Origin: Methanospirillum lacunae
GTDB lineage: Archaea > Halobacteriota > Methanomicrobia > Methanomicrobiales > Methanospirillaceae
Length of the DNA stretch: 64,000 bases
Direction of reading: 5' to 3'
NCBI RefSeq assembly: GCF_003173355.1
Contig: NZ_QGMY01000002.1
Coordinates: 806,001-870,000, forward strand
The notes under the pieces are model-generated. The model was not told where the DNA came from, ran no database searches, and saw only the letters and a list, made by a program, of their open reading frames with translations. Position 1 is the first letter of the stretch. Each line of letters begins with the position of its first letter. The position numbers were made by a program, and so were the translations under genes. Below are positions 1 to 64,000 of this stretch, in pieces.

Positions 1-1696
1 GATCATCACCGGGACCTTCAACCTTTGCAATCCACCAGACACACCGTTCAGGAATTACATAGGTCTCAGCCTTTCGATCCTTGCTCACTGTCCGGTAGGG
101 AAACGGCTTTTGAAAAGAAGTTGTAACACCTTTCAAAACTTCCTGCATCTGATCTGAAAGACTCACATCATCAAGTGCAATGACACTGCCTGCAGAAAGA
201 TCTTCCATGTAAAATAATGCCTTGTCACTCAGCCTGCCTTCAAGTCTGAACTTCTTTGGAACAAGACTCTTCATCGTCTCGATAGCATGAGACTTCCCTT
301 TCCCTGACTCACCGGTAATAGAAACATGAAGACCTTTACTGTTGATGACAGACCGGGACGCAAAAGAATGAATAAGACATTCTGCAACAGTCTGATCTCC
401 TTCATGAACAGATGCAAACGTTTCAAGCATGAAAGAGAGAGGATCAGCAGATTCAAGGATCCCTGTGCACCGGGACAAGATAGACTCATTCACCTCATCC
501 GGCCCATCATCACCGTGACCGGAAGAATCACTTGAGCCAGATGCTTCGTACAGGGCTTTAGCCTGTGCCATCTCTTCTTCAGAAAGGGGAAGCCGTCCTT
601 CAGCCTCCATCTTTGCTCTGATCCGTTCTGATCGCAGTTTTGCGAGTCTTGCCTCAAAATCCAATTTGGGTGGATCAAACCTGGCACGAAGTTCTGGCCA
701 TCTCTGTTTCCCTCCTCCACATGATGTATGATGGCATCCTGCAAAGATCGCCCCGTTCTCAAACTGAATAGCATATGCTCCGTCAGTATGAGCTGAAGAG
801 AACGGACAGGAATCAAACACAAAAACCTTGCCACCCTGATACGGTTTTTCAGTATACGAAAAACCATGACCAGAGAGCCATGATCCAAGATCTATCCGGG
901 AATCAGATTTCAGGACATGTTCTTTATCCGGTCCAGTGCAAAGATCAGGGTGCTCAGATGAAAGAAGCAGACGAAGCTTATCTTCACTAACAAGAGAATC
1001 AGAAGACTGTGGATCAACAATGGACTTGAGAATTTTCGATCTCCGGTGTGGTCGTTCTAAAAGATTATCTCCTTTTCTTGACAGCGTCCCATACACTTTC
1101 CAAATTCTTGAAGCGTTGAAATTGGCTGTATCCACCATGCAACGTGAATCAGAAAACCGGCGATCAAGCAGCTCTAGAACAGATTTAACAATCGCTTTAC
1201 TTTCATCATTCTGAGGGAGATCAATCCGGTACAGAAGATGAGCACCATTTCCAGAATCAGCAATAATCGGATCAGGCCATCCAAGCCCGGAGAGAAATTC
1301 TGCAATTGTATCAGCCCTGCAGATGGCATCTGCATGCTCACTCTCAGAAGAAGAGACTCCTGACGGTCTGCGGGGATCGATATCAATCGGCAGCCACCGT
1401 CGCCTGATAATATCAGAATCGCCAGTACTTGCATCTTTTTTCCCAAGTCTGAACTTGATCCGGTTTGCACGACGGACAAGAAGAGCAGGATCAACATCAT
1501 TCAGAGTGACATAAATTCCTGAAACCTTGCTATCTGCATCATACTTGAGAATTTCTGTAGCAGCTTTCTCCCGGTCTGAAAAGTACCCGCTACAGATCCC
1601 ATCATCCCGAATGATCCTGATCTCAAAGATGCCGTCATGCTGAGAAAGAAGATGAAGAGAAGTAATTATCTCCTTTACCTGTATCTCTTCAGGCAT
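1..1696 (-). CDS. AEP-type primase / P-loop ATPase, C-terminus cut by window edge
   Basis: Reading from the ATG at 1696, 565 codons stay open to the window edge, so the C-terminus is missing. Residues about 100-210 carry archaeo-eukaryotic primase (PrimPol) signs: an acidic PIDIDP motif (about 103-108), a glycine-rich SGNGAHLLYRID strand (about 146-157) and an R-to-K segment RIWKVYGTLSRKG (about 200). Near residue 310-325 is the Cys/His-rich CPFSSAH...CHHTSC pattern seen in phage and plasmid primases. A Walker A motif GESGKGKS lies near residue 462 and a Walker B-like IALDDVS near 504, suggesting a helicase-type ATPase half. This layout is typical of replication proteins of viruses, plasmids and integrated elements, so the gene may belong to a mobile element extending left. 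The helicase family cannot be settled because the protein is cut. Confidence 0.8.
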   Translation of the reverse strand, partial: MPEEIQVKEIITSLHLLSQHDGIFEIRIIRDDGICSGYFSDREKAATEILKYDADSKVSGIYVTLNDVDPALLVRRANRIKFRLGKKDASTGDSDIIRRRWLPIDIDPRRPSGVSSSESEHADAICRADTIAEFLSGLGWPDPIIADSGNGAHLLYRIDLPQNDESKAIVKSVLELLDRRFSDSRCMVDTANFNASRIWKVYGTLSRKGDNLLERPHRRSKILKSIVDPQSSDSLVSEDKLRLLLSSEHPDLCTGPDKEHVLKSDSRIDLGSWLSGHGFSYTEKPYQGGKVFVFDSCPFSSAHTDGAYAIQFENGAIFAGCHHTSCGGGKQRWPELRARFDPPKLDFEARLAKLRSERIRAKMEAEGRLPLSEEEMAQAKALYEASGSSDSSGHGDDGPDEVNESILSRCTGILESADPLSFMLETFASVHEGDQTVAECLIHSFASRSVINSKGLHVSITGESGKGKSHAIETMKSLVPKKFRLEGRLSDKALFYMEDLSAGSVIALDDVSLSDQMQEVLKGVTTSFQKPFPYRTVSKDRKAETYVIPERCVWWIAKVEGPGDD

Positions 1697-1794
1697 AACC
1701 ACCTCGACAGATACTAAAAACTCCTTTTACACGAGCAGTTCTGCAGGAGAAGTCTCCTGGATGATACAAGGATTGAACATCAGATCTATGTAAA

Positions 1795-2169
1795 TTATGA
1801 CCTGACATCCTTATACTCTCTAATTTTATACTCTCCAATTCGTACCGCTCCACCTGCATGAATCTGATATGCTTTATAGGCAGAATCCTCAAAAACCCAG
1901 AGTTGAATCAAACCGGGAATTGTATTACTGCGAAAGAGTTCAGAAAGTTCGATGATCTCTCTGCGAAAACACTTTCGTGTAAGATCACGCCTGATGGATT
2001 TTACCTTGATGAAAATAAGTTCATCAAATCTCCATGCAATTAGATTAAACGGAATAGAACCGGGGCGTCGTTCTGTTATCCTGACAACGTGATAATCCTG
2101 TCCTTTCAGATACTCCCTGACTGCGTACTCGGCGATTCTGTTATTCTGATACTCATATGATGGGCTCAT
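1795..2169 (-). CDS. Small PD-(D/E)XK-like fold protein, probably catalytically dead
   Basis: The 124-residue product begins MSPSYEYQNN. I chose the ATG at 2169 because GGGAGAA lies just upstream; a longer start at 2223 has no such site. After an N-terminal helix (RIAEYAVREYLKG) it shows the strand pattern of Holliday-junction-resolvase and restriction-like nucleases: YHVVRIT, then FNLIAWRFDELIFIKVKS. In active members the two core strands carry D and E-x-K; here they read FNLIA and IKVK, so the key acids appear replaced by N and K. It follows the primase gene on the same strand after about 100 bp and may belong to the same element. The fold is inferred from pattern only. Confidence 0.5.
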   Translation of the reverse strand: MSPSYEYQNNRIAEYAVREYLKGQDYHVVRITERRPGSIPFNLIAWRFDELIFIKVKSIRRDLTRKCFRREIIELSELFRSNTIPGLIQLWVFEDSAYKAYQIHAGGAVRIGEYKIREYKDVRS

Positions 2170-2223
2170 CCACTCTTCTCCCTGGAGCGCCTGATCTCCA
2201 GCCGTGAGCAATGAAAAACCCAA

Positions 2224-2690
2224 CCCGGTTTATCAGTTTTCCTCTTATCCTACCAGACAGGACAGATATTCTTAACAGACCAGCCGATAAAACATGATCA
2301 CTCCCCAAGTTACAAAGCCTGCAAGCGAAAATAACTCCCGGGGAGTACAAGTCTATCATATCACAATTCCTGGTGTCATGATGATACCTCGTTTACTCTT
2401 GTTCAAATGCGTTCGTTTCAATTGATACCAGAAATCTGGCACCGAACACATAGTCTTCCTGAGACATTCGTAAATGTTTTGAAATAATCTTGAAAAGTTG
2501 ACGAAATATATATGTACATATAATGTTTATCGGATTACGATTTTTTACCTGAACCAGATATTTGCGCATGTTTACATAATATCCAAAATAACATGCCTGG
2601 AACGAAATGCCAGAGCAGGTGATCTTGTATGACCTCCAATCACGTTTCTGACTATATATTTGAGCCCGTTTCCCCCCCTACCCAGAATAC
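2224..2690. other. Intergenic stretch, no gene seen
   Basis: No convincing reading frame. It holds a 14-bp perfect palindrome TATATGTACATATA at 2509-2522, a spaced inverted repeat GCATGTT/AACATGC at 2566-2572 and 2590-2596, and ACTCCCC/GGGGAGT arms near 2300-2345. Any of these could be regulatory for the flanking genes; none matches an RNA family I recognise. Confidence 0.4.
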
Positions 2691-2698
2691 TTTATATA
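2691..2698 (+). promoter_or_regulatory. TATA box for the 2748-4077 operon
   Basis: TTTATATA preceded by an A-rich BRE-like stretch. Counting about 26 bases downstream puts the transcript start near 2718-2722, giving a short leader before the ATG at 2748. Confidence 0.6.
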
Positions 2699-2717
2699 CT
2701 CGTGACCTACCCCATAG

Positions 2718-2736
2718 TGTCGCAGGAAGAGCGACA
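2718..2736 (+). promoter_or_regulatory. Leader hairpin directly before the ribosome-binding site
   Basis: TGTCGC and GCGACA form a perfect 6-bp stem with a 7-base loop. It would sit at or next to the predicted 5' end of the transcript and runs straight into the Shine-Dalgarno sequence GGGTGA (2737-2742). It may stabilise the message or tune translation. Confidence 0.45.
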
Positions 2737-2747
2737 GGGTGAAAAAG

Positions 2748-3257
2748 ATGGGGGATTTCACACAAAAAAGCGTTGTAAAGTCTGCAACCAGAAAATTAAC
2801 TGCACCGATCTCGGACTATGCTTCCTTTAGCGCACTCATCCAGGATGTAGTTGAAAACAATCCATGGGGATGTACAGCGTATGAGTCGGTCGGAGTTACC
2901 AAACCTGCTGTAGAAAAGACAAAAGAGACGTATGCTGCAGCAGTTACCTATGAAAATTCAGAGGCAAAACAGATTGGAAAGATTCCTGTCCGTGGACCTT
3001 CAATGGCAGCAGTAAACACTGCAGTAACCCAGATCACGGGCAATGCTGCAATCACTACTGCAATGGGTTCTGGTGTTTCAGCATCACGTGACAGCTCTGA
3101 AGATACCTTCAGTTGCACACTCAAATGTCATGCAAGCAATGGAGAACTCTATTCGGTGACGTTTAAACGTGATAGTATCAACCTCTCCAGTTATGAGGCT
3201 GATACCATCCGGACCGGACTTGAAACCTGGGCAGATACTGTTGCTATTCTGGCATGA
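2748..3257 (+). CDS. Hypothetical cytosolic protein
   Basis: 169 residues, with no signal peptide or membrane span. I took the ATG at 2748 rather than the GTG at 2739, because that GTG lies inside the Shine-Dalgarno GGGTGA, correctly spaced for the ATG. The sequence has an N-terminal conserved-looking helix pair (DYASFSALIQDVVENNPWG), a middle rich in Ala and Thr, and a C-terminal half alternating beta strands (FSCTLKCHASNGELYSVTFK) with a final helix. It is first of three genes read from one promoter, followed by an exported and a membrane protein. I do not recognise the family. Confidence 0.75.
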   Translation: MGDFTQKSVVKSATRKLTAPISDYASFSALIQDVVENNPWGCTAYESVGVTKPAVEKTKETYAAAVTYENSEAKQIGKIPVRGPSMAAVNTAVTQITGNAAITTAMGSGVSASRDSSEDTFSCTLKCHASNGELYSVTFKRDSINLSSYEADTIRTGLETWADTVAILA

Positions 3258-3289
3258 TTGGTAATTTTTTTTCATTTCCGGGGGGAAAC

Positions 3290-3841
3290 ATGAAAGGGAG
3301 TTACATCATAGCAGGATTAATATTCCTGCTTATTGCCGGACTTGTTGGAGCAGAATATCACGCAACGACAATTACTTCTGATGGATCAGTGATGCTTTCA
3401 TCTGCCGGTTCAGACGAGAACGGATCAATGATATCAAGAGTGATGGCCCTTGATTCTGCAAAAGTCAGTAGAACCAGTGAAAATGGCATTGATATCAATG
3501 AAGATCTTTCAGTTTCTGGGACCGGACCGGTGTTATTCACTGAATTTGTTTCAGGTGCTGTAAAAAATTCGGATATACAATCCAGATGTTCATTTCTAGA
3601 CGAAACTGATGATAAGATTCTCGCTGAAGCATCCAGTGTAATATCCGGAATCCTGCAACATGGGGAGGTCAAATCATCACGAAAAGTCGGACAATCATTC
3701 TCTGATATGATGGAAACAAACGGATCAGGCATGGTCTTCATGGGTTCACAGATGAATGGAAACAGGAGTATGATAAGTCAGGGGTTTATCTCAGGAAACA
3801 TGACAATCAGGGATCTTTTAAAAAACGGGGGGAAAATTTGA
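3290..3841 (+). CDS. Hypothetical exported protein
   Basis: 183 residues starting MKGSYIIAGLIFLLIAG, a clear signal peptide or N-terminal anchor ending near GAEYH. The ATG at 3290 is preceded by a GGGGGG ribosome site; an upstream in-frame start at 3254 lacks one and would bury the signal sequence. The mature part is Ser/Gly-rich with beta-like segments and no catalytic motif I can name. It is second in the operon, and its stop overlaps the TTG start of the next gene, so the two products are probably translationally coupled and may act together at the membrane. Confidence 0.75.
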   Translation: MKGSYIIAGLIFLLIAGLVGAEYHATTITSDGSVMLSSAGSDENGSMISRVMALDSAKVSRTSENGIDINEDLSVSGTGPVLFTEFVSGAVKNSDIQSRCSFLDETDDKILAEASSVISGILQHGEVKSSRKVGQSFSDMMETNGSGMVFMGSQMNGNRSMISQGFISGNMTIRDLLKNGGKI

Positions 3842-4077
3842 TCCTTGAACTGATATCAGGAGGTGCTATCAGTGCATGTGCATTCAACCTGATTGTATTA
3901 TACATACTCTACCGGCGGTATATCTCTTTGTTAGAAGAATCCATCGAATTTGTAGGGATAATACTCACTTCACTTGAAGAACAGGAGGATGGGTCGATAC
4001 AGACTGATCTCCTCTCACTCGCTGCTTTCTCAATGGATCATGTGAGCAGACTCACTGCTCTGACCGGAAGAATCTGA
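3838..4077 (+). CDS. Small single-span membrane protein with TTG start
   Basis: 79 residues. The TTG at 3838 overlaps the upstream TGA and is preceded by a GGGGGG ribosome site at 3827-3832. One membrane span (about residues 5-24, ending LYILYRR) is followed by a cytoplasmic helical tail rich in acidic residues. Size, overlap and context suggest a partner of the preceding exported protein. No family recognised. Confidence 0.65.
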   Translation: MILELISGGAISACAFNLIVLYILYRRYISLLEESIEFVGIILTSLEEQEDGSIQTDLLSLAAFSMDHVSRLTALTGRI

Positions 4078-4383
4078 CTTCGGTCAACTTTTTTGGTTGA
4101 ATTGCATTTCTTATCTTAATCAATGATTACTATTTACCCTTCTGTTGACCATCTGTACATTTTCATCGTAAAAATTATTGTGGAACTGCTATTTTTATGT
4201 AAAAAATACAAATTCCTATAAAGATAGGTCATGGATTCGTTAAAACCAACCATCAAGACAAGGTTAAACTAAATATCAAATAGAAACCAGTATTTATTAT
4301 TTGAAAATGGTGAAAAATGAGTAATGACACAATCAATTGTAGAAAAAAATGTCAGAAATCTATTCAAAATAATAATAAGATGG
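4078..4383. other. AT-rich intergenic stretch, nothing recognised
   Basis: Lies between convergent genes. It has no open frame of note and no strong hairpin; runs of T and A could serve as transcription stops for both sides. Confidence 0.5.
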
Positions 4384-5853
4384 TTAAATCTTAAAATGTG
4401 ACATCATTACCTGTAGATCCTTGACCAATGACAATATCTTTGTCGCCCCATTTGCCATTTCCTCCACAGATGTATTTGATTTTTCTGCCAGATCTGATAG
4501 TTCGTCCATTTCTTTCTCATCATCGTTGATGAGTCGTGACAGATCCTGAATATCCTTGTTAACCATTGTTGTGTCATCTGCCTGTGAATCAGCGGCTTTA
4601 GAAATATCAGAGATACTGGTGACTGTCATCTCAATCGTCAAAACAATCCCGTTCAACGAGGCAATAGTATTGTCGACATTCTCTATCTCACTCATAGTTT
4701 CTTCATGAGCTGACGTGATGGATGCTGCAGTTTTCTCAGTACTTCTGACGATTCCCTCAATTACTTCACCTATCTTTCCGGTAGCCTCCCGTGATTCAAG
4801 GGCTAGAGATTTCACTTCACCAGCAACTACAGCAAAGCCCCTTCCATGTTCTCCAGCCCGTGCTGCCTCAATAGCAGCATTTAAAGCAAGAAGATTTGTC
4901 TGGCTGGCAATTTCACCTATAAGTCTTGAGAATTTAGCTATCTCTGCAGCACGAACGGTAAGTTCAGTGATCTGGTCTACAGCCTCTTTGGAGATTGACC
5001 CGATCTTCTGCATCTTCTTTGAGGTGTTTTTTCCGAGTTGGATTGCTTCCTGACCGATGGAATGTACATCACTGGTCAGACTCCGTACCTCCTGGATACT
5101 CCCGGCAATCTCCTCGATAGATGCTGAGAGGTCACTGATTTTTGATTCAATATTATTGACATTTTCCCGCTGTTGAATTATCTTCTGTTCTGTTGAATGT
5201 GCGGTTTCGGATACCTTCTGGCTTACCCCTACAACCTGATCTGTAGCTGATGAGATCTCAGTGATCATCTTCTCGAGAATTGCAGATTTCTGCCTTATCT
5301 TCTCAATTACATCACGGAGATACATAATAGTATTATTATAGTCAGTCTTTATCCGTGAGAGAGGATCCCCGTCATTAATCGATACCAAGAGGGTCAGATC
5401 CCCAGAAGATACCGCCTGAAGACTCTTTTCAAGGTCAGTAATACTCAACTCATATGCATTTTCTCCCGTTTCTTTAGGTTTTTGCGGTATGATACTTACA
5501 AGAATTCCGGGAGACTCTTTCCATGTGATTTTGGTAAAAAAGGATTCAGCCGTAAAGGAATATCCTGTACGATCATTATAATTCCACGTAACAGTATCAG
5601 AATCGCCTGAAAGGACCCGGGGAAAAATAACTCCATTCAAATATTCAACCGATCTTCCATCTGTTTGTGTTGAAGAACTAATGATTTCGTGTTTCTTTCC
5701 GATGATATCGGCAATATTACTGGCATGGAATAGAGTTAATGCAGAATGGTTACAAAATACATGCACTTCGTTCTGAATAATCAGAATCGCCTGAGGGAGT
5801 GCATCAAGTATGTTCTTACAGTCTCCAGAAAAAATTAATTCAGGATTAGACAT
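4384..5853 (-). CDS. Soluble methyl-accepting chemotaxis protein with N-terminal PAS
   Basis: 489 residues with no membrane span, so a cytosolic receptor. Residues about 10-125 look like a PAS domain ([18 protein letters not shown] opening). Residues about 137-190 form a HAMP-like linker ([20 protein letters not shown]), also seen in the 1332-residue MCP at 43.7 kb. The rest is the coiled-coil signalling domain with the hairpin tip [20 protein letters not shown], which contacts CheA and CheW. GAGGAAG before the ATG at 5853 supports the start. It would sense an internal, perhaps redox or small-molecule, signal through PAS and pass it to CheA, which is not encoded here. Confidence 0.93.
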
Positions 5854-5970
5854 TTACTACTTCCTCACGTTATAACGGACAGAACCATTTCACATAAAAA
5901 CCAACTCGAACTGGACAATATTATATATCATTTAATAACTACAATATTCAAGTTCAAGTAATCTGACCTT

Positions 5971-7497
5971 TTAATCCTTATTAACCTCCTGATTCATAGC
6001 ATTCATGATCTTAAATGCATTAATTAAACGTTTGAAAGATTCGACCAATTCCCCAATCTCACTATTCCTGGTTTCGACATTAATCTCGGCACTTAGATCA
6101 CCCATACTAACCTGCTTGGCAACATCTGTAAGTTTTTGAATTGGTATTACATACTCTTCCATTAAATAATTCAGATTCTTCTCTGATTTTTCCTCATCCC
6201 CTTGTAATTGAGAATTAATTGCCTCCATAATTTTAAATGCATTAATCATCCGTTTGAATGAATCAGTCAATTCATCAATTTCTTCAAAAGAGATCTTTTC
6301 TACCTCTACATCAAGATCTCCCATACTTACCCGGTTTGCTACCTCGGTTAACTGTTTAATTGGAATCAAATAATGTTTCAACAGAAAATTCCGGATTTTT
6401 TCTGATCGGATCAATCTCTGATCCAAAAGGTCGATAATATGATCAATAGCATCCACCTGTTGATTGATCTGATCCGCAATAGGTTTCTCTATGTCATCTG
6501 TGAGTGTACTGATTATGGTAAGAGGATTTCGAATCTGATCATTCAAAGTAGAAAGAGTTTCCATATTTGTATTGATTTGGGAAATAGCATCCTTGATTTT
6601 TAAATCCTGTTCCTTTCTATCAGTAATATCCCGGTCGATAACGAGTACCTGGTGTTCATTTAGGATCTTGAGACGTGCTTCATAGTATTTTCTATGGCCT
6701 GACAAAATATGCTCATATTCAAACTGACATAAATCCTTATTCTTGAGAGTCTGGGTAATCTTCTGCTCAAAAATATCAATCATTTCTCTTGAAAGGCCAA
6801 TTGTCTGTATATTTTTACCGACAAAGTCTTTCAAGTCTGATGATGATGACAATTTTGGAATATGGGAATCAAGGAATACACCTTCATCTGAAATAATAAA
6901 CATGATATCTGGTATAGCATCAAGAATTGTGCTATTCCGTTCCATGATCGAGATAAGTTCCTGTTCTTTTTTAAGTAATTCCTGATAATTTCTCCGTGCT
7001 TCTTCATCTTTTAATAGTAATTCTTTGGTTTTTGCGTGAAGTTCTTCATTCGAGCGTTTCAGGTCATCCTCCATCTGTTTCCGCTCAGATATATCTTCAA
7101 TACTCCCTTCGTAATAACTGACTACCCCGTTTTCATCAAAAAATACTTTTCCGGTATTTTTTACCCAGATGCGAGTTCCATCATATTTTATAAGTTGTGT
7201 TTCAAAGTTACGTACAATCCCATCATGGTTTATCATCTGCATCCATTTTGTCCGTGTTTCTGGATGATAATATAATGAATTCAGGGGAACTGCCATCAGG
7301 GTATCCCGATCAGGATACCCAAGTAGTTGTAATAAAGCAGAATTACAGTCCAGAATACAACCTTCCGGGGAAGTCCTATACAGGCCAATTGGGAATGTAT
7401 CATAAAAAGATCTGAGTTGCTTATCTTCTATCATGGGAATTTTAGATGGATGTTTCTTCATTTTTATGGAACCCATTGAATGACAAACGTTAATCAT
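5971..7497 (-). CDS. PAS-PAS-HAMP-HAMP signalling protein without output domain
   Basis: 508 residues, soluble. PAS 1 spans about 28-140 and ends ISERKQMEDDL; a coiled coil leads to PAS 2 at about 185-300, ending DITDRKEQ; then a long helical bundle. Two HAMP-like units follow (about 368-425 and 443-500), each closing with the unusual shared signature FKR(M/L)INAFKIM. No kinase, cyclase or MCP domain is present. Third gene of an operon with the Cache-HAMP receptor and small protein upstream; the same signature ends that receptor, so the two proteins probably interact through these helices. The exact start is uncertain (several in-frame Met codons). Confidence 0.8.
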   Translation of the reverse strand: MINVCHSMGSIKMKKHPSKIPMIEDKQLRSFYDTFPIGLYRTSPEGCILDCNSALLQLLGYPDRDTLMAVPLNSLYYHPETRTKWMQMINHDGIVRNFETQLIKYDGTRIWVKNTGKVFFDENGVVSYYEGSIEDISERKQMEDDLKRSNEELHAKTKELLLKDEEARRNYQELLKKEQELISIMERNSTILDAIPDIMFIISDEGVFLDSHIPKLSSSSDLKDFVGKNIQTIGLSREMIDIFEQKITQTLKNKDLCQFEYEHILSGHRKYYEARLKILNEHQVLVIDRDITDRKEQDLKIKDAISQINTNMETLSTLNDQIRNPLTIISTLTDDIEKPIADQINQQVDAIDHIIDLLDQRLIRSEKIRNFLLKHYLIPIKQLTEVANRVSMGDLDVEVEKISFEEIDELTDSFKRMINAFKIMEAINSQLQGDEEKSEKNLNYLMEEYVIPIQKLTDVAKQVSMGDLSAEINVETRNSEIGELVESFKRLINAFKIMNAMNQEVNKD

Positions 7498-7544
7498 AGT
7501 TTTAAGATATTCCCGTGTATTCTTAAGTTAAAAGCAGGAAGCTT

Positions 7545-7766
7545 TTATTTCATGGCCTTCAAATTTTCTTTAATCTTCAGGGCTGTTTCATCACCCAGCG
7601 TCTTCTTAACCCCTTCATAAATTAAATCAATAAGTACGTTCATATCGGCTTTGGTGAGTTCTGCAGGTGTTTTTTTCATCTTCATACATACCTGCTTGAG
7701 AAAAATCGGTGCAGAAGGACCGATACTTTTTGCCAGTATGGTTGTAATATCGGCATCTAGACTCAT
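7545..7766 (-). CDS. Small helical protein between two HAMP sensors
   Basis: 73 residues, all helical by eye. Its pattern (LAKSIGPSAPIFLKQ, then a KTPAEL...LIDLIYEGVKKTLGD segment) resembles a small domain found at the C-termini of some bacterial kinases and roadblock-type proteins; that link is from memory and tentative. The ATG overlaps the stop of the upstream Cache-HAMP gene as ATGA, so it is co-translated and very likely a partner of that receptor. Confidence 0.7.
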   Translation of the reverse strand: MSLDADITTILAKSIGPSAPIFLKQVCMKMKKTPAELTKADMNVLIDLIYEGVKKTLGDETALKIKENLKAMK

Positions 7767-8728
7767 TTTTCTTCCTCCTCCTTATCTTCCTGCATAGAGA
7801 CCATAATCTTGAAAGCATTAATCATCCGCCTGAAGGATTCCGCCAGATCATCTATCTCATCATTGGTGTGAACATCAATTTTTGTTTGAAGATCACCCAT
7901 GCTTATTTTGTCAGCAATCACTGTCAGCTTTTTAATTGGTCTTGAAATGCTCATGGCCATTACACATACAATGACAATGACAATGATCATGGTGATAATT
8001 GTAATCAACAGAATAGTATTGCTGGAACTCATGCTTTCTGTTGCAATTTTTATATCATTTACCGTGTGCTGAATGGAAGAATTGAGTTTTTGTTTGAGTT
8101 GTGTGGATGGGACAGTAAATTCTTCCATATACGTCGTTGCGGAAGATTGTAACATCACTCCATCAGCAGTGGGAACTCCAATGGGTTGTATGTACATGAA
8201 TTTAGATCTTGTTACACCATCTGGATCAGGCCAGTCATAATATCCCCCATGAGGTGTTCCATTTATTGTTGGTTCAACTACTTTCCAAAAAGACGGATAT
8301 TTCACTTTAAATGGAGCGGTATCAAAATTTATTAAATTCGGGTTTGGATGGAATCGAATAATGGAAGATATATTGTCATATTCGACAGTGCAAACGTATC
8401 CTCTGTCTCCTAATTTCTGGACCGCTATTTTTTGAAATTCTGTATCGTTTTGAAGATCACTCAATGTTTTAGTCGGATTTGCTTTGATATATATTGCTGC
8501 CTGGGCAGCTGTATCTATGGCTTTTTGAGTAATCAGTTTTTCACCAAGATCCATCAAAGCTTTCGAACTATCATTAATTGCAACATCGCCCATATTTTGG
8601 GCATTATTCGCAGCATTCATGCCGATAGCTTTCTCATCCTGTAAAGCCAGGTATCCCATGATACCAAGAGGAACCAAAGTCAGTATCAGCATTACAACAA
8701 GAAGTTTTGTTAAAATTGTTGTCTTCAT
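7763..8728 (-). CDS. Cache-HAMP membrane receptor without output domain
   Basis: 321 residues. I chose the ATG at 8728 (MKTTILTKLLVV), which has AGGGG upstream. Span 1 is about 8-28, then an extracellular Cache-type sensor (about 35-230, with YPSFWKVVEP and GGYYDWPDPDG, like the single Cache domains that bind small organic ligands), span 2 about 237-260 and a HAMP domain. It ends just after the signature FRRMINAFKIM, with an acidic tail and no MCP or kinase part. First gene of a three-gene operon; signal output must go through partners, most simply the PAS-HAMP protein encoded two genes later. Confidence 0.83.
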   Translation of the reverse strand: MKTTILTKLLVVMLILTLVPLGIMGYLALQDEKAIGMNAANNAQNMGDVAINDSSKALMDLGEKLITQKAIDTAAQAAIYIKANPTKTLSDLQNDTEFQKIAVQKLGDRGYVCTVEYDNISSIIRFHPNPNLINFDTAPFKVKYPSFWKVVEPTINGTPHGGYYDWPDPDGVTRSKFMYIQPIGVPTADGVMLQSSATTYMEEFTVPSTQLKQKLNSSIQHTVNDIKIATESMSSSNTILLITIITMIIVIVIVCVMAMSISRPIKKLTVIADKISMGDLQTKIDVHTNDEIDDLAESFRRMINAFKIMVSMQEDKEEEEK

Positions 8729-8767
8729 CTCTATACCCCTTTTGACTACCCCGGTATTCCATAACAT

Positions 8768-9597
8768 GTAATTGAGTACTCTTTTAATCCTCTGAAACTA
8801 CTCCCGGTGAAGGTATGTTCAAAAATCAAAAAGGGGAAATGAAACGATAGTCTCAAAGGAATAATTAGAAATCGGCGTAGTTGCTCCAGAAAAAACTGAC
8901 CCGTACGTTGTACATACAAAAGCAATGTAACCAGTAAGATAATCACACATAAGTGCATGATTTCTAACTGTGTATTTAGAAAATAAATATAAAAAAGAAT
9001 GGGTTAAAAGAGTTCTGGTTTCCAGATTACCAGAAAGGGTTTACCTGATAAAAGAATGTTTTCTTGCTCTATATAGAAACTAATTACTAGAAAAATAAAA
9101 AATATTCAATGAAATATATTAAAAAACATTTTTTACTTGAACTAACTAAAAATTGAAAGAATTAACAAACATATGGATAAACACCCTAAATTCAATTGAA
9201 TTCAGAATATTGATGCAAATAATTATCTGCGCTTTTTCTTATCTATCGATATCGTGTATTATTCCACAACAATCATTGAAGCCGTTGCGAAAATTATTTT
9301 AAGGATTATTTAATCCAGGTAATTCATCATCAAATAGGTAATACTTCCGTCTAATGAATAATAAAAACCTGATGAGACTGTCCAAGGAGGTCCAATTATT
9401 TAAATTGTTCATAAAATTTCGCGATTTTCAATTCCTTTTTCGTTTCTTTAATTCCTGGGGAACCAGATTTGGACACTATTATATTCTATGAAACTGGCCT
9501 TTATACTCGTTGACTCAAATGAAAAAACACTTCACATGGGACTGTAAATCCAACAAATAGTTTTTTTTCAAAAAAAGAACTCTGATATCTGATCTAT
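8768..9597. other. Long AT-rich intergenic stretch
   Basis: About 830 bp with no supported gene. It contains a small inverted repeat TTCTGG/CCAGAA near 9016-9038 and runs of A and T. The promoter of the Cache-HAMP operon should lie at its left end. I see no tRNA or known RNA fold. Confidence 0.45.
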
Positions 9598-10263
9598 TCA
9601 AATTCTCTTTCTCATTACTGTTGCCTGTGTAGGGCAGACAGAAACGCAAAGTCCACAGCCAAGACACCGGTCTGATTGATACAGAAGGGTATTATCAGTT
9701 ATTTTCCTTGCATTAAATACGCATCTTACGATACAATCACCGCATGAAGTACATAGACCGGAATCTGTTTCAGCCACATAGTCAGATCTGGCTATCAGAT
9801 CTGTACGGTTATAGTTGATCACAAGTTGAAGATCGTGACAACAGCAGGCACAACAACTACAGAGTGCATAGATCTTATGACCTGGCATAAACAGTGCCAT
9901 ATGAATAAGGCCATGTTTGTCTACCTCTTTTAATCGCTCTGATGCTTCATATAAAGTGAGATATTTTGCTTTTCCTAAAGATACCATTTTATCTGCCAGA
10001 TCATCTATGAGCAGACAGACATCCCTGGGTTTGTCGCACCGGTTATAATGAATTCGGCAGAGACAGTCAATTAATGCAAATGAACGGGATTCCTTGAGTA
10101 TAGTAAGAACCTGATCTGATGGCATCACCCATTGTTCAGGTTTAAATGATTCACAAACAGGATAGACCCGGGAGGAGGTAGTAAAACTTCCGGTTTTTCT
10201 CCATTTGTCATATTTGTCTACATACCCTTTCAGGTATTCATCCATAGGTTTTTCGAAATCCAT
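9598..10263 (-). CDS. Iron-sulfur protein with two 4Fe-4S ferredoxin motifs
   Basis: 221 residues. The C-terminal 60 residues hold two [4Fe-4S] binding motifs, CTSCGDCIVRC and CLGCGLCVSVCP. Upstream is a cluster CSCCACCC (about 140-147) and another cysteine pair around DCLCRIHYNRC (about 69-79), so the protein may bind more metal than a plain ferredoxin. The N-terminal part is helical. AGGAAAAGGA precedes the ATG at 10263. Such proteins pass electrons within oxidoreductases, but no partner enzyme is adjacent except the methyltransferase-like membrane protein downstream, so its role is open. Confidence 0.85.
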   Translation of the reverse strand: MDFEKPMDEYLKGYVDKYDKWRKTGSFTTSSRVYPVCESFKPEQWVMPSDQVLTILKESRSFALIDCLCRIHYNRCDKPRDVCLLIDDLADKMVSLGKAKYLTLYEASERLKEVDKHGLIHMALFMPGHKIYALCSCCACCCHDLQLVINYNRTDLIARSDYVAETDSGLCTSCGDCIVRCVFNARKITDNTLLYQSDRCLGCGLCVSVCPTQATVMRKRI

Positions 10264-10328
10264 TTTTCCTTTTCCTCAATGAAGATCTTCACGATATGAA
10301 ATTGTATTAATTATTCCGCATAGAAAGA

Positions 10329-10766
10329 TCATATCCACTTTCTTACTGTACGCTTATAGTGTATGAATTCCTCTCCAAAAACTCTCTCCAGAGTTTTTTC
10401 CTCAAGGGGAATAAATCTGACCTCCATAATTACAATAAATAATAGAGGAAATATAAACGAAATGCCGGTTCCCATAAGAATAGCAGTTCCAAGTAATATT
10501 GCTGCCATTCCAAGATATACCGGGTTACGGCTGAATCTAAATGGTCCGGATGTCACAAGTGCCCCGGGTATTTCAAATGGCGATAGTGTTGTGTGGTTTT
10601 TTATAAGGACCGATCGGGTCCAGCAACAGAGGAATAATCCGGCAATGACAAATAACAGGCCGAGATATGTGACCGGTGTATTAATTATTGGAGGAGTGCT
10701 AAATCCAAAATATGCTAGAACTGACAAACCGAGCATTAAAAGAAAATATGATTGACCATCTGCCAT
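10329..10766 (-). CDS. Isoprenylcysteine carboxyl methyltransferase-like membrane protein
   Basis: 145 residues with about four membrane spans. The C-terminal pattern GPFRFSRNPVYLG, then a hydrophobic stretch and ERVFGEEFIHYKRTV, is the SAM-binding signature of the ICMT/PEMT membrane methyltransferases (RxPxYxG and the terminal E-xx-Y). The start at 10766 (MADGQS) follows AGGG at a workable distance; a GTG at 10796 is also possible. Substrate in archaea is unknown; lipid or quinone-like methylation are options. A second, frameshifted member lies at 15.0-15.6 kb. Confidence 0.78.
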   Translation of the reverse strand: MADGQSYFLLMLGLSVLAYFGFSTPPIINTPVTYLGLLFVIAGLFLCCWTRSVLIKNHTTLSPFEIPGALVTSGPFRFSRNPVYLGMAAILLGTAILMGTGISFIFPLLFIVIMEVRFIPLEEKTLERVFGEEFIHYKRTVRKWI

Positions 10767-10796
10767 AGAACTGACCCTAATTAAACCTTTACACAC

Positions 10797-11265
10797 GAGT
10801 GCATGAAAATTTTATTCTGTTATACGGGTTTATGGAGTCACATATATATTTGAATCGCAAAAATATAGAATTCTCCTGCTAGTGTTTTCTGATAAATATC
10901 CATTTTAGTTATCTCAATCTCTCTGATAATTAAATCCGAAATTTGATTTCCGATATAAATACTCGTTCTTTCAACAAAGTATTATTTAGTGTAAGAATCA
11001 TATACAGATATTTGATAAATCACACAATAGCCTGGTTTAATTAAAAATTAAACATGATATTGAAGAATTTTCAAAGATTTTTCAACACACGATATTTAAT
11101 AATATTCCTAATGGCGCCGTTGACGCCGCATTTATCCTGATACAACCAATACTCTGTATTCTATAATACTGGATGGGGCGAAAAAAATCCACAGTATTAT
11201 TATCATCACACTAATTTCTAGTTACACGTAATGGGTTAATTGTACACATCGAACAAGCTGCCCAG
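10797..11265. other. AT-rich intergenic stretch before the MCP-CheW operon
   Basis: No supported gene. A TATA-like ATATTTAATAATATT occurs near 11091-11105, which would give a leader of about 270 bases for the MCP gene at 11394. Confidence 0.4.
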
Positions 11266-11345
11266 GATGATCCAATCGGGGGGTTGGATCATCATGAAGG
11301 ATCCTTCAGGAATTACCCTGGCATGTCTATTCCGCCAGGTAAACT
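11266..11345 (+). promoter_or_regulatory. Structured leader upstream of the MCP gene
   Basis: A perfect 10-bp stem GATGATCCAA/TTGGATCATC with a G-rich 8-base loop (11266-11293) is followed at once by a 12-bp palindrome GAAGGATCCTTC (11296-11307), then CCTGGC/GCCAGG, with further pairing TCCGC/GCGGA possible. Several stems packed into about 80 bases just before a gene suggest a folded leader or attenuator. It does not match a riboswitch class I know. Confidence 0.4.
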
Positions 11346-11393
11346 GAGATCGAAAGAGCGGAGCAACCGGTTACAATTTGAGCAAATGATATT

Positions 11394-13502
11394 ATGCAAA
11401 CGTTAGATGATATAAAAATCGGACCCAAACTTATTGGTTCTTTCCTCGCTGTGGTTCTCATAATGATTATCGTTGGAATAGTCGGATTTTCCGGGGTGTC
11501 AACCACAAACGGGTACCTCAACCAGATGTATAGTCAACAATTGATCCCGACAGATATACTTGAAAGAACCCAGTCTGATCTCTGGCATATCAGAGGAAAT
11601 CCCACAGGGTATCTGGCGATAATCTCAACGCGGGATACCAACAGACAAGAGGGCACCGATCTCATGAAAGTCATAGATGATGATTTGTCATCGTATGAGC
11701 CATATCTGGCAACGGAAAATGAACATGCCATATATGATGAAGGCAAGAAATCATGGGTAAAATACAAAGCTGCCCTTGTCAATTTTTATAATCTCGTTGA
11801 TTCGGGAAAGACAGATGAAGCTCTAGCAGAACTGACAACCGGAGACCTGGTTAACGAGAGAAAAGCCTTTTCCAGTGCACTCGATAAACTGATTACACTC
11901 AATATCAATGATGCCAAGGAATTATCTCAAGAGGGTGCAAATACAGTATCATCGAGTATTATCCTCCTTATTGTATCAATTATTATAGGTGCCATTGCAG
12001 CATTCTCTCTCGGGTTGATCATAAGTAAAAGTATCACCGGGCCTCTGGCACAAGGTGTTCTCATGATGAAAGAGATGAGCACCGGTCATCTTGGCAACAG
12101 ACTGAAGATGACACGAAAAGACGAAATCGGTGAACTTACTACTGCCATGGACAGTTTTTCAGATCAACTCCAGTTTGTCATAATTGGAGGAATGAAACAG
12201 ATAGCAGCGGGAGATATCTCACTTTCAATTACAGCACAGGATGAAAAGGATGAAATTGCACCAGCCTTCAACCAGTTAATTGGTGCGATTAACGATATTA
12301 TTGGTGAAGTTGGGATACTCATCTCTGAAGCAGAAGAGGGACGCCTTAAAAAACGCGGTGAAACAACCAGGTTTACAGGAGCCTATCAGAATATCATTAT
12401 CGGTATTAACAATATGCTTGATGCCATTACAACTCCGCTCAATGAAGCGCTCAGAGTCGCTGATCTCTACTCACATGCCAAATTTTCAGCACGGTTTAAT
12501 GAGGAGATCGTTGTAAAAGGAGACTTAATTGCACTTAAAGAAGGTCTCAACACCATTGGACTTGAACTCTCTACTGCAATAAAAAATATATCTGAACAGG
12601 TTAGTGCTCTTTCAGCATCTTCAGAAGAAGCGGCAGCAAGTGTGGAAGAAATTACATCGGGCTCTGCCTCTGTTGCACAGAGCTCAGGAATTGTAAGTGC
12701 AAATGCAGATAAAAGTGTCAATGCTGTAAACCAGGTCCTTGGTGCAATGGAAGAACTCAACAGGTCTGTTGCATCTGTTGCCTCAAAAGTCGATTCAGTA
12801 AACAGATTAACACAGGAAGCAAACGGAATTTCTACTAAAGGAGTGAAACAGGCAGCAATAGCTGAAGGTGGAATTACATCAATTAATGGGGCTGTGAATG
12901 ATGTTGGTGTAATCATCAATGAAATCAGAGACCAGATGAATGAGATCAACAAAATTGTTGTAATTATTAGCGATATAGCAGATCAGACAAACCTTCTGGC
13001 TCTTAATGCAGCTATCGAAGCAGCCCGAGCCGGTGATGCAGGAATGGGTTTTGCTGTTGTGGCCGACGAAGTTAAGACTCTTGCACAGGAATCACAGGGA
13101 TCTGCTGAAAATATCTCAAAGATCATTACTTCTCTTCAGCAACAGTCTCAACGGGCAGCAAGTGCAATGGATCTCGCAACTACAGAAGTTTCTAAGGGAT
13201 CATCTGCAATAACAGAAACTATCCAGTTATTCCATCACATGGCAGAGCAGGTTGAAGAGATCTCAATGCATATGACAGAAGTCGCCAGTCTGTCTGAAGA
13301 AGAGTCTGCAGCAGTTGAAGAGATAACGTCCAGTGTATCTGAAGTAAAAGATATGGCAACCGGGACAGCAGAAGAAGCAGTGAGCACTGCAGCAGCAACA
13401 GAGGAGACTGCTTCTGCTCTCAATCAGGTGTCAGAAATTATCAGTAACCTTTCAGTCATAGCAACCCGGATTGATGAATCAGTTACTCGATTGAACGGTT
13501 AA
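11394..13502 (+). CDS. Membrane methyl-accepting chemotaxis protein (four-helix sensor)
   Basis: 702 residues. Span 1 is about 10-30; an extracellular four-helix-bundle sensor fills about 35-185; span 2 is about 188-212, ending [13 protein letters not shown], which enters HAMP. A second HAMP-like unit ([17 protein letters not shown]) and a further linker lead to a long coiled coil with the signalling tip [20 protein letters not shown] near residue 530. Glu/Gln-rich heptads in both arms are likely methylation sites. It is followed after 21 bases by cheW, so receptor and adaptor are made together. Confidence 0.95.
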
Positions 13503-13523
13503 AACAGATATTCTGGAGAGAAC

Positions 13524-14072
13524 ATGGAATTATCAGAGATTGAATCAGGCATGAGTAAGTATACTGATCACAACACTCACTCTATTTCAAAAAAAGAAAC
13601 CTCAAAAAAGAAAGATATAGAGTATCTTCAATTTGTAGAATTTACACTTGGAACTGAGTTTTTCGCAATTAACCTGTTTAATACAAAGGAGGTTATTACA
13701 CCAACAGAAATTACACCTCTTCCAAGCACCCCGGTATATATCAGGGGAGTGATGGATCTTCGGGGAACGATTACCACGATTGTTGACCTGAAAATATTAT
13801 TACAGATTCCAGAAACAGAAAAAGGGAAAAAGAAATCACGGATAATTATTTTGGATAGCAACCCGTCAGAAAAACCAGTCGGAATCCTGGTTGATGATGT
13901 ATATTCTGTAAGTACCCATCATTCATCAGATATTGAACGTGATGCAGAAGATGTATCTCATTCAAACAGATTTATTCTCGGTGTTATCAGACAAAATAAG
14001 GCATCAGGGCAGAAACTTGTTCTGTGGATTGATATTCAGAAGATTCGTGATTCGATAAAAAGCGAACTCTGA
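13524..14072 (+). CDS. cheW: CheW-like chemotaxis adaptor
   Basis: 182 residues. After a charged, Lys-rich tail of about 35 residues comes a CheW domain: FTLGTEFFAINLFNTKEVI, then the typical VYIRGVMDLRGTITTIVDLK and the closing VLWIDIQKI. GGAGAG stands before the ATG. CheW links MCP tips to the CheA kinase. It sits directly behind an MCP gene, while no cheA, cheY or methyltransferase is in the window, so it may specialise in this receptor or serve a distant che operon. Confidence 0.93.
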   Translation: MELSEIESGMSKYTDHNTHSISKKETSKKKDIEYLQFVEFTLGTEFFAINLFNTKEVITPTEITPLPSTPVYIRGVMDLRGTITTIVDLKILLQIPETEKGKKKSRIIILDSNPSEKPVGILVDDVYSVSTHHSSDIERDAEDVSHSNRFILGVIRQNKASGQKLVLWIDIQKIRDSIKSEL

Positions 14073-14111
14073 TACACTATACTCACTTTTTTAAAAAGGA
14101 AGAATAAGAGA

Positions 14112-14744
14112 TTATCTGATAAAGTTGGTAAAAATCCGTTGTTCTCGTTTTGGAAGTGAAATCCCGGATTTTATAGCCACGTCTTTACACTTCAAGAAGA
14201 AAGCCATATTTCTTGCGAGCACCCGCATAACCTGAAGACCCTCAAGATCAGCCATAACATCTTCAGGATTCATTCCGTGAACCATATTCCAGTAACATGA
14301 AGAAATTACAGGCATTTCAGAGATTGTGAAATATTTGTTCAGTTGATCAAAGGCAGCAGTTGTTCCTCCCCTTCTTGCTGAAACAATTGCAGCAGCCGGT
14401 TTTAAGTAAAAAGACTGCTTGCCCGAGTGAGCATCGGTATAAAAAACCCGGTCGAGAAAGGATGTGATTGCCCCTGATGCTGCTGCATAATGCACCGGTG
14501 ATCCAAAAATGAACCCGTCTGCTCCTGGAGCGATCTCAAGAAAATCGTTTACACAGTCATCAAAAAAGCATTTTCCCGATTTTGCACAGTTAAGACATCC
14601 AATACAACCGGCAATTGGTTTTACACCAAGCCAGAATTGCTCTGTTTCGATTCCTTCTTCCTGTAATGTCTTTTCAATTTCTGCCAGCGCAACAGAGGTA
14701 CATCCCTTTTTGTGAGGGCTCCCGTTTACCAATAAAACTTTCAT
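14112..14744 (-). CDS. Iron-sulfur flavoprotein / NADPH-dependent FMN reductase family
   Basis: 210 residues. The ATG at 14744 has GGGAGAA upstream; a longer frame to 14804 lacks support. It opens MKVLLVNGSPHKKGCT, the phosphate-binding loop of flavodoxin-fold FMN reductases, and has the later FMN contact FIFGSPVHYAAASG. Between them CIGCLNCAKSGKC matches the compact cysteine motif of archaeal iron-sulfur flavoproteins (Isf), which shuttle electrons from ferredoxin to acceptors such as oxygen or peroxide; some relatives with similar cysteines bind no cluster. It is convergent with cheW and stands alone. Confidence 0.85.
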   Translation of the reverse strand: MKVLLVNGSPHKKGCTSVALAEIEKTLQEEGIETEQFWLGVKPIAGCIGCLNCAKSGKCFFDDCVNDFLEIAPGADGFIFGSPVHYAAASGAITSFLDRVFYTDAHSGKQSFYLKPAAAIVSARRGGTTAAFDQLNKYFTISEMPVISSCYWNMVHGMNPEDVMADLEGLQVMRVLARNMAFFLKCKDVAIKSGISLPKREQRIFTNFIR

Positions 14745-15022
14745 AGGTATTTCTCCCGGTATGTGTATTGTTCGGTGGAGATCCTGTATATAGGTAGACG
14801 TCAAGTTTTATCTTCCCTGGAGATTTTTCTACATGTATCGGGTTTAAAAAAATTGAAACCATCTTTACTGAACGGCTGATCAAAGATTAGGCTCTATTCG
14901 TCTATTTCTGATAAATGGAGACAATATATTTTGAAACCGGTTACAGATGGCCGAATCTGGATATTATCTAAAAACATTCAGATTCAATGTACAAAAATTC
15001 AAACGCTTTTGTATTAAAAAAA

Positions 15023-15581
15023 TTAATAAATATATGGGATCAGGGCTTTTACATCTTTTTTATATTGGGTATATTCATCAGGAAACCTGGTCAGCATAAG
15101 TTTTTCTTCGATTCTGATTTTTATTATGAAAACAATCAGAACTACGACTAATATATAGAAAAAGAGAAATGATCCAATCATCAGAGCAGAACCAATTATT
15201 CCAACAAGAAATCCAGTATAGATGGGATGCCTGACGATCTGATAAGGGCCTGATTTAATGAGAGTATGCTCTTTTTTAACCTCAGGAATACTACTCCAGT
15301 TTTTGCCAAGATGAACTCTTGCAAAACAGGCAAATCCCAAACCAATGCAGGTAATTATGAATTCGGCAAGAGATATGAGAACATTATCCTTGAGAATTGG
15401 CAAAAAAGCAGACCCTGCATTGGTGTTCAGGTACCATACGATAAAAAATAATAAACAGTGGGAGGAAAAAGACCCCTGAAAAAATTTTTCCAGATGGTGA
15501 ACGATAATAAAATGCTGTTGAAATCCAGAATACGGTAAAGAATAGCCAGATAGCGATAACGAGTATTGAGAGTACATTCAA
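15023..15581 (-). pseudogene. Frameshifted isoprenylcysteine methyltransferase-like gene
   Basis: Two overlapping frames make one protein. The first, from a TTG at 15581 (MNVLSILVIAIWLFF), supplies two membrane spans but runs on into non-family sequence and stops at 15384. The second supplies the rest: VWYLNTNAG, then GPYQIVRHPIYTGFLVG and the C-terminal FPDEYTQYKKDV, the SAM-site pattern of ICMT/PEMT enzymes. Joining them needs one base removed, most simply from the run of six A (plus strand) at 15443-15448. It may be a real frameshift, a sequencing slip at the homopolymer, or, less likely, programmed slippage. An ATG at 15577 in the second frame gives a non-hydrophobic N-terminus unlike the family. 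Confidence 0.7.
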
Positions 15582-15758
15582 TTTGATATCTTATAAATCA
15601 TTAGATGATATCAGGGTTATAGTGATAGTATTAAGATCTCTACAATGCTTTCTTTTTAGACGATATGTAATACTATTGGGGGAAATATTGCCTATCGTTC
15701 TATCCATCAGACTACTGTTTGATAATTATTATATCAAAATTCTTATCATATACCTTGT

Positions 15759-17621
15759 ATGCTGAAACAATATTCAGGTCAGTTAATTCTGCTCATTTGT
15801 ATTGCATTTCTATCCCTGACATTTATACCGGTACAAGCAGACACCGGGCCATATGCAGATATCGTTCTTCTCAACGGATCAGTCTATACTGTAGAGCAGA
15901 ATACTGACTGGTCTGACCACCCCCTTGAAGCAATTGCAATAAAAGGCAATACCATACTTTCGGTTAATTCATCCCAGGATATCCAAAAATTTATCGGACC
16001 AAAAACACGTGTACAGGATCTCTCTGGCAAAATGGTGCTTCCCGGATTCATTGATTCGCATATTCATTTTGGAGCATCAGCCGAACTTACCTTTGGAGTA
16101 AATCTTTCTGACTGTCATTCAATTAGTGAAGTTCAGAAATTACTTGCAGATTATAATTCAGATCATCCGGAATTGGATGTTATTCGAGGTTACGGATGGA
16201 ATTATTTTCTATTTACTGAATCAGGACCCGATAAAGCCATCATTGATTCAGTCATTTCTGATAAACCGGTAATTCTCACATCATTTGATGGGCATGCTTC
16301 ATGGGTAAACTCAAAAGCTCTTGAAATAGCTGACATTACAGCAGAAACTCCAGACCCCCAGGGTGGAAAGATAGAGCATGATAGCAACGGCCAGCCAACA
16401 GGAGTTCTCAGAGAACTTGCAGCTACAAATCTTGTAACCATTAGAGTAACTCCTCTCTCTTCAAAGCAAATTGAGGACAAACTCAATGTAATCCTGCCAA
16501 AGGCTGCATCATATGGAATAACAACTGCAGATGATGCAGCACTGACTCCGGAGATGATAGCAGCATACTCGCATCTTGAGAGCCAGGGAAAACTGCCAGT
16601 GCGAATCTTTGGAGAAATTGTTGCTGTTCCTGAACTTGGTCAGAAACAGATGGCTCTGATGGAACTTGAGCAGGATATTTTCAATACCTATTCTGATTTG
16701 AATCTCTTGCATACAAACATCAATTCCAGCCAGACAGACTCGAATATACCCCCTGATTCTATTGCTTTGGAAAATATATCCGAATACAGAGATACAAAAG
16801 GATTATTCAGACTTCAAACAGGAAAATTATTTCTCGATGGTGTTGTAGAAGGCCATACCGGATATCTCCTCTCCCCATATACTGATAAGCCTGACACAAA
16901 CGGAATGATAAACTGGAATATCTCAGAGTTCAACCAGATGATTTCGCTCCTGGACAGGAATGAGTTTCAGATAGATATTCATTCTATTGGTGATGGAGCA
17001 GTTCGGTTATCTCTTGATGCCTATGAAAATGCACAGACAGAGAACGGAGAGAGGGATGCAAGACATAAAATATCACATATACAACTCATCAATTCCAGTG
17101 ATATACAGAGGCTCAAATCCCTTCATATAATAGCATCTCTCCAGCCGAACTGGTTTTATTATGATGATAATTTCAAGAATGTTTCCCTCCCGTATCTTGG
17201 AGAAGAACGGGCAGAACATATGTATACGCTCAAAACTCTCCTGGACAATGACATCCCGGTTGCAATTGGATCTGACTGGCCGGTGGGAACAGATTATCTG
17301 ACATATAATCCGCTTGATGGTATACGAACTGCGGTAACCAGACTTCCTCTCCCCTCAAATTCAACATACACAATCCCGTACAGACCTGAAGAGCGGATTA
17401 GCCTGAAACAGGCGATTGAATCTGCAACATATACGGGGGCATATGCTGACTTCATGGAAAACTATACAGGTACACTAGAACCGGGAAAACTTGCAGACAT
17501 TATCGTATTAGACAGAGATCTTTTTTCATTGCCACCAGAAGATATCAACAAAGCTCATGTGATTGCAACATATCTTGAGGGGAAAAAGGTGTTTGAAGAC
17601 CCACAGGCCTTCACCTCCTGA
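15759..17621 (+). CDS. Exported amidohydrolase (YtcJ-like, amidohydrolase 3)
   Basis: 620 residues with a signal peptide (to about VQADTG). The fold is a metal-dependent TIM barrel: GFIDSHIHFG is the HxH metal site, IDIHSIGDGAV and HISHIQ supply later ligands, and AIGSDWPVGT carries the catalytic Asp; LEPGKLADIIVLD closes the small beta sandwich. Family members hydrolyse C-N bonds such as N-acyl or N-formyl groups; the substrate is not visible here. Export is notable because most relatives are cytosolic. There is no ribosome site before the ATG at 15759, so the message may be leaderless. Confidence 0.88.
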   Translation: MLKQYSGQLILLICIAFLSLTFIPVQADTGPYADIVLLNGSVYTVEQNTDWSDHPLEAIAIKGNTILSVNSSQDIQKFIGPKTRVQDLSGKMVLPGFIDSHIHFGASAELTFGVNLSDCHSISEVQKLLADYNSDHPELDVIRGYGWNYFLFTESGPDKAIIDSVISDKPVILTSFDGHASWVNSKALEIADITAETPDPQGGKIEHDSNGQPTGVLRELAATNLVTIRVTPLSSKQIEDKLNVILPKAASYGITTADDAALTPEMIAAYSHLESQGKLPVRIFGEIVAVPELGQKQMALMELEQDIFNTYSDLNLLHTNINSSQTDSNIPPDSIALENISEYRDTKGLFRLQTGKLFLDGVVEGHTGYLLSPYTDKPDTNGMINWNISEFNQMISLLDRNEFQIDIHSIGDGAVRLSLDAYENAQTENGERDARHKISHIQLINSSDIQRLKSLHIIASLQPNWFYYDDNFKNVSLPYLGEERAEHMYTLKTLLDNDIPVAIGSDWPVGTDYLTYNPLDGIRTAVTRLPLPSNSTYTIPYRPEERISLKQAIESATYTGAYADFMENYTGTLEPGKLADIIVLDRDLFSLPPEDINKAHVIATYLEGKKVFEDPQAFTS

Positions 17622-17894
17622 CGTATAAAACCTGAAAGTTGTAGAACTTTTTCAGGCATGAAATATTCTTTAATTTATTCTACAATATCCAATTAAAGAC
17701 CTGATTTTTGAGAAATCTTATGTTTTGAGATACAGGAATTTCAGAGACATTTTTTCCTGCATCTTATTGAGAGAATATTTCTTGTTGCGTGTTGTTCTGT
17801 TACACATTTAATTAAGTAATAAAGACTGGAATCATGCAAATCCTAGCAGATTCGAATAAAAACGTATAAACAACCTGTAAATAAAAAAGACAAT

Positions 17895-19115
17895 ATGGAT
17901 TTCTACCGTCCACTTTTTATTTTCATCTGTTTATCTCTTCTCTGCGGATTTGTATTAGCAGAGAACCAGACACAGACGATAGTCATTGGAGGCCTTCTTC
18001 CATTAACCGGGAACGGATCAGCACATGGTCCTTCTTATAAGGCAGCAATGGAAATGGCAGCTGATGACCTGAATTCCAAGTATACTTCACTTGGACTCCC
18101 TTATCAGGTAAAACTCAACATTGTAGATACTGAGACAAATCCTGATATCGCAAAGAAAATCGGGACCGAGATGATAAAGGAAGGAACTCATTTCATTGTC
18201 GGTCCGTTGACTTCTGAAGAGATGAAGGCTCTTGAGAAAACTGCAAAAGATTCCAACACCGTCCTGATTGGTTATGGAAGTACAACACCGGGAATTTCCA
18301 GCGAGGATAACACAATCATCAGACTATGTCCTGACGATAAAATCCAGGCACTCGGAATACAGGCATTGTTTAAGAAAAGTAACTACACTACAATCATTCC
18401 GGTTGTAAGAGATGATGTGTATGGACAAAACCTGTATGATCTCATGAGTAATCTTTCAAAAACCGGGAACTTTACTCTGACAGACCCGATCATGTACGAG
18501 GCTGGAACAAATCAATTTGACACAACTGTTGATAAAATCGCCCAGACTGTTCAATCAATAAACCAGAAATCCGGGGTAGCAGTTCTGATCATTGGATTTG
18601 ACGAGGCAACAGAGATTCTTAACACTGCCTCAAAAAACAAGGATCTCAGTACTGTCTCATGGGTGGGCACTGATGGAATTGCTCTGTCAGATTCACCATT
18701 GAAAAACAAAAATGTTGCAGAATTTGCAGTTAAGACCAACTTTACAGCAACAATTTATGGAGAAATGGAAAATGAACCAAAGTTTATGGAATTTTCCAAG
18801 AGATTGCAGACTGCTACCGGCATAAAACCAACTCCTTATGCAGTTGTTATCGATGATGCCGTGCAGCTTGCAGCACTAACAAATATTATGAGCCCGGGAA
18901 ATCCGGATTACCGATCTGTTTTTATCGATAATGCCAACCACTTCTATGGAATTTCCGGGTATACATCTGTTACAGATGCAGGGGATAGGAAATTTGCAAA
19001 CATAGATTTCTGGACTATAAAAGATAATAATGGAACCTATGGATGGACCAAGATCGGGCGGTTTGTAAACCAGATGGCAGGTCCGGTAATAGAGATGAAG
19101 ACTAAAACCACATAA
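17895..19115 (+). CDS. Branched-chain-amino-acid-type substrate-binding protein
   Basis: 406 residues with a signal peptide cleaved near VLAENQ. The mature part has the type I periplasmic-binding fold of LivK and ligand-gated receptors: IGGLLPLTGNGSAHGPSYKA at the start, FIVGPLTSEEM, PYAVVIDDAV later. It would capture a small ligand outside the cell. No permease or ATPase genes lie beside it, so it may work with a transporter elsewhere or present ligands to a receptor. The start at 17895 gives a complete signal sequence. Confidence 0.87.
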   Translation: MDFYRPLFIFICLSLLCGFVLAENQTQTIVIGGLLPLTGNGSAHGPSYKAAMEMAADDLNSKYTSLGLPYQVKLNIVDTETNPDIAKKIGTEMIKEGTHFIVGPLTSEEMKALEKTAKDSNTVLIGYGSTTPGISSEDNTIIRLCPDDKIQALGIQALFKKSNYTTIIPVVRDDVYGQNLYDLMSNLSKTGNFTLTDPIMYEAGTNQFDTTVDKIAQTVQSINQKSGVAVLIIGFDEATEILNTASKNKDLSTVSWVGTDGIALSDSPLKNKNVAEFAVKTNFTATIYGEMENEPKFMEFSKRLQTATGIKPTPYAVVIDDAVQLAALTNIMSPGNPDYRSVFIDNANHFYGISGYTSVTDAGDRKFANIDFWTIKDNNGTYGWTKIGRFVNQMAGPVIEMKTKTT

Positions 19116-19416
19116 CTTTTTTACTAAACTCACTTTTTATTTGGACTTTCGTTTTTTGTTAGCCCTAAACTGCAGAAAAAGTGACATATCTCTTTCAGAG
19201 AAAAGTTTTTCAGATTTTTAAAAATTATATTAGATAGATGCAAAAAAGAGAGTTTACAGAATTCTCATATTTTAGAGTTTAAATAAATAGAACCATATAA
19301 TTTTTCAATAGTAAGATAATGACAGAATATTAAAAAAGTATAACTAGAACTTCGTAAATGTCAAAGAATGATCCTTAAATACATGACATATCTATATGCT
19401 ACACGTGGATTAGTAT
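19116..19416. other. AT-rich intergenic stretch
   Basis: No gene seen. TATA-like ATCTATATG lies at about 19389-19397 and a second TATATGA at 19414-19420; these are relevant to where the next gene starts. Confidence 0.4.
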
Positions 19417-21114
19417 ATGAATAGCAAAAACATGTTTTCATAAGTCAGTACAACAAAAAGAGCAGCATTATTACTGCTAATATGTGTAGTATTTTTTTTA
19501 GGAACATTCCAATGTGTATCTGCAGCGAATAATTCCACAGCGATTAATAAAATCAGTAATGAAGATAAAACCGGTTTTGACAATATACCTCCGGTTAATC
19601 CGTACTTAGCAGCTCCCCTCTATGCAATTACTCACTTTGATTCATCACAGAGTGACAGTACTCCATACGGACCACCTAAAGGAGAGTATAACATTGACCC
19701 GACAAATGAACCGGTAGTTCCTGGAGGACCAATTAACATACTTACTCTTGCTTCAACAGACAAGAATTACATGTGGGCCGTAGGTACAAACCGTGTAGCT
19801 TATGTAAATGTCGCAGGAGACAACCTGACACCTGTTTCCAGTTACGAAGCTCTTGCTGATGCAACTAAAGGCAAGCTGCCAGCCATTCCGGACGAAAATT
19901 TTACCGCTTTTGGAAAAATGACTGCTGTTGGAATGAACACGACCTCCATGAATGAAACGCTGCTTAATTTATTTGGAGCAAATTATGATTTACGGTTCAA
20001 AAACGGTTTTTACTCAGTAGTTGATAACGAAAATACTCTATATTCAGACTTTGGTGGAAATCTGTATGCCTTTGCATTAAAAGATCCACAAAATCCAGCA
20101 GCAGGTATAATAAAACGCTACGAACTTAAAAACGTATTAACTGCAATACAGGGTGATGATTATCCAAACGGAACATTGTTGTTTGGACTGGCAATGACAT
20201 ATGACGGTCACCTGATCATTACATTCAGTGACGGAGTGGCAGTAATTGATAGAAATCTTGATGTTTCTACTGCCTCACTGTATCGGTTTAGCGATACTGA
20301 ATTCCTCAGCAATTCTCCGGCAGTAGATGAGAACAGCAGCATATATGTTGCCAGCGACAAAATCATGCGAAAACTGGTCTGGACTGGAACGAAACTTTCA
20401 GGAGATGAAGCAGATGGTGCTTGGTCTGCCCCATATACCCATTCAGAGCAGCCACCGGTCATTAAAGTCGGAGTTGGTACTGGATCTACCCCGACACTCA
20501 TGGGCTTTGGAAATGCATCAGATAAACTGGTAGTCATTACCGATGGTGCCAAGCAGATGAATCTGACTGCATTCTGGCGTGATGAAATCCCAGAAGGTAC
20601 TGAACGGATCGCAGGCCAGATTCCTGTAACCTGTGGATTCATAACTCTTCCAGAATGGATACAATCTGAGCAGTCAGTCGTTGTTTCAGGATACGGAGCA
20701 TTTGTCGTAAACAATATGCCTGTAAATGTCAGCCCTGAAATGATTAATCAAAATAAGGTCCTTCAGGTCGCTCTTATGGGTCCGGCATATGAGACCTCAT
20801 ATGGTGCTGAACGGTTTGAATGGAATACAAAAACACATTCATGGTCATCAGTATGGGCAAGACCTGATGTTTCATCGACAAGCATGGTCCCGATTTATAG
20901 TAAAGCAGGTAACATGGCGTTAATCAACGGGTATCGTGAACCACAGGGATGGGAAGTGCTTGGTCTAGACTGGAACACCGGAGAGACAACTCATCAGACA
21001 ATCTTTGGAGATGTTAACTTCGGAAACGGGGCATATGCAATTCTTCAGTATCTTGAGAAAGGAGAATTACTCTTTAATTCATTCTCAGGACCGATTCGGA
21101 TTAAATACACATAA
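19417..21114 (+). pseudogene. Exported beta-propeller-like protein interrupted by TAA in its leader
   Basis: From ATG 19417 the frame reads seven more codons, then TAA at 19441-19443, then continues open to 21114. After the stop it gives VSTTKRAALLLLICVVFF and a signal-peptide end QCVSA, so the true N-terminus must lie there, yet the codon after the stop is GTC, not GTG. The first standard start further in is the ATG at 19771, which would lose the signal peptide. The mature part repeats strand motifs such as GNLYAFALKD, DGHLIITFSDGVAVID and SSIYVASDK, suggesting a propeller. Either a mutated start codon, a nonsense change or unusual initiation explains this. Function unknown. Confidence 0.65.
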
Positions 21115-21423
21115 TCTGACCAAAAAATAATCCATCTTTTTTTAAAATACTAATTCATATCACAGGCATTTTTGAAATTATCCAATCGAACTAAAAATAA
21201 AACAGGCATCATGTATCTATTCGATCAGATTATTCAGATACAATAACCCGGACTACCAAAATTTCCAAACCCGAAGATAATCGGGTTTATTCATTATATA
21301 TAAAATTGAATTACCGTTTTTTGAACTCTCATCTGTTTTTTCTCAGTTCAATAAGAAACTAATTATAAACTCCTATTAAAAATAACTCAGATATCTGTCG
21401 TGGTGGACAGGTGGGGTAACTAT
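21115..21423. other. AT-rich intergenic stretch
   Basis: About 310 bases without a gene. A TATA-like TTATATATAAAA at about 21294-21305 could drive the next gene through a long leader that ends in the ribosome site AGGTGGGGT. Confidence 0.4.
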
Positions 21424-22242
21424 ATGCGAAATATATTATATATCGGAATAATATCGTTGCTTTTTGCAACCGGAGGGGTTACAGCAGACTGGCTGCCAAA
21501 CCAGACTCCTGAAAACCAGATGTTCTCAATAACAACTGTTATAGACGTTGTTGGGTATGTCTCTGACAGCACGTCCTTATCGTGGGTAATTGCTTCTCCA
21601 GGGGCCATACCTACGGGAATCCTGGCACCCGGACAATCTGTAGCTGATGTCAGTTATCATGATTCGACCATGACCAATGGTGGACATCTCATGATGAATA
21701 AGAGAGTTGATTTCGATTCAGGCGATCAGACAGTGGGTACCAATAACCTTGAAACCCAGAAAGTTATGACATATTCAGGAATTGACGGTTCTCACCTCGT
21801 TGGTGAAGAAGAGTACACACTCTCGGTTGCTGGTAGGAATTCAACATCAGATGATGCCATCAGATGTGTATTCTCACAGGGACTTGGATCCGGTCTGCCA
21901 TCATTCTGTAACATTGTAACTGCAAAGAGTAGTCTGATAAACGTAAACAGTGCACAGATCTCCTCGAAAGGAGGAGTAAGGGCAGTTGCAGAGAATGCGA
22001 ACACACCGGCTACTCTCAACTACCAGATTGCTGTAACACCAGACACCAATTCAGGATCCGGTTATGCAGATGCAATCGTAAAGACAGAATTTGCTGGAAG
22101 CATCATGGAAGCCAGGGATACTTCAGGAGATAACTGGAACAAGACATCAGCCACAAATACCTGGAAAGATTCATCTTCAGTAAGTGGCGGAATTAAAAAC
22201 TTCCAGAAATCGTTTGGGTATACCTCAGGACTGCGGGTTTAA
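21424..22242 (+). CDS. Hypothetical exported protein
   Basis: 272 residues. I took the ATG at 21424 (MRNILYIGIISLLFATGG) because AGGTGGGGT precedes it and a signal peptide follows directly. The mature protein is beta-rich, with many Ser, Thr, Asn and Gly and two Cys (about residues 148 and 163). There is no enzyme motif. It resembles in style the large families of surface proteins of methanogens, but I cannot name one. Confidence 0.8.
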   Translation: MRNILYIGIISLLFATGGVTADWLPNQTPENQMFSITTVIDVVGYVSDSTSLSWVIASPGAIPTGILAPGQSVADVSYHDSTMTNGGHLMMNKRVDFDSGDQTVGTNNLETQKVMTYSGIDGSHLVGEEEYTLSVAGRNSTSDDAIRCVFSQGLGSGLPSFCNIVTAKSSLINVNSAQISSKGGVRAVAENANTPATLNYQIAVTPDTNSGSGYADAIVKTEFAGSIMEARDTSGDNWNKTSATNTWKDSSSVSGGIKNFQKSFGYTSGLRV

Positions 22243-22584
22243 TCCAGCCCTCTGGCATCTTGGTTTCCTTTTTTTTATTTCTTTTTTAGAGATATCAGGT
22301 TCTTCAATTTCTAAGAGAGTCATATCCCAGTCCCTCTCATAAAAAAACTGGATTTCAATTGCGGTGCGGGTAGTGTAAATGAAACTAAATACTACTCATG
22401 GGCATGAGAGTCAATGCAATTTTACCGCGTTAACCTCTGCAGAACAGTCCTGTAAAAAATCTTTAAAAATAAAAGTATCTTGCCTGATTTTGCAAGGACT
22501 TCCATATGCAAAGAGGAAACTTATTATTACCGATCGAGGATACCGGTAATTGTCGCAGAAAAATCTCGATATGAGTTGAGTTGA
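22243..22584. other. Upstream region of the kdp operon
   Basis: No gene. A TATA-like CTTTAAAAATAAA lies near 22457-22470. A 7-bp inverted repeat ATTACCG/CGGTAAT at 22526-22550 sits about 35 bases before the kdpC-kdpA start and could be an operator or leader hairpin. Confidence 0.4.
22526..22550 (+). promoter_or_regulatory. Inverted repeat before kdp operon
   Basis: Arms ATTACCG and CGGTAAT, perfect, with an 11-base spacer. Placed in the leader of a transport operon that is normally induced by potassium shortage. Confidence 0.4.
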
Positions 22585-24999
22585 GTGTATCTCAATCCGA
22601 AAACCCCCCACATATTAAGGCAGATTAAACCTGCCATCACGATCTTTGTACTGCTCACGATCATTACCGGAATCGCCTATCCGCTCCTGGTTACCGGACT
22701 TGCTATGATATTCTTCCCATGGCAGGCCAACGGGAGTTTATATGATCTTCATAACCATCATACCGGATCAGACCTGATCGGACAGCCATTTACTTCAGAG
22801 AAGTATTTCTGGTCACGTCTATCTGCTACTTCACCGTCGTACAATTCGAGCTTGTCATCAGGTTCAAATTATGGTCCGACCAATCCGGCCTATCTGGAAA
22901 GGATGACCTCTTCAGTCCAGGATATGCAGGCTAAATCTCTCAATGCTGCCACTCTTATTCCTGTAGATCTCATAACATCTTCAGCGAGTGGACTGGATCC
23001 AGATATTAGCGTTGCATCAGCGTATTACCAGATTCAAAGAGTTGCAAAAGCACGTGGTATTGACGCCCGGGAACTTACGGCACTTGTAAATCAGCATATT
23101 CAAGGACCTCAGTATGGGATACTTGGTGAGAGCAGGGTCAATGTTCTGGCTTTGAACCAGGCATTGGACTCATATCAGGAGTCCGGAGATCACAGCATCA
23201 TTTCCTCATCAGAAAAAATTTCTGATAAAACACCAGTCATCTTCGGTATCAGGGGAACAGACTGGATTCAGTTCGCTATCTTTTTTATTCTCCTCTTTGC
23301 CCTGGTTGTTCCGGTGGGCAGATACATGGTTGAGATGTACCAGGGTAAATCATCCGGAATATTCCGGATATTCAGAACCACCGAAACCTGGATATTAGCC
23401 AAAGCCGGAATCAGACCAGATGATGAGATGGATTACAAAACATTTGCCATCGCCCTGATTATCTTCAACCTTCTGGGTATCATCGTTGTATTCCTTCTTC
23501 AGCAGATCCAGCAGTATCTTCCACTAAATCCTCTGAATCTGGGTCCTGTCGCTCCGGATCTTTCTCTCAATACTGCAGTCAGCTTTGCAACCAACACCAA
23601 CTGGCAGGCATATGCTGGTGAGACAACTCTCAGTTATCTGACACAGATGCTTGGCCTTACCGTTCAGAATTTTATTTCTGCCGCTACCGGAATGGCAGTC
23701 CTTGTGGCGTTGATTTATGGATTTTCCCGGAGAGAAGCAGAAACCATCGGAAATTTCTGGGTACTTCTCATAAGAAGTGTATGGATTCTGCTGCCTCTCA
23801 GCATCATCCTCTCCCTTATCCTGGTATCACAGGGAACAATTCAGAATTTCAACGCACCGGTTGAGATTCAACTCCTTGATCCTCTTACTGATAATGGTTC
23901 AGTCGTTGCTTCGACTCAGGTTATTCCCCAGGGACCTGCAGCATCACAGATTGCTATTAAACTCCTGGGCACTAATGGTGGTGGCTATTTTAATGCAAAT
24001 TCAGCTCACCCATATGAAAACCCGACCCCTCTGTCAGATATTTTAGAAATTATCGCCCTTCTTCTCATCCCTGCAGGACTATGTTACACCTTTGGAAGCA
24101 TGATTGGATCGATAAAGAAAGGGATTGCCCTGCTCATCGCTATGGTCATCATCTTCATCCCATTGGTTGGCCTCTGTTACTCTGCAGAACAGAGCACCAA
24201 TCCATTCTTTTCTCAACTTGGTATCGATCAAACAGCAAGTGCTATTCAACCGGGTGGAAACATGGAAGGAAAAGAAGTACGTTTCGGAGTACTTCACAGT
24301 GCCCTCTTTGCCGTTTCCACGACTGCTACCTCATGTGGTGCAGTAAACGCTATGCATGACTCATTCACCCCACTCGGTGGGTTGGTTCCACTCATGATGA
24401 TCCAGTTCGGAGAGATCGTCTTTGGAGGAGTCGGATCCGGCCTTGGTGTAATGATCGTGTATGTCATCATCGCCATGTTTATCGCCGGGCTGATGGTTGG
24501 GAGGACTCCGGAATATCTGGGAAAGAAGATTGAACCACCTGAAATGACTCTGGCAGCTGTTGTCATTCTCATTCCAATCGTGGCCATCCTTGTCGGAACT
24601 GCCATCGCAGTTGTGACAACAGCGGGAACGTTTTCAATACTTAATCCAGGTGCTCATGGTTTTACAGAGATTTTATATGCTTTCTCCTCGGCTGTCGGAA
24701 ATAACGGCAGTGCATTTGGAGGCCTGAGTGCAAACACGTTGTTTTACAACTGTGCTCTTGCTCTTGCCATGATAATAGGAAGATATCCGATGCTCATCCT
24801 CCTTCTTGCATTAGCCGGATCATTTGTCCAGAAGAAAACTGTCCCCCCATCAGGAGGAACACTTCAGGATCACCGTCCTCTCTTTATTATCTGGCTCGTA
24901 TTTGTCATCGTAAGTATTGGAGTTCTCAGTTTCCTTCCAGCCCTGGCACTTGGTCCGATAGCAGAATTTCTTGTTCAGGGAGGGATGATGCATGTCTGA
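22585..24999 (+). CDS. kdpCA: KdpC-KdpA fusion, potassium-channel and accessory subunits of Kdp
   Basis: 804 residues. Residues 1-200 are KdpC: one membrane span (about 15-40), then GSDLIGQPF and [15 protein letters not shown], and the terminal conserved [11 protein letters not shown] linker of about 20 residues leads into complete KdpA from about residue 223. KdpA selectivity-filter loops are intact: TNTNWQ (about 336), [12 protein letters not shown] (about 462), [10 protein letters not shown] (about 583) and [11 protein letters not shown] (about 706). The fusion is topologically sound: the C-terminus of KdpC and the N-terminus of KdpA both face outward. The start is a GTG with no strong ribosome site. 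It overlaps kdpB by 8 bases; no kdpF was found. Confidence 0.93.
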
Positions 25000-27097
25000 A
25001 ACTGGTCACCAGAAACGGAATACATCATCATCGCGTGATCTCTATATCAGAGCCATACAGGAGTCGTTTATAAAACTTGACCCCCGTCTCATGGTTAAAA
25101 ACACAGTCATGTTCGTTGTTGAGATCGGAAGTGCGTTAACGACGATTTTCTGGCTGATGGCTGTTCTAAAGTTAAGTGATGAATCAGCCATATTTATCGG
25201 ATTGATCTCAATCTGGCTCTGGTTCACGGTTATCTTTGCAAACTTCGCTGAAGCTCTGGCAGAAGGGAGAGGAAAAGCACAAGCCCAGGCATTACGCCAG
25301 ATGAGGCAGGATACTGCTGCAAAGCGTCTTCCTACTCAATACAAACTCGGGCAGACAACTCCTCCGGAAAATGAGATTATTGATGAGATATCATCAAGCA
25401 AACTACACAAAGATGATCTGTTCTTTGTTGCAGCAGGAGATCTCATTCCTGTTGATGGTGAGATTGTCCAGGGTATTGCATCAGTAAATGAGAGTGCAAT
25501 CACCGGGGAAAGTGCACCGGTAATCAGAGAAGCTGGAGGTGACAGGAGTGCCGTCACAGGTGGCACAACAATTCTTTCAGACTGGCTGATCGTCAGAGTG
25601 ACAGCAAATCCTGGCGAAGGATTTCTTGACAAGATGATATCCCTGATAGAAGGAGCGAAACGCCAGAAGACACCAAATGAAATTGCTCTCAACATTCTCC
25701 TCATCAGTCTGACTGTTATCTTCATCTGTGTCTGTGCAACACTGTATGCATTCTCTTTATACAGTGTCAGGGCTGCCGGAACCGGTACAGTAGTCAGTGC
25801 AACAATCCTGATTGCCCTGCTGGTCTGCCTGGCTCCGACAACTATCGGAGGTCTTCTCAGTGCCATCGGAATTGCAGGTATGGACCGGCTCATCAGAAGA
25901 AATGTAATCACCACTTCCGGTCGGGCGATTGAAGCTGCCGGAGACGTAGATGTACTGCTTCTCGACAAAACCGGAACGATTACCCTTGGAAACCGTGAAG
26001 CGGTAGAACTCATCGCTGTAGATGGAACAGATCTATCTGACCTCGCTGAAATTGCACAACTCGCTTCCCTGGCTGATGAAACACCTGAAGGTCGGAGCAT
26101 CGTAGTCCTGGTAAAAAACCAGTACGGTCTTCGGGGAAGAACTGTTGGTGCTCATGACGATTCGCCTGAAATGAAATTCATACCCTTCTCAAGTCAGACA
26201 CGGATGAGCGGGGTTGATATCAATGGTAACGAAATCAGGAAAGGATCTGCTGAAGCCGTGTACGCATACATGAAAGAGAAAGGCAGACCGGTCTCTGACG
26301 AACTTATCTCAAAGGTGGATGCGATCTCACGTGCCGGGGGAACACCGCTGGTAGTAACAAAGAATGGAAAAGCACTCGGTGTCATTTATCTGAAAGATAT
26401 TGTAAAAGGTGGAATAAAGGAGAGATTTGCTCAACTCCGTCATATGGGAATCAAGACAATTATGATAACCGGAGACAACCGGCTCACGGCTGCAACAATT
26501 GCTGCCGAGGCAGGAGTCGATGATTTCCTTGCTGAAGCGACACCTGAAAGTAAACTTCACCTCATTCGTGAGTACCAGAACGGAGGACGACTTGTTGCAA
26601 TGACCGGGGACGGAACCAATGATGCTCCGGCCTTAGCACAGGCAGATGTGGCAGTTGCAATGAATACCGGTACACAGCCGGCTCGTGAAGCTGCCAATAT
26701 GGTTGACCTTGACAGTAACCCTACCAAACTAATCGAGATTGTGGAGATTGGAAAACAACTCCTTATGACCCGGGGTTCACTGACAACTTTCAGCATTGCC
26801 AATGATATCGCGAAATATTTTGCCATAATTCCTGCTGCATTTGTGGGAACGTACCCTGCACTTGCAGCTCTCAATATTATGGACCTTCATCAGGCAATTC
26901 TCTCGGCTGTGATCTTTAATGCACTTATCATTGTTGCTCTGATCCCCCTGGCCCTCAGGGGAGTCACCTACAAACCACTTTCAGCAGATGAGGCACTCCG
27001 AAATAATATCCTCATCTATGGACTCGGTGGAGTAATTGCTCCGTTTATTGGAATAAAAATTATTGATCTCATTCTGATTCTGGCAGGCATGGGATAA
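24992..27097 (+). CDS. kdpB: KdpB, catalytic P-type ATPase subunit of Kdp
   Basis: 701 residues, full length. It shows the P-type signatures: TGES in the actuator (about 170), DKTGTIT with the phosphorylated Asp (about 325), and the hinge [20 protein letters not shown] (about 538). KdpB hydrolyses ATP to drive high-affinity potassium uptake through KdpA, with KdpC assisting nucleotide binding. Its ATG lies inside the end of kdpCA, and kdpD follows after 4 bases, so the three genes form one transcript. Confidence 0.97.
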
Positions 27098-27101
27098 CAT
27101 A

Positions 27102-29051
27102 ATGGATGATGGCAGACCTGATCCAGATCTCCTTCTCTCTCAAATTCAAAAAGAAGAAAAGAAGGAAACAACCGGGAAATTAAAAATTTTTCTTGGTTAC
27201 GCTGCAGGAGTAGGAAAAACCTACGGAATGCTCAAAGCAGCTCATGACCGCCTTGCTGAGGGTATCGATGTCAGAATCGGGTATGTTGAGACGCATGGGA
27301 GATCAGAGACAGATGCTTTACTGGATGGCCTTCCCATCATTGACAGGGTAGCAGTTCAATACAAGTCAACCATCCTGTACGAAATGGATATCGATGCCAT
27401 TTTAGCATTACATCCCGCTCTTGTTTTAGTTGACGAACTTGCCCATACCAATCCTCCTACTTTCAGACATACAAAACGATACCAGGATGTTGAAGAACTT
27501 CTTGCTGCGGGAATTGATGTTTATACCACTCTAAATATTCAACATGTAGAAAGTTTACGGGATGTTGTTGCCAAAATAACCTCAATCGTTGTTCATGAAA
27601 CTGTTCCGGATCGAATAATAGACCTTGCCGATGAGATAGAACTGATGGATATTCCACCTGCTGAGCTGCAGTCCAGGCTTGCAGAAGGGAAGGTCTATGT
27701 CCCAGATATGGCTTCCCGTGCGATAGAACAGTTTTTTAATGAAGGAAATCTTTTTGCACTTCGTGAACTCTCTCTTCGCAAGACCGCAGACCGTGTTGAT
27801 ACCCAGATGTTTGAGTACATGCAGACCCGGTCTATTCCCGGGCCGTGGGCAACCTCAGAACATCTTCTCGTCTCAATCGGACCAAGTCCCCTCTCAGAAA
27901 AACTGGTCAGAACCACAAAACGTCAGGCAGATCGTTTGAACACAGACTGGAGAGCAGTATATGTCGAAACACCGATGCATCATCGGTTATCTAATAAGTC
28001 CAGGGAACAGATCTGGAAGACTGTAAAACTTGCAGAAAGTCTCGGTGGGAAGACAGAAACGATATTTGGACTTAATATCCCGGATACCCTGATTGAGTAT
28101 GCTAAAAAGAATAATATTACACGGATAGTCATCGGTAAAACGCTCAGGACACGATGGAAAGAAATCTTATTCGGATCTATCGTGGATCAGATGATCCACA
28201 AAAGCGGAGATATCGATGTATATGTAATCAGCAGTGGCGATAGGATCAAAGAAAACATTTCGTACTCCGATGAATCCATCCTTCCGGTAACCTTACCGGG
28301 AAAATATCTTGAAAGTCTGGTTCTTGTAAGTATTGTAACCATCTGCGGAGAACTTCTGAAAAATTACATCTCACAGACCAACCTCATCATGTTCTACCTG
28401 ATGGTTGTTGTTATTGCAGCATTCAGGCGGGGACTTAATCTCGCAATCTTTACATCGATCATCGGTGTTCTGATGTTTGATTTCTTTTTAGTTCCACCAT
28501 ATTATACCTTCAGAGTATCAGATACCCAGTATATTATCACCTTCTTTGGAATGATCCTGGTCGGAATTGTCGTCAGTATTCTTATTTCAAAGGCTCAGGA
28601 TTATGCAAAATCAGCACATCACAGAGAGGAAGAAAATGCTGCATTATACCGGCTTGCAAAAAACCTGACAGGTGCATCAGATATTAAATCTGTACTCTCT
28701 GCTGTAATTCTCAAGATAGAAGAGAACTTTAACTGGCAGGCTGTAATCCTCATGCCCGAATCTAAAACTCTGGTAGTCAAAGGGTCTTCCCATGCATTAC
28801 ACATCACTGATGATGAAATATCTATAGCGCAATGGGCTTTTTCAAAAAATGCCATTGTCGGGTATGACACAGATACTCTTCATGCATCCCGGCTCCGGTT
28901 TATCCCAATACGAAGCAGAAAAAAAGTGCTTGGGGTTCTTGGTGTTAAACCCGATGAAGTGGAAGGTGTCATTTCTCCTGATGAAGGAAGAATGCTTGAA
29001 TTATTCACCGATCTGACTGGACTGGCTATTGAACGGTTTGAAAAAGGATAA
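27102..29051 (+). CDS. kdpD: KdpD-type potassium sensor lacking the histidine kinase
   Basis: 649 residues. Domains in order: KdpD N-terminal domain (about 25-235) with Walker A GYAAGVGKTYGML and LVLVDELAHTN; a universal-stress-protein domain (about 250-375); a four-span DUF4118 membrane part (about 400-505); and a GAF-like domain (about 525-645). The protein ends there: the H-box and ATPase halves of full KdpD (about 890 residues in E. coli) are absent, and no kdpE follows. It may act directly on the transporter or signal to a separate kinase. Last gene of the kdp operon. Confidence 0.92.
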   Translation: MDDGRPDPDLLLSQIQKEEKKETTGKLKIFLGYAAGVGKTYGMLKAAHDRLAEGIDVRIGYVETHGRSETDALLDGLPIIDRVAVQYKSTILYEMDIDAILALHPALVLVDELAHTNPPTFRHTKRYQDVEELLAAGIDVYTTLNIQHVESLRDVVAKITSIVVHETVPDRIIDLADEIELMDIPPAELQSRLAEGKVYVPDMASRAIEQFFNEGNLFALRELSLRKTADRVDTQMFEYMQTRSIPGPWATSEHLLVSIGPSPLSEKLVRTTKRQADRLNTDWRAVYVETPMHHRLSNKSREQIWKTVKLAESLGGKTETIFGLNIPDTLIEYAKKNNITRIVIGKTLRTRWKEILFGSIVDQMIHKSGDIDVYVISSGDRIKENISYSDESILPVTLPGKYLESLVLVSIVTICGELLKNYISQTNLIMFYLMVVVIAAFRRGLNLAIFTSIIGVLMFDFFLVPPYYTFRVSDTQYIITFFGMILVGIVVSILISKAQDYAKSAHHREEENAALYRLAKNLTGASDIKSVLSAVILKIEENFNWQAVILMPESKTLVVKGSSHALHITDDEISIAQWAFSKNAIVGYDTDTLHASRLRFIPIRSRKKVLGVLGVKPDEVEGVISPDEGRMLELFTDLTGLAIERFEKG

Positions 29052-29096
29052 ACAATATCCCTTCCATTTTTTTATCAGATCAGGAATATTCTGATC

Positions 29097-30905
29097 TCAC
29101 ATCTCAAGCCGTGTTACAACACCATGAACCCGGTCAGGTGGCAGGCGGTAATACTGGACAAACGATGGTGAAAGCCGCTTGATCACAGCATATATCTTCC
29201 AGATAATATTGTTCGTGACGATCTCTTCCATTCCGTAAAAAACCGTGGTCTCTTCTATCCCAACCTGCCTGATAATGGAAAGAAGATGAATGACCTGCAT
29301 GTACCCATACTCTATAGAAAGAGACCGAAGTCCGGGCCTTATCTCCTTGAGATGCCAGCTCACACCATAGGCCTCTTCTTTTGGCCTGACAGAAATGATG
29401 ACGTTGTCCTTGTAGATTATCCCATGAATAAACATCGTCCGGGTCATATATGCCGGAATATGATCCATCGACTGGGCGAAAAAGACTGCAGTACCTGGTA
29501 ATTTTGGATAATGGGTGTACCGGTCCTCAAACTTTTTCATAAATACCCCGTTATCCATCGGGTTGAGACCCCGGTACAAAACCTTCTGCCCTTCGGTAAA
29601 GATTACAAAGATAGAGAACGGGATTGCCGCAATAACAAGTGACCAGTATCCTCCTACCGGAATCTTATGCAGAAGTGAGAGGAAGAAGATCAGGTCTACA
29701 CAGGTTACAAATATTGAGAGGATAACCGGTAAAAACTGGCGTCTGTACAGGAATATGGTACTCATCATCACCCCGGTAATCAGCATCGTTCCGCTGACTG
29801 CAATCCCGTATGCAGCCGCAAGCCTTTCTGATGAGCCGAAGATAACGAGCATGAAAATGACAGCAATACATAATCCCCAGTTTACAATGTTGATATAGAT
29901 CTGAGTTCGCAGTTCTGATGAGGTATAGTCTATTGGAAGTCTTGGAAGGAGATGAGTATTGATAGCCTGGTAAATAACAGAGAAGATTCCGCTTATGACT
30001 GCCTGGGATGCAATCACTGTTGCCATCACTGTCAGGAACAGGAACGGAATATACAATATTGCTGCTTCACTTATAATCAACCCAAAAAACGGGTTATCAA
30101 CCGGGCCGTTTCTGATGAGAAAGGCCCCCTGACCAAGATATACCAGGGTCAAAGCAACAAGAACAATAAGCCATGCCCATCGAATCGGTTCTCTCCCGAG
30201 GTGACCCATATCTGCAAACAATGCTTCTCCTCCGGTTGCACAGAGAATTATGAGCGAAAGAGAAAGGAACGCTTTGTCAGGATCCTGCATTATAAACAGG
30301 AGTGCATGTGTGGGACTGAGTGCAAGGAGGATCTCTGGTGTCCGGATAATAGATATTAAACCAAAAACAGCAAGAGATACAAACCAGATGATCATGACCG
30401 GCCCAAATGTTTTTCCTACTTTATCGGTACCTCGTTTTTGAAACCAGAATAATCCAATCGATATGAGGATGGCAAGCATTACGAGCGTTCCCTCTGATAT
30501 CCCTGCCCAGCCCGGAATGAGTTTGATACCCTCAACAGCAGAGAGAATACTAATCGCCGGAGTGATGACGCAGTCTCCTATCATCAGAGAGACTCCGGCA
30601 AAAGTAATGATCGTAACAGCAAGAATACCAAACTTGCTCTTGACCATTGGCAGAAGAAGTTCCTTGAGCACAATGGTTCCACCTTCACCATTACTGGAGA
30701 GACGCATCGCAAGAATAGCATATTGTAATGATACAAGGATAATCAAGGTCCAGAATATCAGGGATATCGTACCAAAGATATGACTTGTCGTTGGCTTTAC
30801 AACAAGGTAGAGAGAAGCGAGAGTGTATATTGGACTTGTTCCGATATCTCCGAAGACCAGACCGATTGATTTTAATATTGAGGGAAGAGGAGGTGGTTGT
30901 ATCAT
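29097..30905 (-). CDS. kup: Kup-type potassium uptake permease
   Basis: 602 residues from the ATG at 30905, just after GAGGTGG; a GTG at 30911 is equally possible. It begins with the family mark GLVFGDIGTSPIYTL, has GGEALFADMGHLG, and about twelve membrane spans in the first 430 residues, then a cytoplasmic domain. Kup carriers bring in potassium with protons. It runs convergent to kdpD with 45 bases between, making a compact potassium-uptake region with one ATP-driven and one gradient-driven system. Confidence 0.95.
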   Translation of the reverse strand: MIQPPPLPSILKSIGLVFGDIGTSPIYTLASLYLVVKPTTSHIFGTISLIFWTLIILVSLQYAILAMRLSSNGEGGTIVLKELLLPMVKSKFGILAVTIITFAGVSLMIGDCVITPAISILSAVEGIKLIPGWAGISEGTLVMLAILISIGLFWFQKRGTDKVGKTFGPVMIIWFVSLAVFGLISIIRTPEILLALSPTHALLFIMQDPDKAFLSLSLIILCATGGEALFADMGHLGREPIRWAWLIVLVALTLVYLGQGAFLIRNGPVDNPFFGLIISEAAILYIPFLFLTVMATVIASQAVISGIFSVIYQAINTHLLPRLPIDYTSSELRTQIYINIVNWGLCIAVIFMLVIFGSSERLAAAYGIAVSGTMLITGVMMSTIFLYRRQFLPVILSIFVTCVDLIFFLSLLHKIPVGGYWSLVIAAIPFSIFVIFTEGQKVLYRGLNPMDNGVFMKKFEDRYTHYPKLPGTAVFFAQSMDHIPAYMTRTMFIHGIIYKDNVIISVRPKEEAYGVSWHLKEIRPGLRSLSIEYGYMQVIHLLSIIRQVGIEETTVFYGMEEIVTNNIIWKIYAVIKRLSPSFVQYYRLPPDRVHGVVTRLEM

Positions 30906-31001
30906 ATCCACCTCAGTATTTCAATCTATAGAATAAATGGACTCTGGTTTCAGACACTGATTATTACCACATACTTATAATATTACCACAATTCAGGAGT
31001 A

Positions 31002-31694
31002 TCATGTCTGAATTCTTATGATCAACTGGATCGCCGAAGTTTTGTCCCACACAACTTCTTTAATCCAAAGATCAGCAATCTGGTTTTTTGATTCCCTTAT
31101 TCCAAATTTCAGATCAGAAAGTTCAATCATTGCCCCTTCTCTGGCTTTCATGATGCCTGATCGGATCATCTCATAATTATCAGGACTAAACAAGTGTATC
31201 CAGAAATCTACAGATCCCGGCTGTGAATCACCGGTAATCAGATCCAATCCTGCCGGATTGATATATCGGACATCTTCACCCGTGATGATTATGATGGAAA
31301 GGGGCGAGGATTCCACAATGGCCTGGAACTTATCTTTACTAATCTGAAGAAACGACACCCTTCTTTTATTACTCCAGATAAGAGACGCAAGAACGATGAG
31401 GAGCAGACAGAAGAAACTCCGGTTTACCAGAGCATAAAATTCTGACATGTCCCGGGGTGAGAAGAAAAAACTGACTATTATAAAAAGGATGGAAATCCCG
31501 GTCACTACAAAGGGGCTATACTGCCATCGAAGATACAGGGTCATGACGAGCGGGATAAAATAGAGTATCCATGTCATCAATCCAAGTGGAGTTGAAATAT
31601 CAGAATAGAATACAAGGAGCAGGATAATTCCGATGAGTGATATTATCTGAACCGGATTTTCTTCAGGTGAGCGTATGTCAAAAAGTGCAGCCAT
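31002..31694 (-). CDS. Membrane-anchored PAS protein
   Basis: 230 residues. I chose the ATG at 31694 (MAALFDIRSPEEN), with AAGGA upstream, over one at 31739. About four membrane spans fill residues 17-110, followed by one PAS domain (about 118-230: FQAIVESSPLSIIIITGEDVRYINPAGLDLITG). There is no kinase or cyclase output. It could sense a membrane or cytosolic cue and act by contact with a partner. It lies downstream of the HTH-PAS gene on the same strand but 130 bases away. Confidence 0.75.
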   Translation of the reverse strand: MAALFDIRSPEENPVQIISLIGIILLLVFYSDISTPLGLMTWILYFIPLVMTLYLRWQYSPFVVTGISILFIIVSFFFSPRDMSEFYALVNRSFFCLLLIVLASLIWSNKRRVSFLQISKDKFQAIVESSPLSIIIITGEDVRYINPAGLDLITGDSQPGSVDFWIHLFSPDNYEMIRSGIMKAREGAMIELSDLKFGIRESKNQIADLWIKEVVWDKTSAIQLIIRIQT

Positions 31695-31823
31695 GATATA
31701 TCCTTGATCAATGCGGATATATCTCTGGTGGTCTTTCAATCATGAACTCTGAAAAATATTCTGGTGAAAGATGAAATTTTTTACCAAATACGTCATGAAT
31801 GAGATAATTTTCGGTTTGGATTT

Positions 31824-33998
31824 TTAAAACTTATCAGGAAGTTCGAAGGATCCAGTGGGAAGAGAATCTTGATCCTTTTGATCAGAAATTTCACGTAAAA
31901 CTCCGATTATTTGTGTAACATTTCTATTATTATCAGCAATGAGTGAAATACAAACATCTCCATTTATAAGATTACCACTTCGATGTCTGTAGATTGTTGA
32001 AATCCTTATATTTCGAGCAGATTCATCACCGCCTTGAAATTTTATTATCTGTTCTTTAATTTTTAGGATATGGGTATCATCTTTAGATAAGTAATTCATA
32101 GAATACAATTCATCTAATGTTCGACCTAAGATCTCATTCGGATTATATCCACGCAAATTCAGGATATATGGGCTTATGTATGTTACCTTATGCGTAGTAA
32201 GATCGAAAGTCCAGAAGACATCGCCCATATTATTAAAAATAAGTTTGAATTGGGCTTCATTATCGGCAAGTACCTGATTGAGAATCTTTTTATCTGTAAT
32301 ATCTCTTGATATTCCGATGATCTCCACTGCACCGGTCTCTTCATCTCTTGAAGTATGGGAATTAATTTCTGTCCACAAAAAAGTTCCATTTTTTGTGAGG
32401 ATTTTCAATTCATTCGTATAATATTGTTTACTATCATTTTCAAGATATAACGCATACCGGCGTGAACATTCCGAAATAAAAAAATCTACCATATCAGGTG
32501 AAATAATGTCTTCTAACTCCATTTGATAGAGTTCAGATGGAGTCCAGCCAAGTAATTTTGTGACAGACGGACTGATATACCTGAGAGTACGATACACTGG
32601 ATCCAATATCCAAACAACATCCTTGACCGATTCAGCCAGCAGTTTATAGTGCTGTTCACTTCTTCTTAATTTCTTTAAAATTTCCAGATGCAAGGAAATG
32701 TCTCTGCAGACCCCAAGAATCTGTATGATTTCACCGGTAGAGTTTTTTACAAAAGATATTGCAGCTTCAGTCGGAATTACTGTTCCATCAATCCCGGAAT
32801 AATATATTCGAAGCCGGCAGTAGGATGGATTTCTTCCATCCATGTGAGACCTCATGAAATATGGTAATTTAACTGTTATTCGAAGATACGATTCAGGTGT
32901 AATAATCTCCTGGATTTTCTTTTTTATTACAATCTCAGGAGATAATCCAATAAGACGTTTTATCGATGGACTAATATAAGTAAATGAAAATGTAACCGGA
33001 TCAAGTGTCCATATTACATCCTGGGTATTATCAGCAAGCAAACGGTACAATTTTTCACTTGTACGTATTTTTTCCTCAGTCCTCTTTTGTTCACTGATAT
33101 CCCTGGTCAAAATAAGCAGACAATCGCGATTTGGAAGATGAATGATACATGCTGAACAGGATACATCAATTAATTCTCCAGATTTTCTCCGTACACGTAA
33201 TTCATACCGGTGTTCTGCCAACTGACTTTGAATAATTTTCTGAGTTATGATTGTATGGTAGCCAGGAGATTCAAAAAGATCAAGATCAACAGGAGTTTTA
33301 CCGATAATTTCATGCAATGGGTACCCGATTATCCGGCAGTAGGATGGATTAGCTTCAAGAATTTCACCGGTTTCAATATCTCTCATTACCACTCCGTCAG
33401 GAGAGGCACGAAATGCGAAAATATATTTCTCCTGGGCAATTTTAAGTTCTATTTCAGCTCTTTTTTTATCAGTAATATCTGTACAGATTATCGCTATCTG
33501 ATTCGGAGCCGCAAGAAGAGAAAATCCAAGGAGGGTTATCTCAAACCAGGATCCATTATCATCCTGCAGAGTTACCTTCTCTGATTTTTCATAGGTAAAT
33601 GAATTGATCGTTTTGATAAAATCACGATGCAATAACAGAGGAAATTTTAGAACCCTGATATCTTTTCCGATACATTCCTGCAAAGAAGTTTTAAAATGAC
33701 GGGCGGCTGATTCATTGAGATATTGAACTGATAATTGGGGATTGACAATAAAAATAAAATCTGTACTGATATCAATGAGCCCGTATTCAGGTATTTTTTT
33801 TACCAACAGATACTTTTTTGCCCTTCCTACATCCAGTTTCCTAACCTTTCCAAGCATTTCCAGTGAATCCATATGGCGGGCAACAGCATGACGGTTAATC
33901 CCCGTATGTAAAGCTATAGTTGATATGGATATACAGAAATTTTCCCTATCCAAAACACGAAGAATACTGGTACGTTCTTCTTCTATCTTCTTATCCAT
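31824..33998 (-). CDS. HTH plus five-PAS protein without kinase output
   Basis: 724 residues. The N-terminus (about 5-70) is a winged helix-turn-helix: ISTIALHTGINRHAVARHMDSLEMLGKVRKL. Five PAS units follow, at about 75-190, 195-310, 315-440, 445-570 and 580-715; several end in the DIT/DIS-(D/E)(K/Q)K motif. No histidine kinase, MCP or GGDEF domain is present. The simplest reading is a one-component regulator that binds DNA and reads signals by PAS. The next genes downstream are a membrane PAS protein and kup, either of which could be targets. Confidence 0.8.
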   Translation of the reverse strand: MDKKIEEERTSILRVLDRENFCISISTIALHTGINRHAVARHMDSLEMLGKVRKLDVGRAKKYLLVKKIPEYGLIDISTDFIFIVNPQLSVQYLNESAARHFKTSLQECIGKDIRVLKFPLLLHRDFIKTINSFTYEKSEKVTLQDDNGSWFEITLLGFSLLAAPNQIAIICTDITDKKRAEIELKIAQEKYIFAFRASPDGVVMRDIETGEILEANPSYCRIIGYPLHEIIGKTPVDLDLFESPGYHTIITQKIIQSQLAEHRYELRVRRKSGELIDVSCSACIIHLPNRDCLLILTRDISEQKRTEEKIRTSEKLYRLLADNTQDVIWTLDPVTFSFTYISPSIKRLIGLSPEIVIKKKIQEIITPESYLRITVKLPYFMRSHMDGRNPSYCRLRIYYSGIDGTVIPTEAAISFVKNSTGEIIQILGVCRDISLHLEILKKLRRSEQHYKLLAESVKDVVWILDPVYRTLRYISPSVTKLLGWTPSELYQMELEDIISPDMVDFFISECSRRYALYLENDSKQYYTNELKILTKNGTFLWTEINSHTSRDEETGAVEIIGISRDITDKKILNQVLADNEAQFKLIFNNMGDVFWTFDLTTHKVTYISPYILNLRGYNPNEILGRTLDELYSMNYLSKDDTHILKIKEQIIKFQGGDESARNIRISTIYRHRSGNLINGDVCISLIADNNRNVTQIIGVLREISDQKDQDSLPTGSFELPDKF

Positions 33999-34258
33999 GA
34001 AACCATTCGGTGATGTGAAGGGTAATTGTTCTTTTTCCTATTTTTCAAGACACAGACCGTGGTGTATAGATAGATAATAGAGGACTGGATAGTATAAATG
34101 ATAAATTCAAAAAGATTTACAATTATAACCTTATCATTGTAAGATCAAAGAGGATGAGTGAAAAGTCTTATCATCCGGAAATACTCATAAATCCAAATAT
34201 CCTCATCTCTCAATACACCTCAGTCAATACAGCAGATATTTTTGAGAATTCCCGATCC

Positions 34259-37200
34259 TTATTCAACCTTGAACTTGGTCATTTCCTCGGAGATATTCTC
34301 AACGATACCTACAACTCCATTGATAATACGTCCAACTTCATCGATTGATGCACTAGCCTCTTCTGTTGCAGCAGCAGCATCCCCAGCCTCATGTGAGGTA
34401 TTTTGTATGAGATTTGATACTTCCTGGATACTGGCTGTCACTTCTTCAACAGATGCAGCCTGTTCTTCTGAAGCCGACGCCACTTCAACAGTATTCCGGT
34501 TAATATTCTCGATAGTATCTGCTATTTTATTAAAGGCATTCAGAGTTTGTTCTAATGCTACACTTCCATCCTGAACAGCCTGGTTTGATTTACCCATGGC
34601 TTGTGTTGCCAGTTTTGCTTTGGTCTGAAGAGCCGCAATCATATCCTCAATATTTTCTGCAGATCTTCGTGAATCCTGGGCAAGTGATTTCACTTCAGCA
34701 GCAACCACAGCAAACCCTCTGCCTGCTTCACCAGCCCGGGCTGCCTCTATTGCTGCATTGAGGGCTAACAGATTAGTCTGGTTTGCAATATCCGATATTA
34801 ACCTGACAATCTTTCCAATCTCATCCATTTGGGTATTAATCCCAGTAACAATAGTATCAACTTCCCGGGCTGAATGAGTGATATCTTCCATCGCCTTTTC
34901 TGACTGATGTGCAAGATTTATCCCGTCTTTTGCCAAACTGTTTGCCTGATCAGATGCAACGGATACTGATTCGGCTTTTTGTGACACAGCACTCACCGTC
35001 ACATTCAGGTCTTCCATCGCCTTGAGAACCTGTATCATTCCATCTCCACCCTGATCAGCATTCTGACTAACCTTTCCGGTATTTACGGCGATTTGCTGAG
35101 CTCCGGTCACTACTTCTGCTACACTTATGTGTGCTTCTTCAGCGTTGTTAGTCAGGTCATTGAGATTTTTATTAATAAGACTGATTACATCACATATGCT
35201 CTCTCCAATTTTATTTAGAGCATTTTTAAACTGAATCCAGTCTCCTTTGACATCAAGGGAAGAAGAGAACCTGACAGTGAAATCATAGGATGCATAATTT
35301 TCACACACATTAAGGGATTCATTGATAGGCAGAATTATACTCTCAAGAGTTCTGTTTAATCCTTCGACGATCTTCCTGAACTCTCCATGATGCCGCTCAA
35401 TATTTGCCCGAGTCTTCAGGTTTCCATTAGTAGCATCATTTGCAAGATTATCTGTGTCATGAATGAGATTCTGAAGAGCATTGATGAGGGTAGAAATACT
35501 TGAATTGATCTCTTCAAACATCCCTTTTGCTTTCTCTGAATACTTATCAGACTCAGTCATTTTCATATTCAGATCAAAGTTTCCTTCACTTAATCTCACA
35601 ATATTTTCTGAAAGACGAGCCACCTCTTTTTGTAAGAATTCTATCATCCTGATCTGTTCAGTAAGATCCTGAACAGTCTCAACATAGCCGACTGTTTCTC
35701 CACTGGCATTTACAACCGGAGCCGTAGTCTGCTTGTTAGAAGCGCCCATCCAATCAAAGAATGTCTCATTCTTTCCAGTTGTTCTGAGCTGATGAATTCC
35801 GCATTCACTAGTTTTACATATGTTGGCATTAGCAATTGAGCAGGGTTTTCCATAAGCAGATTTTCTATCCTGAATGACCCGGTTATTGTGAAGAATCGTT
35901 TCAAACGGTTTATTCATATACGTCCAGTTCATATCCATATCAGTGACGTGAATTGGAAGTGGCACAGCATCAAGAATAGATTCATAATATGCAATGAGGT
36001 TTCTCTGCTCGGTAAGGTCAGAGAAAATTTCAAGGAACTTGACAACTTCCCCTTTTTTGTCCACTATCGGGATATAGACATATTGAAGATGCCTGATTCC
36101 TACAGGAGTATCAGCAATTACTTTTCCAAATACGGGTTTTTTTGTCTGTAAACCCTCACTAATTGTTCCTCCATCCCGCTCAAGAACTTTAAGATCGTTG
36201 AGTTTCATCCGGATACTTTCTTCATACGTATATCCCATAATTCTGGAGAAAGCAGGATTGACATTTGTAATTTTTAAATCAGGAGTAACGGTTATGATTG
36301 CATGAGGATTTTCATAAATAAAGGTTTCAATCTCCTCAACATATGCAACCTGATCAGATACATCAAGATACATTGCAACAACGGTAATTACAGCATTATT
36401 AACGTCTAATACCGGGATGTATGTAAAGTCCAGGGTTTTAACAGCCCATCCGAAATCTACTACCAATCTTCCTTTGGAAGACTTTTTTGAAGAAATAATT
36501 TCCTTTAATGTCAGACCTTCACGATTCAGAATATTGAACTCATAAATGTTCATTGTGAGTAATTTTTCTTCAGATATTTTGGATATATTCTGAAAAGCCT
36601 TATTCACGTTTAGAATTTTTCCGGATGTGTCCATTGAAAAAATGGATGCAGGATTCTCATCAATTAAAGAATTAGATTCGTTTATTTTTTCAACTAGTTC
36701 GGTGAAATCTGCAAGAATATCGTAAATTTTGATTACTTCTCCATCTTGATCGAAGACTGGAAGATAGGAGTAATTCATGTTCTTTATGCCATTTGGAAAT
36801 TCCACTACGATTTTGCCGGTTACTAACTTTTTCTTTTGGATGGCATCCTGGACCGTCGGTCCATCACGTTGAATTATATTAAAATCCTTTAATTCCCGTC
36901 CGATCCAATCTAACGATTTGTATCCGGATATATGAGAAAATGCTTTATTAACATCAGTAATAGTCAAATCCGGGTTCAGAGAGATGATAGCATGTGGGTT
37001 TAGAGAAATGAGAGTTTCATTTTCTTCGATCCTTACCTGACCGGTCATATCTGCTATCGTACATATGAGACATTGTTTACCTTCGTACTCAATCTCTGAA
37101 AGTGTAACTTTTGCAGTAAATATAACTCCACTCAAAGTTTGATGATCATAATAAAACATACATGAGCCATGTTCATGAGCTTTTTCGATATATCGAATAC

Positions 37201-37435
37201 TTTCAGTAGAAGAATCTTTACCATTTCTTTGTTTTAGCGGAGAAAGAATGGCCGGAGGTTTTCCGATTACATCATTCCTGCTTGCAGCACCAAATATCTG
37301 AAGCGTTGCCTTATTGCAATCAATAAACGTTCCATCTGGATCAACTATGAGTGTTGCAACAGGAATCGAATCTATAATTCTCTGAAGCGAGGAACAGTCC
37401 TGAGATCCGATAATAGTGTTATTATTAGTAAACAT
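34259..37435 (-). CDS. Soluble multi-PAS methyl-accepting chemotaxis protein
   Basis: 1058 residues from the ATG at 37435; a GTG at 37465 is possible. No membrane span. At least five PAS units occupy about 10-620. The fifth carries three close cysteines ([20 protein letters not shown]), a pattern seen in PAS domains suspected of binding a cofactor. HAMP-like linkers ([30 protein letters not shown]) lead to the coiled-coil signalling domain with tip [20 protein letters not shown]. It would report internal redox or metabolite state to CheA/CheW. Nothing nearby is co-transcribed. Confidence 0.92.
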
Positions 37436-37465
37436 AATACAACCCGAAATTTTCTGCAATCCCAC

Positions 37466-37833
37466 CTATGCAGAATGCATCTATAACGCCAAATTTTAAA
37501 CCCAGCAAGCGTTACATGGTATGATAAAATGTGAATTGTGTTCACGAAAGAGAAACTAAAATTCTCCTTAGTTCCTCCAAATGTCAACGATTCACGTTTC
37601 ATGATACAGAGATACTCCTTATACATCAAAGTATATAATCTACGGGCATATAGGCGCCAATAACTTTCACTATTATATGCAGATACAAATGAAATCCGAA
37701 ACCCGAAGTCAACCTTAAATGCATTGGTTAACACAAAATTGATTTTTTTAAAAGATTTAAGATCAAAAAAATTAAAGCCAGAATTTTAAGATAACCAATC
37801 AAGGAAAAATTGCAGTATATCCATCATGCAATC
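37466..37833. other. Intergenic stretch
   Basis: About 370 bases with only shadow frames. AT-rich; the right half probably ends transcription of the serine hydrolase gene and the left half holds the promoter of the MCP. No repeat or RNA recognised. Confidence 0.4.
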
Positions 37834-39036
37834 TCATCTTTTATTCATCTGTTTAACCTGCATCTTTTCAAGGAGAGCAATAGCAGTATCTTCCACATGA
37901 ATGCCACCAATATGTGCAGTATCAGAAAGGATCGCAACTCCAGAACCGAGGGATGGATTCCAGGCAATTTCAGCCTGATGAGAATTCGTCTCTCCAGGTT
38001 TCTTCATTATAATAGTTCCATCACGATTATGGAGGATATCCAAAAAAATTCCTTGTTCTAATAGTGGAGGTCCATCTGAAGCTATTGATAGTGGAGTATG
38101 AGTTTTAAGGATGGCCTTGGAAAGTGAAGAGTCAAACAAACCAAGTTCAGCTCCAAGAAATAGTGCCATATCATCAGCATCAGAGTGAATACCCCCGGTA
38201 GCTGTCCAGAATTCATTAAATCTTATGAGATGAGCCTCATCAGTGGGGTAAGCATATCCCCGGTAACCTGTTACTCTTCTGCTTAAATCATCAGATGACC
38301 ATGACGATCCTGTACTGGTCATTCCAAGAGGTATGGTTATCGTATCAGCAAGAAGATCTGAATACGCCTTATTCTGAGATTTAGATACAATATCTCCGGC
38401 TATTGCACCTCCAAGGTTGGAATAGAGATACTGGTATCCGGGAGGAGCCATGAGTGTACTATTAGAAATCTCCTGATACGTATCATCAGCACTCATTGTC
38501 TGAAAATGCTGCATAGATTCTTCAATCTGATCGGCATCTGAATCTGCCGGGTTTACTTCAGAAAATTTTTCCGGTGAACGGGGAAGGCCTGACTGGTGTG
38601 TTACAAGATCAATTCCTGTGATTTCAATATCTCCATCACCTGGAAGAAGATGATCATCTGAAAGCCAGGAATTCACAGGTGCAGATAGATTGAAGGTTCC
38701 TTTCAAATCTGAATCTGCCATGAGAATTCCGGTCAGTGTCTTGGAGATAGATCCGATTTCAAAAAGTGTTGTATTATCTATTGGTTTTCCAGTTTTTGGA
38801 TCTGGTGCACCATAAGAGTACCAGACATATCCATTTTGATCTGCAAGTACAACAACAATCCCTTTACTCAGGTTGTAAGTAATGAGAGGAGAGATAAAAG
38901 AATCTACTTCCTCTTTGGAAAGAGAAGAAAAATTCCCGGCAGATGATGTCTTCCATTCTTGTGGAGAAGACAGTCCGCTTGTGTGTGTAATAAGAAACAG
39001 GATACAAAGAATTGCAGTGCTTACCTTAATATTCAT
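37834..39036 (-). CDS. Exported serine hydrolase of the beta-lactamase/DD-peptidase class C family
   Basis: 400 residues with a signal peptide (to about HTSGLSS). The penicillin-binding fold motifs are present: SISK (SxxK, nucleophile Ser, about 96-99), YSNL (YxN, about 204-207) and LVTHQSGLP. A C-terminal KTG-like box is less clear (HQAEIAW region). GGGTTGA precedes the ATG. Relatives are esterases, D-aminopeptidases or peptidases; since methanogens lack murein, a beta-lactamase or murein role is unlikely. It stands alone. Confidence 0.87.
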   Translation of the reverse strand: MNIKVSTAILCILFLITHTSGLSSPQEWKTSSAGNFSSLSKEEVDSFISPLITYNLSKGIVVVLADQNGYVWYSYGAPDPKTGKPIDNTTLFEIGSISKTLTGILMADSDLKGTFNLSAPVNSWLSDDHLLPGDGDIEITGIDLVTHQSGLPRSPEKFSEVNPADSDADQIEESMQHFQTMSADDTYQEISNSTLMAPPGYQYLYSNLGGAIAGDIVSKSQNKAYSDLLADTITIPLGMTSTGSSWSSDDLSRRVTGYRGYAYPTDEAHLIRFNEFWTATGGIHSDADDMALFLGAELGLFDSSLSKAILKTHTPLSIASDGPPLLEQGIFLDILHNRDGTIIMKKPGETNSHQAEIAWNPSLGSGVAILSDTAHIGGIHVEDTAIALLEKMQVKQMNKR

Positions 39037-39426
39037 TATACTTTCAACCCTTTTTGGATTGTTTACTCCTCATTTCGCTTATAGATATGGAAGAGGACTA
39101 AATAAAGTCCGATAATTATTACATATCACCATTCAATCAAGACATTTTAGGAATAATTCCGATTATTTTCACTTATGTAAAATCAATAAATAATGGAATA
39201 AAAGTGAAACTATAATTTACAGCATACGAAACAGAAAACCTATTTATCAGATATCAATCGGTTATAGAGAATTAACATCGATAATCAAGGTTCTACCTAG
39301 CGTATACTATTTTAAAGAAAAGCACCTCTGACTAGAATCAAGATGAATATGATAGAAAATTTTTACAGGTTTATTACCTATAAAGCGCTTTTAAAAAAAC
39401 TGGGACCCATTCACTGTTCAAATACT
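39037..39426. other. AT-rich intergenic stretch
   Basis: No gene seen. It carries the promoter region of the serine hydrolase at its left end. Confidence 0.4.
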
Positions 39427-40160
39427 TCAATCTGATTTCAAAAGGGAAGGATATACCTTCCCGGGGAGTGGTTTCTCATTTATTTCGCATACAAAAAGTG
39501 GCATACCATATGAGGATAAAATGTCGCGGAGTGTACCTCGTTCTGCTTCTGTTGGTGCTCATCTAATACCAATATCCCGGAGAGAGATGTAGGTGATATT
39601 TTCGATGCTATCATACAGCATGCCAGATTTTCATATACCGCTCAATCATAGACATTGCTATAAGAGAGCAAATGATATCCGATTCTCTTGTATTTAAGAA
39701 ATAAGCAATCAGCAGGTTGCAGAAAACACCAGACTGGTATTACTATTAACTAAGTTACCCAACATGTGCCACTTGGAATATCCTGCACATAAGATAAATG
39801 GAAGTGGAAAGGAATTGTTTCCTTTCTCTGGATTGGATCACAATGTTCTATGATAAAGAATGATTCAGGTTCCCCGTTGGGAACAGCGAATAATCAGACC
39901 AGTGAAATGCAATTCATTATGTGGTGGGAAATGGGGAATTCCGGTTGATTATAGTGACACATACGTGGCTGGACCTGTAATGTGGCCTCTTCCTGTTTCT
40001 GGTAATCCTGAATCATATAATACTCAGTCATGAGATACTCATGGAAAGAGTACCCTTTGTTTCTCATGTACATATTTAAGATCGAGAAATCCATTTGGTT
40101 GATAATACCAACCAACTGATTCAGGATCAAACAATATTGATAGTAGATGCCCAAAACCAA
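39427..40160 (-). pseudogene. Decayed gene with stops and frameshifts
   Basis: The minus strand reads protein-like sequence in successive frames but never as one open frame. From a TTG at 40160 an 88-residue frame runs to TGA at 39894-39896; the same frame goes on (LFAVPNGEPESFFIIEHCDP) to another stop near 39750. A second frame then gives NTRESDIICSLIAMSMIERY, and a third, from about 39630, gives MLYDSIENITYISLRDIGIR, a TGA, then TEAERGTLRDILSSYGMPLF and ends at 39427. Charge and hydrophobic patterning look natural throughout. I cannot name the family; a regulator or an element-borne protein are guesses. Confidence 0.4.
39444..39462. repeat. Short perfect hairpin
   Basis: GGGAAGG and CCTTCCC with ATATA between: a 7-bp GC-rich stem and 5-base loop. 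It overlaps the last codons of the decayed gene, so it may be chance. Confidence 0.3.
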
Positions 40161-40276
40161 AAAATTGTCGATTAATATGAGAGTACTACAGATTCAACGA
40201 AACACTATAGCATACCGATGATATCTGTACAGTATTGAATAAAAAAGAAACGATAATTCTGAAACAACCCTGATAA

Positions 40277-40894
40277 TCAGGTTATGATTCCAGAACGAAT
40301 TCGTAATGCACGGTCAAAAGCTTCAAGTGCTTCAGGGTATTTTCCCAACTTGCTTAATACAACACCTTTGTTGTTCCATGCACTTGTGTACTCAGGATCA
40401 ATCTGGAGGGCTTGATCATATGCTTTAATGGCTTCATCATACTTTCCCAGACGACTCAGAGTCACTCCTTTGTTATTCCACACAATACCCTTTTTTTCCT
40501 GCGGTTTTACTAATTTATCTGATGACTTTGTAGCTAAAAAAACCCCTTGGACTCCTGGTTTTTTAGAGTTGTCCATAGGATCTTCAATGACAGGATCTAC
40601 TCCTGAATGTATGACTGGAATACCAACACTGACAGCAGATTCGTTTGTTGGCTCCTCACTTTCAGAGATCCTGTCAGTATGAACATCATCAATAGGAACA
40701 TCGTCTGGTTCCTGAACTTCAGGAGTTGATTTAGAAGAAGATTCTAATGATTTACTAAAAATCTCTTTAGCTTCTTCTTCTGCTGGATCCAGATCATCTA
40801 ATGCTTTAATCTCATACAATGAATTAAAATCCTCAAAATCATCATCTGGATTATTGATGTGAGTGATGTTTGATCGATTGAATAGAAATCCCAT
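40277..40894 (-). CDS. TPR protein with acidic N-terminal half
   Basis: 205 residues, cytosolic. The first 125 residues are acidic and low in structure. Two tetratricopeptide repeats follow at about 137-170 and 171-202: VWNNKGVTLSRLGKYDEAIK and AWNNKGVVLSKLGKYPEALE. TPRs bind protein partners; nothing suggests which. The repeat style matches the TPR tail of the large surface protein at 58.7-62.1 kb. The gene is monocistronic, with no clear ribosome site. Confidence 0.82.
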   Translation of the reverse strand: MGFLFNRSNITHINNPDDDFEDFNSLYEIKALDDLDPAEEEAKEIFSKSLESSSKSTPEVQEPDDVPIDDVHTDRISESEEPTNESAVSVGIPVIHSGVDPVIEDPMDNSKKPGVQGVFLATKSSDKLVKPQEKKGIVWNNKGVTLSRLGKYDEAIKAYDQALQIDPEYTSAWNNKGVVLSKLGKYPEALEAFDRALRIRSGIIT

Positions 40895-41114
40895 ATCTTA
40901 CATAAAATGCCGATTCTTGTTATAAGCGAACAGCTGACATAATGATTCTAATATCCAATAGGATTGGTTCACCATTCAATAGAGGAAATAAGGTTTCTCG
41001 TAGATCAGGAAAAATTCATTATACATACGCATCTCAACTCCAGAGATCGGTCTTCAGGAGGTAACTTTCAAAGAAATGTTACTGATGTATCATAGAACCC
41101 GAAAAAAGATAATG

Positions 41115-41528
41115 TTAATTTGTAACTGTGAAATTTACATTCGAATTGGTTACCTGGCTATCCTTTTTCGTAATAATTAGCCAATTTCCGGGGGTTGCAC
41201 TTTTGGGTACATTAAAGACACCTGTAACCAGAGTTGGAGAAACAACATCTATGAGTTGGGCACTCATTATTTTGTTTGATTTTGCATTCTGATCCTCTAG
41301 ATAAATTCTGATTCCATTTGCAAATCCTGACCCGGTAAGATTGAAGGAGACCTGCTCACCAGCTTTTCCTGTGGTCGGATTAATAGAAGAAACAGTTACA
41401 TCTGAAAAACCAGAAACAGTGCCTACATTATCGGTTTTAGACTGGTTTGTCTGTACTGCAGCTGAAGCAGCAGTACATATAATGCAGGATGTTATCATGA
41501 TGCCAATAATCAGGAATTTCAAGTTCAT
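41115..41528 (-). CDS. Small exported IPT/TIG-like domain protein
   Basis: 137 residues. The ATG at 41528 gives a signal peptide (MNLKFLIIGIMITSCIICTA). The mature part holds one immunoglobulin-like IPT/TIG domain: VSSINPTTGKAGEQVSFNLT, then GSGFANG and a closing beta strand. Such domains are building blocks of archaeal surface proteins. A TATA-like ATATATTAAT about 40 bases upstream suggests its own promoter. Confidence 0.78.
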   Translation of the reverse strand: MNLKFLIIGIMITSCIICTAASAAVQTNQSKTDNVGTVSGFSDVTVSSINPTTGKAGEQVSFNLTGSGFANGIRIYLEDQNAKSNKIMSAQLIDVVSPTLVTGVFNVPKSATPGNWLIITKKDSQVTNSNVNFTVTN

Positions 41529-41659
41529 ACTGATCAATAATAATTTTTCATGTCCATGGATTAATATATCGGCTATTGGTTTGGGAATTGCCTAACCGCA
41601 GAATATCGGAAAAAAAACAAAAAGAAAAGAAAAGAAAAAGATCTGATTTTTTTTCAGAA

Positions 41660-41854
41660 TTACTCAACTACAGCGACTAATACACGAAGATTGTTGGAAA
41701 GGCCGACAACAATTCCCGTACGGATTTTCCCATCGATGTAGCGGACAATAGGTTGGTAAATACCCTTTGTAAGTTTTTTCTTTAACTGATAGTACTCACT
41801 TGATTTGACAAGTACTTCATGGACATTTTCTGGGTTTATCTGTTCCGAGTTCAT
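41660..41854 (-). CDS. Small hypothetical protein, probably leaderless
   Basis: 64 residues: MNSEQINPENVHEVL, then a basic helix and a short beta-rich end (GKIRTGIVVGLSNNLRVLVA). A strong TATA box lies about 26 bases upstream of the ATG and there is no ribosome site, the classic arrangement of a leaderless archaeal message, which supports it as a real gene. No family recognised. Confidence 0.65.
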   Translation of the reverse strand: MNSEQINPENVHEVLVKSSEYYQLKKKLTKGIYQPIVRYIDGKIRTGIVVGLSNNLRVLVAVVE

Positions 41855-41875
41855 TTAGTACAATTCTGCAAATGA

Positions 41876-41886
41876 AAATATATAGA
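41876..41886 (-). promoter_or_regulatory. TATA box for the 64-residue protein
   Basis: Minus-strand CTATATATTTT centred about 26 bases before the ATG at 41854, placing the transcript start at or next to the start codon. Confidence 0.55.
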
Positions 41887-42062
41887 TTACCAAATGATTT
41901 GATGTCCGGATTCCAATTTAAAATTTGGATAATTTTTGAATATATTAACAATGATCATTTAATTCCGATGCCAAGACGGGATTACATAAATATTAATGAA
42001 TATAAATTTGAAACGAAAATTGCATATATTTCGACCAATTTAACATTTCAAATAAAATATTA

Positions 42063-43247
42063 TCACCACACCTCAAGCAAACCTTTACAGGTACCGGTAA
42101 TAGATTCTCCACCATTGGCTGTAACCAGGAATGTATTCTCAATTCCTACAAGGCCGACATCAGGTATTCCTTTTTTGGGTTCAATGGCTAAAACCATTCC
42201 TTCCTGAAGCGGTTCATCAAACCCTTCAGCAATAACCGGAAATTCATCTATCCACAAACCTATACCATGACCGAGGAAATTAACCCGGCGTTTACCATAT
42301 CCCATAAAATTATCAAGAAATGTTGGCTCAAGAGTGCTCATTACATCATGATATATCTCTGAAGGAATAGCACCGGGAACAAGACGTGTAGCAATTTCAT
42401 CCTGTATTTCAACACATCTCATATGAATAGATATCGCATCTTCAGGAATTGGACCACCAAACATATAGGTCATGGTTTTATCAGTCTGATAACCCTCAAT
42501 ACCACATCCAATGTCTATATTGACAAGATCTCCAGCAGTCAGTTTTCTATCCCGGCAACCCATAAAGGGTGTTGATGGGTGTAGTCCATACATCCCTCCA
42601 GGAGTGTCGATACAGGTAGGATATATTGAGTTAGTGCCAAATCCGATCTGCCCTAAAAGCATCTCACTAAACATTCCAAACCGTATAACCCCCTGATGCC
42701 CTTTTTCTACCATTAGTGTAAAGAGGTCACAGGTCAGGGAAGCCTCATTAATGCCTTCTCTGAGCATGGAAGGCACGCAATCTTCAAGGACCTCTCTATG
42801 TATATTACCAGCTTTTTTTAATAGAGCAAGTTCATACGGGCTCTTAACAGATCTTACTGCAGCAACCTGATCATCGAGTGATCTGATCTCAGTAAATGGC
42901 AGATACTTCTGAAGACGGTTAAGCTGTGCAAGAGTCATGGTACCAGTCTCCAGATAGATTGTAGAAGGGAAAGGACCCATTCCGGATGCAATATCCCGGT
43001 AACTCCTCATTTTCCTGATATCAGGAAAGAGAGATTCATCAAGAGCACGATCATAACTTTGTCGGACCCAAAATACAGCATCACCTCCCTGGAGAATCAA
43101 CAGGATACCATCCTGTATTGTCCCAGTAAAATAATACAAGGGAATTTTTCCAACGATGGCCGCGATCTCCCAATCCGGACAGGATAAGTCCAATCGTGCC
43201 CTGAACCGGTTTATCCGGTCAGTGAGTTCGGATAGCGGGACCTTCAT
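42063..43247 (-). CDS. M24 family metallopeptidase (Xaa-Pro dipeptidase-like)
   Basis: 394 residues. The N-terminal half (about 1-145) is a creatinase-type domain. The C-terminal pita-bread half has the five metal ligands: NIDIGCGIEG and YQTDKT (two Asp), GHGIGLWIDE (His), LAIEPKKG and VGIENTF (two Glu). These enzymes cleave X-Pro bonds or related C-N bonds using two metal ions. A cytosolic housekeeping role in peptide turnover is likely. No operon partner. Confidence 0.92.
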   Translation of the reverse strand: MKVPLSELTDRINRFRARLDLSCPDWEIAAIVGKIPLYYFTGTIQDGILLILQGGDAVFWVRQSYDRALDESLFPDIRKMRSYRDIASGMGPFPSTIYLETGTMTLAQLNRLQKYLPFTEIRSLDDQVAAVRSVKSPYELALLKKAGNIHREVLEDCVPSMLREGINEASLTCDLFTLMVEKGHQGVIRFGMFSEMLLGQIGFGTNSIYPTCIDTPGGMYGLHPSTPFMGCRDRKLTAGDLVNIDIGCGIEGYQTDKTMTYMFGGPIPEDAISIHMRCVEIQDEIATRLVPGAIPSEIYHDVMSTLEPTFLDNFMGYGKRRVNFLGHGIGLWIDEFPVIAEGFDEPLQEGMVLAIEPKKGIPDVGLVGIENTFLVTANGGESITGTCKGLLEVW

Positions 43248-43696
43248 GCGGTATAGAATAGGTGATATGATACCTTAACTGATACGAAGCAAACATGAAT
43301 CCTACCTATCTGTGTCGATGAAGGACCTGCTATTTAGAATGTATCACAAATCTGATTTTACTCTCCAAGTCTTCATGGGAGAATATCTGGTGCAATTGAT
43401 AGTAAGTATCGGAAGAAATTTGCGCTCAAGGTGGCATTTACCCTTTCACAAAATATTTATTAAATATAAAAATATGCCATGCAATATCGCAGGCAGAATC
43501 ACAAACAAATATTGATAAACAGTAAATTATTATTGAATAATGGAATATTCCGGCTTTCTAGGATAATTTTATCGAATTTTTTTTCCTTATGAGTAATGCT
43601 TATTATAAATTCTTAATTCCATATACCATGGAACTTAAATTCTCAGAAATATAATTTAACTGTTACGTTTATTCCTGAATTTCCACGGTGAATACA
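43248..43696. other. Intergenic promoter region
   Basis: No supported gene. A TATA-like TTATTATAAATTC lies near 43607-43619, about 75 bases before the MCP start; the ribosome site GGTGA is at 43687-43691. Confidence 0.4.
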
Positions 43697-46600
43697 ATGG
43701 ACTCCCCGACATTGTCAACAATTATAAATCATTTGATAAATGGAACATTATCAGATGAAATTCTCATGCAAAGTACCTTGAGGGAAGACCCAACCCTCAT
43801 AGAAAAAATAAGAGAACTAAAATATGAATTTGATTCAAGAGAACAGACCTGTAAACGAATGGATGCTGTCTTTGGTTCAAGTCCACAACCAATTATAATT
43901 ACCGATGATACATACAAAATACTTTCAGTAAATCCTTCTTTTCTCGAAATGAGTGGAATGAACCCAGATGAGATGATTGATAAGCCACTTAAAGAAGCGA
44001 TACCAGCCATCTATAAGAACGCAATATCAGAAGAATTAGAACAGGATACAAATAATGCTTTTATCACCATTGACTTTCCTAATGGAAAGAAAGTCCTGGA
44101 TCAATATACAATAAAGGTTCCCTGTGAGAATGAACGGAATAATGAGATCATCCTTATTTTCAAAGATATAACTATCAGAGTATCAGCCCAGGAGGAAGCA
44201 GAACAGATAAGAAAGAAACTGCTTCACGATTATGGGGAGAGAGTAAAAGAGCAAAAACTCTTCTATTCTACTGCATCTCTTATTCAGGATGATTCAAGGC
44301 CAGCTGATGAAATTCTTATAGATATTGTACAACTTATACCGCCAGGGTGGCAATATCCGGAAATCACAGCTGCACAAATATCATACGATTCTGCTGTTTA
44401 TTCAACAGACAATTTTATAGAAACTCCTTGGGTACAAAAAGCGCCTTTCAAAACAAAACATGGTGTTGAAGGTGCAATTTCTGTCGTATATCTTCAGGAA
44501 CGCCCGGTTGAACACGAAGGACCATTCCTCCTTGAAGAAAGGAATCTTATTAATTCACTTGCAGAGATGCTCAAAACTTTTCTTGATAGAAAAGAGAATG
44601 AACAGGAACTGGCAGTCAGGATGCATGACCTTGGTGAAAGAGTAAAAGAGCAGAAACTCTTCTATTCTACTGCATCCCTAATTCAGGACGACACCAAAGA
44701 TATTCCGGAAGTACTCCAGAAAATATCTGAACTCATTCCTCCAGGGTGGCAATTTCCGGAAATCACGGCAGCACAAATCACATACGAAGGAATTATCGCA
44801 AGAACACATAATTTTGAAAATTCACTCTGGAAACAGGACGCAATATTTAAAACAAAATCTGGTAGAGAAGGTGTAATATCAGTCGTATACCTGTCAGAGC
44901 AGAAACATGAGTATGAAGGACCATTTCTTCTGGAAGAGAGGAACCTCATTAACTCACTGGCTGAAATGCTCAAGACATTTATTGACCGTAAAGAGAATGA
45001 GCAACTTCTTGCTGTAAGGATGCATGACCTTGGGGAGAGAGTAAAAGAGCAGAAACTCTTCTATTCTACTGCATCTCTCATTCAGGATGATACCAAGGAG
45101 ATCCCGGAAGTACTCCAGAAGATATCAGAACTTATTCCGCCTGGATGGCAGTATCCCGATATTACAGCGGCACAAATAGCCTATGGGGGCAATTTTGCCA
45201 AAACGCAAAATTATCAGGACACACTCTGGAAACAGGAAGCCAGGTTTAAAACAAAATCTGGTGGAGAAGGAGTCATATCTGTTGTATACTTGACAGAGCA
45301 GAAACATGAATATGAAGGACCATTCCTCCTTGAAGAGAGGAACCTCATAAATTCACTTGCTGAGATGCTCAAGACATTTATCGACCGTAAAGAGAATGAA
45401 CACCTCCTTGCTGTAAGGATGCATGACCTTGGGGAGAGAGTAAAAGAACAGAAACTTTTCTACTCAACCGCGTCACTCATACAGGACGATACCAAAGATA
45501 TTCCGGAAGTGCTCCAGAAAATATCAGAACTCATTCCACCAGGATGGCAATACCCGGAGATTACAGCAGCACGTATTACTTACGGTGGAAATGTCGCTAA
45601 GACGACAACATATATTGATACAAGATGGAAACAGGATGCTATCTTCAAAACCAGAACCGGAAAAGAAGGAGTCATATCTGTTGTATACCTTAAGGAGTGC
45701 CGGGATGAGTACGAAGGACCTTTCCTTCTGGAAGAACGTAATCTCATCAACTCACTTGCTGAGATGCTCAAAACATTTATTGATCGTAAAGAAAACGAGC
45801 AGGAACTTGCCACCAGGATGCATGACCTCGGAGAAAGGGTTAAAGAACAGAAACTTTTCTATTCAACTGCATCCCTTATTCAGGACGATACCAAGGAAGT
45901 ATCAGAAGTACTTCACAAGATAGCAGAACTTATTCCACCCGGATGGCAGTACCCGGAGATTACGGCAGCACAAATAACTTATGGTCATGAACAAGCAAAG
46001 ACCTACAATTTCATAGACACAAGATGGAGACAGGAAGCAAAATTCAGAACCAAAGGGGGTATTGAAGGGGTAATATCTGTCGTCTATCTAAAAGAATGCC
46101 CAAATGAACAGGAAGGACCATTCCTTATTGAAGAGAGAAACCTCATTAATTCTCTCGCTGAGATGCTCAAAACGTACCTCGACCGCAAGGAAGGAGAGCA
46201 GGAACTGGCAGAACTGGAGCATTTAAATAATTCAATTGTACAGCAACTTCCAATGCCGATTCTCCTGGTTGATGAATCACAACATATACTGGTCACCAAT
46301 GATGCATACATCAAACTTACAGGTTTTACCCGAGAACAACTGGTTGGAACCAATCCCTGCGAACTAAAAGTATTAGAGCATACTGGAACCGGATTTCGTG
46401 ATCTAATCTCTACCCAGCGGCCTACTTACGGCGAACTGACGATACAATTCCCGATTGGTATGAGGACTCTTGAGCAGTATGGTATCCCCATCTTTAACCG
46501 TTCAGGAACTTTGGAAAATTACCTGATTGTGTATAATGATATCACGACACGAAAGGAAAAAGAACATGAAGTCTCCTCCCTTCTCGGTGATGCCAAGAGT

Positions 46601-47695
46601 AAATCAGATGCACTCGCAAAGAGTGCAGAAGATCTTGAAGATGCAATGTCAAAGATGGCAGGGGGAGATCTAACCAGGATTACTTCAATATCTTCTGATG
46701 ATCCCCTCGCGAGAATAAAAGAAGATTATAACACAGCACTTGCAGCTATTAATGCAGTATTATCTGAACTAGAGGGATCAATATCAAGTCTTTCTGATAC
46801 TGCTGATAAAACCATAAACAGAACTGACTCTATTAGAACAATAATAACCAGCGTCTTTGAACGTGTTCAGGGATCCACGGCAGGAGCCAGAGAGCAGATG
46901 AATCAGGCTCTTCATATGTCAGAGGAGGTCAAAACCCTCTCATATTCTGTTGAGGAAATTGGAAATACCGTAGAAAATCTTATGGGTCAGGCAGAACTCG
47001 CATCAAGACAGGGAGAAGAAGCAAAACTTCTTGGCGGTGAGGCAGAAAGGAAGATGTCATCAGTAGGAGAGATCAGTGCAAAGAGCATGGATCAGATCAC
47101 TGAACTGAACAACCAGATGCTTGAGATTAATAAAATAGTACGGATGATTTCTGATATCTCAAGCCAGACCAACCTCCTTGCTCTTAATGCAGCTATTGAA
47201 GCGGCGAGAGCAGGAGAGCACGGAAGGGGATTTGCTGTAGTTGCTCAGGAAGTCAAGAATCTTGCTGGTCAATCTAAAGTTGCCACCGGGCATATTGAAG
47301 AACTCATCAACTCAATCCAGAAGAGTTCTGGTGAGACTGTGGAATCCATACAACTCCAGTACAAAGAAATTCAGTCAGGGATAGAAAGTGTGAGCCAGAC
47401 AATAAATGCTCTAGGAAGCATTTCTAAAGTGGTCGGGGAGATTGCAGAAGAAATGGCTAATATTTCTCATTCAACCAGTGAAGAGCGTGAACTTATGGAG
47501 CAGGTGATGAGTGGTATCACTGTGCTTAGTAAGGAGAGTTCTGAAAACCTGGAGCGAATGGTTGAGGTCTCTGCAAGTGTAGAAGAAGCAAACATATCAA
47601 CTTCAGAGATAGCTGGATCATCACATGATATCGCTGACCTGGCGAGCCGGCTCCGTGTTCAGGCTGACAGGTTCACACTTCAGCAGAACAGATAA
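43697..47695 (+). CDS. Soluble MCP with five tandem 133-residue sensor repeats
   Basis: 1332 residues, no membrane span. The ATG at 43697 fits the ribosome site GGTGA; the GTG at 43688 lies inside that site. A PAS domain (about 50-175) is followed by five repeats, residues 180-844, each opening with a coiled-coil [20 protein letters not shown] and closing with [20 protein letters not shown]; the body ([13 protein letters not shown]...EGVISVVYL) looks GAF-like. Then come a second PAS (about 855-965), a HAMP-like linker ([20 protein letters not shown]) and the signalling domain with [20 protein letters not shown]. The five units suggest a stacked sensor whose copies differ mainly in one loop. 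Confidence 0.94.
44234..46228 (+). repeat. Five in-frame tandem repeats, exact 399-bp period
   Basis: The same Gly codon of the GERVKEQ motif occurs at 44234, 44633, 45032, 45431 and 45830, each exactly 399 bases apart, and the fifth unit ends at 46228. No insertion or deletion has occurred in any copy. Long stretches are near identical in DNA, while the segment around the variable loop differs. Confidence 0.95.
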
Positions 47696-47761
47696 TTTAT
47701 TCTTTCCCTTTTCCTGCTCACAGACACAAGAAATATAGACTCACAATCCCTACATTCGATA

Positions 47762-48223
47762 ATGCACAGATCGATGTGGTCTTTCTCACTTGTTTCTTTA
47801 CTATTGGTATGTATGGTCATTCTTCCGGCTAGTGCTGTGGACACTCTCTCTGGTGACGATGAAAAGTTTATTACAGATGTTACAACAGAAGGACTTCCAT
47901 TACTGAATGCGATTCCTGATATTATGAAGGATGGTTTTTTCAACGGTAATGAATCCACGCTTCAGACGGTAAACAAGACACAAACTGAGAAGATTAATAC
48001 CTTTGTCAAAAAGGTCAATGAGTATAAACTTTCAGAGAAGGTCACTCCTGTACGTAATCAGTACATTAACACAACTGAATTGTTCAAGACTGATCTGACT
48101 GAATACTCAACTCTTACCAACTCTTGTGGGTCATGTGTTGCCAAGATGAACGAGATGTATCCAAAACTTCTCGAAGAAGTAAACAAAACCAGTTCTGTTG
48201 TTAATCAGTATAAACAGGCCTAA
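47762..48223 (+). CDS. Small exported helical protein
   Basis: 153 residues with a signal peptide (MHRSMWSFSLVSLLLVCM to about LPASAVD). The mature part is largely helical, with a CGSC pair near residue 127 that might form a disulfide or bind metal, and several N-glycosylation-type NxT/S sites. It follows the repeat MCP by 66 bases, so it may be co-transcribed and could be a helper or unrelated. Family unknown. Confidence 0.75.
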   Translation: MHRSMWSFSLVSLLLVCMVILPASAVDTLSGDDEKFITDVTTEGLPLLNAIPDIMKDGFFNGNESTLQTVNKTQTEKINTFVKKVNEYKLSEKVTPVRNQYINTTELFKTDLTEYSTLTNSCGSCVAKMNEMYPKLLEEVNKTSSVVNQYKQA

Positions 48224-48365
48224 CCTTAAAATCCGTTAATTTCGGATCTTTTTTTACCTCATATTAATCACTATTCCTGATTAGATCATACAGTTTGATA
48301 TCTAACTAAATTGTATTACCATATGAACACACACATTACGTGTTCAGGTATGGAGGAGAAATACT

Positions 48366-48782
48366 ATGAATCCGGATTCTATGACCCAGATAACTGAATT
48401 TTTTAAGCCTGGAACTACTGTGAACATTGCAACAATTGATGATGGACTCCCACGAGTTCGGCCTTTTCAATTTCAGTTTGAATCAGACGGAAAGTTATTT
48501 TTCTGCACTGCAAAAACCAAGGATGTATACAATCAACTAACCAAAAACCCTGCTATAGAGTTTGTAGCAACCTCACCTGAATATGTAACTATGCGGGTAA
48601 GTGGAAAAGTAACCTTCACTGATGATAAAAATCTAAAAGAAAAGATCTTATCAGGAAATGAACTAATAAAAACCATTTATCAGACATCTGACAACCCGGT
48701 CTTCACACTCTTCTACCTTGATCACGGAAGCGTGAAGATATCTACCATGACTGGAGAACCAGACAAGTACCTTACTTTCTGA
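48366..48782 (+). CDS. Pyridoxamine-5'-phosphate oxidase-like flavin-binding protein
   Basis: 138 residues with the split-barrel pattern of PNPOx-type proteins: VNIATIDDGLPRVRPFQF, LFFCTAKTKDVYNQLTKNP, VSGKVTF. Members bind FMN or F420 and reduce small molecules, or bind heme. GGAGGAG precedes the ATG. It is paired with a MarR regulator 14 bases downstream, a common arrangement for detoxification or redox-response enzymes. Confidence 0.87.
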   Translation: MNPDSMTQITEFFKPGTTVNIATIDDGLPRVRPFQFQFESDGKLFFCTAKTKDVYNQLTKNPAIEFVATSPEYVTMRVSGKVTFTDDKNLKEKILSGNELIKTIYQTSDNPVFTLFYLDHGSVKISTMTGEPDKYLTF

Positions 48783-48796
48783 TCTCACTTGAGATC

Positions 48797-49312
48797 ATGT
48801 GCCACACTTTTACAACAAACAAAAGTGTCATCAAAGAGTCTACAGATTTTCAATTAAAGATGATCGGAAATGCAGTTGCATTGATGGCACGTGTTCTTGA
48901 CCGTGCCAACCAGTTCCTTATCAATGAACTTGAGCAGAACGGAGTTCAGGGTATTGTCCCATCCCATGGGGACATTCTTGTAATATTGCTTCGTGAAAAA
49001 CAATGCACCATGCAGGAACTTGCCAGCCGGATTAATCGGACAAAACCTACAGTAACCATTCTGGTTCAGAAACTTGTTGACTTTGGATATGTCACAAAAA
49101 CCAAAAATCCAGAGGATAAACGGGTTACATTCGTAACCCTGACTCCTAAAGGAGAAGCTCTGGAACCGATTTTCAGAAAGATTTCGTCCCATCTCAATGA
49201 AAGGGTCTATGGGGGAATCTCATCAGAAGAATCTATCCAATTTGAAAGGATGCTGATGACTATCTTTGAGAGGTTTGGGGAAAAACATCATATTAATCAT
49301 GAAAATGAATAA
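48797..49312 (+). CDS. MarR-family transcriptional regulator
   Basis: 171 residues. The winged helix is clear: MQELASRINRTKPTVTILVQ (recognition helix), then LVDFGYVTKTKNPEDKRVTF, the wing with the DxR motif, and the closing TLTPKG. The N- and C-terminal helices form the dimer interface. It probably regulates the flavin-binding gene just upstream, with which it shares a transcript. The ATG at 48797 has only a weak ribosome site; an internal Met at 48860 is an alternative. Confidence 0.9.
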   Translation: MCHTFTTNKSVIKESTDFQLKMIGNAVALMARVLDRANQFLINELEQNGVQGIVPSHGDILVILLREKQCTMQELASRINRTKPTVTILVQKLVDFGYVTKTKNPEDKRVTFVTLTPKGEALEPIFRKISSHLNERVYGGISSEESIQFERMLMTIFERFGEKHHINHENE

Positions 49313-49375
49313 TCTGTCGTGAATTCTCATAAAAGAAATGAAATAATAATCTGTTCATTTCAACAGAAAACCAGA

Positions 49376-49870
49376 TTACTCATTTGAGATCTGTCGTGTC
49401 AGGGACTTGATCGCCTCTGTGTATGATACAACATCAGGTTTGAGAATAACAACCGGAATATCCACGATTCGTTCGATCAGAGCGGCAAGGATAGGAGCAC
49501 AGATTAGACCTGCGGCCCCCTCTTTTTCAGCTCTGACAGCTGCTACAATACAATCTTCCATCGTGTGAGCAGGATATCCTTTCACCCGGTATTTTTTACC
49601 TTCATGAGAAATTGTTTGATTTCCAATCTCATCAAGTAGGAATTTGGCAGCAATAATCGCGATGGTATCCTGATCATACGGTTCAAGCGCCTGCACTATG
49701 GCACGCACGGTGGACAGGCGGGGGTCACGTTCGCCTGAGGTAATTTTGTAGATCGTTGCAACGGGTATTTCTGCAAGGTCAGCGAGTTCTTTCAGGCTCA
49801 TTTGTTTGCGATCGAGTGCCTCTTCAAGAGCGTCCTTAAACTCCTGTCTGAAGATTGCCCGTGAAAACAT
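49376..49870 (-). CDS. XRE-type HTH regulator with small-ligand sensor-like domain
   Basis: 164 residues. An HTH domain of the Cro/C1 type covers about 10-68 (MSLKELADLAEIPVATIYKI). The C-terminal part, with GAAGLICAPILAALIERIV and PVVILKPDVVSYTEAIKSL, resembles the N-terminal sensing domain of PrpR-like regulators and may bind a metabolite. It is divergent from the coenzyme M operon across 105 bases that hold a palindrome over its own promoter, so it is the natural candidate regulator of both. Confidence 0.85.
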   Translation of the reverse strand: MFSRAIFRQEFKDALEEALDRKQMSLKELADLAEIPVATIYKITSGERDPRLSTVRAIVQALEPYDQDTIAIIAAKFLLDEIGNQTISHEGKKYRVKGYPAHTMEDCIVAAVRAEKEGAAGLICAPILAALIERIVDIPVVILKPDVVSYTEAIKSLTRQISNE

Positions 49871-49878
49871 ACAGTACT

Positions 49879-49896
49879 ATTGTATAATAATACAAT
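49879..49896. promoter_or_regulatory. Operator-like palindrome in the divergent promoter region
   Basis: Arms ATTGTAT and ATACAAT separated by 4 bases, flanked by an outer AGTAC/GTACT pair (49873-49877 and 49906-49910). It lies between the minus-strand TATA element (about 49895-49902) and the HTH gene start at 49870, the position expected for autorepression. Confidence 0.55.
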
Positions 49897-49975
49897 ATAA
49901 AGTTTGTACTAAAAGGAACATTTTTCATTATGACGACAAAAACATCTTATCTCTACCTGTTCTATCTTCCCGTAC

Positions 49976-50755
49976 ATGCCTGAAGATATTATTCATGAGA
50001 TCACTATCCTTTCCGGAAAGAATAGAAATGGAGTTCCAGAAGGTTTTGATGAGATCCGTATAAAACCAGGAGATACTATCTCCATTGTTGGTCCAACCGG
50101 CTCAGGAAAAAGTGCTCTCATCAATGATATCGAAATATTTGCAAACCGGGATACTGTTACGGGCAGGAAAATCCTGATAAACGGAGCAATTCCTCCGGAA
50201 TATTTCATTAGAGACCCGGCAAGAAAACCGGTTGCTATGATCACTCAGAATACCCGTTGTCTCTGTGACCTGTCGGTTGAAGATTTTCTCCTGATGCATA
50301 CCAAATCCCGGGGTTACCAGGGTCAGGATCTTGTTGACACCACTATTTCTCTGGCAAATCAGTTCACAGGTGAACCTATCCAAAGAAAAGTCAGAATGAC
50401 CCAGTTATCCGGAGGACAAACCCGTTCACTGATGGTGGCCGATGCCATCCTCATTTCAAACACCCCGATTATTCTACTGGATGAGGTTGAAAATGCAGGA
50501 ATATTTAAAGACCGGGTAATTGAAGCCCTACGCAGATATCACAAAGCTCTTCTCTTTGTCACTCACGATCCACTGGTCTCTCTTCTCTCTGACAGACGGA
50601 TTGTTATGCAGGATGGGGCTGTTGCAAAAGTGCTGACTCCAAATGGCTTAGAGCAATCCGCACTCAAACAGATGCTTGCATACGATGCGGCCATCGCCCG
50701 TGTACGTGAGATGATCAGAGCTGGCGAACTGATTACAAAAGCGGTACCGGCTTGA
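49976..50755 (+). CDS. ABC-type ATPase without membrane partner
   Basis: 259 residues. All ABC motifs are present: Walker A GPTGSGKS (39-46), signature LSGGQ (144-148), Walker B IILLDE (165-170) and H-loop THD (196-198). No permease gene is nearby, and the protein is soluble. As first gene of the coenzyme M operon it probably powers assembly, repair or metal or sulfur handling for a downstream enzyme rather than transport. There is no ribosome site before the ATG, so it may be leaderless. Next gene begins 1 base after its stop. Confidence 0.9.
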   Translation: MPEDIIHEITILSGKNRNGVPEGFDEIRIKPGDTISIVGPTGSGKSALINDIEIFANRDTVTGRKILINGAIPPEYFIRDPARKPVAMITQNTRCLCDLSVEDFLLMHTKSRGYQGQDLVDTTISLANQFTGEPIQRKVRMTQLSGGQTRSLMVADAILISNTPIILLDEVENAGIFKDRVIEALRRYHKALLFVTHDPLVSLLSDRRIVMQDGAVAKVLTPNGLEQSALKQMLAYDAAIARVREMIRAGELITKAVPA

Positions 50756-50756
50756 A

Positions 50757-51461
50757 ATGAGGTTAATAATAGTTGCCGGTCCCCCATCTACTGGGAAGAC
50801 CTCAGTAATCAAACAGATCATCAGATCAATGCCCGATTTCAGGTTCTCGTACCTCAAGATAGATGTGGTAGTGGCTACTGAGGATGAAGAACTTGCAGCC
50901 GAGTTTGGCATCCCAACTAAAAAAGTGTATTCTGGTGATCTCTGTCCTGATCATGCCGGAATCATGGTGATGGATGATGCCATCTCCTGGGCTTCTGATC
51001 AGAAAACAGACTATCTTATCGTTGAAAGTGCCGGTCTTTGTCTTAGATGCACACCATATACAACACAGTCACTTGGTATTGTCGTCCTTTCGGCAATATC
51101 TGGTATTCATTCACCTGTCAAAATGGCACCGATGATTGCCCTCGCTGATATCGCTGTTGTAACAAGGATCGATCTTGTTACCCAGGCTGAAAAAGAGGTA
51201 TTCAGAGAGAAGATCAAATCCATCAGCCAGGGTATAGAAATTGTTGAAACAAATGCCATTCAGGGAACTGGTCTTAGGTTCCTTATCAGAGCAATAAGTG
51301 AAGGCCCGGAAATTACTGATTCCAAGGCTATCACACTCAGAGGAATTCCACCACTCGGGGTCTGTACTGTCTGCATTGGAAAAACGTCCATCGGTTGGCA
51401 GAATCATTTTGGTGTCATCAGAAGACTTGACGGGGCTGATTACCTTTTCAGAGGTGAGTAA
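50757..51461 (+). CDS. P-loop GTPase of the metallochaperone type
   Basis: 234 residues. Walker A is GPPSTGKT (8-15); a VESAG element and TRID (a variant of the NKxD guanine motif) follow, as in HypB, CobW and UreG-like GTPases that insert metals into enzymes. Cysteines occur as CLRC near residue 97 and CTVC near 203, possible metal-binding sites. Coupled on both sides in the operon (1-base gaps), so it is a likely maturation factor for the iron-sulfur or DUF39-ferredoxin proteins encoded next. Confidence 0.85.
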   Translation: MRLIIVAGPPSTGKTSVIKQIIRSMPDFRFSYLKIDVVVATEDEELAAEFGIPTKKVYSGDLCPDHAGIMVMDDAISWASDQKTDYLIVESAGLCLRCTPYTTQSLGIVVLSAISGIHSPVKMAPMIALADIAVVTRIDLVTQAEKEVFREKIKSISQGIEIVETNAIQGTGLRFLIRAISEGPEITDSKAITLRGIPPLGVCTVCIGKTSIGWQNHFGVIRRLDGADYLFRGE

Positions 51462-51462
51462 C

Positions 51463-52158
51463 ATGACAGGATCCATAGATCAAGATCTTCAGAATGTCCC
51501 ACTCACACCAAACTGGGCTCCACCAGGACGGAATTGTGGGGCGTGTGGACATGACTCATGCATAACGTTTATGAATGAGGTTTCTGAAGGTAATGGAAGA
51601 CTTACAGACTGTCCTTTTTATGAACCTCAATCAGATATCAGATCTCACGACCAACATACCGGAAATATACCTCCAGCCAGAAATCTGGATCAGATACCTG
51701 AACAGGACATACTCGGAAACACACTGGATTTTATTCTCATTCCACTCCCGGGCGAGTTGTCCGCACGAAAATTTCTGCTTCCATTCAGACCTGACATGGT
51801 TGAACGGTGGGACATAAAGCCTGGGGACATCATAACCGGCAGACCGATGGGAGCAGGTTGTCCGGTCCAACATGTCGTACAGGTAATTTCTGTAAGCAGA
51901 GTATCAGGTCTTATTACTGGTCATGTGGTAGGGCCCTCCTTCTCCCGAGGACGGGAGGTGAAAGACCTGGAAGCCTATCACATGATAGGATTTGAAGGAA
52001 TTGCTGTTCCCTCATTGAATGAACCTGTCTTTGGAAAACGGATGAGGTTTCTTCCTGGGTTCTGCATGATGAATATCGGACATACCGGAGTAGTGAACAT
52101 GGTTATGGGGACGAAATCCGGTCTCCATGTAAGAGTTGAGGATATCAGGATCCAATGA
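51463..52158 (+). CDS. 4Fe-4S domain protein of the coenzyme M operon
   Basis: 231 residues. The start at 51463 has the ribosome site GAGGTGAG; a longer frame from 51298 is a shadow of the GTPase gene. The N-terminal cluster motif is CGACGHDSC, then Cys about 17 residues on (C25, C28, C33, C50), the four-cysteine layout of the Fe-S domain in the CdhE/AcsC corrinoid proteins. The rest (about 75-231) is a beta-rich domain with two glycine-rich turns; no other cofactor site is evident. It overlaps the next gene by ATGA. A role as electron or cluster donor to the DUF39-ferredoxin protein is an inference. Confidence 0.8.
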   Translation: MTGSIDQDLQNVPLTPNWAPPGRNCGACGHDSCITFMNEVSEGNGRLTDCPFYEPQSDIRSHDQHTGNIPPARNLDQIPEQDILGNTLDFILIPLPGELSARKFLLPFRPDMVERWDIKPGDIITGRPMGAGCPVQHVVQVISVSRVSGLITGHVVGPSFSRGREVKDLEAYHMIGFEGIAVPSLNEPVFGKRMRFLPGFCMMNIGHTGVVNMVMGTKSGLHVRVEDIRIQ

Positions 52159-53381
52159 CCAGACTTCAGGAGATCCGCGAGCGGATCAGGAATAAGAGTG
52201 CCGTTGTTGTTACTGCGAGTGAATTCAAGAAACAGATCTCTGAAAGCGGACAGGATAAAATAATTAAAGACGTTGATGTGGTTACCTGTGGAACCTGCGG
52301 CGTTATGTCAGGGACCTATGCAGTTCTTTCAGTTCCAGTTGCCTCGCCGGGATCATTTCTCCGTGCTGACAAAGTAGCACTTAACGGAGTCCCTGCTATA
52401 CCAGGGCCATGTCCGAATGAACGGCTTGGACTTGTTGACCTCATCGTGTATGGAACTGCCCATGCTTCTTCATCATATGGCGGGGGACATCTGTTCAGGG
52501 ATATCATCTCAAATCATGAGATTCACGTTGATGTTACTGCCGAAAAAAAAGATTTTCAGGCAGATGTTCATGGACATGATCTGCCTCATGCACGTCTTTT
52601 CACAACCCGGAGTACATTTAAAAATTATACCGCAATTATCAACAGATCAGATAAACCTGAAAAGACTATCTTCTCCACCCTCCCTCTTGCAGGAAAGAGC
52701 AGGGAGGCAACGGTTTCAGGATGCGGCGAAATTAACCCGATTGAAAATGACCCATCACTCCGGTTTCTCACTCCTGGCACACAACTTCTGGTAAATGGTG
52801 GAATGGGGTTTGTCATTGGGCAGGGAACACGTACAAGTGTTGCACGTCCAAATATCGCAGTTCATGGAGAAATGACCTCGATGGATCCGGATTATTGTGG
52901 CGGATTTCTCACTTCTGCAGGACCGGAATGTCTGACAAGTATTGGAACTGCCATCCCACTCATTGATGAAAATGTGACCGCCGGACTCATGATCCGTGAC
53001 GCAGACATCCCGATGCCAGTGATGGATATCTCAAACAGGCAACAGGTATCATGCAGTTCATATGACAGGGTCTGGACCGGAACAGCGGGAGAGATCAGGT
53101 ATCATCCAAATAACTGCCTCAACTGTGACCCCTGTCTGGCTGAAAAAATCTGCCCGGTTCATGCGATTACTGGTTCAGGAGAGATAGATCATACACGTTG
53201 TTTCACCTGCGGCACCTGTGTGCATCTTTGCAAGGGCAAAGCGTATACAGGAAATTTAGGAACTCTCGATTTACCTGAAGGAGATGTTCCGATCGTGCTC
53301 CGACAATCTGACCGGCAGAGAGGGGAAAAGATCTCTCAAAAAGCTAAAGAGATGATCCTGAAAGGAGAGTTTCAGATATGA
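52155..53381 (+). CDS. DUF39 (HcyBio) protein with ferredoxin tail, methanogenesis marker 16 type
   Basis: 408 residues. Residues 1-300 are the DUF39/HcyBio fold: VVTCGTCGVMSGTYAVLS, NGGMGFVIGQGTRTS and a conserved central Cys (VSGCGEINPIEND). Residues about 315-365 hold two [4Fe-4S] motifs, CLNCDPCLAEKICP and CFTCGTCVHLC. HcyBio relatives make homocysteine from aspartate semialdehyde by reductive sulfur addition. Here, next to cysteate synthase and ComDE, the matching step would be sulfoacetaldehyde to coenzyme M; to my knowledge a DUF39-type protein has been proposed for this (ComF), which I could not check. Confidence 0.9.
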   Translation: MTRLQEIRERIRNKSAVVVTASEFKKQISESGQDKIIKDVDVVTCGTCGVMSGTYAVLSVPVASPGSFLRADKVALNGVPAIPGPCPNERLGLVDLIVYGTAHASSSYGGGHLFRDIISNHEIHVDVTAEKKDFQADVHGHDLPHARLFTTRSTFKNYTAIINRSDKPEKTIFSTLPLAGKSREATVSGCGEINPIENDPSLRFLTPGTQLLVNGGMGFVIGQGTRTSVARPNIAVHGEMTSMDPDYCGGFLTSAGPECLTSIGTAIPLIDENVTAGLMIRDADIPMPVMDISNRQQVSCSSYDRVWTGTAGEIRYHPNNCLNCDPCLAEKICPVHAITGSGEIDHTRCFTCGTCVHLCKGKAYTGNLGTLDLPEGDVPIVLRQSDRQRGEKISQKAKEMILKGEFQI

Positions 53382-54652
53382 ATTCAGACTCCTATCATCT
53401 GGTCTGTCCTATCTGCGGTACGAGGTTTGATGATGCATACCAGTTAACCTGCCCGTCCAGATGTAATGCTCTCATCAGAGCAGAATACTCAGCACGGCAG
53501 CTGACAATCCGGGATCTTCCTGGAATGTTTAGATATTCTGACTGGCTCCCGGTAAAAGGACATCTTGCCACAAAATCAGCTCCTATCTGTTATCAGAGTT
53601 CAGGTCTTGCAAATGAGCTTGGTTTGAATAACCTCTGGATAGCATTTGCCGGGTACTGGCCTGAACGTCAGGCATATGTTACGAGTGGATCATTCAAAGA
53701 ATTTGAAGCACTTCCCACGATGGTACGACTAGCTGAGCGGGCGAAAGGAGTGATCCTGGTTGCATCAGCAGGAAATACCGGCCGGGCTTTTGCTGAAGTT
53801 TCATCAAAAATTGCCAAACCTGTAATCATAGTCGTTCCTGCAAAAGCCAGGGAACGAATCTGGACAAGTACACCAGCAGAACATATACTCCTTGTCACTG
53901 TAGATGGCGATTATACCGATGCTATCAATCTCGGGAATCAGCTTTGTACCCTTCCCGGGATTTATCCAGAGGGAGGAGCAAAAAATATTGCACGCCGGGA
54001 TGGAATGGGGACTATGATGCTAGAAGGAGCTATGACTATCAGGCATCTTCCTGACTGGTACATTCAGGCTGTTGGGAGTGGAACCGGAGGGATTGCAGCA
54101 TGGGAGGCATCAATGAGACTTGTAGCAGATGGAAGGTTTGGATCTGATCTTCCCCGTTTACTTTTGATACAAAATGATCCTTTTACTCCAATGGTTCATG
54201 CATTTCAGGAGGGCAGACGAGATATCACTCTTGATGATATAAAAAATCCTGAAGATGCCATCTCAAAAGTTCATGCTGATGTACTCACCAACCGGGCACC
54301 TCCATACGGAATTTCAGGCGGAGTATACGATGCTCTGGTGGCAACCAATGGTATAATGACTACTGCGACAACTGATGAAGCTATAAAAGCAGGTGATCTG
54401 TTCAGAAAGACTGAAGGAATTGATCTTGACCCTGCTGCAGCGGTCTGTGTGGGCGGACTTATAAATGCAGTGAAATCCGGAGTTATCAAGTCAGATGAAA
54501 AGATTCTCCTTGCAATAACCGGTGGAGGATATGAAAGAATCCAGAGAGAACTTTCAATGCATATTCACGCACCGGATTTTGAAGTTGATCAGAATACAGA
54601 CAATGAAGAATTAATGAATTCAGTCAGAGAATGGGTGAGCAGGTATGTATGA
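53378..54652 (+). CDS. Cysteate synthase (PLP enzyme, coenzyme M synthesis)
   Basis: 424 residues, related to threonine synthase. A zinc-ribbon-like N-terminus (CPICG...CPSRC) precedes the PLP fold: SGSFKEFEA with the PLP lysine (about 105), the phosphate cup SAGNTGRAF, and VGSGTGG. In methanogens of the Methanosarcina and Methanomicrobiales type this enzyme turns phosphoserine and sulfite into cysteate, the entry to coenzyme M. The ATG overlaps the stop of the DUF39 gene as ATGA. Ordinary threonine synthase is the alternative, but the fused sulfopyruvate decarboxylase next door argues against it. Confidence 0.9.
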   Translation: MNSDSYHLVCPICGTRFDDAYQLTCPSRCNALIRAEYSARQLTIRDLPGMFRYSDWLPVKGHLATKSAPICYQSSGLANELGLNNLWIAFAGYWPERQAYVTSGSFKEFEALPTMVRLAERAKGVILVASAGNTGRAFAEVSSKIAKPVIIVVPAKARERIWTSTPAEHILLVTVDGDYTDAINLGNQLCTLPGIYPEGGAKNIARRDGMGTMMLEGAMTIRHLPDWYIQAVGSGTGGIAAWEASMRLVADGRFGSDLPRLLLIQNDPFTPMVHAFQEGRRDITLDDIKNPEDAISKVHADVLTNRAPPYGISGGVYDALVATNGIMTTATTDEAIKAGDLFRKTEGIDLDPAAAVCVGGLINAVKSGVIKSDEKILLAITGGGYERIQRELSMHIHAPDFEVDQNTDNEELMNSVREWVSRYV

Positions 54653-55751
54653 AGAGCAGGTTGCTGAACTGCTGCACAATGAGGGAATAGAATTTGTAGT
54701 TTCACTTCCCTGTGACAGGACAAAGGATCTCTGTATGATCCTTGAAGATGAATTCAGGTATGTTACTATCTCACGGGAAGAAGATGGCGTAGGTATCTGC
54801 TCAGGGATTTCTCTCATGAACGCCCGCAGTGTTCTGCAGATGCAAAGTTCGGGACTTGGAAACTCACTCAATGCCCTGATGACTCTCCCCGCGTTATATG
54901 GACTGCCCCTCCCAATTTTAGCAAGTTGGCGGGGATATTACCAGGAAAAGATCGCAGCTCAGATTCCATTCAATGAAAAAATTCCAGAACTTCTAACACT
55001 ATATGATATCGCTTATACTCTGATTCTCACTCCTGCAGATATTCCTAAGATCCAGGATGTAATCAAGGATGCTTACAACAATCGCGGGATTCATGTTGCC
55101 CTGATATCACCCCGGGTGTGGGAAGGGTCAGTTCCTGAAAAACGCTGTGAATTCAAGTCACGTGAGAGAGAGACAAACCTGACATATTCCGGGCTATTCA
55201 AAAAACCGGAAATGAAAAGGGCCGATGCAATCAGGACTATTGCATCTTTGCTCAATGATGAATACGTCATCTCAAATATCGGAGTTCCCTCAAAAGAACT
55301 TCATGCAGCCATGGACCGGAAAAGAAATTTCTATATGCTTGGATCATACACCCAGGCGTCACCGATAGGTCTTGGGGTAGCACTGGCAACCAAAGACAAG
55401 GTCGTTGTTCTTGATGGTGATGGAAGCCTGCTGGGAACTGCCATTCTTCCAGTGGTATCTGAAACAAAACCTGATAACCTGACGATCGTATGCCTGGATA
55501 ATGGAGTATACGGCAGCACCGGTGACCAGTGTTCCCCTGCATATCAGACGATTGATTTAGAACTCATTGCCCGGGCAAGTGGTTTTACACATACTCAAAA
55601 GGTGCATACAGCAGATGAACTCACAAGTGCATGGAATCATCAGACTCAAGGACCCAGGTTTATTCACGTCATCATTGAACCAGGGAATAGTTCTGCTCCC
55701 AATATCTCTTACACTCCTCACGAGATCAGAAACCGGTTTTCAGCAGGATAA
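54645..55751 (+). CDS. comDE: Fused sulfopyruvate decarboxylase (ComD + ComE)
   Basis: 368 residues. Residues 1-170 match the alpha part (ISREEDGVGICSG, LQMQSSGLGNSLNAL); residues about 185-368 match the beta part with the thiamine-diphosphate and magnesium motif GDGSLL...CLDNGVYGSTGD. In several methanogens these are two genes; here they are one. The enzyme makes sulfoacetaldehyde from sulfopyruvate, the product of cysteate after transamination. Last gene of the operon; it overlaps the cysteate synthase gene by 8 bases. Confidence 0.94.
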   Translation: MYEEQVAELLHNEGIEFVVSLPCDRTKDLCMILEDEFRYVTISREEDGVGICSGISLMNARSVLQMQSSGLGNSLNALMTLPALYGLPLPILASWRGYYQEKIAAQIPFNEKIPELLTLYDIAYTLILTPADIPKIQDVIKDAYNNRGIHVALISPRVWEGSVPEKRCEFKSRERETNLTYSGLFKKPEMKRADAIRTIASLLNDEYVISNIGVPSKELHAAMDRKRNFYMLGSYTQASPIGLGVALATKDKVVVLDGDGSLLGTAILPVVSETKPDNLTIVCLDNGVYGSTGDQCSPAYQTIDLELIARASGFTHTQKVHTADELTSAWNHQTQGPRFIHVIIEPGNSSAPNISYTPHEIRNRFSAG

Positions 55752-55806
55752 TTCTGAATAATCATTTTTAAAAATTCAAATGAAAGGTAGTTAAAGGTGA
55801 AGAGAT

Positions 55807-57138
55807 TCAGGTTACCACTATTGAAGATGCTGCACTCCTTACATTAGATGAAATTGTATCAGAATTTTTTGACTCTGTCCTGATGAAATATTTGCCTGGA
55901 ATAGTATCGGCTGTATCCCAGATTACAGATATCTTCCCAGTTTCGTTTAGCCGTACCAGTCCGTATGAGGCTGTACCCTGATAGACCGGATCAACAGGAA
56001 TCAGAGATTTAAGTGAGATTTCACCCCCTTCACCAGAAGGAACATAAGATCCAATCTCATACGGTCCGGTTGGGTTATCTCTCATGATATCAGTCTGGTT
56101 CCTTGCAAAAAACGGAATAATCGGGTTTTCTAAAACTGTTCCGGTTTCAGGAATAACAACCCAAATATAAACATCCTCACCAGATTTACCTGAAATCGTA
56201 GATCTGAACAATTCACCGGTCTTTACAGAGGTGGGAGTTGTACTAACTGTAAGAAGATCTGATGGTTCACCGAGACGAGATGTAGTAAGTAATGCCTGAG
56301 TCTGGTTATAATAATCAATTAATGGCCTATTCAGGAGTGAATACTTCTCATCACTCATGGAATCCTGTGATGATGGTATATCAGTTATGGTTGAATGTAC
56401 AACAGTTGATGATTCTGTATGAGACACATTATCGTTAGTCTGTGTCGAAGTAACAGAAGGCGATATTGCAGATTCCCGCGTCTGAACAATAGTACCTGTA
56501 TTCATGGAAGCTGTTGCCTGTCCCTTATTAACAGTAATAAAGTTCTTCTCTTCTTTTGAACTTGTACTTCCTTCTTTCTTGATAGAGAGAGATACCGAAT
56601 ATATTCCAGGCATTGTATAGATATGAACCGGGCTTTGTTCTGAAGCAGAATTCCCATCACCAAAATCCCAGTACCATGTCGTCGGATTTCCCTCTGAAAG
56701 ATCAGTAAACTGGATCTGAACTGGAGCAGTTCCTGAACGTTTATTTACCTTAAAGTCTGCCATAAAGGATGGATTCATACCAGAAATCGTAGGCATCGGT
56801 GAGAAGAAAGGATTTGTCAACACCTGGATGGAATCTGGAAATGTCCTGGTATCAGTACCTGCCTCATCAGAAACGGTCATTGAAACAGTGTATACTCCAG
56901 GCTGAAGATAGGTGTGCATGATCTGCCTACCTTCTCCAATGAAACCATCACCAAAATCCCACCGCCAGTCAATAGGGCTTCCTGGAGTCGTATCAATAAA
57001 AAAAACTGTCAGCGGTACCTGTCCCTGAACAGGATTCATCTCAAACTGAGCATGTATTGCAGAAACCTCCCCTCCGATACTGATCAGGACAACAAATATG
57101 ATAATGAACAATCCTCCCCAATTGTAATTTCTGTTCAT
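55807..57138 (-). CDS. Exported PKD-domain surface protein
   Basis: 443 residues; signal peptide to about GEVSA. Two PKD domains lie at about 35-115 and 125-210, each with the hallmark WxWDFGDG (WRWDFGDG, WYWDFGDG) and a closing (H)TY. A Ser/Thr-rich linker (about 215-290) leads to a beta-rich C-terminal domain. PKD domains space out or bind partners at archaeal cell surfaces. GGTGG precedes the ATG at 57138. It opens the surface-protein region and is convergent with comDE. Confidence 0.88.
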   Translation of the reverse strand: MNRNYNWGGLFIIIFVVLISIGGEVSAIHAQFEMNPVQGQVPLTVFFIDTTPGSPIDWRWDFGDGFIGEGRQIMHTYLQPGVYTVSMTVSDEAGTDTRTFPDSIQVLTNPFFSPMPTISGMNPSFMADFKVNKRSGTAPVQIQFTDLSEGNPTTWYWDFGDGNSASEQSPVHIYTMPGIYSVSLSIKKEGSTSSKEEKNFITVNKGQATASMNTGTIVQTRESAISPSVTSTQTNDNVSHTESSTVVHSTITDIPSSQDSMSDEKYSLLNRPLIDYYNQTQALLTTSRLGEPSDLLTVSTTPTSVKTGELFRSTISGKSGEDVYIWVVIPETGTVLENPIIPFFARNQTDIMRDNPTGPYEIGSYVPSGEGGEISLKSLIPVDPVYQGTASYGLVRLNETGKISVIWDTADTIPGKYFIRTESKNSDTISSNVRSAASSIVVT

Positions 57139-57363
57139 CAAAACCACCATCCATGAAGATATGTGAGTAGTATTTTGTTAACTATTTATACCTATCTTAT
57201 ATCAAATCAAAAAAGATCACAATATTGATGCCAATTTATAAAATACCATTAATAATTAAAGATTAATTCAAAAATTAACAAAACCAGATTTCTTGTTTCA
57301 GTGGTCGCTATTGTTAAATACTCATCTGCGTATATCCCCTCCTCACACAAAAAGGGAGGAAGC

Positions 57364-58749
57364 ATGACAGCAGGATGTATCAGAAAACTAATACAGGTAA
57401 TAGGAGTTTTTCTCATTTTTATTACCGGATCGGCTCTGGCATATACAGAAGATATCAATTCACTGCCTTTGGATCATAATAGCATATCTGATACGACTAC
57501 ATCACTCTCCATATCGCAGTCAAGTAGTTCAATATCAGGTATCTCTTCCAGTAAAGTTGTCTCATATACACCATCTGGTGAAAATGCTGCCCAGACCAGT
57601 TCATTGGTACCTCAAAATATTCAGGAGAAACCACCAGAGCGGTGGCTACAGGATACAAAAACGGGAATGTTTTACGATCCAGTCTCACGAACTTACTGGA
57701 GATACGATCCTGTCATCAGAAAATTCACCAATAAAGAGAAAGGATGGTACTTGATCACACGCTTTTCAGAAAGTCAACCCGGACGCATCATCGGCCAGTA
57801 TTATTACGATCCACATTCTGTCAACCTCATTGACATTGACACCGGAGAGTCCATCAATCCCAGTACCATGGAGATCATACAGCCAACACAGACAGCATCT
57901 CCCTCAAGAACAGTGAAACCCACCCAGACGCAGACTCCTGTTCCTCAAGTCACTAATAAGGCAGAGGGCGGTGATACACCTTCCAAATTAGGAACTGATG
58001 GAACCTGCCTGGTCACGTGTCAGGATTGTCCTCAAGGGTACTGTAATGACTGTAATCATAATCAGGTCTGCGACGAGGTAGAAGCAACATCCGGGAGCGG
58101 TACCACAGGGGGACAGAGCGAGAACCCTCAGGGATTGGTTCAGCCTATTGCAAAAGTGACCAGTCAGCAGGGAGGACAGAGTGAAACACCCCAGGTCATT
58201 CCTCAGCCGACGCAGACTCCTGCTTCGCAGGGAGGATTAAGTGAGACAGCTCAGGCTCCGATTCTTGCTATGAAGATGGGGTTAACATGGACAAACGAAA
58301 ACACCGATACCGTTACAAACAACCCCACGTCTCCAACTGCGATTCCTTTTGAAACTGATGTTCAAATATTATCTATCTCCACGTATCACTGGAATAATGG
58401 ACAAGGTGTGCCGGTTCCCGGAACGATCGGGTTGAAGAGTTCTGATGGAACTATTTTCGGACCATGGAAGGCAACCGGTGAAAACGGACAAGGAGGAGTG
58501 CCTAATGCAAGATGGACTGCTGTTCCTGACAATTCAGATGGAGCCGGACAGATTTTAAAGAAAGGAACCTACACGATCATAGATTCAGATAAGTCAACCT
58601 GGTCAGTTAATGAAAAATCAAAGAATCAGGGATTTTGTACAGTACAATACATAAGCGCTTCAGAAATAAATCCTGTAACAAATATCTCTGTTTCATCAGT
58701 CAAACATCCTGATATAGAAAATATTAAACTCGGAGATTTGACATCATGA
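57364..58749 (+). CDS. Exported protein with FYDP repeat domain and Ca-type Cys loop
   Basis: 461 residues. GGGAGGAAGC before the ATG at 57364 and a signal peptide right after fix the start. A Ser/Thr-rich stretch is followed by GMFYDPVSRTYWRYDP and QYYYDPHSVNLIDIDTGE (about 100-175), then a Pro/Thr linker, then CLVTCQDCPQGYCNDCNHN and CDEVE, whose DxNxNxxxDxxE spacing recalls an EF-hand-like calcium loop. The C-terminal 150 residues are beta-rich. A clear paralogue of the first two parts lies at 63190-63981 on the other strand. Its stop overlaps the start of the subtilase-NosD-TPR gene. Confidence 0.82.
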   Translation: MTAGCIRKLIQVIGVFLIFITGSALAYTEDINSLPLDHNSISDTTTSLSISQSSSSISGISSSKVVSYTPSGENAAQTSSLVPQNIQEKPPERWLQDTKTGMFYDPVSRTYWRYDPVIRKFTNKEKGWYLITRFSESQPGRIIGQYYYDPHSVNLIDIDTGESINPSTMEIIQPTQTASPSRTVKPTQTQTPVPQVTNKAEGGDTPSKLGTDGTCLVTCQDCPQGYCNDCNHNQVCDEVEATSGSGTTGGQSENPQGLVQPIAKVTSQQGGQSETPQVIPQPTQTPASQGGLSETAQAPILAMKMGLTWTNENTDTVTNNPTSPTAIPFETDVQILSISTYHWNNGQGVPVPGTIGLKSSDGTIFGPWKATGENGQGGVPNARWTAVPDNSDGAGQILKKGTYTIIDSDKSTWSVNEKSKNQGFCTVQYISASEINPVTNISVSSVKHPDIENIKLGDLTS

Positions 58750-61700
58750 ACATCTTTTTTCGGTTTTCCGGAACAAAATTAATACCGAAAATCGTAACGA
58801 TTTTTTTTATCTTTTGCATTTTCTGCCTTATCTCTCCGGTTTCAGGCATTGGGAGTGTAACTACTGCCGGAGATGAGATCATGAAAACAAGTCAACTTCG
58901 AAACCTTACCGGAGGAGATGGAGATGGTATTCGGGTTGGTGTCATTTCAAACGGAGTAAAACATATTGAAGATGCCCAGAAGACTGGAGATCTCCCTCCA
59001 GAAGTTCATATCATTAAAAAAGGAAAGATGGATGAAGGGACAGCAATGCTTGAGATTATCCATGATATTGCCCCAAATGCTACACTTTATTACGCAGATT
59101 CCGGGGACAATGATCTCAGTTTTTCAGAGGCTATAGACAGCCTTGTAGCTGTAGGCAGTAACATTATTGTTGATGATGTCGGTCTTCTTGAGATTCCGTA
59201 CTTCGAAGACGGGCGAAGTGCTGCACATCTTAAAGAAATTCTTATTCAACACCCTGATCTTCTCTACGTATCTGCGGCCGGAAACAATGGACAACTCCAT
59301 TATCAGGGAATGTTTACCGATGCTGGTGGAGGGTTTAACTCATTTAATGGATCACCCGGAATTCCGATTGATATCAAGTCTGGAGGATTTTTCGGAACTA
59401 TCCTTGAATGGGATGACTCCTATGAGCAGCGTGAAAATCCATATAGTCTGTATCTATATGACCGGCAGACAGGAGAAGAAATAGCGGTAAGTGAACGTAC
59501 AGAAAGCGGAGAAAAACGCTCACTTGAAAAGTTATATTATCAGTACATCGGGGACAAACCATTAAATGCCGAGATAAGGGTGAAAAAGGCAGATGAGGCA
59601 GAACCCAAACTTCTGGAACTTATCCTGAAGACTGATAAAAACCTTGTATCTATTCCAGAAGAATACATGGTCTCTTCAGACTCAATAATCGGACAGGCAG
59701 CTATTGACGATGTGATATCAGTCGCAGCGGTTCCTGCCATTATGACACCAACCATAGAAAAATTTTCTTCCCAGGGTGAAGTTACCATCGCTCACCCATC
59801 ATCTGAAGAGCGTAAAAAACCAGATATTACCGGAATTAACTCAGTAGATGTATCAGGAGCAGGAGGATTTTCAACACCCTTTACAGGTACAAGCGCAGCT
59901 GCTCCTCATATTGCCGGTCTTCTTGCCCTGGAATGGAGTCTCTTTCCCAAGACATCAGGTAAAGATATAAAAGAGGCCATGTTTGAGACAGCAACACCAT
60001 TCGGACAGAAGGGATGGAATCCAGTGTACGGTTATGGCCTCCCTGACGCATTGAAGATGTATGACTATCTACTGAATGCCTCAATAACTGGTAATCAGAC
60101 TCCAACAACTACTCCTTCATCAACTGTCACAGAATCTCCGTCTCCCACCCCTACACCAACAGAGGAGGAAGGAGCACCATTGGTAATCACGCATTCGGTT
60201 GAGATAACGAATCCCGGAGATTATTCACTTGGATCAGATATTCTTGATTCTTCAGGGACAATTATTAGAATCTCCTCATCAGATGTTACACTTGATGGAT
60301 TCGGACACCAGATTGAAGGATTTGCAGTACAGTTCGGACTTGATACTCCTCCCATGCAACAGGGAATTGTGATAGAATCACCGGATAAGAGCAGGCTCAA
60401 AAATATCACAATTAGAAACCTTGCTGTGATGGGAACCTACCTGGGGATTGAAGCCAGGAATACAGACGCCCTCGTGATAGATACCTGTCGTCTTCCTTAC
60501 AACTCAATCGGAATGATCCTTTCGGGTGTAACACAGGCAGAGATCAGGAAGAGTTCAATGAACGGGAATGCCCAGTATGGTATTATATTAGAAGGAGGAA
60601 CCACAGACTCAGTCCTAAGTTCAAACGAATTGAAGAAGAACCTTGTCGGAATGGTTCTTGACGGTGTTATGGGAAATAGAATCACCGGGAACTCAGTAAT
60701 CCTGAGTCATCAGGAAGGAATCCTGCTCAGGGGAGGCTCCACAACAAATACTATCGAGAAGAATACCTGTTCGGGGAACGGAAATGGAGGTATTGTTCTG
60801 AAATCTTCTCTGAAGAATTCGATCCTAAACAACACCTGTGAGCAGAACTCTCCACCCGGGATTTACCTGGAAGAGAGTTCTGAAAACATCATATCAGAAA
60901 ATAACCTGACAGGAAATCTCAGAGGGATTAATCTCTATTACTCAGACACGAATACGATAACCGGTAATTCTATTTTCATGAACAAGATCACAGGGATCAT
61001 GTTCCAGCCATCAGGGCGTAATATCATCAGTCAGAACAAGATTGTGGGAAATAATGGTGAAGGCATCCTCATTTCAGGCAGTGTCACACCTGAAAAAGTA
61101 AACCTAATCTCTGATAATTATCTTGAGAATGAAAATAATGTAAATATCCAGGAGGGTGGCAAGCCAAACTATGCATGGAACGGGAAAAAATCCGAAGGAT
61201 CAAACATAGTTGGAGGACCTTATTTAGGAGGGAATGTCTGGGCATCATCTGATGGAAAGGGATATTCACAGACCTGTTCCGATATTGACGGAGACGGGTT
61301 GTGTGATGCTGCTTATGTTGTTTTACCCGATATTATAGATGAACTACCCCTAAAATATTCAGGGCCCTCCGTCACCCCTTCAGGCCCAATAAATACAGGA
61401 ACCCAGACGAAACCTTTAAACGTTGAGGATCTGGTTACCGAAGGACTTACCCTCTTTGGAAAAGGGAAATATGCAGAGACCGCAGTCATAATGGACAAGG
61501 CAATCGAAAAGAACCCGACAAACTTCCTGGCATGGAGACTAAAAGTTCTTTCCCTTTCCAAAATGAAGATGGGTGATGAAGCCATAGCAACAATAAACAA
61601 GGCTTTGAATCTTTACCCAGATTCAATCATTCTATGGTACACCCTTGGCGACATCTACCTCCTTGATCTTACCGAATATGATAAGGCAATTCAGGCATAT

Positions 61701-62126
61701 CAGAAAGCACTTACCATCGATAAAAATGATACGCATAGTCTGGTAAACCTTGCATTTGCAATCGATAAAACTGGTAGAAGTAATGAAGCACTAGAACTCT
61801 ACCTACAGGCTGTCACCATCAATCCCTCACTCACAGATGCATGGGTAAAGGCAGGAAATATTGAGACACGCGCAAATCATTTCAACCAGGCCATTTTGTA
61901 TTACGACAAAGCATTGAAATTGGATCCTGGAAATGCATTCACCTGGAACAACAAAGGATATGCCCTTTCCTTATCAGGAGACTATCAAGGAGCGGTTCAG
62001 GCATACCAAAATGCCATTCAGATTGATAATTCATATGAAGTTGCATGGACAAATCTTGGTAATGCATATGATGCGCTTGGAATGAAAAACGAGGCGAATG
62101 ATGCCTTTTCACATACAAGAGTCTGA
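58746..62126 (+). CDS. Exported subtilase-like, NosD beta-helix and TPR fusion protein
   Basis: 1126 residues; signal peptide about 1-37. Residues 45-435 follow the S8 subtilase fold: VGVISNGVKH, EGTAMLEIIHDIAPNA, SAAGNNGQ and the serine motif GTSAAAPHIAG (Ser about 383). The Asp and His of the usual triad seem replaced (ISNG for IDTG, EGT for HGT). After a Thr/Pro linker, residues about 480-865 are NosD-type beta-helix turns (NTIEKNTCSGNGNGGIVL style). Residues about 893-1126 form seven TPRs. Export plus a TPR tail is unusual, since TPRs are mostly cytosolic. Coupled by ATGA to the upstream gene. Confidence 0.9.
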   Translation: MNIFFRFSGTKLIPKIVTIFFIFCIFCLISPVSGIGSVTTAGDEIMKTSQLRNLTGGDGDGIRVGVISNGVKHIEDAQKTGDLPPEVHIIKKGKMDEGTAMLEIIHDIAPNATLYYADSGDNDLSFSEAIDSLVAVGSNIIVDDVGLLEIPYFEDGRSAAHLKEILIQHPDLLYVSAAGNNGQLHYQGMFTDAGGGFNSFNGSPGIPIDIKSGGFFGTILEWDDSYEQRENPYSLYLYDRQTGEEIAVSERTESGEKRSLEKLYYQYIGDKPLNAEIRVKKADEAEPKLLELILKTDKNLVSIPEEYMVSSDSIIGQAAIDDVISVAAVPAIMTPTIEKFSSQGEVTIAHPSSEERKKPDITGINSVDVSGAGGFSTPFTGTSAAAPHIAGLLALEWSLFPKTSGKDIKEAMFETATPFGQKGWNPVYGYGLPDALKMYDYLLNASITGNQTPTTTPSSTVTESPSPTPTPTEEEGAPLVITHSVEITNPGDYSLGSDILDSSGTIIRISSSDVTLDGFGHQIEGFAVQFGLDTPPMQQGIVIESPDKSRLKNITIRNLAVMGTYLGIEARNTDALVIDTCRLPYNSIGMILSGVTQAEIRKSSMNGNAQYGIILEGGTTDSVLSSNELKKNLVGMVLDGVMGNRITGNSVILSHQEGILLRGGSTTNTIEKNTCSGNGNGGIVLKSSLKNSILNNTCEQNSPPGIYLEESSENIISENNLTGNLRGINLYYSDTNTITGNSIFMNKITGIMFQPSGRNIISQNKIVGNNGEGILISGSVTPEKVNLISDNYLENENNVNIQEGGKPNYAWNGKKSEGSNIVGGPYLGGNVWASSDGKGYSQTCSDIDGDGLCDAAYVVLPDIIDELPLKYSGPSVTPSGPINTGTQTKPLNVEDLVTEGLTLFGKGKYAETAVIMDKAIEKNPTNFLAWRLKVLSLSKMKMGDEAIATINKALNLYPDSIILWYTLGDIYLLDLTEYDKAIQAYQKALTIDKNDTHSLVNLAFAIDKTGRSNEALELYLQAVTINPSLTDAWVKAGNIETRANHFNQAILYYDKALKLDPGNAFTWNNKGYALSLSGDYQGAVQAYQNAIQIDNSYEVAWTNLGNAYDALGMKNEANDAFSHTRV

Positions 62127-62135
62127 TCATCAGAC
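62120..62135. promoter_or_regulatory. Palindrome over the stop codon, next to a promoter
   Basis: GTCTGAT-C-ATCAGAC (62121-62135), perfect 7-bp arms, covers the TGA of the upstream gene (62124-62126) and ends 7 bases before the TATA box at 62143. It could be a terminator-like hairpin or an operator for the next gene. Confidence 0.45.
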
Positions 62136-62142
62136 ACATACA

Positions 62143-62152
62143 TTTTTATATA
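62143..62152 (+). promoter_or_regulatory. TATA box for the Trp-rich exported protein
   Basis: TTTTTATATA centred about 25 bases before the ATG at 62172, so transcription should begin at or just before the start codon. Confidence 0.6.
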
Positions 62153-62171
62153 CATACTGATATTAACGGGT

Positions 62172-62888
62172 ATGAAACGGTTGTGGGTATGTTTAGGAAT
62201 TGCGATGATATTCATCGTATTGACTGCCAGTGGAGCATCTGCCGCATGGTGGTCACAGCAGGACAGTTATCAGTCATCATCTGGATGCGACTGGAACTTC
62301 TGGGGAGGAGGATGTTACCAGCAGCAGAGTGAATCCCATTCGTCTTCATCAGGAGGGGGGTGGGGTCCGAACTGGTTTGGAGGTGCATATTCGAATTATT
62401 TTAGTTCATACACACGGTCAAATTTCTGGACTGGCTGGTGGGCTAATGGCACCCAAATCGCTGATGTTTCCGGAGTATGGAAGACAGATCTGCTTGGAAA
62501 CCTGACAGTTCGCCTAACTGGTGATGACATCATCCGTGCATCATACAAGGTGAAAGATAACAACGGATACATGCAGGGTAATTTCTCATCCAACAGTTCA
62601 CCGGTTATGGATGGATTCTGGTGGGAGGCACCTGAATACAGACCACCATACCAGGCAGGTGCTGTTCAGATTACATTCGAAAACAGCACTGCTTTGACGG
62701 GTATCTTTGCATATGCTGACGGAACCTGGGGACCGTTCACCGGAACTAAAGTCAGAGCAAACCTGACTACTGAAGAGGATGATGTTCTCAAGGATATGCC
62801 ACAGCTTGAATGGACCATTGATACCAGCCAGATCTCTGATAAGCGGGTGACTAATCCGGTTGACACCAACCCAATCAAAACCACCTAA
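62172..62888 (+). CDS. Exported Trp/Ser-rich protein with barrel-like domain
   Basis: 238 residues with a signal peptide (to about GASAAW). Residues 25-95 are low-complexity, rich in Ser, Gly, Gln and Trp (WNFWGGG, WFGGAYSNYF). Residues about 97-200 form a beta domain of the pattern VSGVWKTDLLGNLTVRL, GYMQGNF, DGFWWEAP, GIFAYADGTWGPFTG, reminiscent of a small lipocalin-like barrel found repeated in other proteins. A ribosome-site-like ACGGGT sits unusually close to the ATG. Function unknown; a surface location is likely. Confidence 0.8.
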   Translation: MKRLWVCLGIAMIFIVLTASGASAAWWSQQDSYQSSSGCDWNFWGGGCYQQQSESHSSSSGGGWGPNWFGGAYSNYFSSYTRSNFWTGWWANGTQIADVSGVWKTDLLGNLTVRLTGDDIIRASYKVKDNNGYMQGNFSSNSSPVMDGFWWEAPEYRPPYQAGAVQITFENSTALTGIFAYADGTWGPFTGTKVRANLTTEEDDVLKDMPQLEWTIDTSQISDKRVTNPVDTNPIKTT

Positions 62889-63189
62889 ATTCTTTTTTAC
62901 AGATCAGATATTATATCAGCTCTATCAAAATCATTGTTAAAATCCATATTTTAAAGACTACTATACTCAACGCCATAGTAAATTATGAATGAAACTCCCT
63001 TATTCAAACATAAAGGGTTTCAGGATTAAATAGGTGCTAAATTAGAGATATTAAAAATTTGAGTTTCTGTCGCTGAGTATAGCAAGAATTAAACTGGTAA
63101 ATAGCGCAGTATAGAAACCAGTTTTCTGATTAAATAGTTTTTACAAGATTAAGAAAACAAACGATATCAAATTGAATAAAATGAGAAAT
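62889..63189. other. Intergenic stretch between convergent genes
   Basis: About 300 AT-rich bases. A TATA-like element is not obvious and no gene or RNA is recognised. Confidence 0.4.
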
Positions 63190-63981
63190 TCAAATATCTT
63201 TCTTATACAGAATCCCTGACTGTGCTGCCTCGCTGATGCCTCCGGTTGGAGTTGGTGTGGGTGTTGCTTTCTCACTCTCATCACAGATTCCATTCTTGTT
63301 ACAATCCCTGCACAACCCATCTGGACATTCTGAGCATGGCACGAGACAGGGATCAGCTGCCTGGCTTTGACTGCTTTCAGAAGTGCCAGGTTCCGGACTC
63401 ATGAATATCGTAGGAGATGGTGTCTGTTGCGGTTTACTAGTCGGCTTTGGAGTTATTGATGTCTGTAAAGTGGCAGGATCATAAACACCATTCTGGTTAA
63501 TTGATATCTTTTCACCGGTTTTTATTGAATAAAAGACCACTTCAGCAGGATCATAGTAGTACTGCCGTAATAGTCGTGGGTTTACACCCGTTGTGTATTC
63601 ACCGATAAGAAGCCAGCCTTTATCAGGAGAATAAAATTTCTTCAGGATCCGGTCAAATACCCACGATGTTTTAGAGAGTGGATCATAGTACACTCCATCC
63701 CGAACTCCCGGTTGCCATTGTTCAGGGATCTCATTTTTTAGCGATCCAGACGACTGGGCAGAGGAAGATCCAACAGAAGAAGAATCAGATGTACCTGTTG
63801 AAACAATATGAGTACTCGTTGAGAGTGAGAGACTCGAACTTATTGCAGGGTCTGAAGTACTTGAAGCAACGAGGCCGGTCAGACCTGGAATATTGCTGAA
63901 TGGAAATGCGGTCACAACCGCACCAGCACAAATCAGGATGATGATGCCAGCAAGCATCATCACCATCTGTTTTTTTGTCAT
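63190..63981 (-). CDS. Exported FYDP-domain protein, short paralogue
   Basis: 263 residues. The ATG at 63981 has GGAGGG upstream; the GTG at 63996 lies within that site. Membrane anchor or signal at about 5-28. It shares with the protein at 57364-58749 the segments GVYYDPLSKTSWVFDR, GWLLIGEY, RQYYYDPAEVVFYSIKTGE, and the Cys loop CLVPCSECPDGLCRDCNKNG with CDESE, but ends soon after and lacks the C-terminal beta domain. The two genes flank the subtilase-NosD-TPR and Trp-rich genes in opposite orientation, probably after duplication and inversion. Confidence 0.82.
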   Translation of the reverse strand: MTKKQMVMMLAGIIILICAGAVVTAFPFSNIPGLTGLVASSTSDPAISSSLSLSTSTHIVSTGTSDSSSVGSSSAQSSGSLKNEIPEQWQPGVRDGVYYDPLSKTSWVFDRILKKFYSPDKGWLLIGEYTTGVNPRLLRQYYYDPAEVVFYSIKTGEKISINQNGVYDPATLQTSITPKPTSKPQQTPSPTIFMSPEPGTSESSQSQAADPCLVPCSECPDGLCRDCNKNGICDESEKATPTPTPTGGISEAAQSGILYKKDI

Positions 63982-64000
63982 CAATGAACCCTCCACAGAT

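Follow-up and report, generated by a model that had tools for sequence, protein, structure and literature searches.

The window analysed, a stretch of 64,000 nucleotides from the genome of Methanospirillum lacunae, contains a six-gene operon on the + strand, established by inspection of the open reading frames, and a divergent regulator gene:

49376..49870, - strand: divergent regulator with an HTH_3 domain (Pfam) and a C-terminal domain; homologues compared across loci
49976..50755, + strand: permease-less ABC ATPase, 259 aa (ABC_tran Pfam over cut-off; alignments)
50757..51461, + strand: G3E-type GTPase, 234 aa, 1-base gap after the ATPase gene (cobW Pfam over cut-off; alignments)
51463..52158, + strand, ATG at 51463: COG2000-type Fe-S protein, 231 aa, 1-base gap after the GTPase gene (FeS Pfam; AF2 model; alignments)
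52155..53381, + strand: ComF / methanogenesis marker 16, COG1900 plus a ferredoxin domain, 4-base overlap with the Fe-S gene (TIGR03287)
53378..54652, + strand: cysteate synthase, 4-base overlap with the ComF gene (TIGR03844, 613 bits; cut-off 325)
54645..55751, + strand: fused sulfopyruvate decarboxylase ComDE, 8-base overlap with the cysteate synthase gene (TIGR03845, 202 bits, and TIGR03846, 240 bits, both over cut-off)

The original prediction described six genes coupled by 1-base gaps or short overlaps, and all of these open reading frames, gaps and overlaps were found, with the family cut-offs passed. The same gene order is found again in many Methanomicrobiales and is therefore not the result of chance. 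ComF passes its family test with 531 bits against a TIGR03287 cut-off of 364 and, based on a tree and an alignment, the window ComF is a member of clade I and carries C259.

Without coenzyme M (CoM), no methanogen can form methane. Synthesis of sulfoacetaldehyde by cysteate synthase and ComDE, as predicted for this operon, is accepted (PMC12068725), and genetics on the M. acetivorans homologue bear out the assignment of the DUF39-ferredoxin protein, ComF, to the aldehyde-to-thiol step, identifying it as the CoM synthase that converts sulfoacetaldehyde to CoM in a reaction that needs electrons (PMC12068725). The source, oxidation state and carrier of the CoM thiol sulfur are an open question (PMC12068725). 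The first three genes of the operon, encoding the ABC ATPase, G3E GTPase and COG2000 Fe-S protein, are designated here the trio. They were predicted to have no known place in the pathway, in agreement with Chadwick et al. 2025, who report ATPase, Ni-binding GTPase and COG2000 Fe-S genes, the same three families, as often located beside CoM genes, give their role as unknown and test ComF only (PMC12068725, Fig 2 legend). The function of ComF and the frequent company of the trio genes are already published (PMC12068725); new here are the behaviour of the trio as a unit, its optional distribution, its cassettes with ComF, its association with SsuA-like proteins and cysteine desulfurases, and its bacterial copies.

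The ABC ATPase has a Walker A (GPTGSGKS), signature (LSGGQ), Walker B (LLDE) and H-loop that are invariant in the alignments (PF00005 over cut-off), and a family-specific N-terminal ITILxGxxxxGxxE. At the loci inspected, neither the permease gene expected for an ABC transporter, within the operon or the trio itself, nor the SufB-type scaffold gene expected for a SUF system, within the trio, is present. The ATPase resembles SufC and SmsC as a permease-less ABC ATPase in Fe-S or sulfur chemistry, a role known for Suf and only proposed for the trio, but the trio has no SufB-like scaffold and the partner of its ATPase is a G3E GTPase. This GTPase meets the G3E test (PF02492, 46 bits against a cut-off of 20.7), has an invariant ESAG (G3) and, in the alignments, CPDH, ESAGLCxRC and C-terminal CTxCxG(K/E) motifs, and is accompanied by an ABC ATPase at every locus inspected. 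The original description as HypB/CobW-like holds for the cobW domain, but HypB or CobW proper is ruled out by a HypB score below the family cut-off (TIGR00073, 52.5 versus 121.2 bits) and by the absence from the sequence of CxCC, the defining motif of the COG0523/CobW subfamily (PMC9164220); the score for UreG is also below the family cut-off (TIGR00101, 22.7 versus 204.2 bits). With HypB and UreG, the protein shares the P-loop G3E fold family, the ESAG-type G3 motif and a metal-type Cys-His motif, but it falls far below their cut-offs, is paired with an ABC ATPase rather than with a hydrogenase or urease, and has its own C-terminal CxxC.

The Fe-S protein, designated originally as CdhE-type, is so for its first ~50 residues but not for the remainder. 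Its domain 1 is the four-cysteine [4Fe-4S] domain present at the N-terminus of CdhE and AcsC, of the type in the corrinoid Fe-S protein, CFeSP (ligands C25, C28, C33 and C50; PF04060, 34.7 bits, cut-off 23; match to PDB 4djd, E 4.5e-8), whereas the corrinoid-binding and TIM-barrel domains of the CFeSP large subunit are absent from its 231 residues. Domain 2 is beta-rich in the AF2 model and has two Cys-His pairs, C133/H137 and C201/H207, that are invariant from methanogens through bacteria. No clear relative of the domain 2 fold was found (Foldseek best E 0.12; VIA best Z 5.7 over 63 residues), although a missing match does not prove a new fold.

A sample of 197 Halobacteriota genomes was scanned for the trio and for CoM genes. 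The trio behaves as a unit, with a GTPase gene within 2.5 kb of all 49 Fe-S genes, but it is absent from 46 of the 90 ComF-bearing genomes (51%), among them every Methanosarcina sampled, and is nearby for only 33 of 91 ComF genes. In close relatives, precisely the trio genes are missing from the interval between cysteate synthase and ComDE. Cysteate synthase is located within 8 kb of 41 of the 49 trios and ComF within 8 kb of 33; trios are also found in two genomes without ComF (G015, G036) and, bacteria included, without adjoining CoM genes. The best 80 contig matches included no class I methanogens (Methanobacteriales, Methanococcales). No trio was found among 115 genomes of the phylum of a Methanofastidiosia MAG, in a search without a positive control there, and in the phylum of a mislabelled MAG (L168) the only occurrence, 1 in 296, is that MAG itself. 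The trio is optional, and is neither strictly coupled, as was claimed, nor dedicated to CoM. Absence or scattering of the three genes in most ComF-bearing genomes had been named as evidence against the prediction; they are absent from about half and never scattered.

The trio does, nevertheless, have a real tie to ComF, because several Methanosarcina have a separate ATPase-GTPase-FeS-ComF cassette without cysteate synthase or ComDE. In Methanosarcina 2.H.T.1A.6 and DH2, this cassette is present in addition to a second, trio-less ComF beside ComDE and cysteate synthase, and every cassette ComF falls in clade I, apart from the native Methanosarcina ComF. There is also a trio-ComF-ComA-ComB-ComC-ComDE cluster (L113), encoding the PEP route, with no cysteate synthase. 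The cassettes and this cluster suggest that ComF, and not any single upstream route, is what the trio is tied to, and an association solely with cysteate synthase was rejected on the same evidence. Dedication to ComF, as originally stated, was rejected, with the trio absent from half of the ComF genomes and elsewhere present without adjoining CoM genes, some of these trios being bacterial and accompanied by a cysteine desulfurase. C259 is present in all 48 ComF proteins with a CoM-linked trio, in neither of the 2 with a trio not linked to CoM and in 15 of 49 without a trio, but this pattern reflects about two changes on the tree, is not significant once corrected for kinship, and so is kept as a lead only. 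An N-terminal CxTC motif in ComF, promising in one alignment as a marker for the trio, proved variable among trio-bearing sequences.

Second copies of the trio, one in the window's own genome, have genes for an SsuA-like protein, MoaD/ThiF, cysteine desulfurase and TauE as neighbours across loci. ATPase, GTPase, cysteine desulfurase and Fe-S genes are coupled in this order at L090, adjoining MoaD, ThiF, SsuA-like and second desulfurase genes, and at the bacterial locus L302, preceded by an Rrf2 regulator; L205 has the order desulfurase-IscU-SsuA-like-trio ATPase. An adjacent cysteine desulfurase is missing at most CoM-linked trio loci. The SsuA-like protein matches the fold of SsuA (3ksx, Foldseek E 1.7e-15) and Pfam NMT1_2, but is below the SsuA family cut-off (TIGR01728, 94 versus 163.5 bits), is cytosolic, with no signal peptide or permease, and has many invariant His and Cys residues. 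Its presence in all complete genomes that have cysteate synthase but lack ComF is a lead. Separate SufC and SufB-type genes, apart from the trio, were seen by eye in L090.

Tentatively, and with somewhat less than even confidence, we regard the trio as a portable, facultative, NTP-driven machine that would deliver sulfur, as persulfide or Fe-S, and that was recruited to ComF in some methanogens. A general device for sulfur or metal delivery is more likely than one dedicated to CoM, because the trio is optional and also accompanies sulfur-handling genes elsewhere, bacteria included. Cysteine, through a cysteine desulfurase, or else sulfide would provide the sulfur, which would be taken up by the Fe-S protein, the bearer of the invariant Cys-His pairs in domain 2; the cysteine-rich GTPase would act as a metallochaperone-type switch, and the ATPase would power loading and release in a SufC-like manner. 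The cargo would then be passed to an acceptor, in this operon presumably ComF, which would convert sulfoacetaldehyde to CoM; at other loci, the acceptor may be the SsuA-like protein. Such delivery is unnecessary for the ComF reaction itself, as half of the ComF genomes have no trio, including Methanosarcina in which ComF works in vivo (PMC12068725). Also counting against this reading are the Methanotrichaceae-like genomes (f22) and G211, in which the trio lies with cysteate synthase and ComF is located elsewhere, the missing desulfurase neighbour at most CoM-linked loci, and the metal-linked relatives of the GTPase. As a portable unit found together with ComF, such a machine would be a concrete candidate for the sulfur carrier of the CoM thiol.

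By analogy with HypB and UreG for nickel enzymes, the trio might instead serve clade I ComF by inserting or repairing a metal or Fe-S centre in that enzyme. The G3E GTPases are a family of metallochaperones (PMC9164220), the trio member has CPDH and CxxC motifs, the cassettes travel as four genes, and paralogous GTPase-ATPase pairs adjoin metal genes. Such maturation is, however, rather unlikely, with the ferredoxin cysteines of ComF identical whether the trio is present or absent, and with trios in bacteria, in ComF-less genomes and elsewhere without a nearby ComF. It is unlikely, also, that the trio supplies sulfite or sulfonate to whichever enzyme consumes sulfite (cysteate synthase or ComA) and that the SsuA-like protein carries these compounds in the cytosol. 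Consistent with such a supply, the order cysteate synthase-trio occurs in Methanosarcinaceae and in Methanotrichaceae-like genomes; G015 and G033 have trio-cysteate synthase-ComDE without ComF; and the gene for the SsuA-like protein, with the fold of a sulfonate-binding protein, also adjoins assimilatory sulfate reduction genes. But the ComF cassettes have neither cysteate synthase nor ComA, and in G213 the trio is with ComF on one contig while a second contig with ComF and cysteate synthase has no trio. The CFeSP-type [4Fe-4S] domain could carry low-potential electrons, driven by ATP, to ComF, which has its own ferredoxin domain and requires electrons (PMC12068725), two to four being needed, but this is distinctly unlikely as ComF functions without the trio, and the Cys/His-bearing domain 2 and desulfurase neighbours would be left unexplained. 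Least probable is a G3E-kind device for zinc, iron, nickel or cobalt homeostasis, with no direct role in sulfur and a regulatory or historical linkage to CoM: the paralogous pairs do adjoin heavy-metal-chelation DUF364/DUF4213, Peripla_BP_2 or ZnuA-type genes, but they lack the Fe-S protein, and trios with it group instead with CoM and sulfur genes.

The nearest relatives of the GTPase do, however, suggest metals rather than sulfur, and some GTPase-ATPase pairs accompany cytosolic solute-binding proteins. In a broader and more doubtful reading than the sulfur delivery machine proposed above, the pair would constitute an undescribed, widespread cytosolic class with an exchangeable third protein, often with a solute-binding fold (SsuA-like or DUF1858-SBP_bac_6), that loads sulfur, sulfonate or metal onto enzymes, and the SsuA-like protein would be a non-homologous stand-in for ComF. 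Such a stand-in would explain CoM synthesis in ComF-less methanogens with cysteate synthase and ComDE, and is a possible answer to how they complete the pathway. Should the pair prove, in bacteria as well, to handle metals or sulfur together with cytosolic binding proteins that can be exchanged, it would represent a new branch of NTPase metallochaperones. Nothing decisive was found in the literature on the CoM needs of Methanoregula, on a cytosolic SsuA-like protein in methanogens or on DUF1858 systems. Homologues of the divergent regulator adjoin CoM or sulfonate clusters with the trio present or absent (L039, L045, L122, L147, L156, L195, L210).

Six ORFs occupy 49976-55751 on the + strand of the window, separated by gaps of one base or overlapping by 4 to 8 bases, so that the six-gene operon recognized in the original prediction is borne out. 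Genes 1-3, here termed the trio, encode an ABC ATPase, a G3E GTPase and a FeS-domain protein; ComF (methanogenesis marker 16), cysteate synthase and ComDE (fused sulfopyruvate decarboxylase), encoded by the others, are all above curated cut-offs. One regulatory gene lies upstream:

49376-49870, divergent from the operon: small HTH regulator

Homologues of this regulator accompany cysteate synthase/coenzyme M (CoM) clusters, with or without a trio, at loci L122, L147, L195 and L210, and it is a candidate regulator of CoM biosynthesis. Downstream of the operon, 57301-62126 contains, as judged by eye, genes for large surface proteins, one subtilase-like with repeat and TPR-like parts. The Methanospirillum species M. 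purgamenti does not require CoM addition (PMC11346949), as expected if the operon works.

ComF is the main CoM synthase in M. acetivorans, and genes for an ATPase, a Ni-binding GTPase and a COG2000 Fe-S protein are often colocalized with CoM genes, with their role given as unknown (Chadwick et al. 2025, PMC12068725). The co-location is therefore not new here. With the core observation published, it is the portability of the trio, its bacterial kin and the SsuA-like lead that make the question of its function testable.

ComF, the trio Fe-S gene, the trio GTPase and cysteate synthase were surveyed in one set of 197 Halobacteriota genomes and found in 90 (above cut-off), 48, 53 and 84 (above cut-off), respectively. 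The predicted co-occurrence of the trio with ComF held in one direction, with ComF in 44 of the 48 genomes with the Fe-S gene, but 46 of the 90 ComF genomes lack that gene and a trio is near (within 8 kb of) only 33 of 91 ComF genes. Cysteate synthase is present in 45 of the 48 (Fisher tests, p 5e-14 for ComF and 2e-17 for cysteate synthase, uncorrected for kinship among these related genomes). The GTPase is ≤2.5 kb from the Fe-S gene in 49/49 cases, and the ATPase adjoins the GTPase in most loci opened, with none at G026. Of these Fe-S genes, 31 have ComF as well as cysteate synthase nearby, 10 have cysteate synthase alone, 2 have ComF alone and 6 have neither.

ARRANGEMENTS. The Methanomicrobiales order is ATPase-GTPase-FeS-ComF-cysteate synthase-ComDE. 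Methanosarcinaceae except Methanosarcina have cysteate synthase-ATPase-GTPase-FeS-ComD-ComE, with ComF either convergent or at a distance, and Methanotrichaceae-like genomes have cysteate synthase-trio, with ComF elsewhere. Three genomes (G089, G142, G219) have cysteate synthase-ComD-ComE without the trio present in their congeners, and no Methanosarcina sampled in the survey has a trio. Methanosarcina 2.H.T.1A.6 and DH2 have an ATPase-GTPase-FeS-ComF cassette plus another ComF that has no trio and lies with cysteate synthase and ComDE; such cassettes are also present in UBA5 and fen_51. The L113 cluster combines the trio with ComF, ComA, ComB, ComC and ComDE, its ComB (2-phosphosulfolactate-phosphatase-like) and ComC (sulfolactate-dehydrogenase-like) being under cut-off. 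Complete taurine/sulfonate-type ABC importers (signal-bearing SBP, permease, ATPase) lie behind ANME-1 type CoM clusters (L104:13203-15972, L122:12899-15466, L147:12952-15520) and perhaps take up CoM or another sulfonate. Methanogen-type ComF contigs in MAGs titled Nitrospirae, Desulfobacteraceae and Nitrosotalea (L168, L179, L127) are probably binning errors.

Trios also occur away from ComF. The M. lacunae genome has a second (C9:109615-111713; with neighbours C9:108650-111713, L033:8650-11713), adjoined by genes for a 315-aa SsuA-like protein, MoaD-like and ThiF-like proteins and a TauE sulfite exporter; G057, G070 and G102 have similar loci. In G015 and G033, trio-cysteate synthase-ComDE is accompanied by an SsuA-like gene, and ComF is absent from G015; G036 has a lone trio, with ComF and cysteate synthase both absent. 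Methanocella L090 has ATPase-GTPase-cysteine desulfurase-FeS beside MoaD, ThiF and SsuA-like genes. In the phylum of a MAG titled Desulfobacteraceae, the GTPase is present in 10/198 genomes. Three of these (L302-L304) have ATPase-GTPase-FeS among genes that are bacterial (MurJ and GlmM, identified by eye); a cysteine desulfurase gene separates the GTPase and Fe-S genes in one of them, and Rrf2 regulators adjoin two.

Paralogous GTPase-ATPase pairs occur with DUF364/DUF4213 (L099) and with a cytosolic, mostly DUF1858-fused SBP_bac_6 protein (L097, L098, L102); in Fusobacterium vincentii, DUF1858-SBP_bac_6, GTPase and ATPase are consecutive, followed by ZnuA-type genes. This SBP_bac_6-GTPase-ATPase combination (also L283:7823-10804) is a conserved permease-less set of bacteria and methanogens. 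All GTPases compared, paralogues included, share CPDH, ESAGLCxRC and C(T/S)xCxG, and all ATPases an N-terminal signature; neither the GTPase nor the cytosolic SBP that partners it scores above cut-off with any NCBIfam model. C25, C28, C33 and C50 of the Fe-S protein, and C133, H137, C201 and H207 of its second domain, are kept from methanogens to bacteria in alignments.

In quick trees supported by SH-aLRT only, ComF clade I (38 rows, 30 with a trio) includes all cassettes, clade II has 60 rows, 20 with a trio, and trio presence requires 10 changes. ComF C259 is present in 48/48 rows with a CoM-linked trio, 0/2 with an unlinked trio and 15/49 without a trio (about two changes on the tree), and in 17/17 further trio-adjacent loci that partly overlap the first row set. 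GTPase type 1, type 2 (that of Methanosarcinales) and the paralogues lacking an Fe-S gene stand apart from one another; SsuA-linked trios and Methanosarcina cassettes form one group inside type 1, with Methanocella's SsuA-linked trio apart.

We tentatively favour sulfur or Fe-S delivery by the trio. Arguing for it are the cysteine desulfurases, sulfur carriers and sulfonate-type proteins that recur as neighbours, a GTPase rich in cysteine, an ATPase without a permease, and the ComF cassettes. A role in ComF maturation is rather unlikely, sulfite supply somewhat less probable again and electron supply more doubtful still; pure metal handling is the least plausible.

The SsuA-like protein has no signal peptide, its N-terminus being directly the first strand, and its model (mean pLDDT 74) shows an SBP fold whose closest matches are sulfonate-bound SsuA and the SBP-fold enzyme Thi5. 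Its gene, found in 31/197 genomes, is present in 6 of 7 genomes with cysteate synthase above cut-off and no ComF (the one exception being a MAG of 86% completeness) versus 15 of 77 with both (Fisher p 8e-4, kinship uncorrected). In both G187 and G220 the gene follows cysteate synthase and ComDE in translational coupling. Cysteate synthase-ComDE-SsuA-like strings occur in ComF-less genomes (L195:5006-8828, L196:7364-10628, L197:6528-9675); behind one of these strings lie genes for a secreted SBP, a permease and an ATPase. Besides the SsuA-like protein, a possible stand-in for ComF in such genomes, L-ASST could take that place, as proposed for M. acetivorans. In Methanosarcinaceae (L200, L202, L207, L282), SsuA-like, MoaD, threonine-synthase-like and ThiF genes lie beside sulfate permease-like, sulfite reductase-like, CysH-, CysD- and CysN-type genes, likely a sulfate assimilation island.
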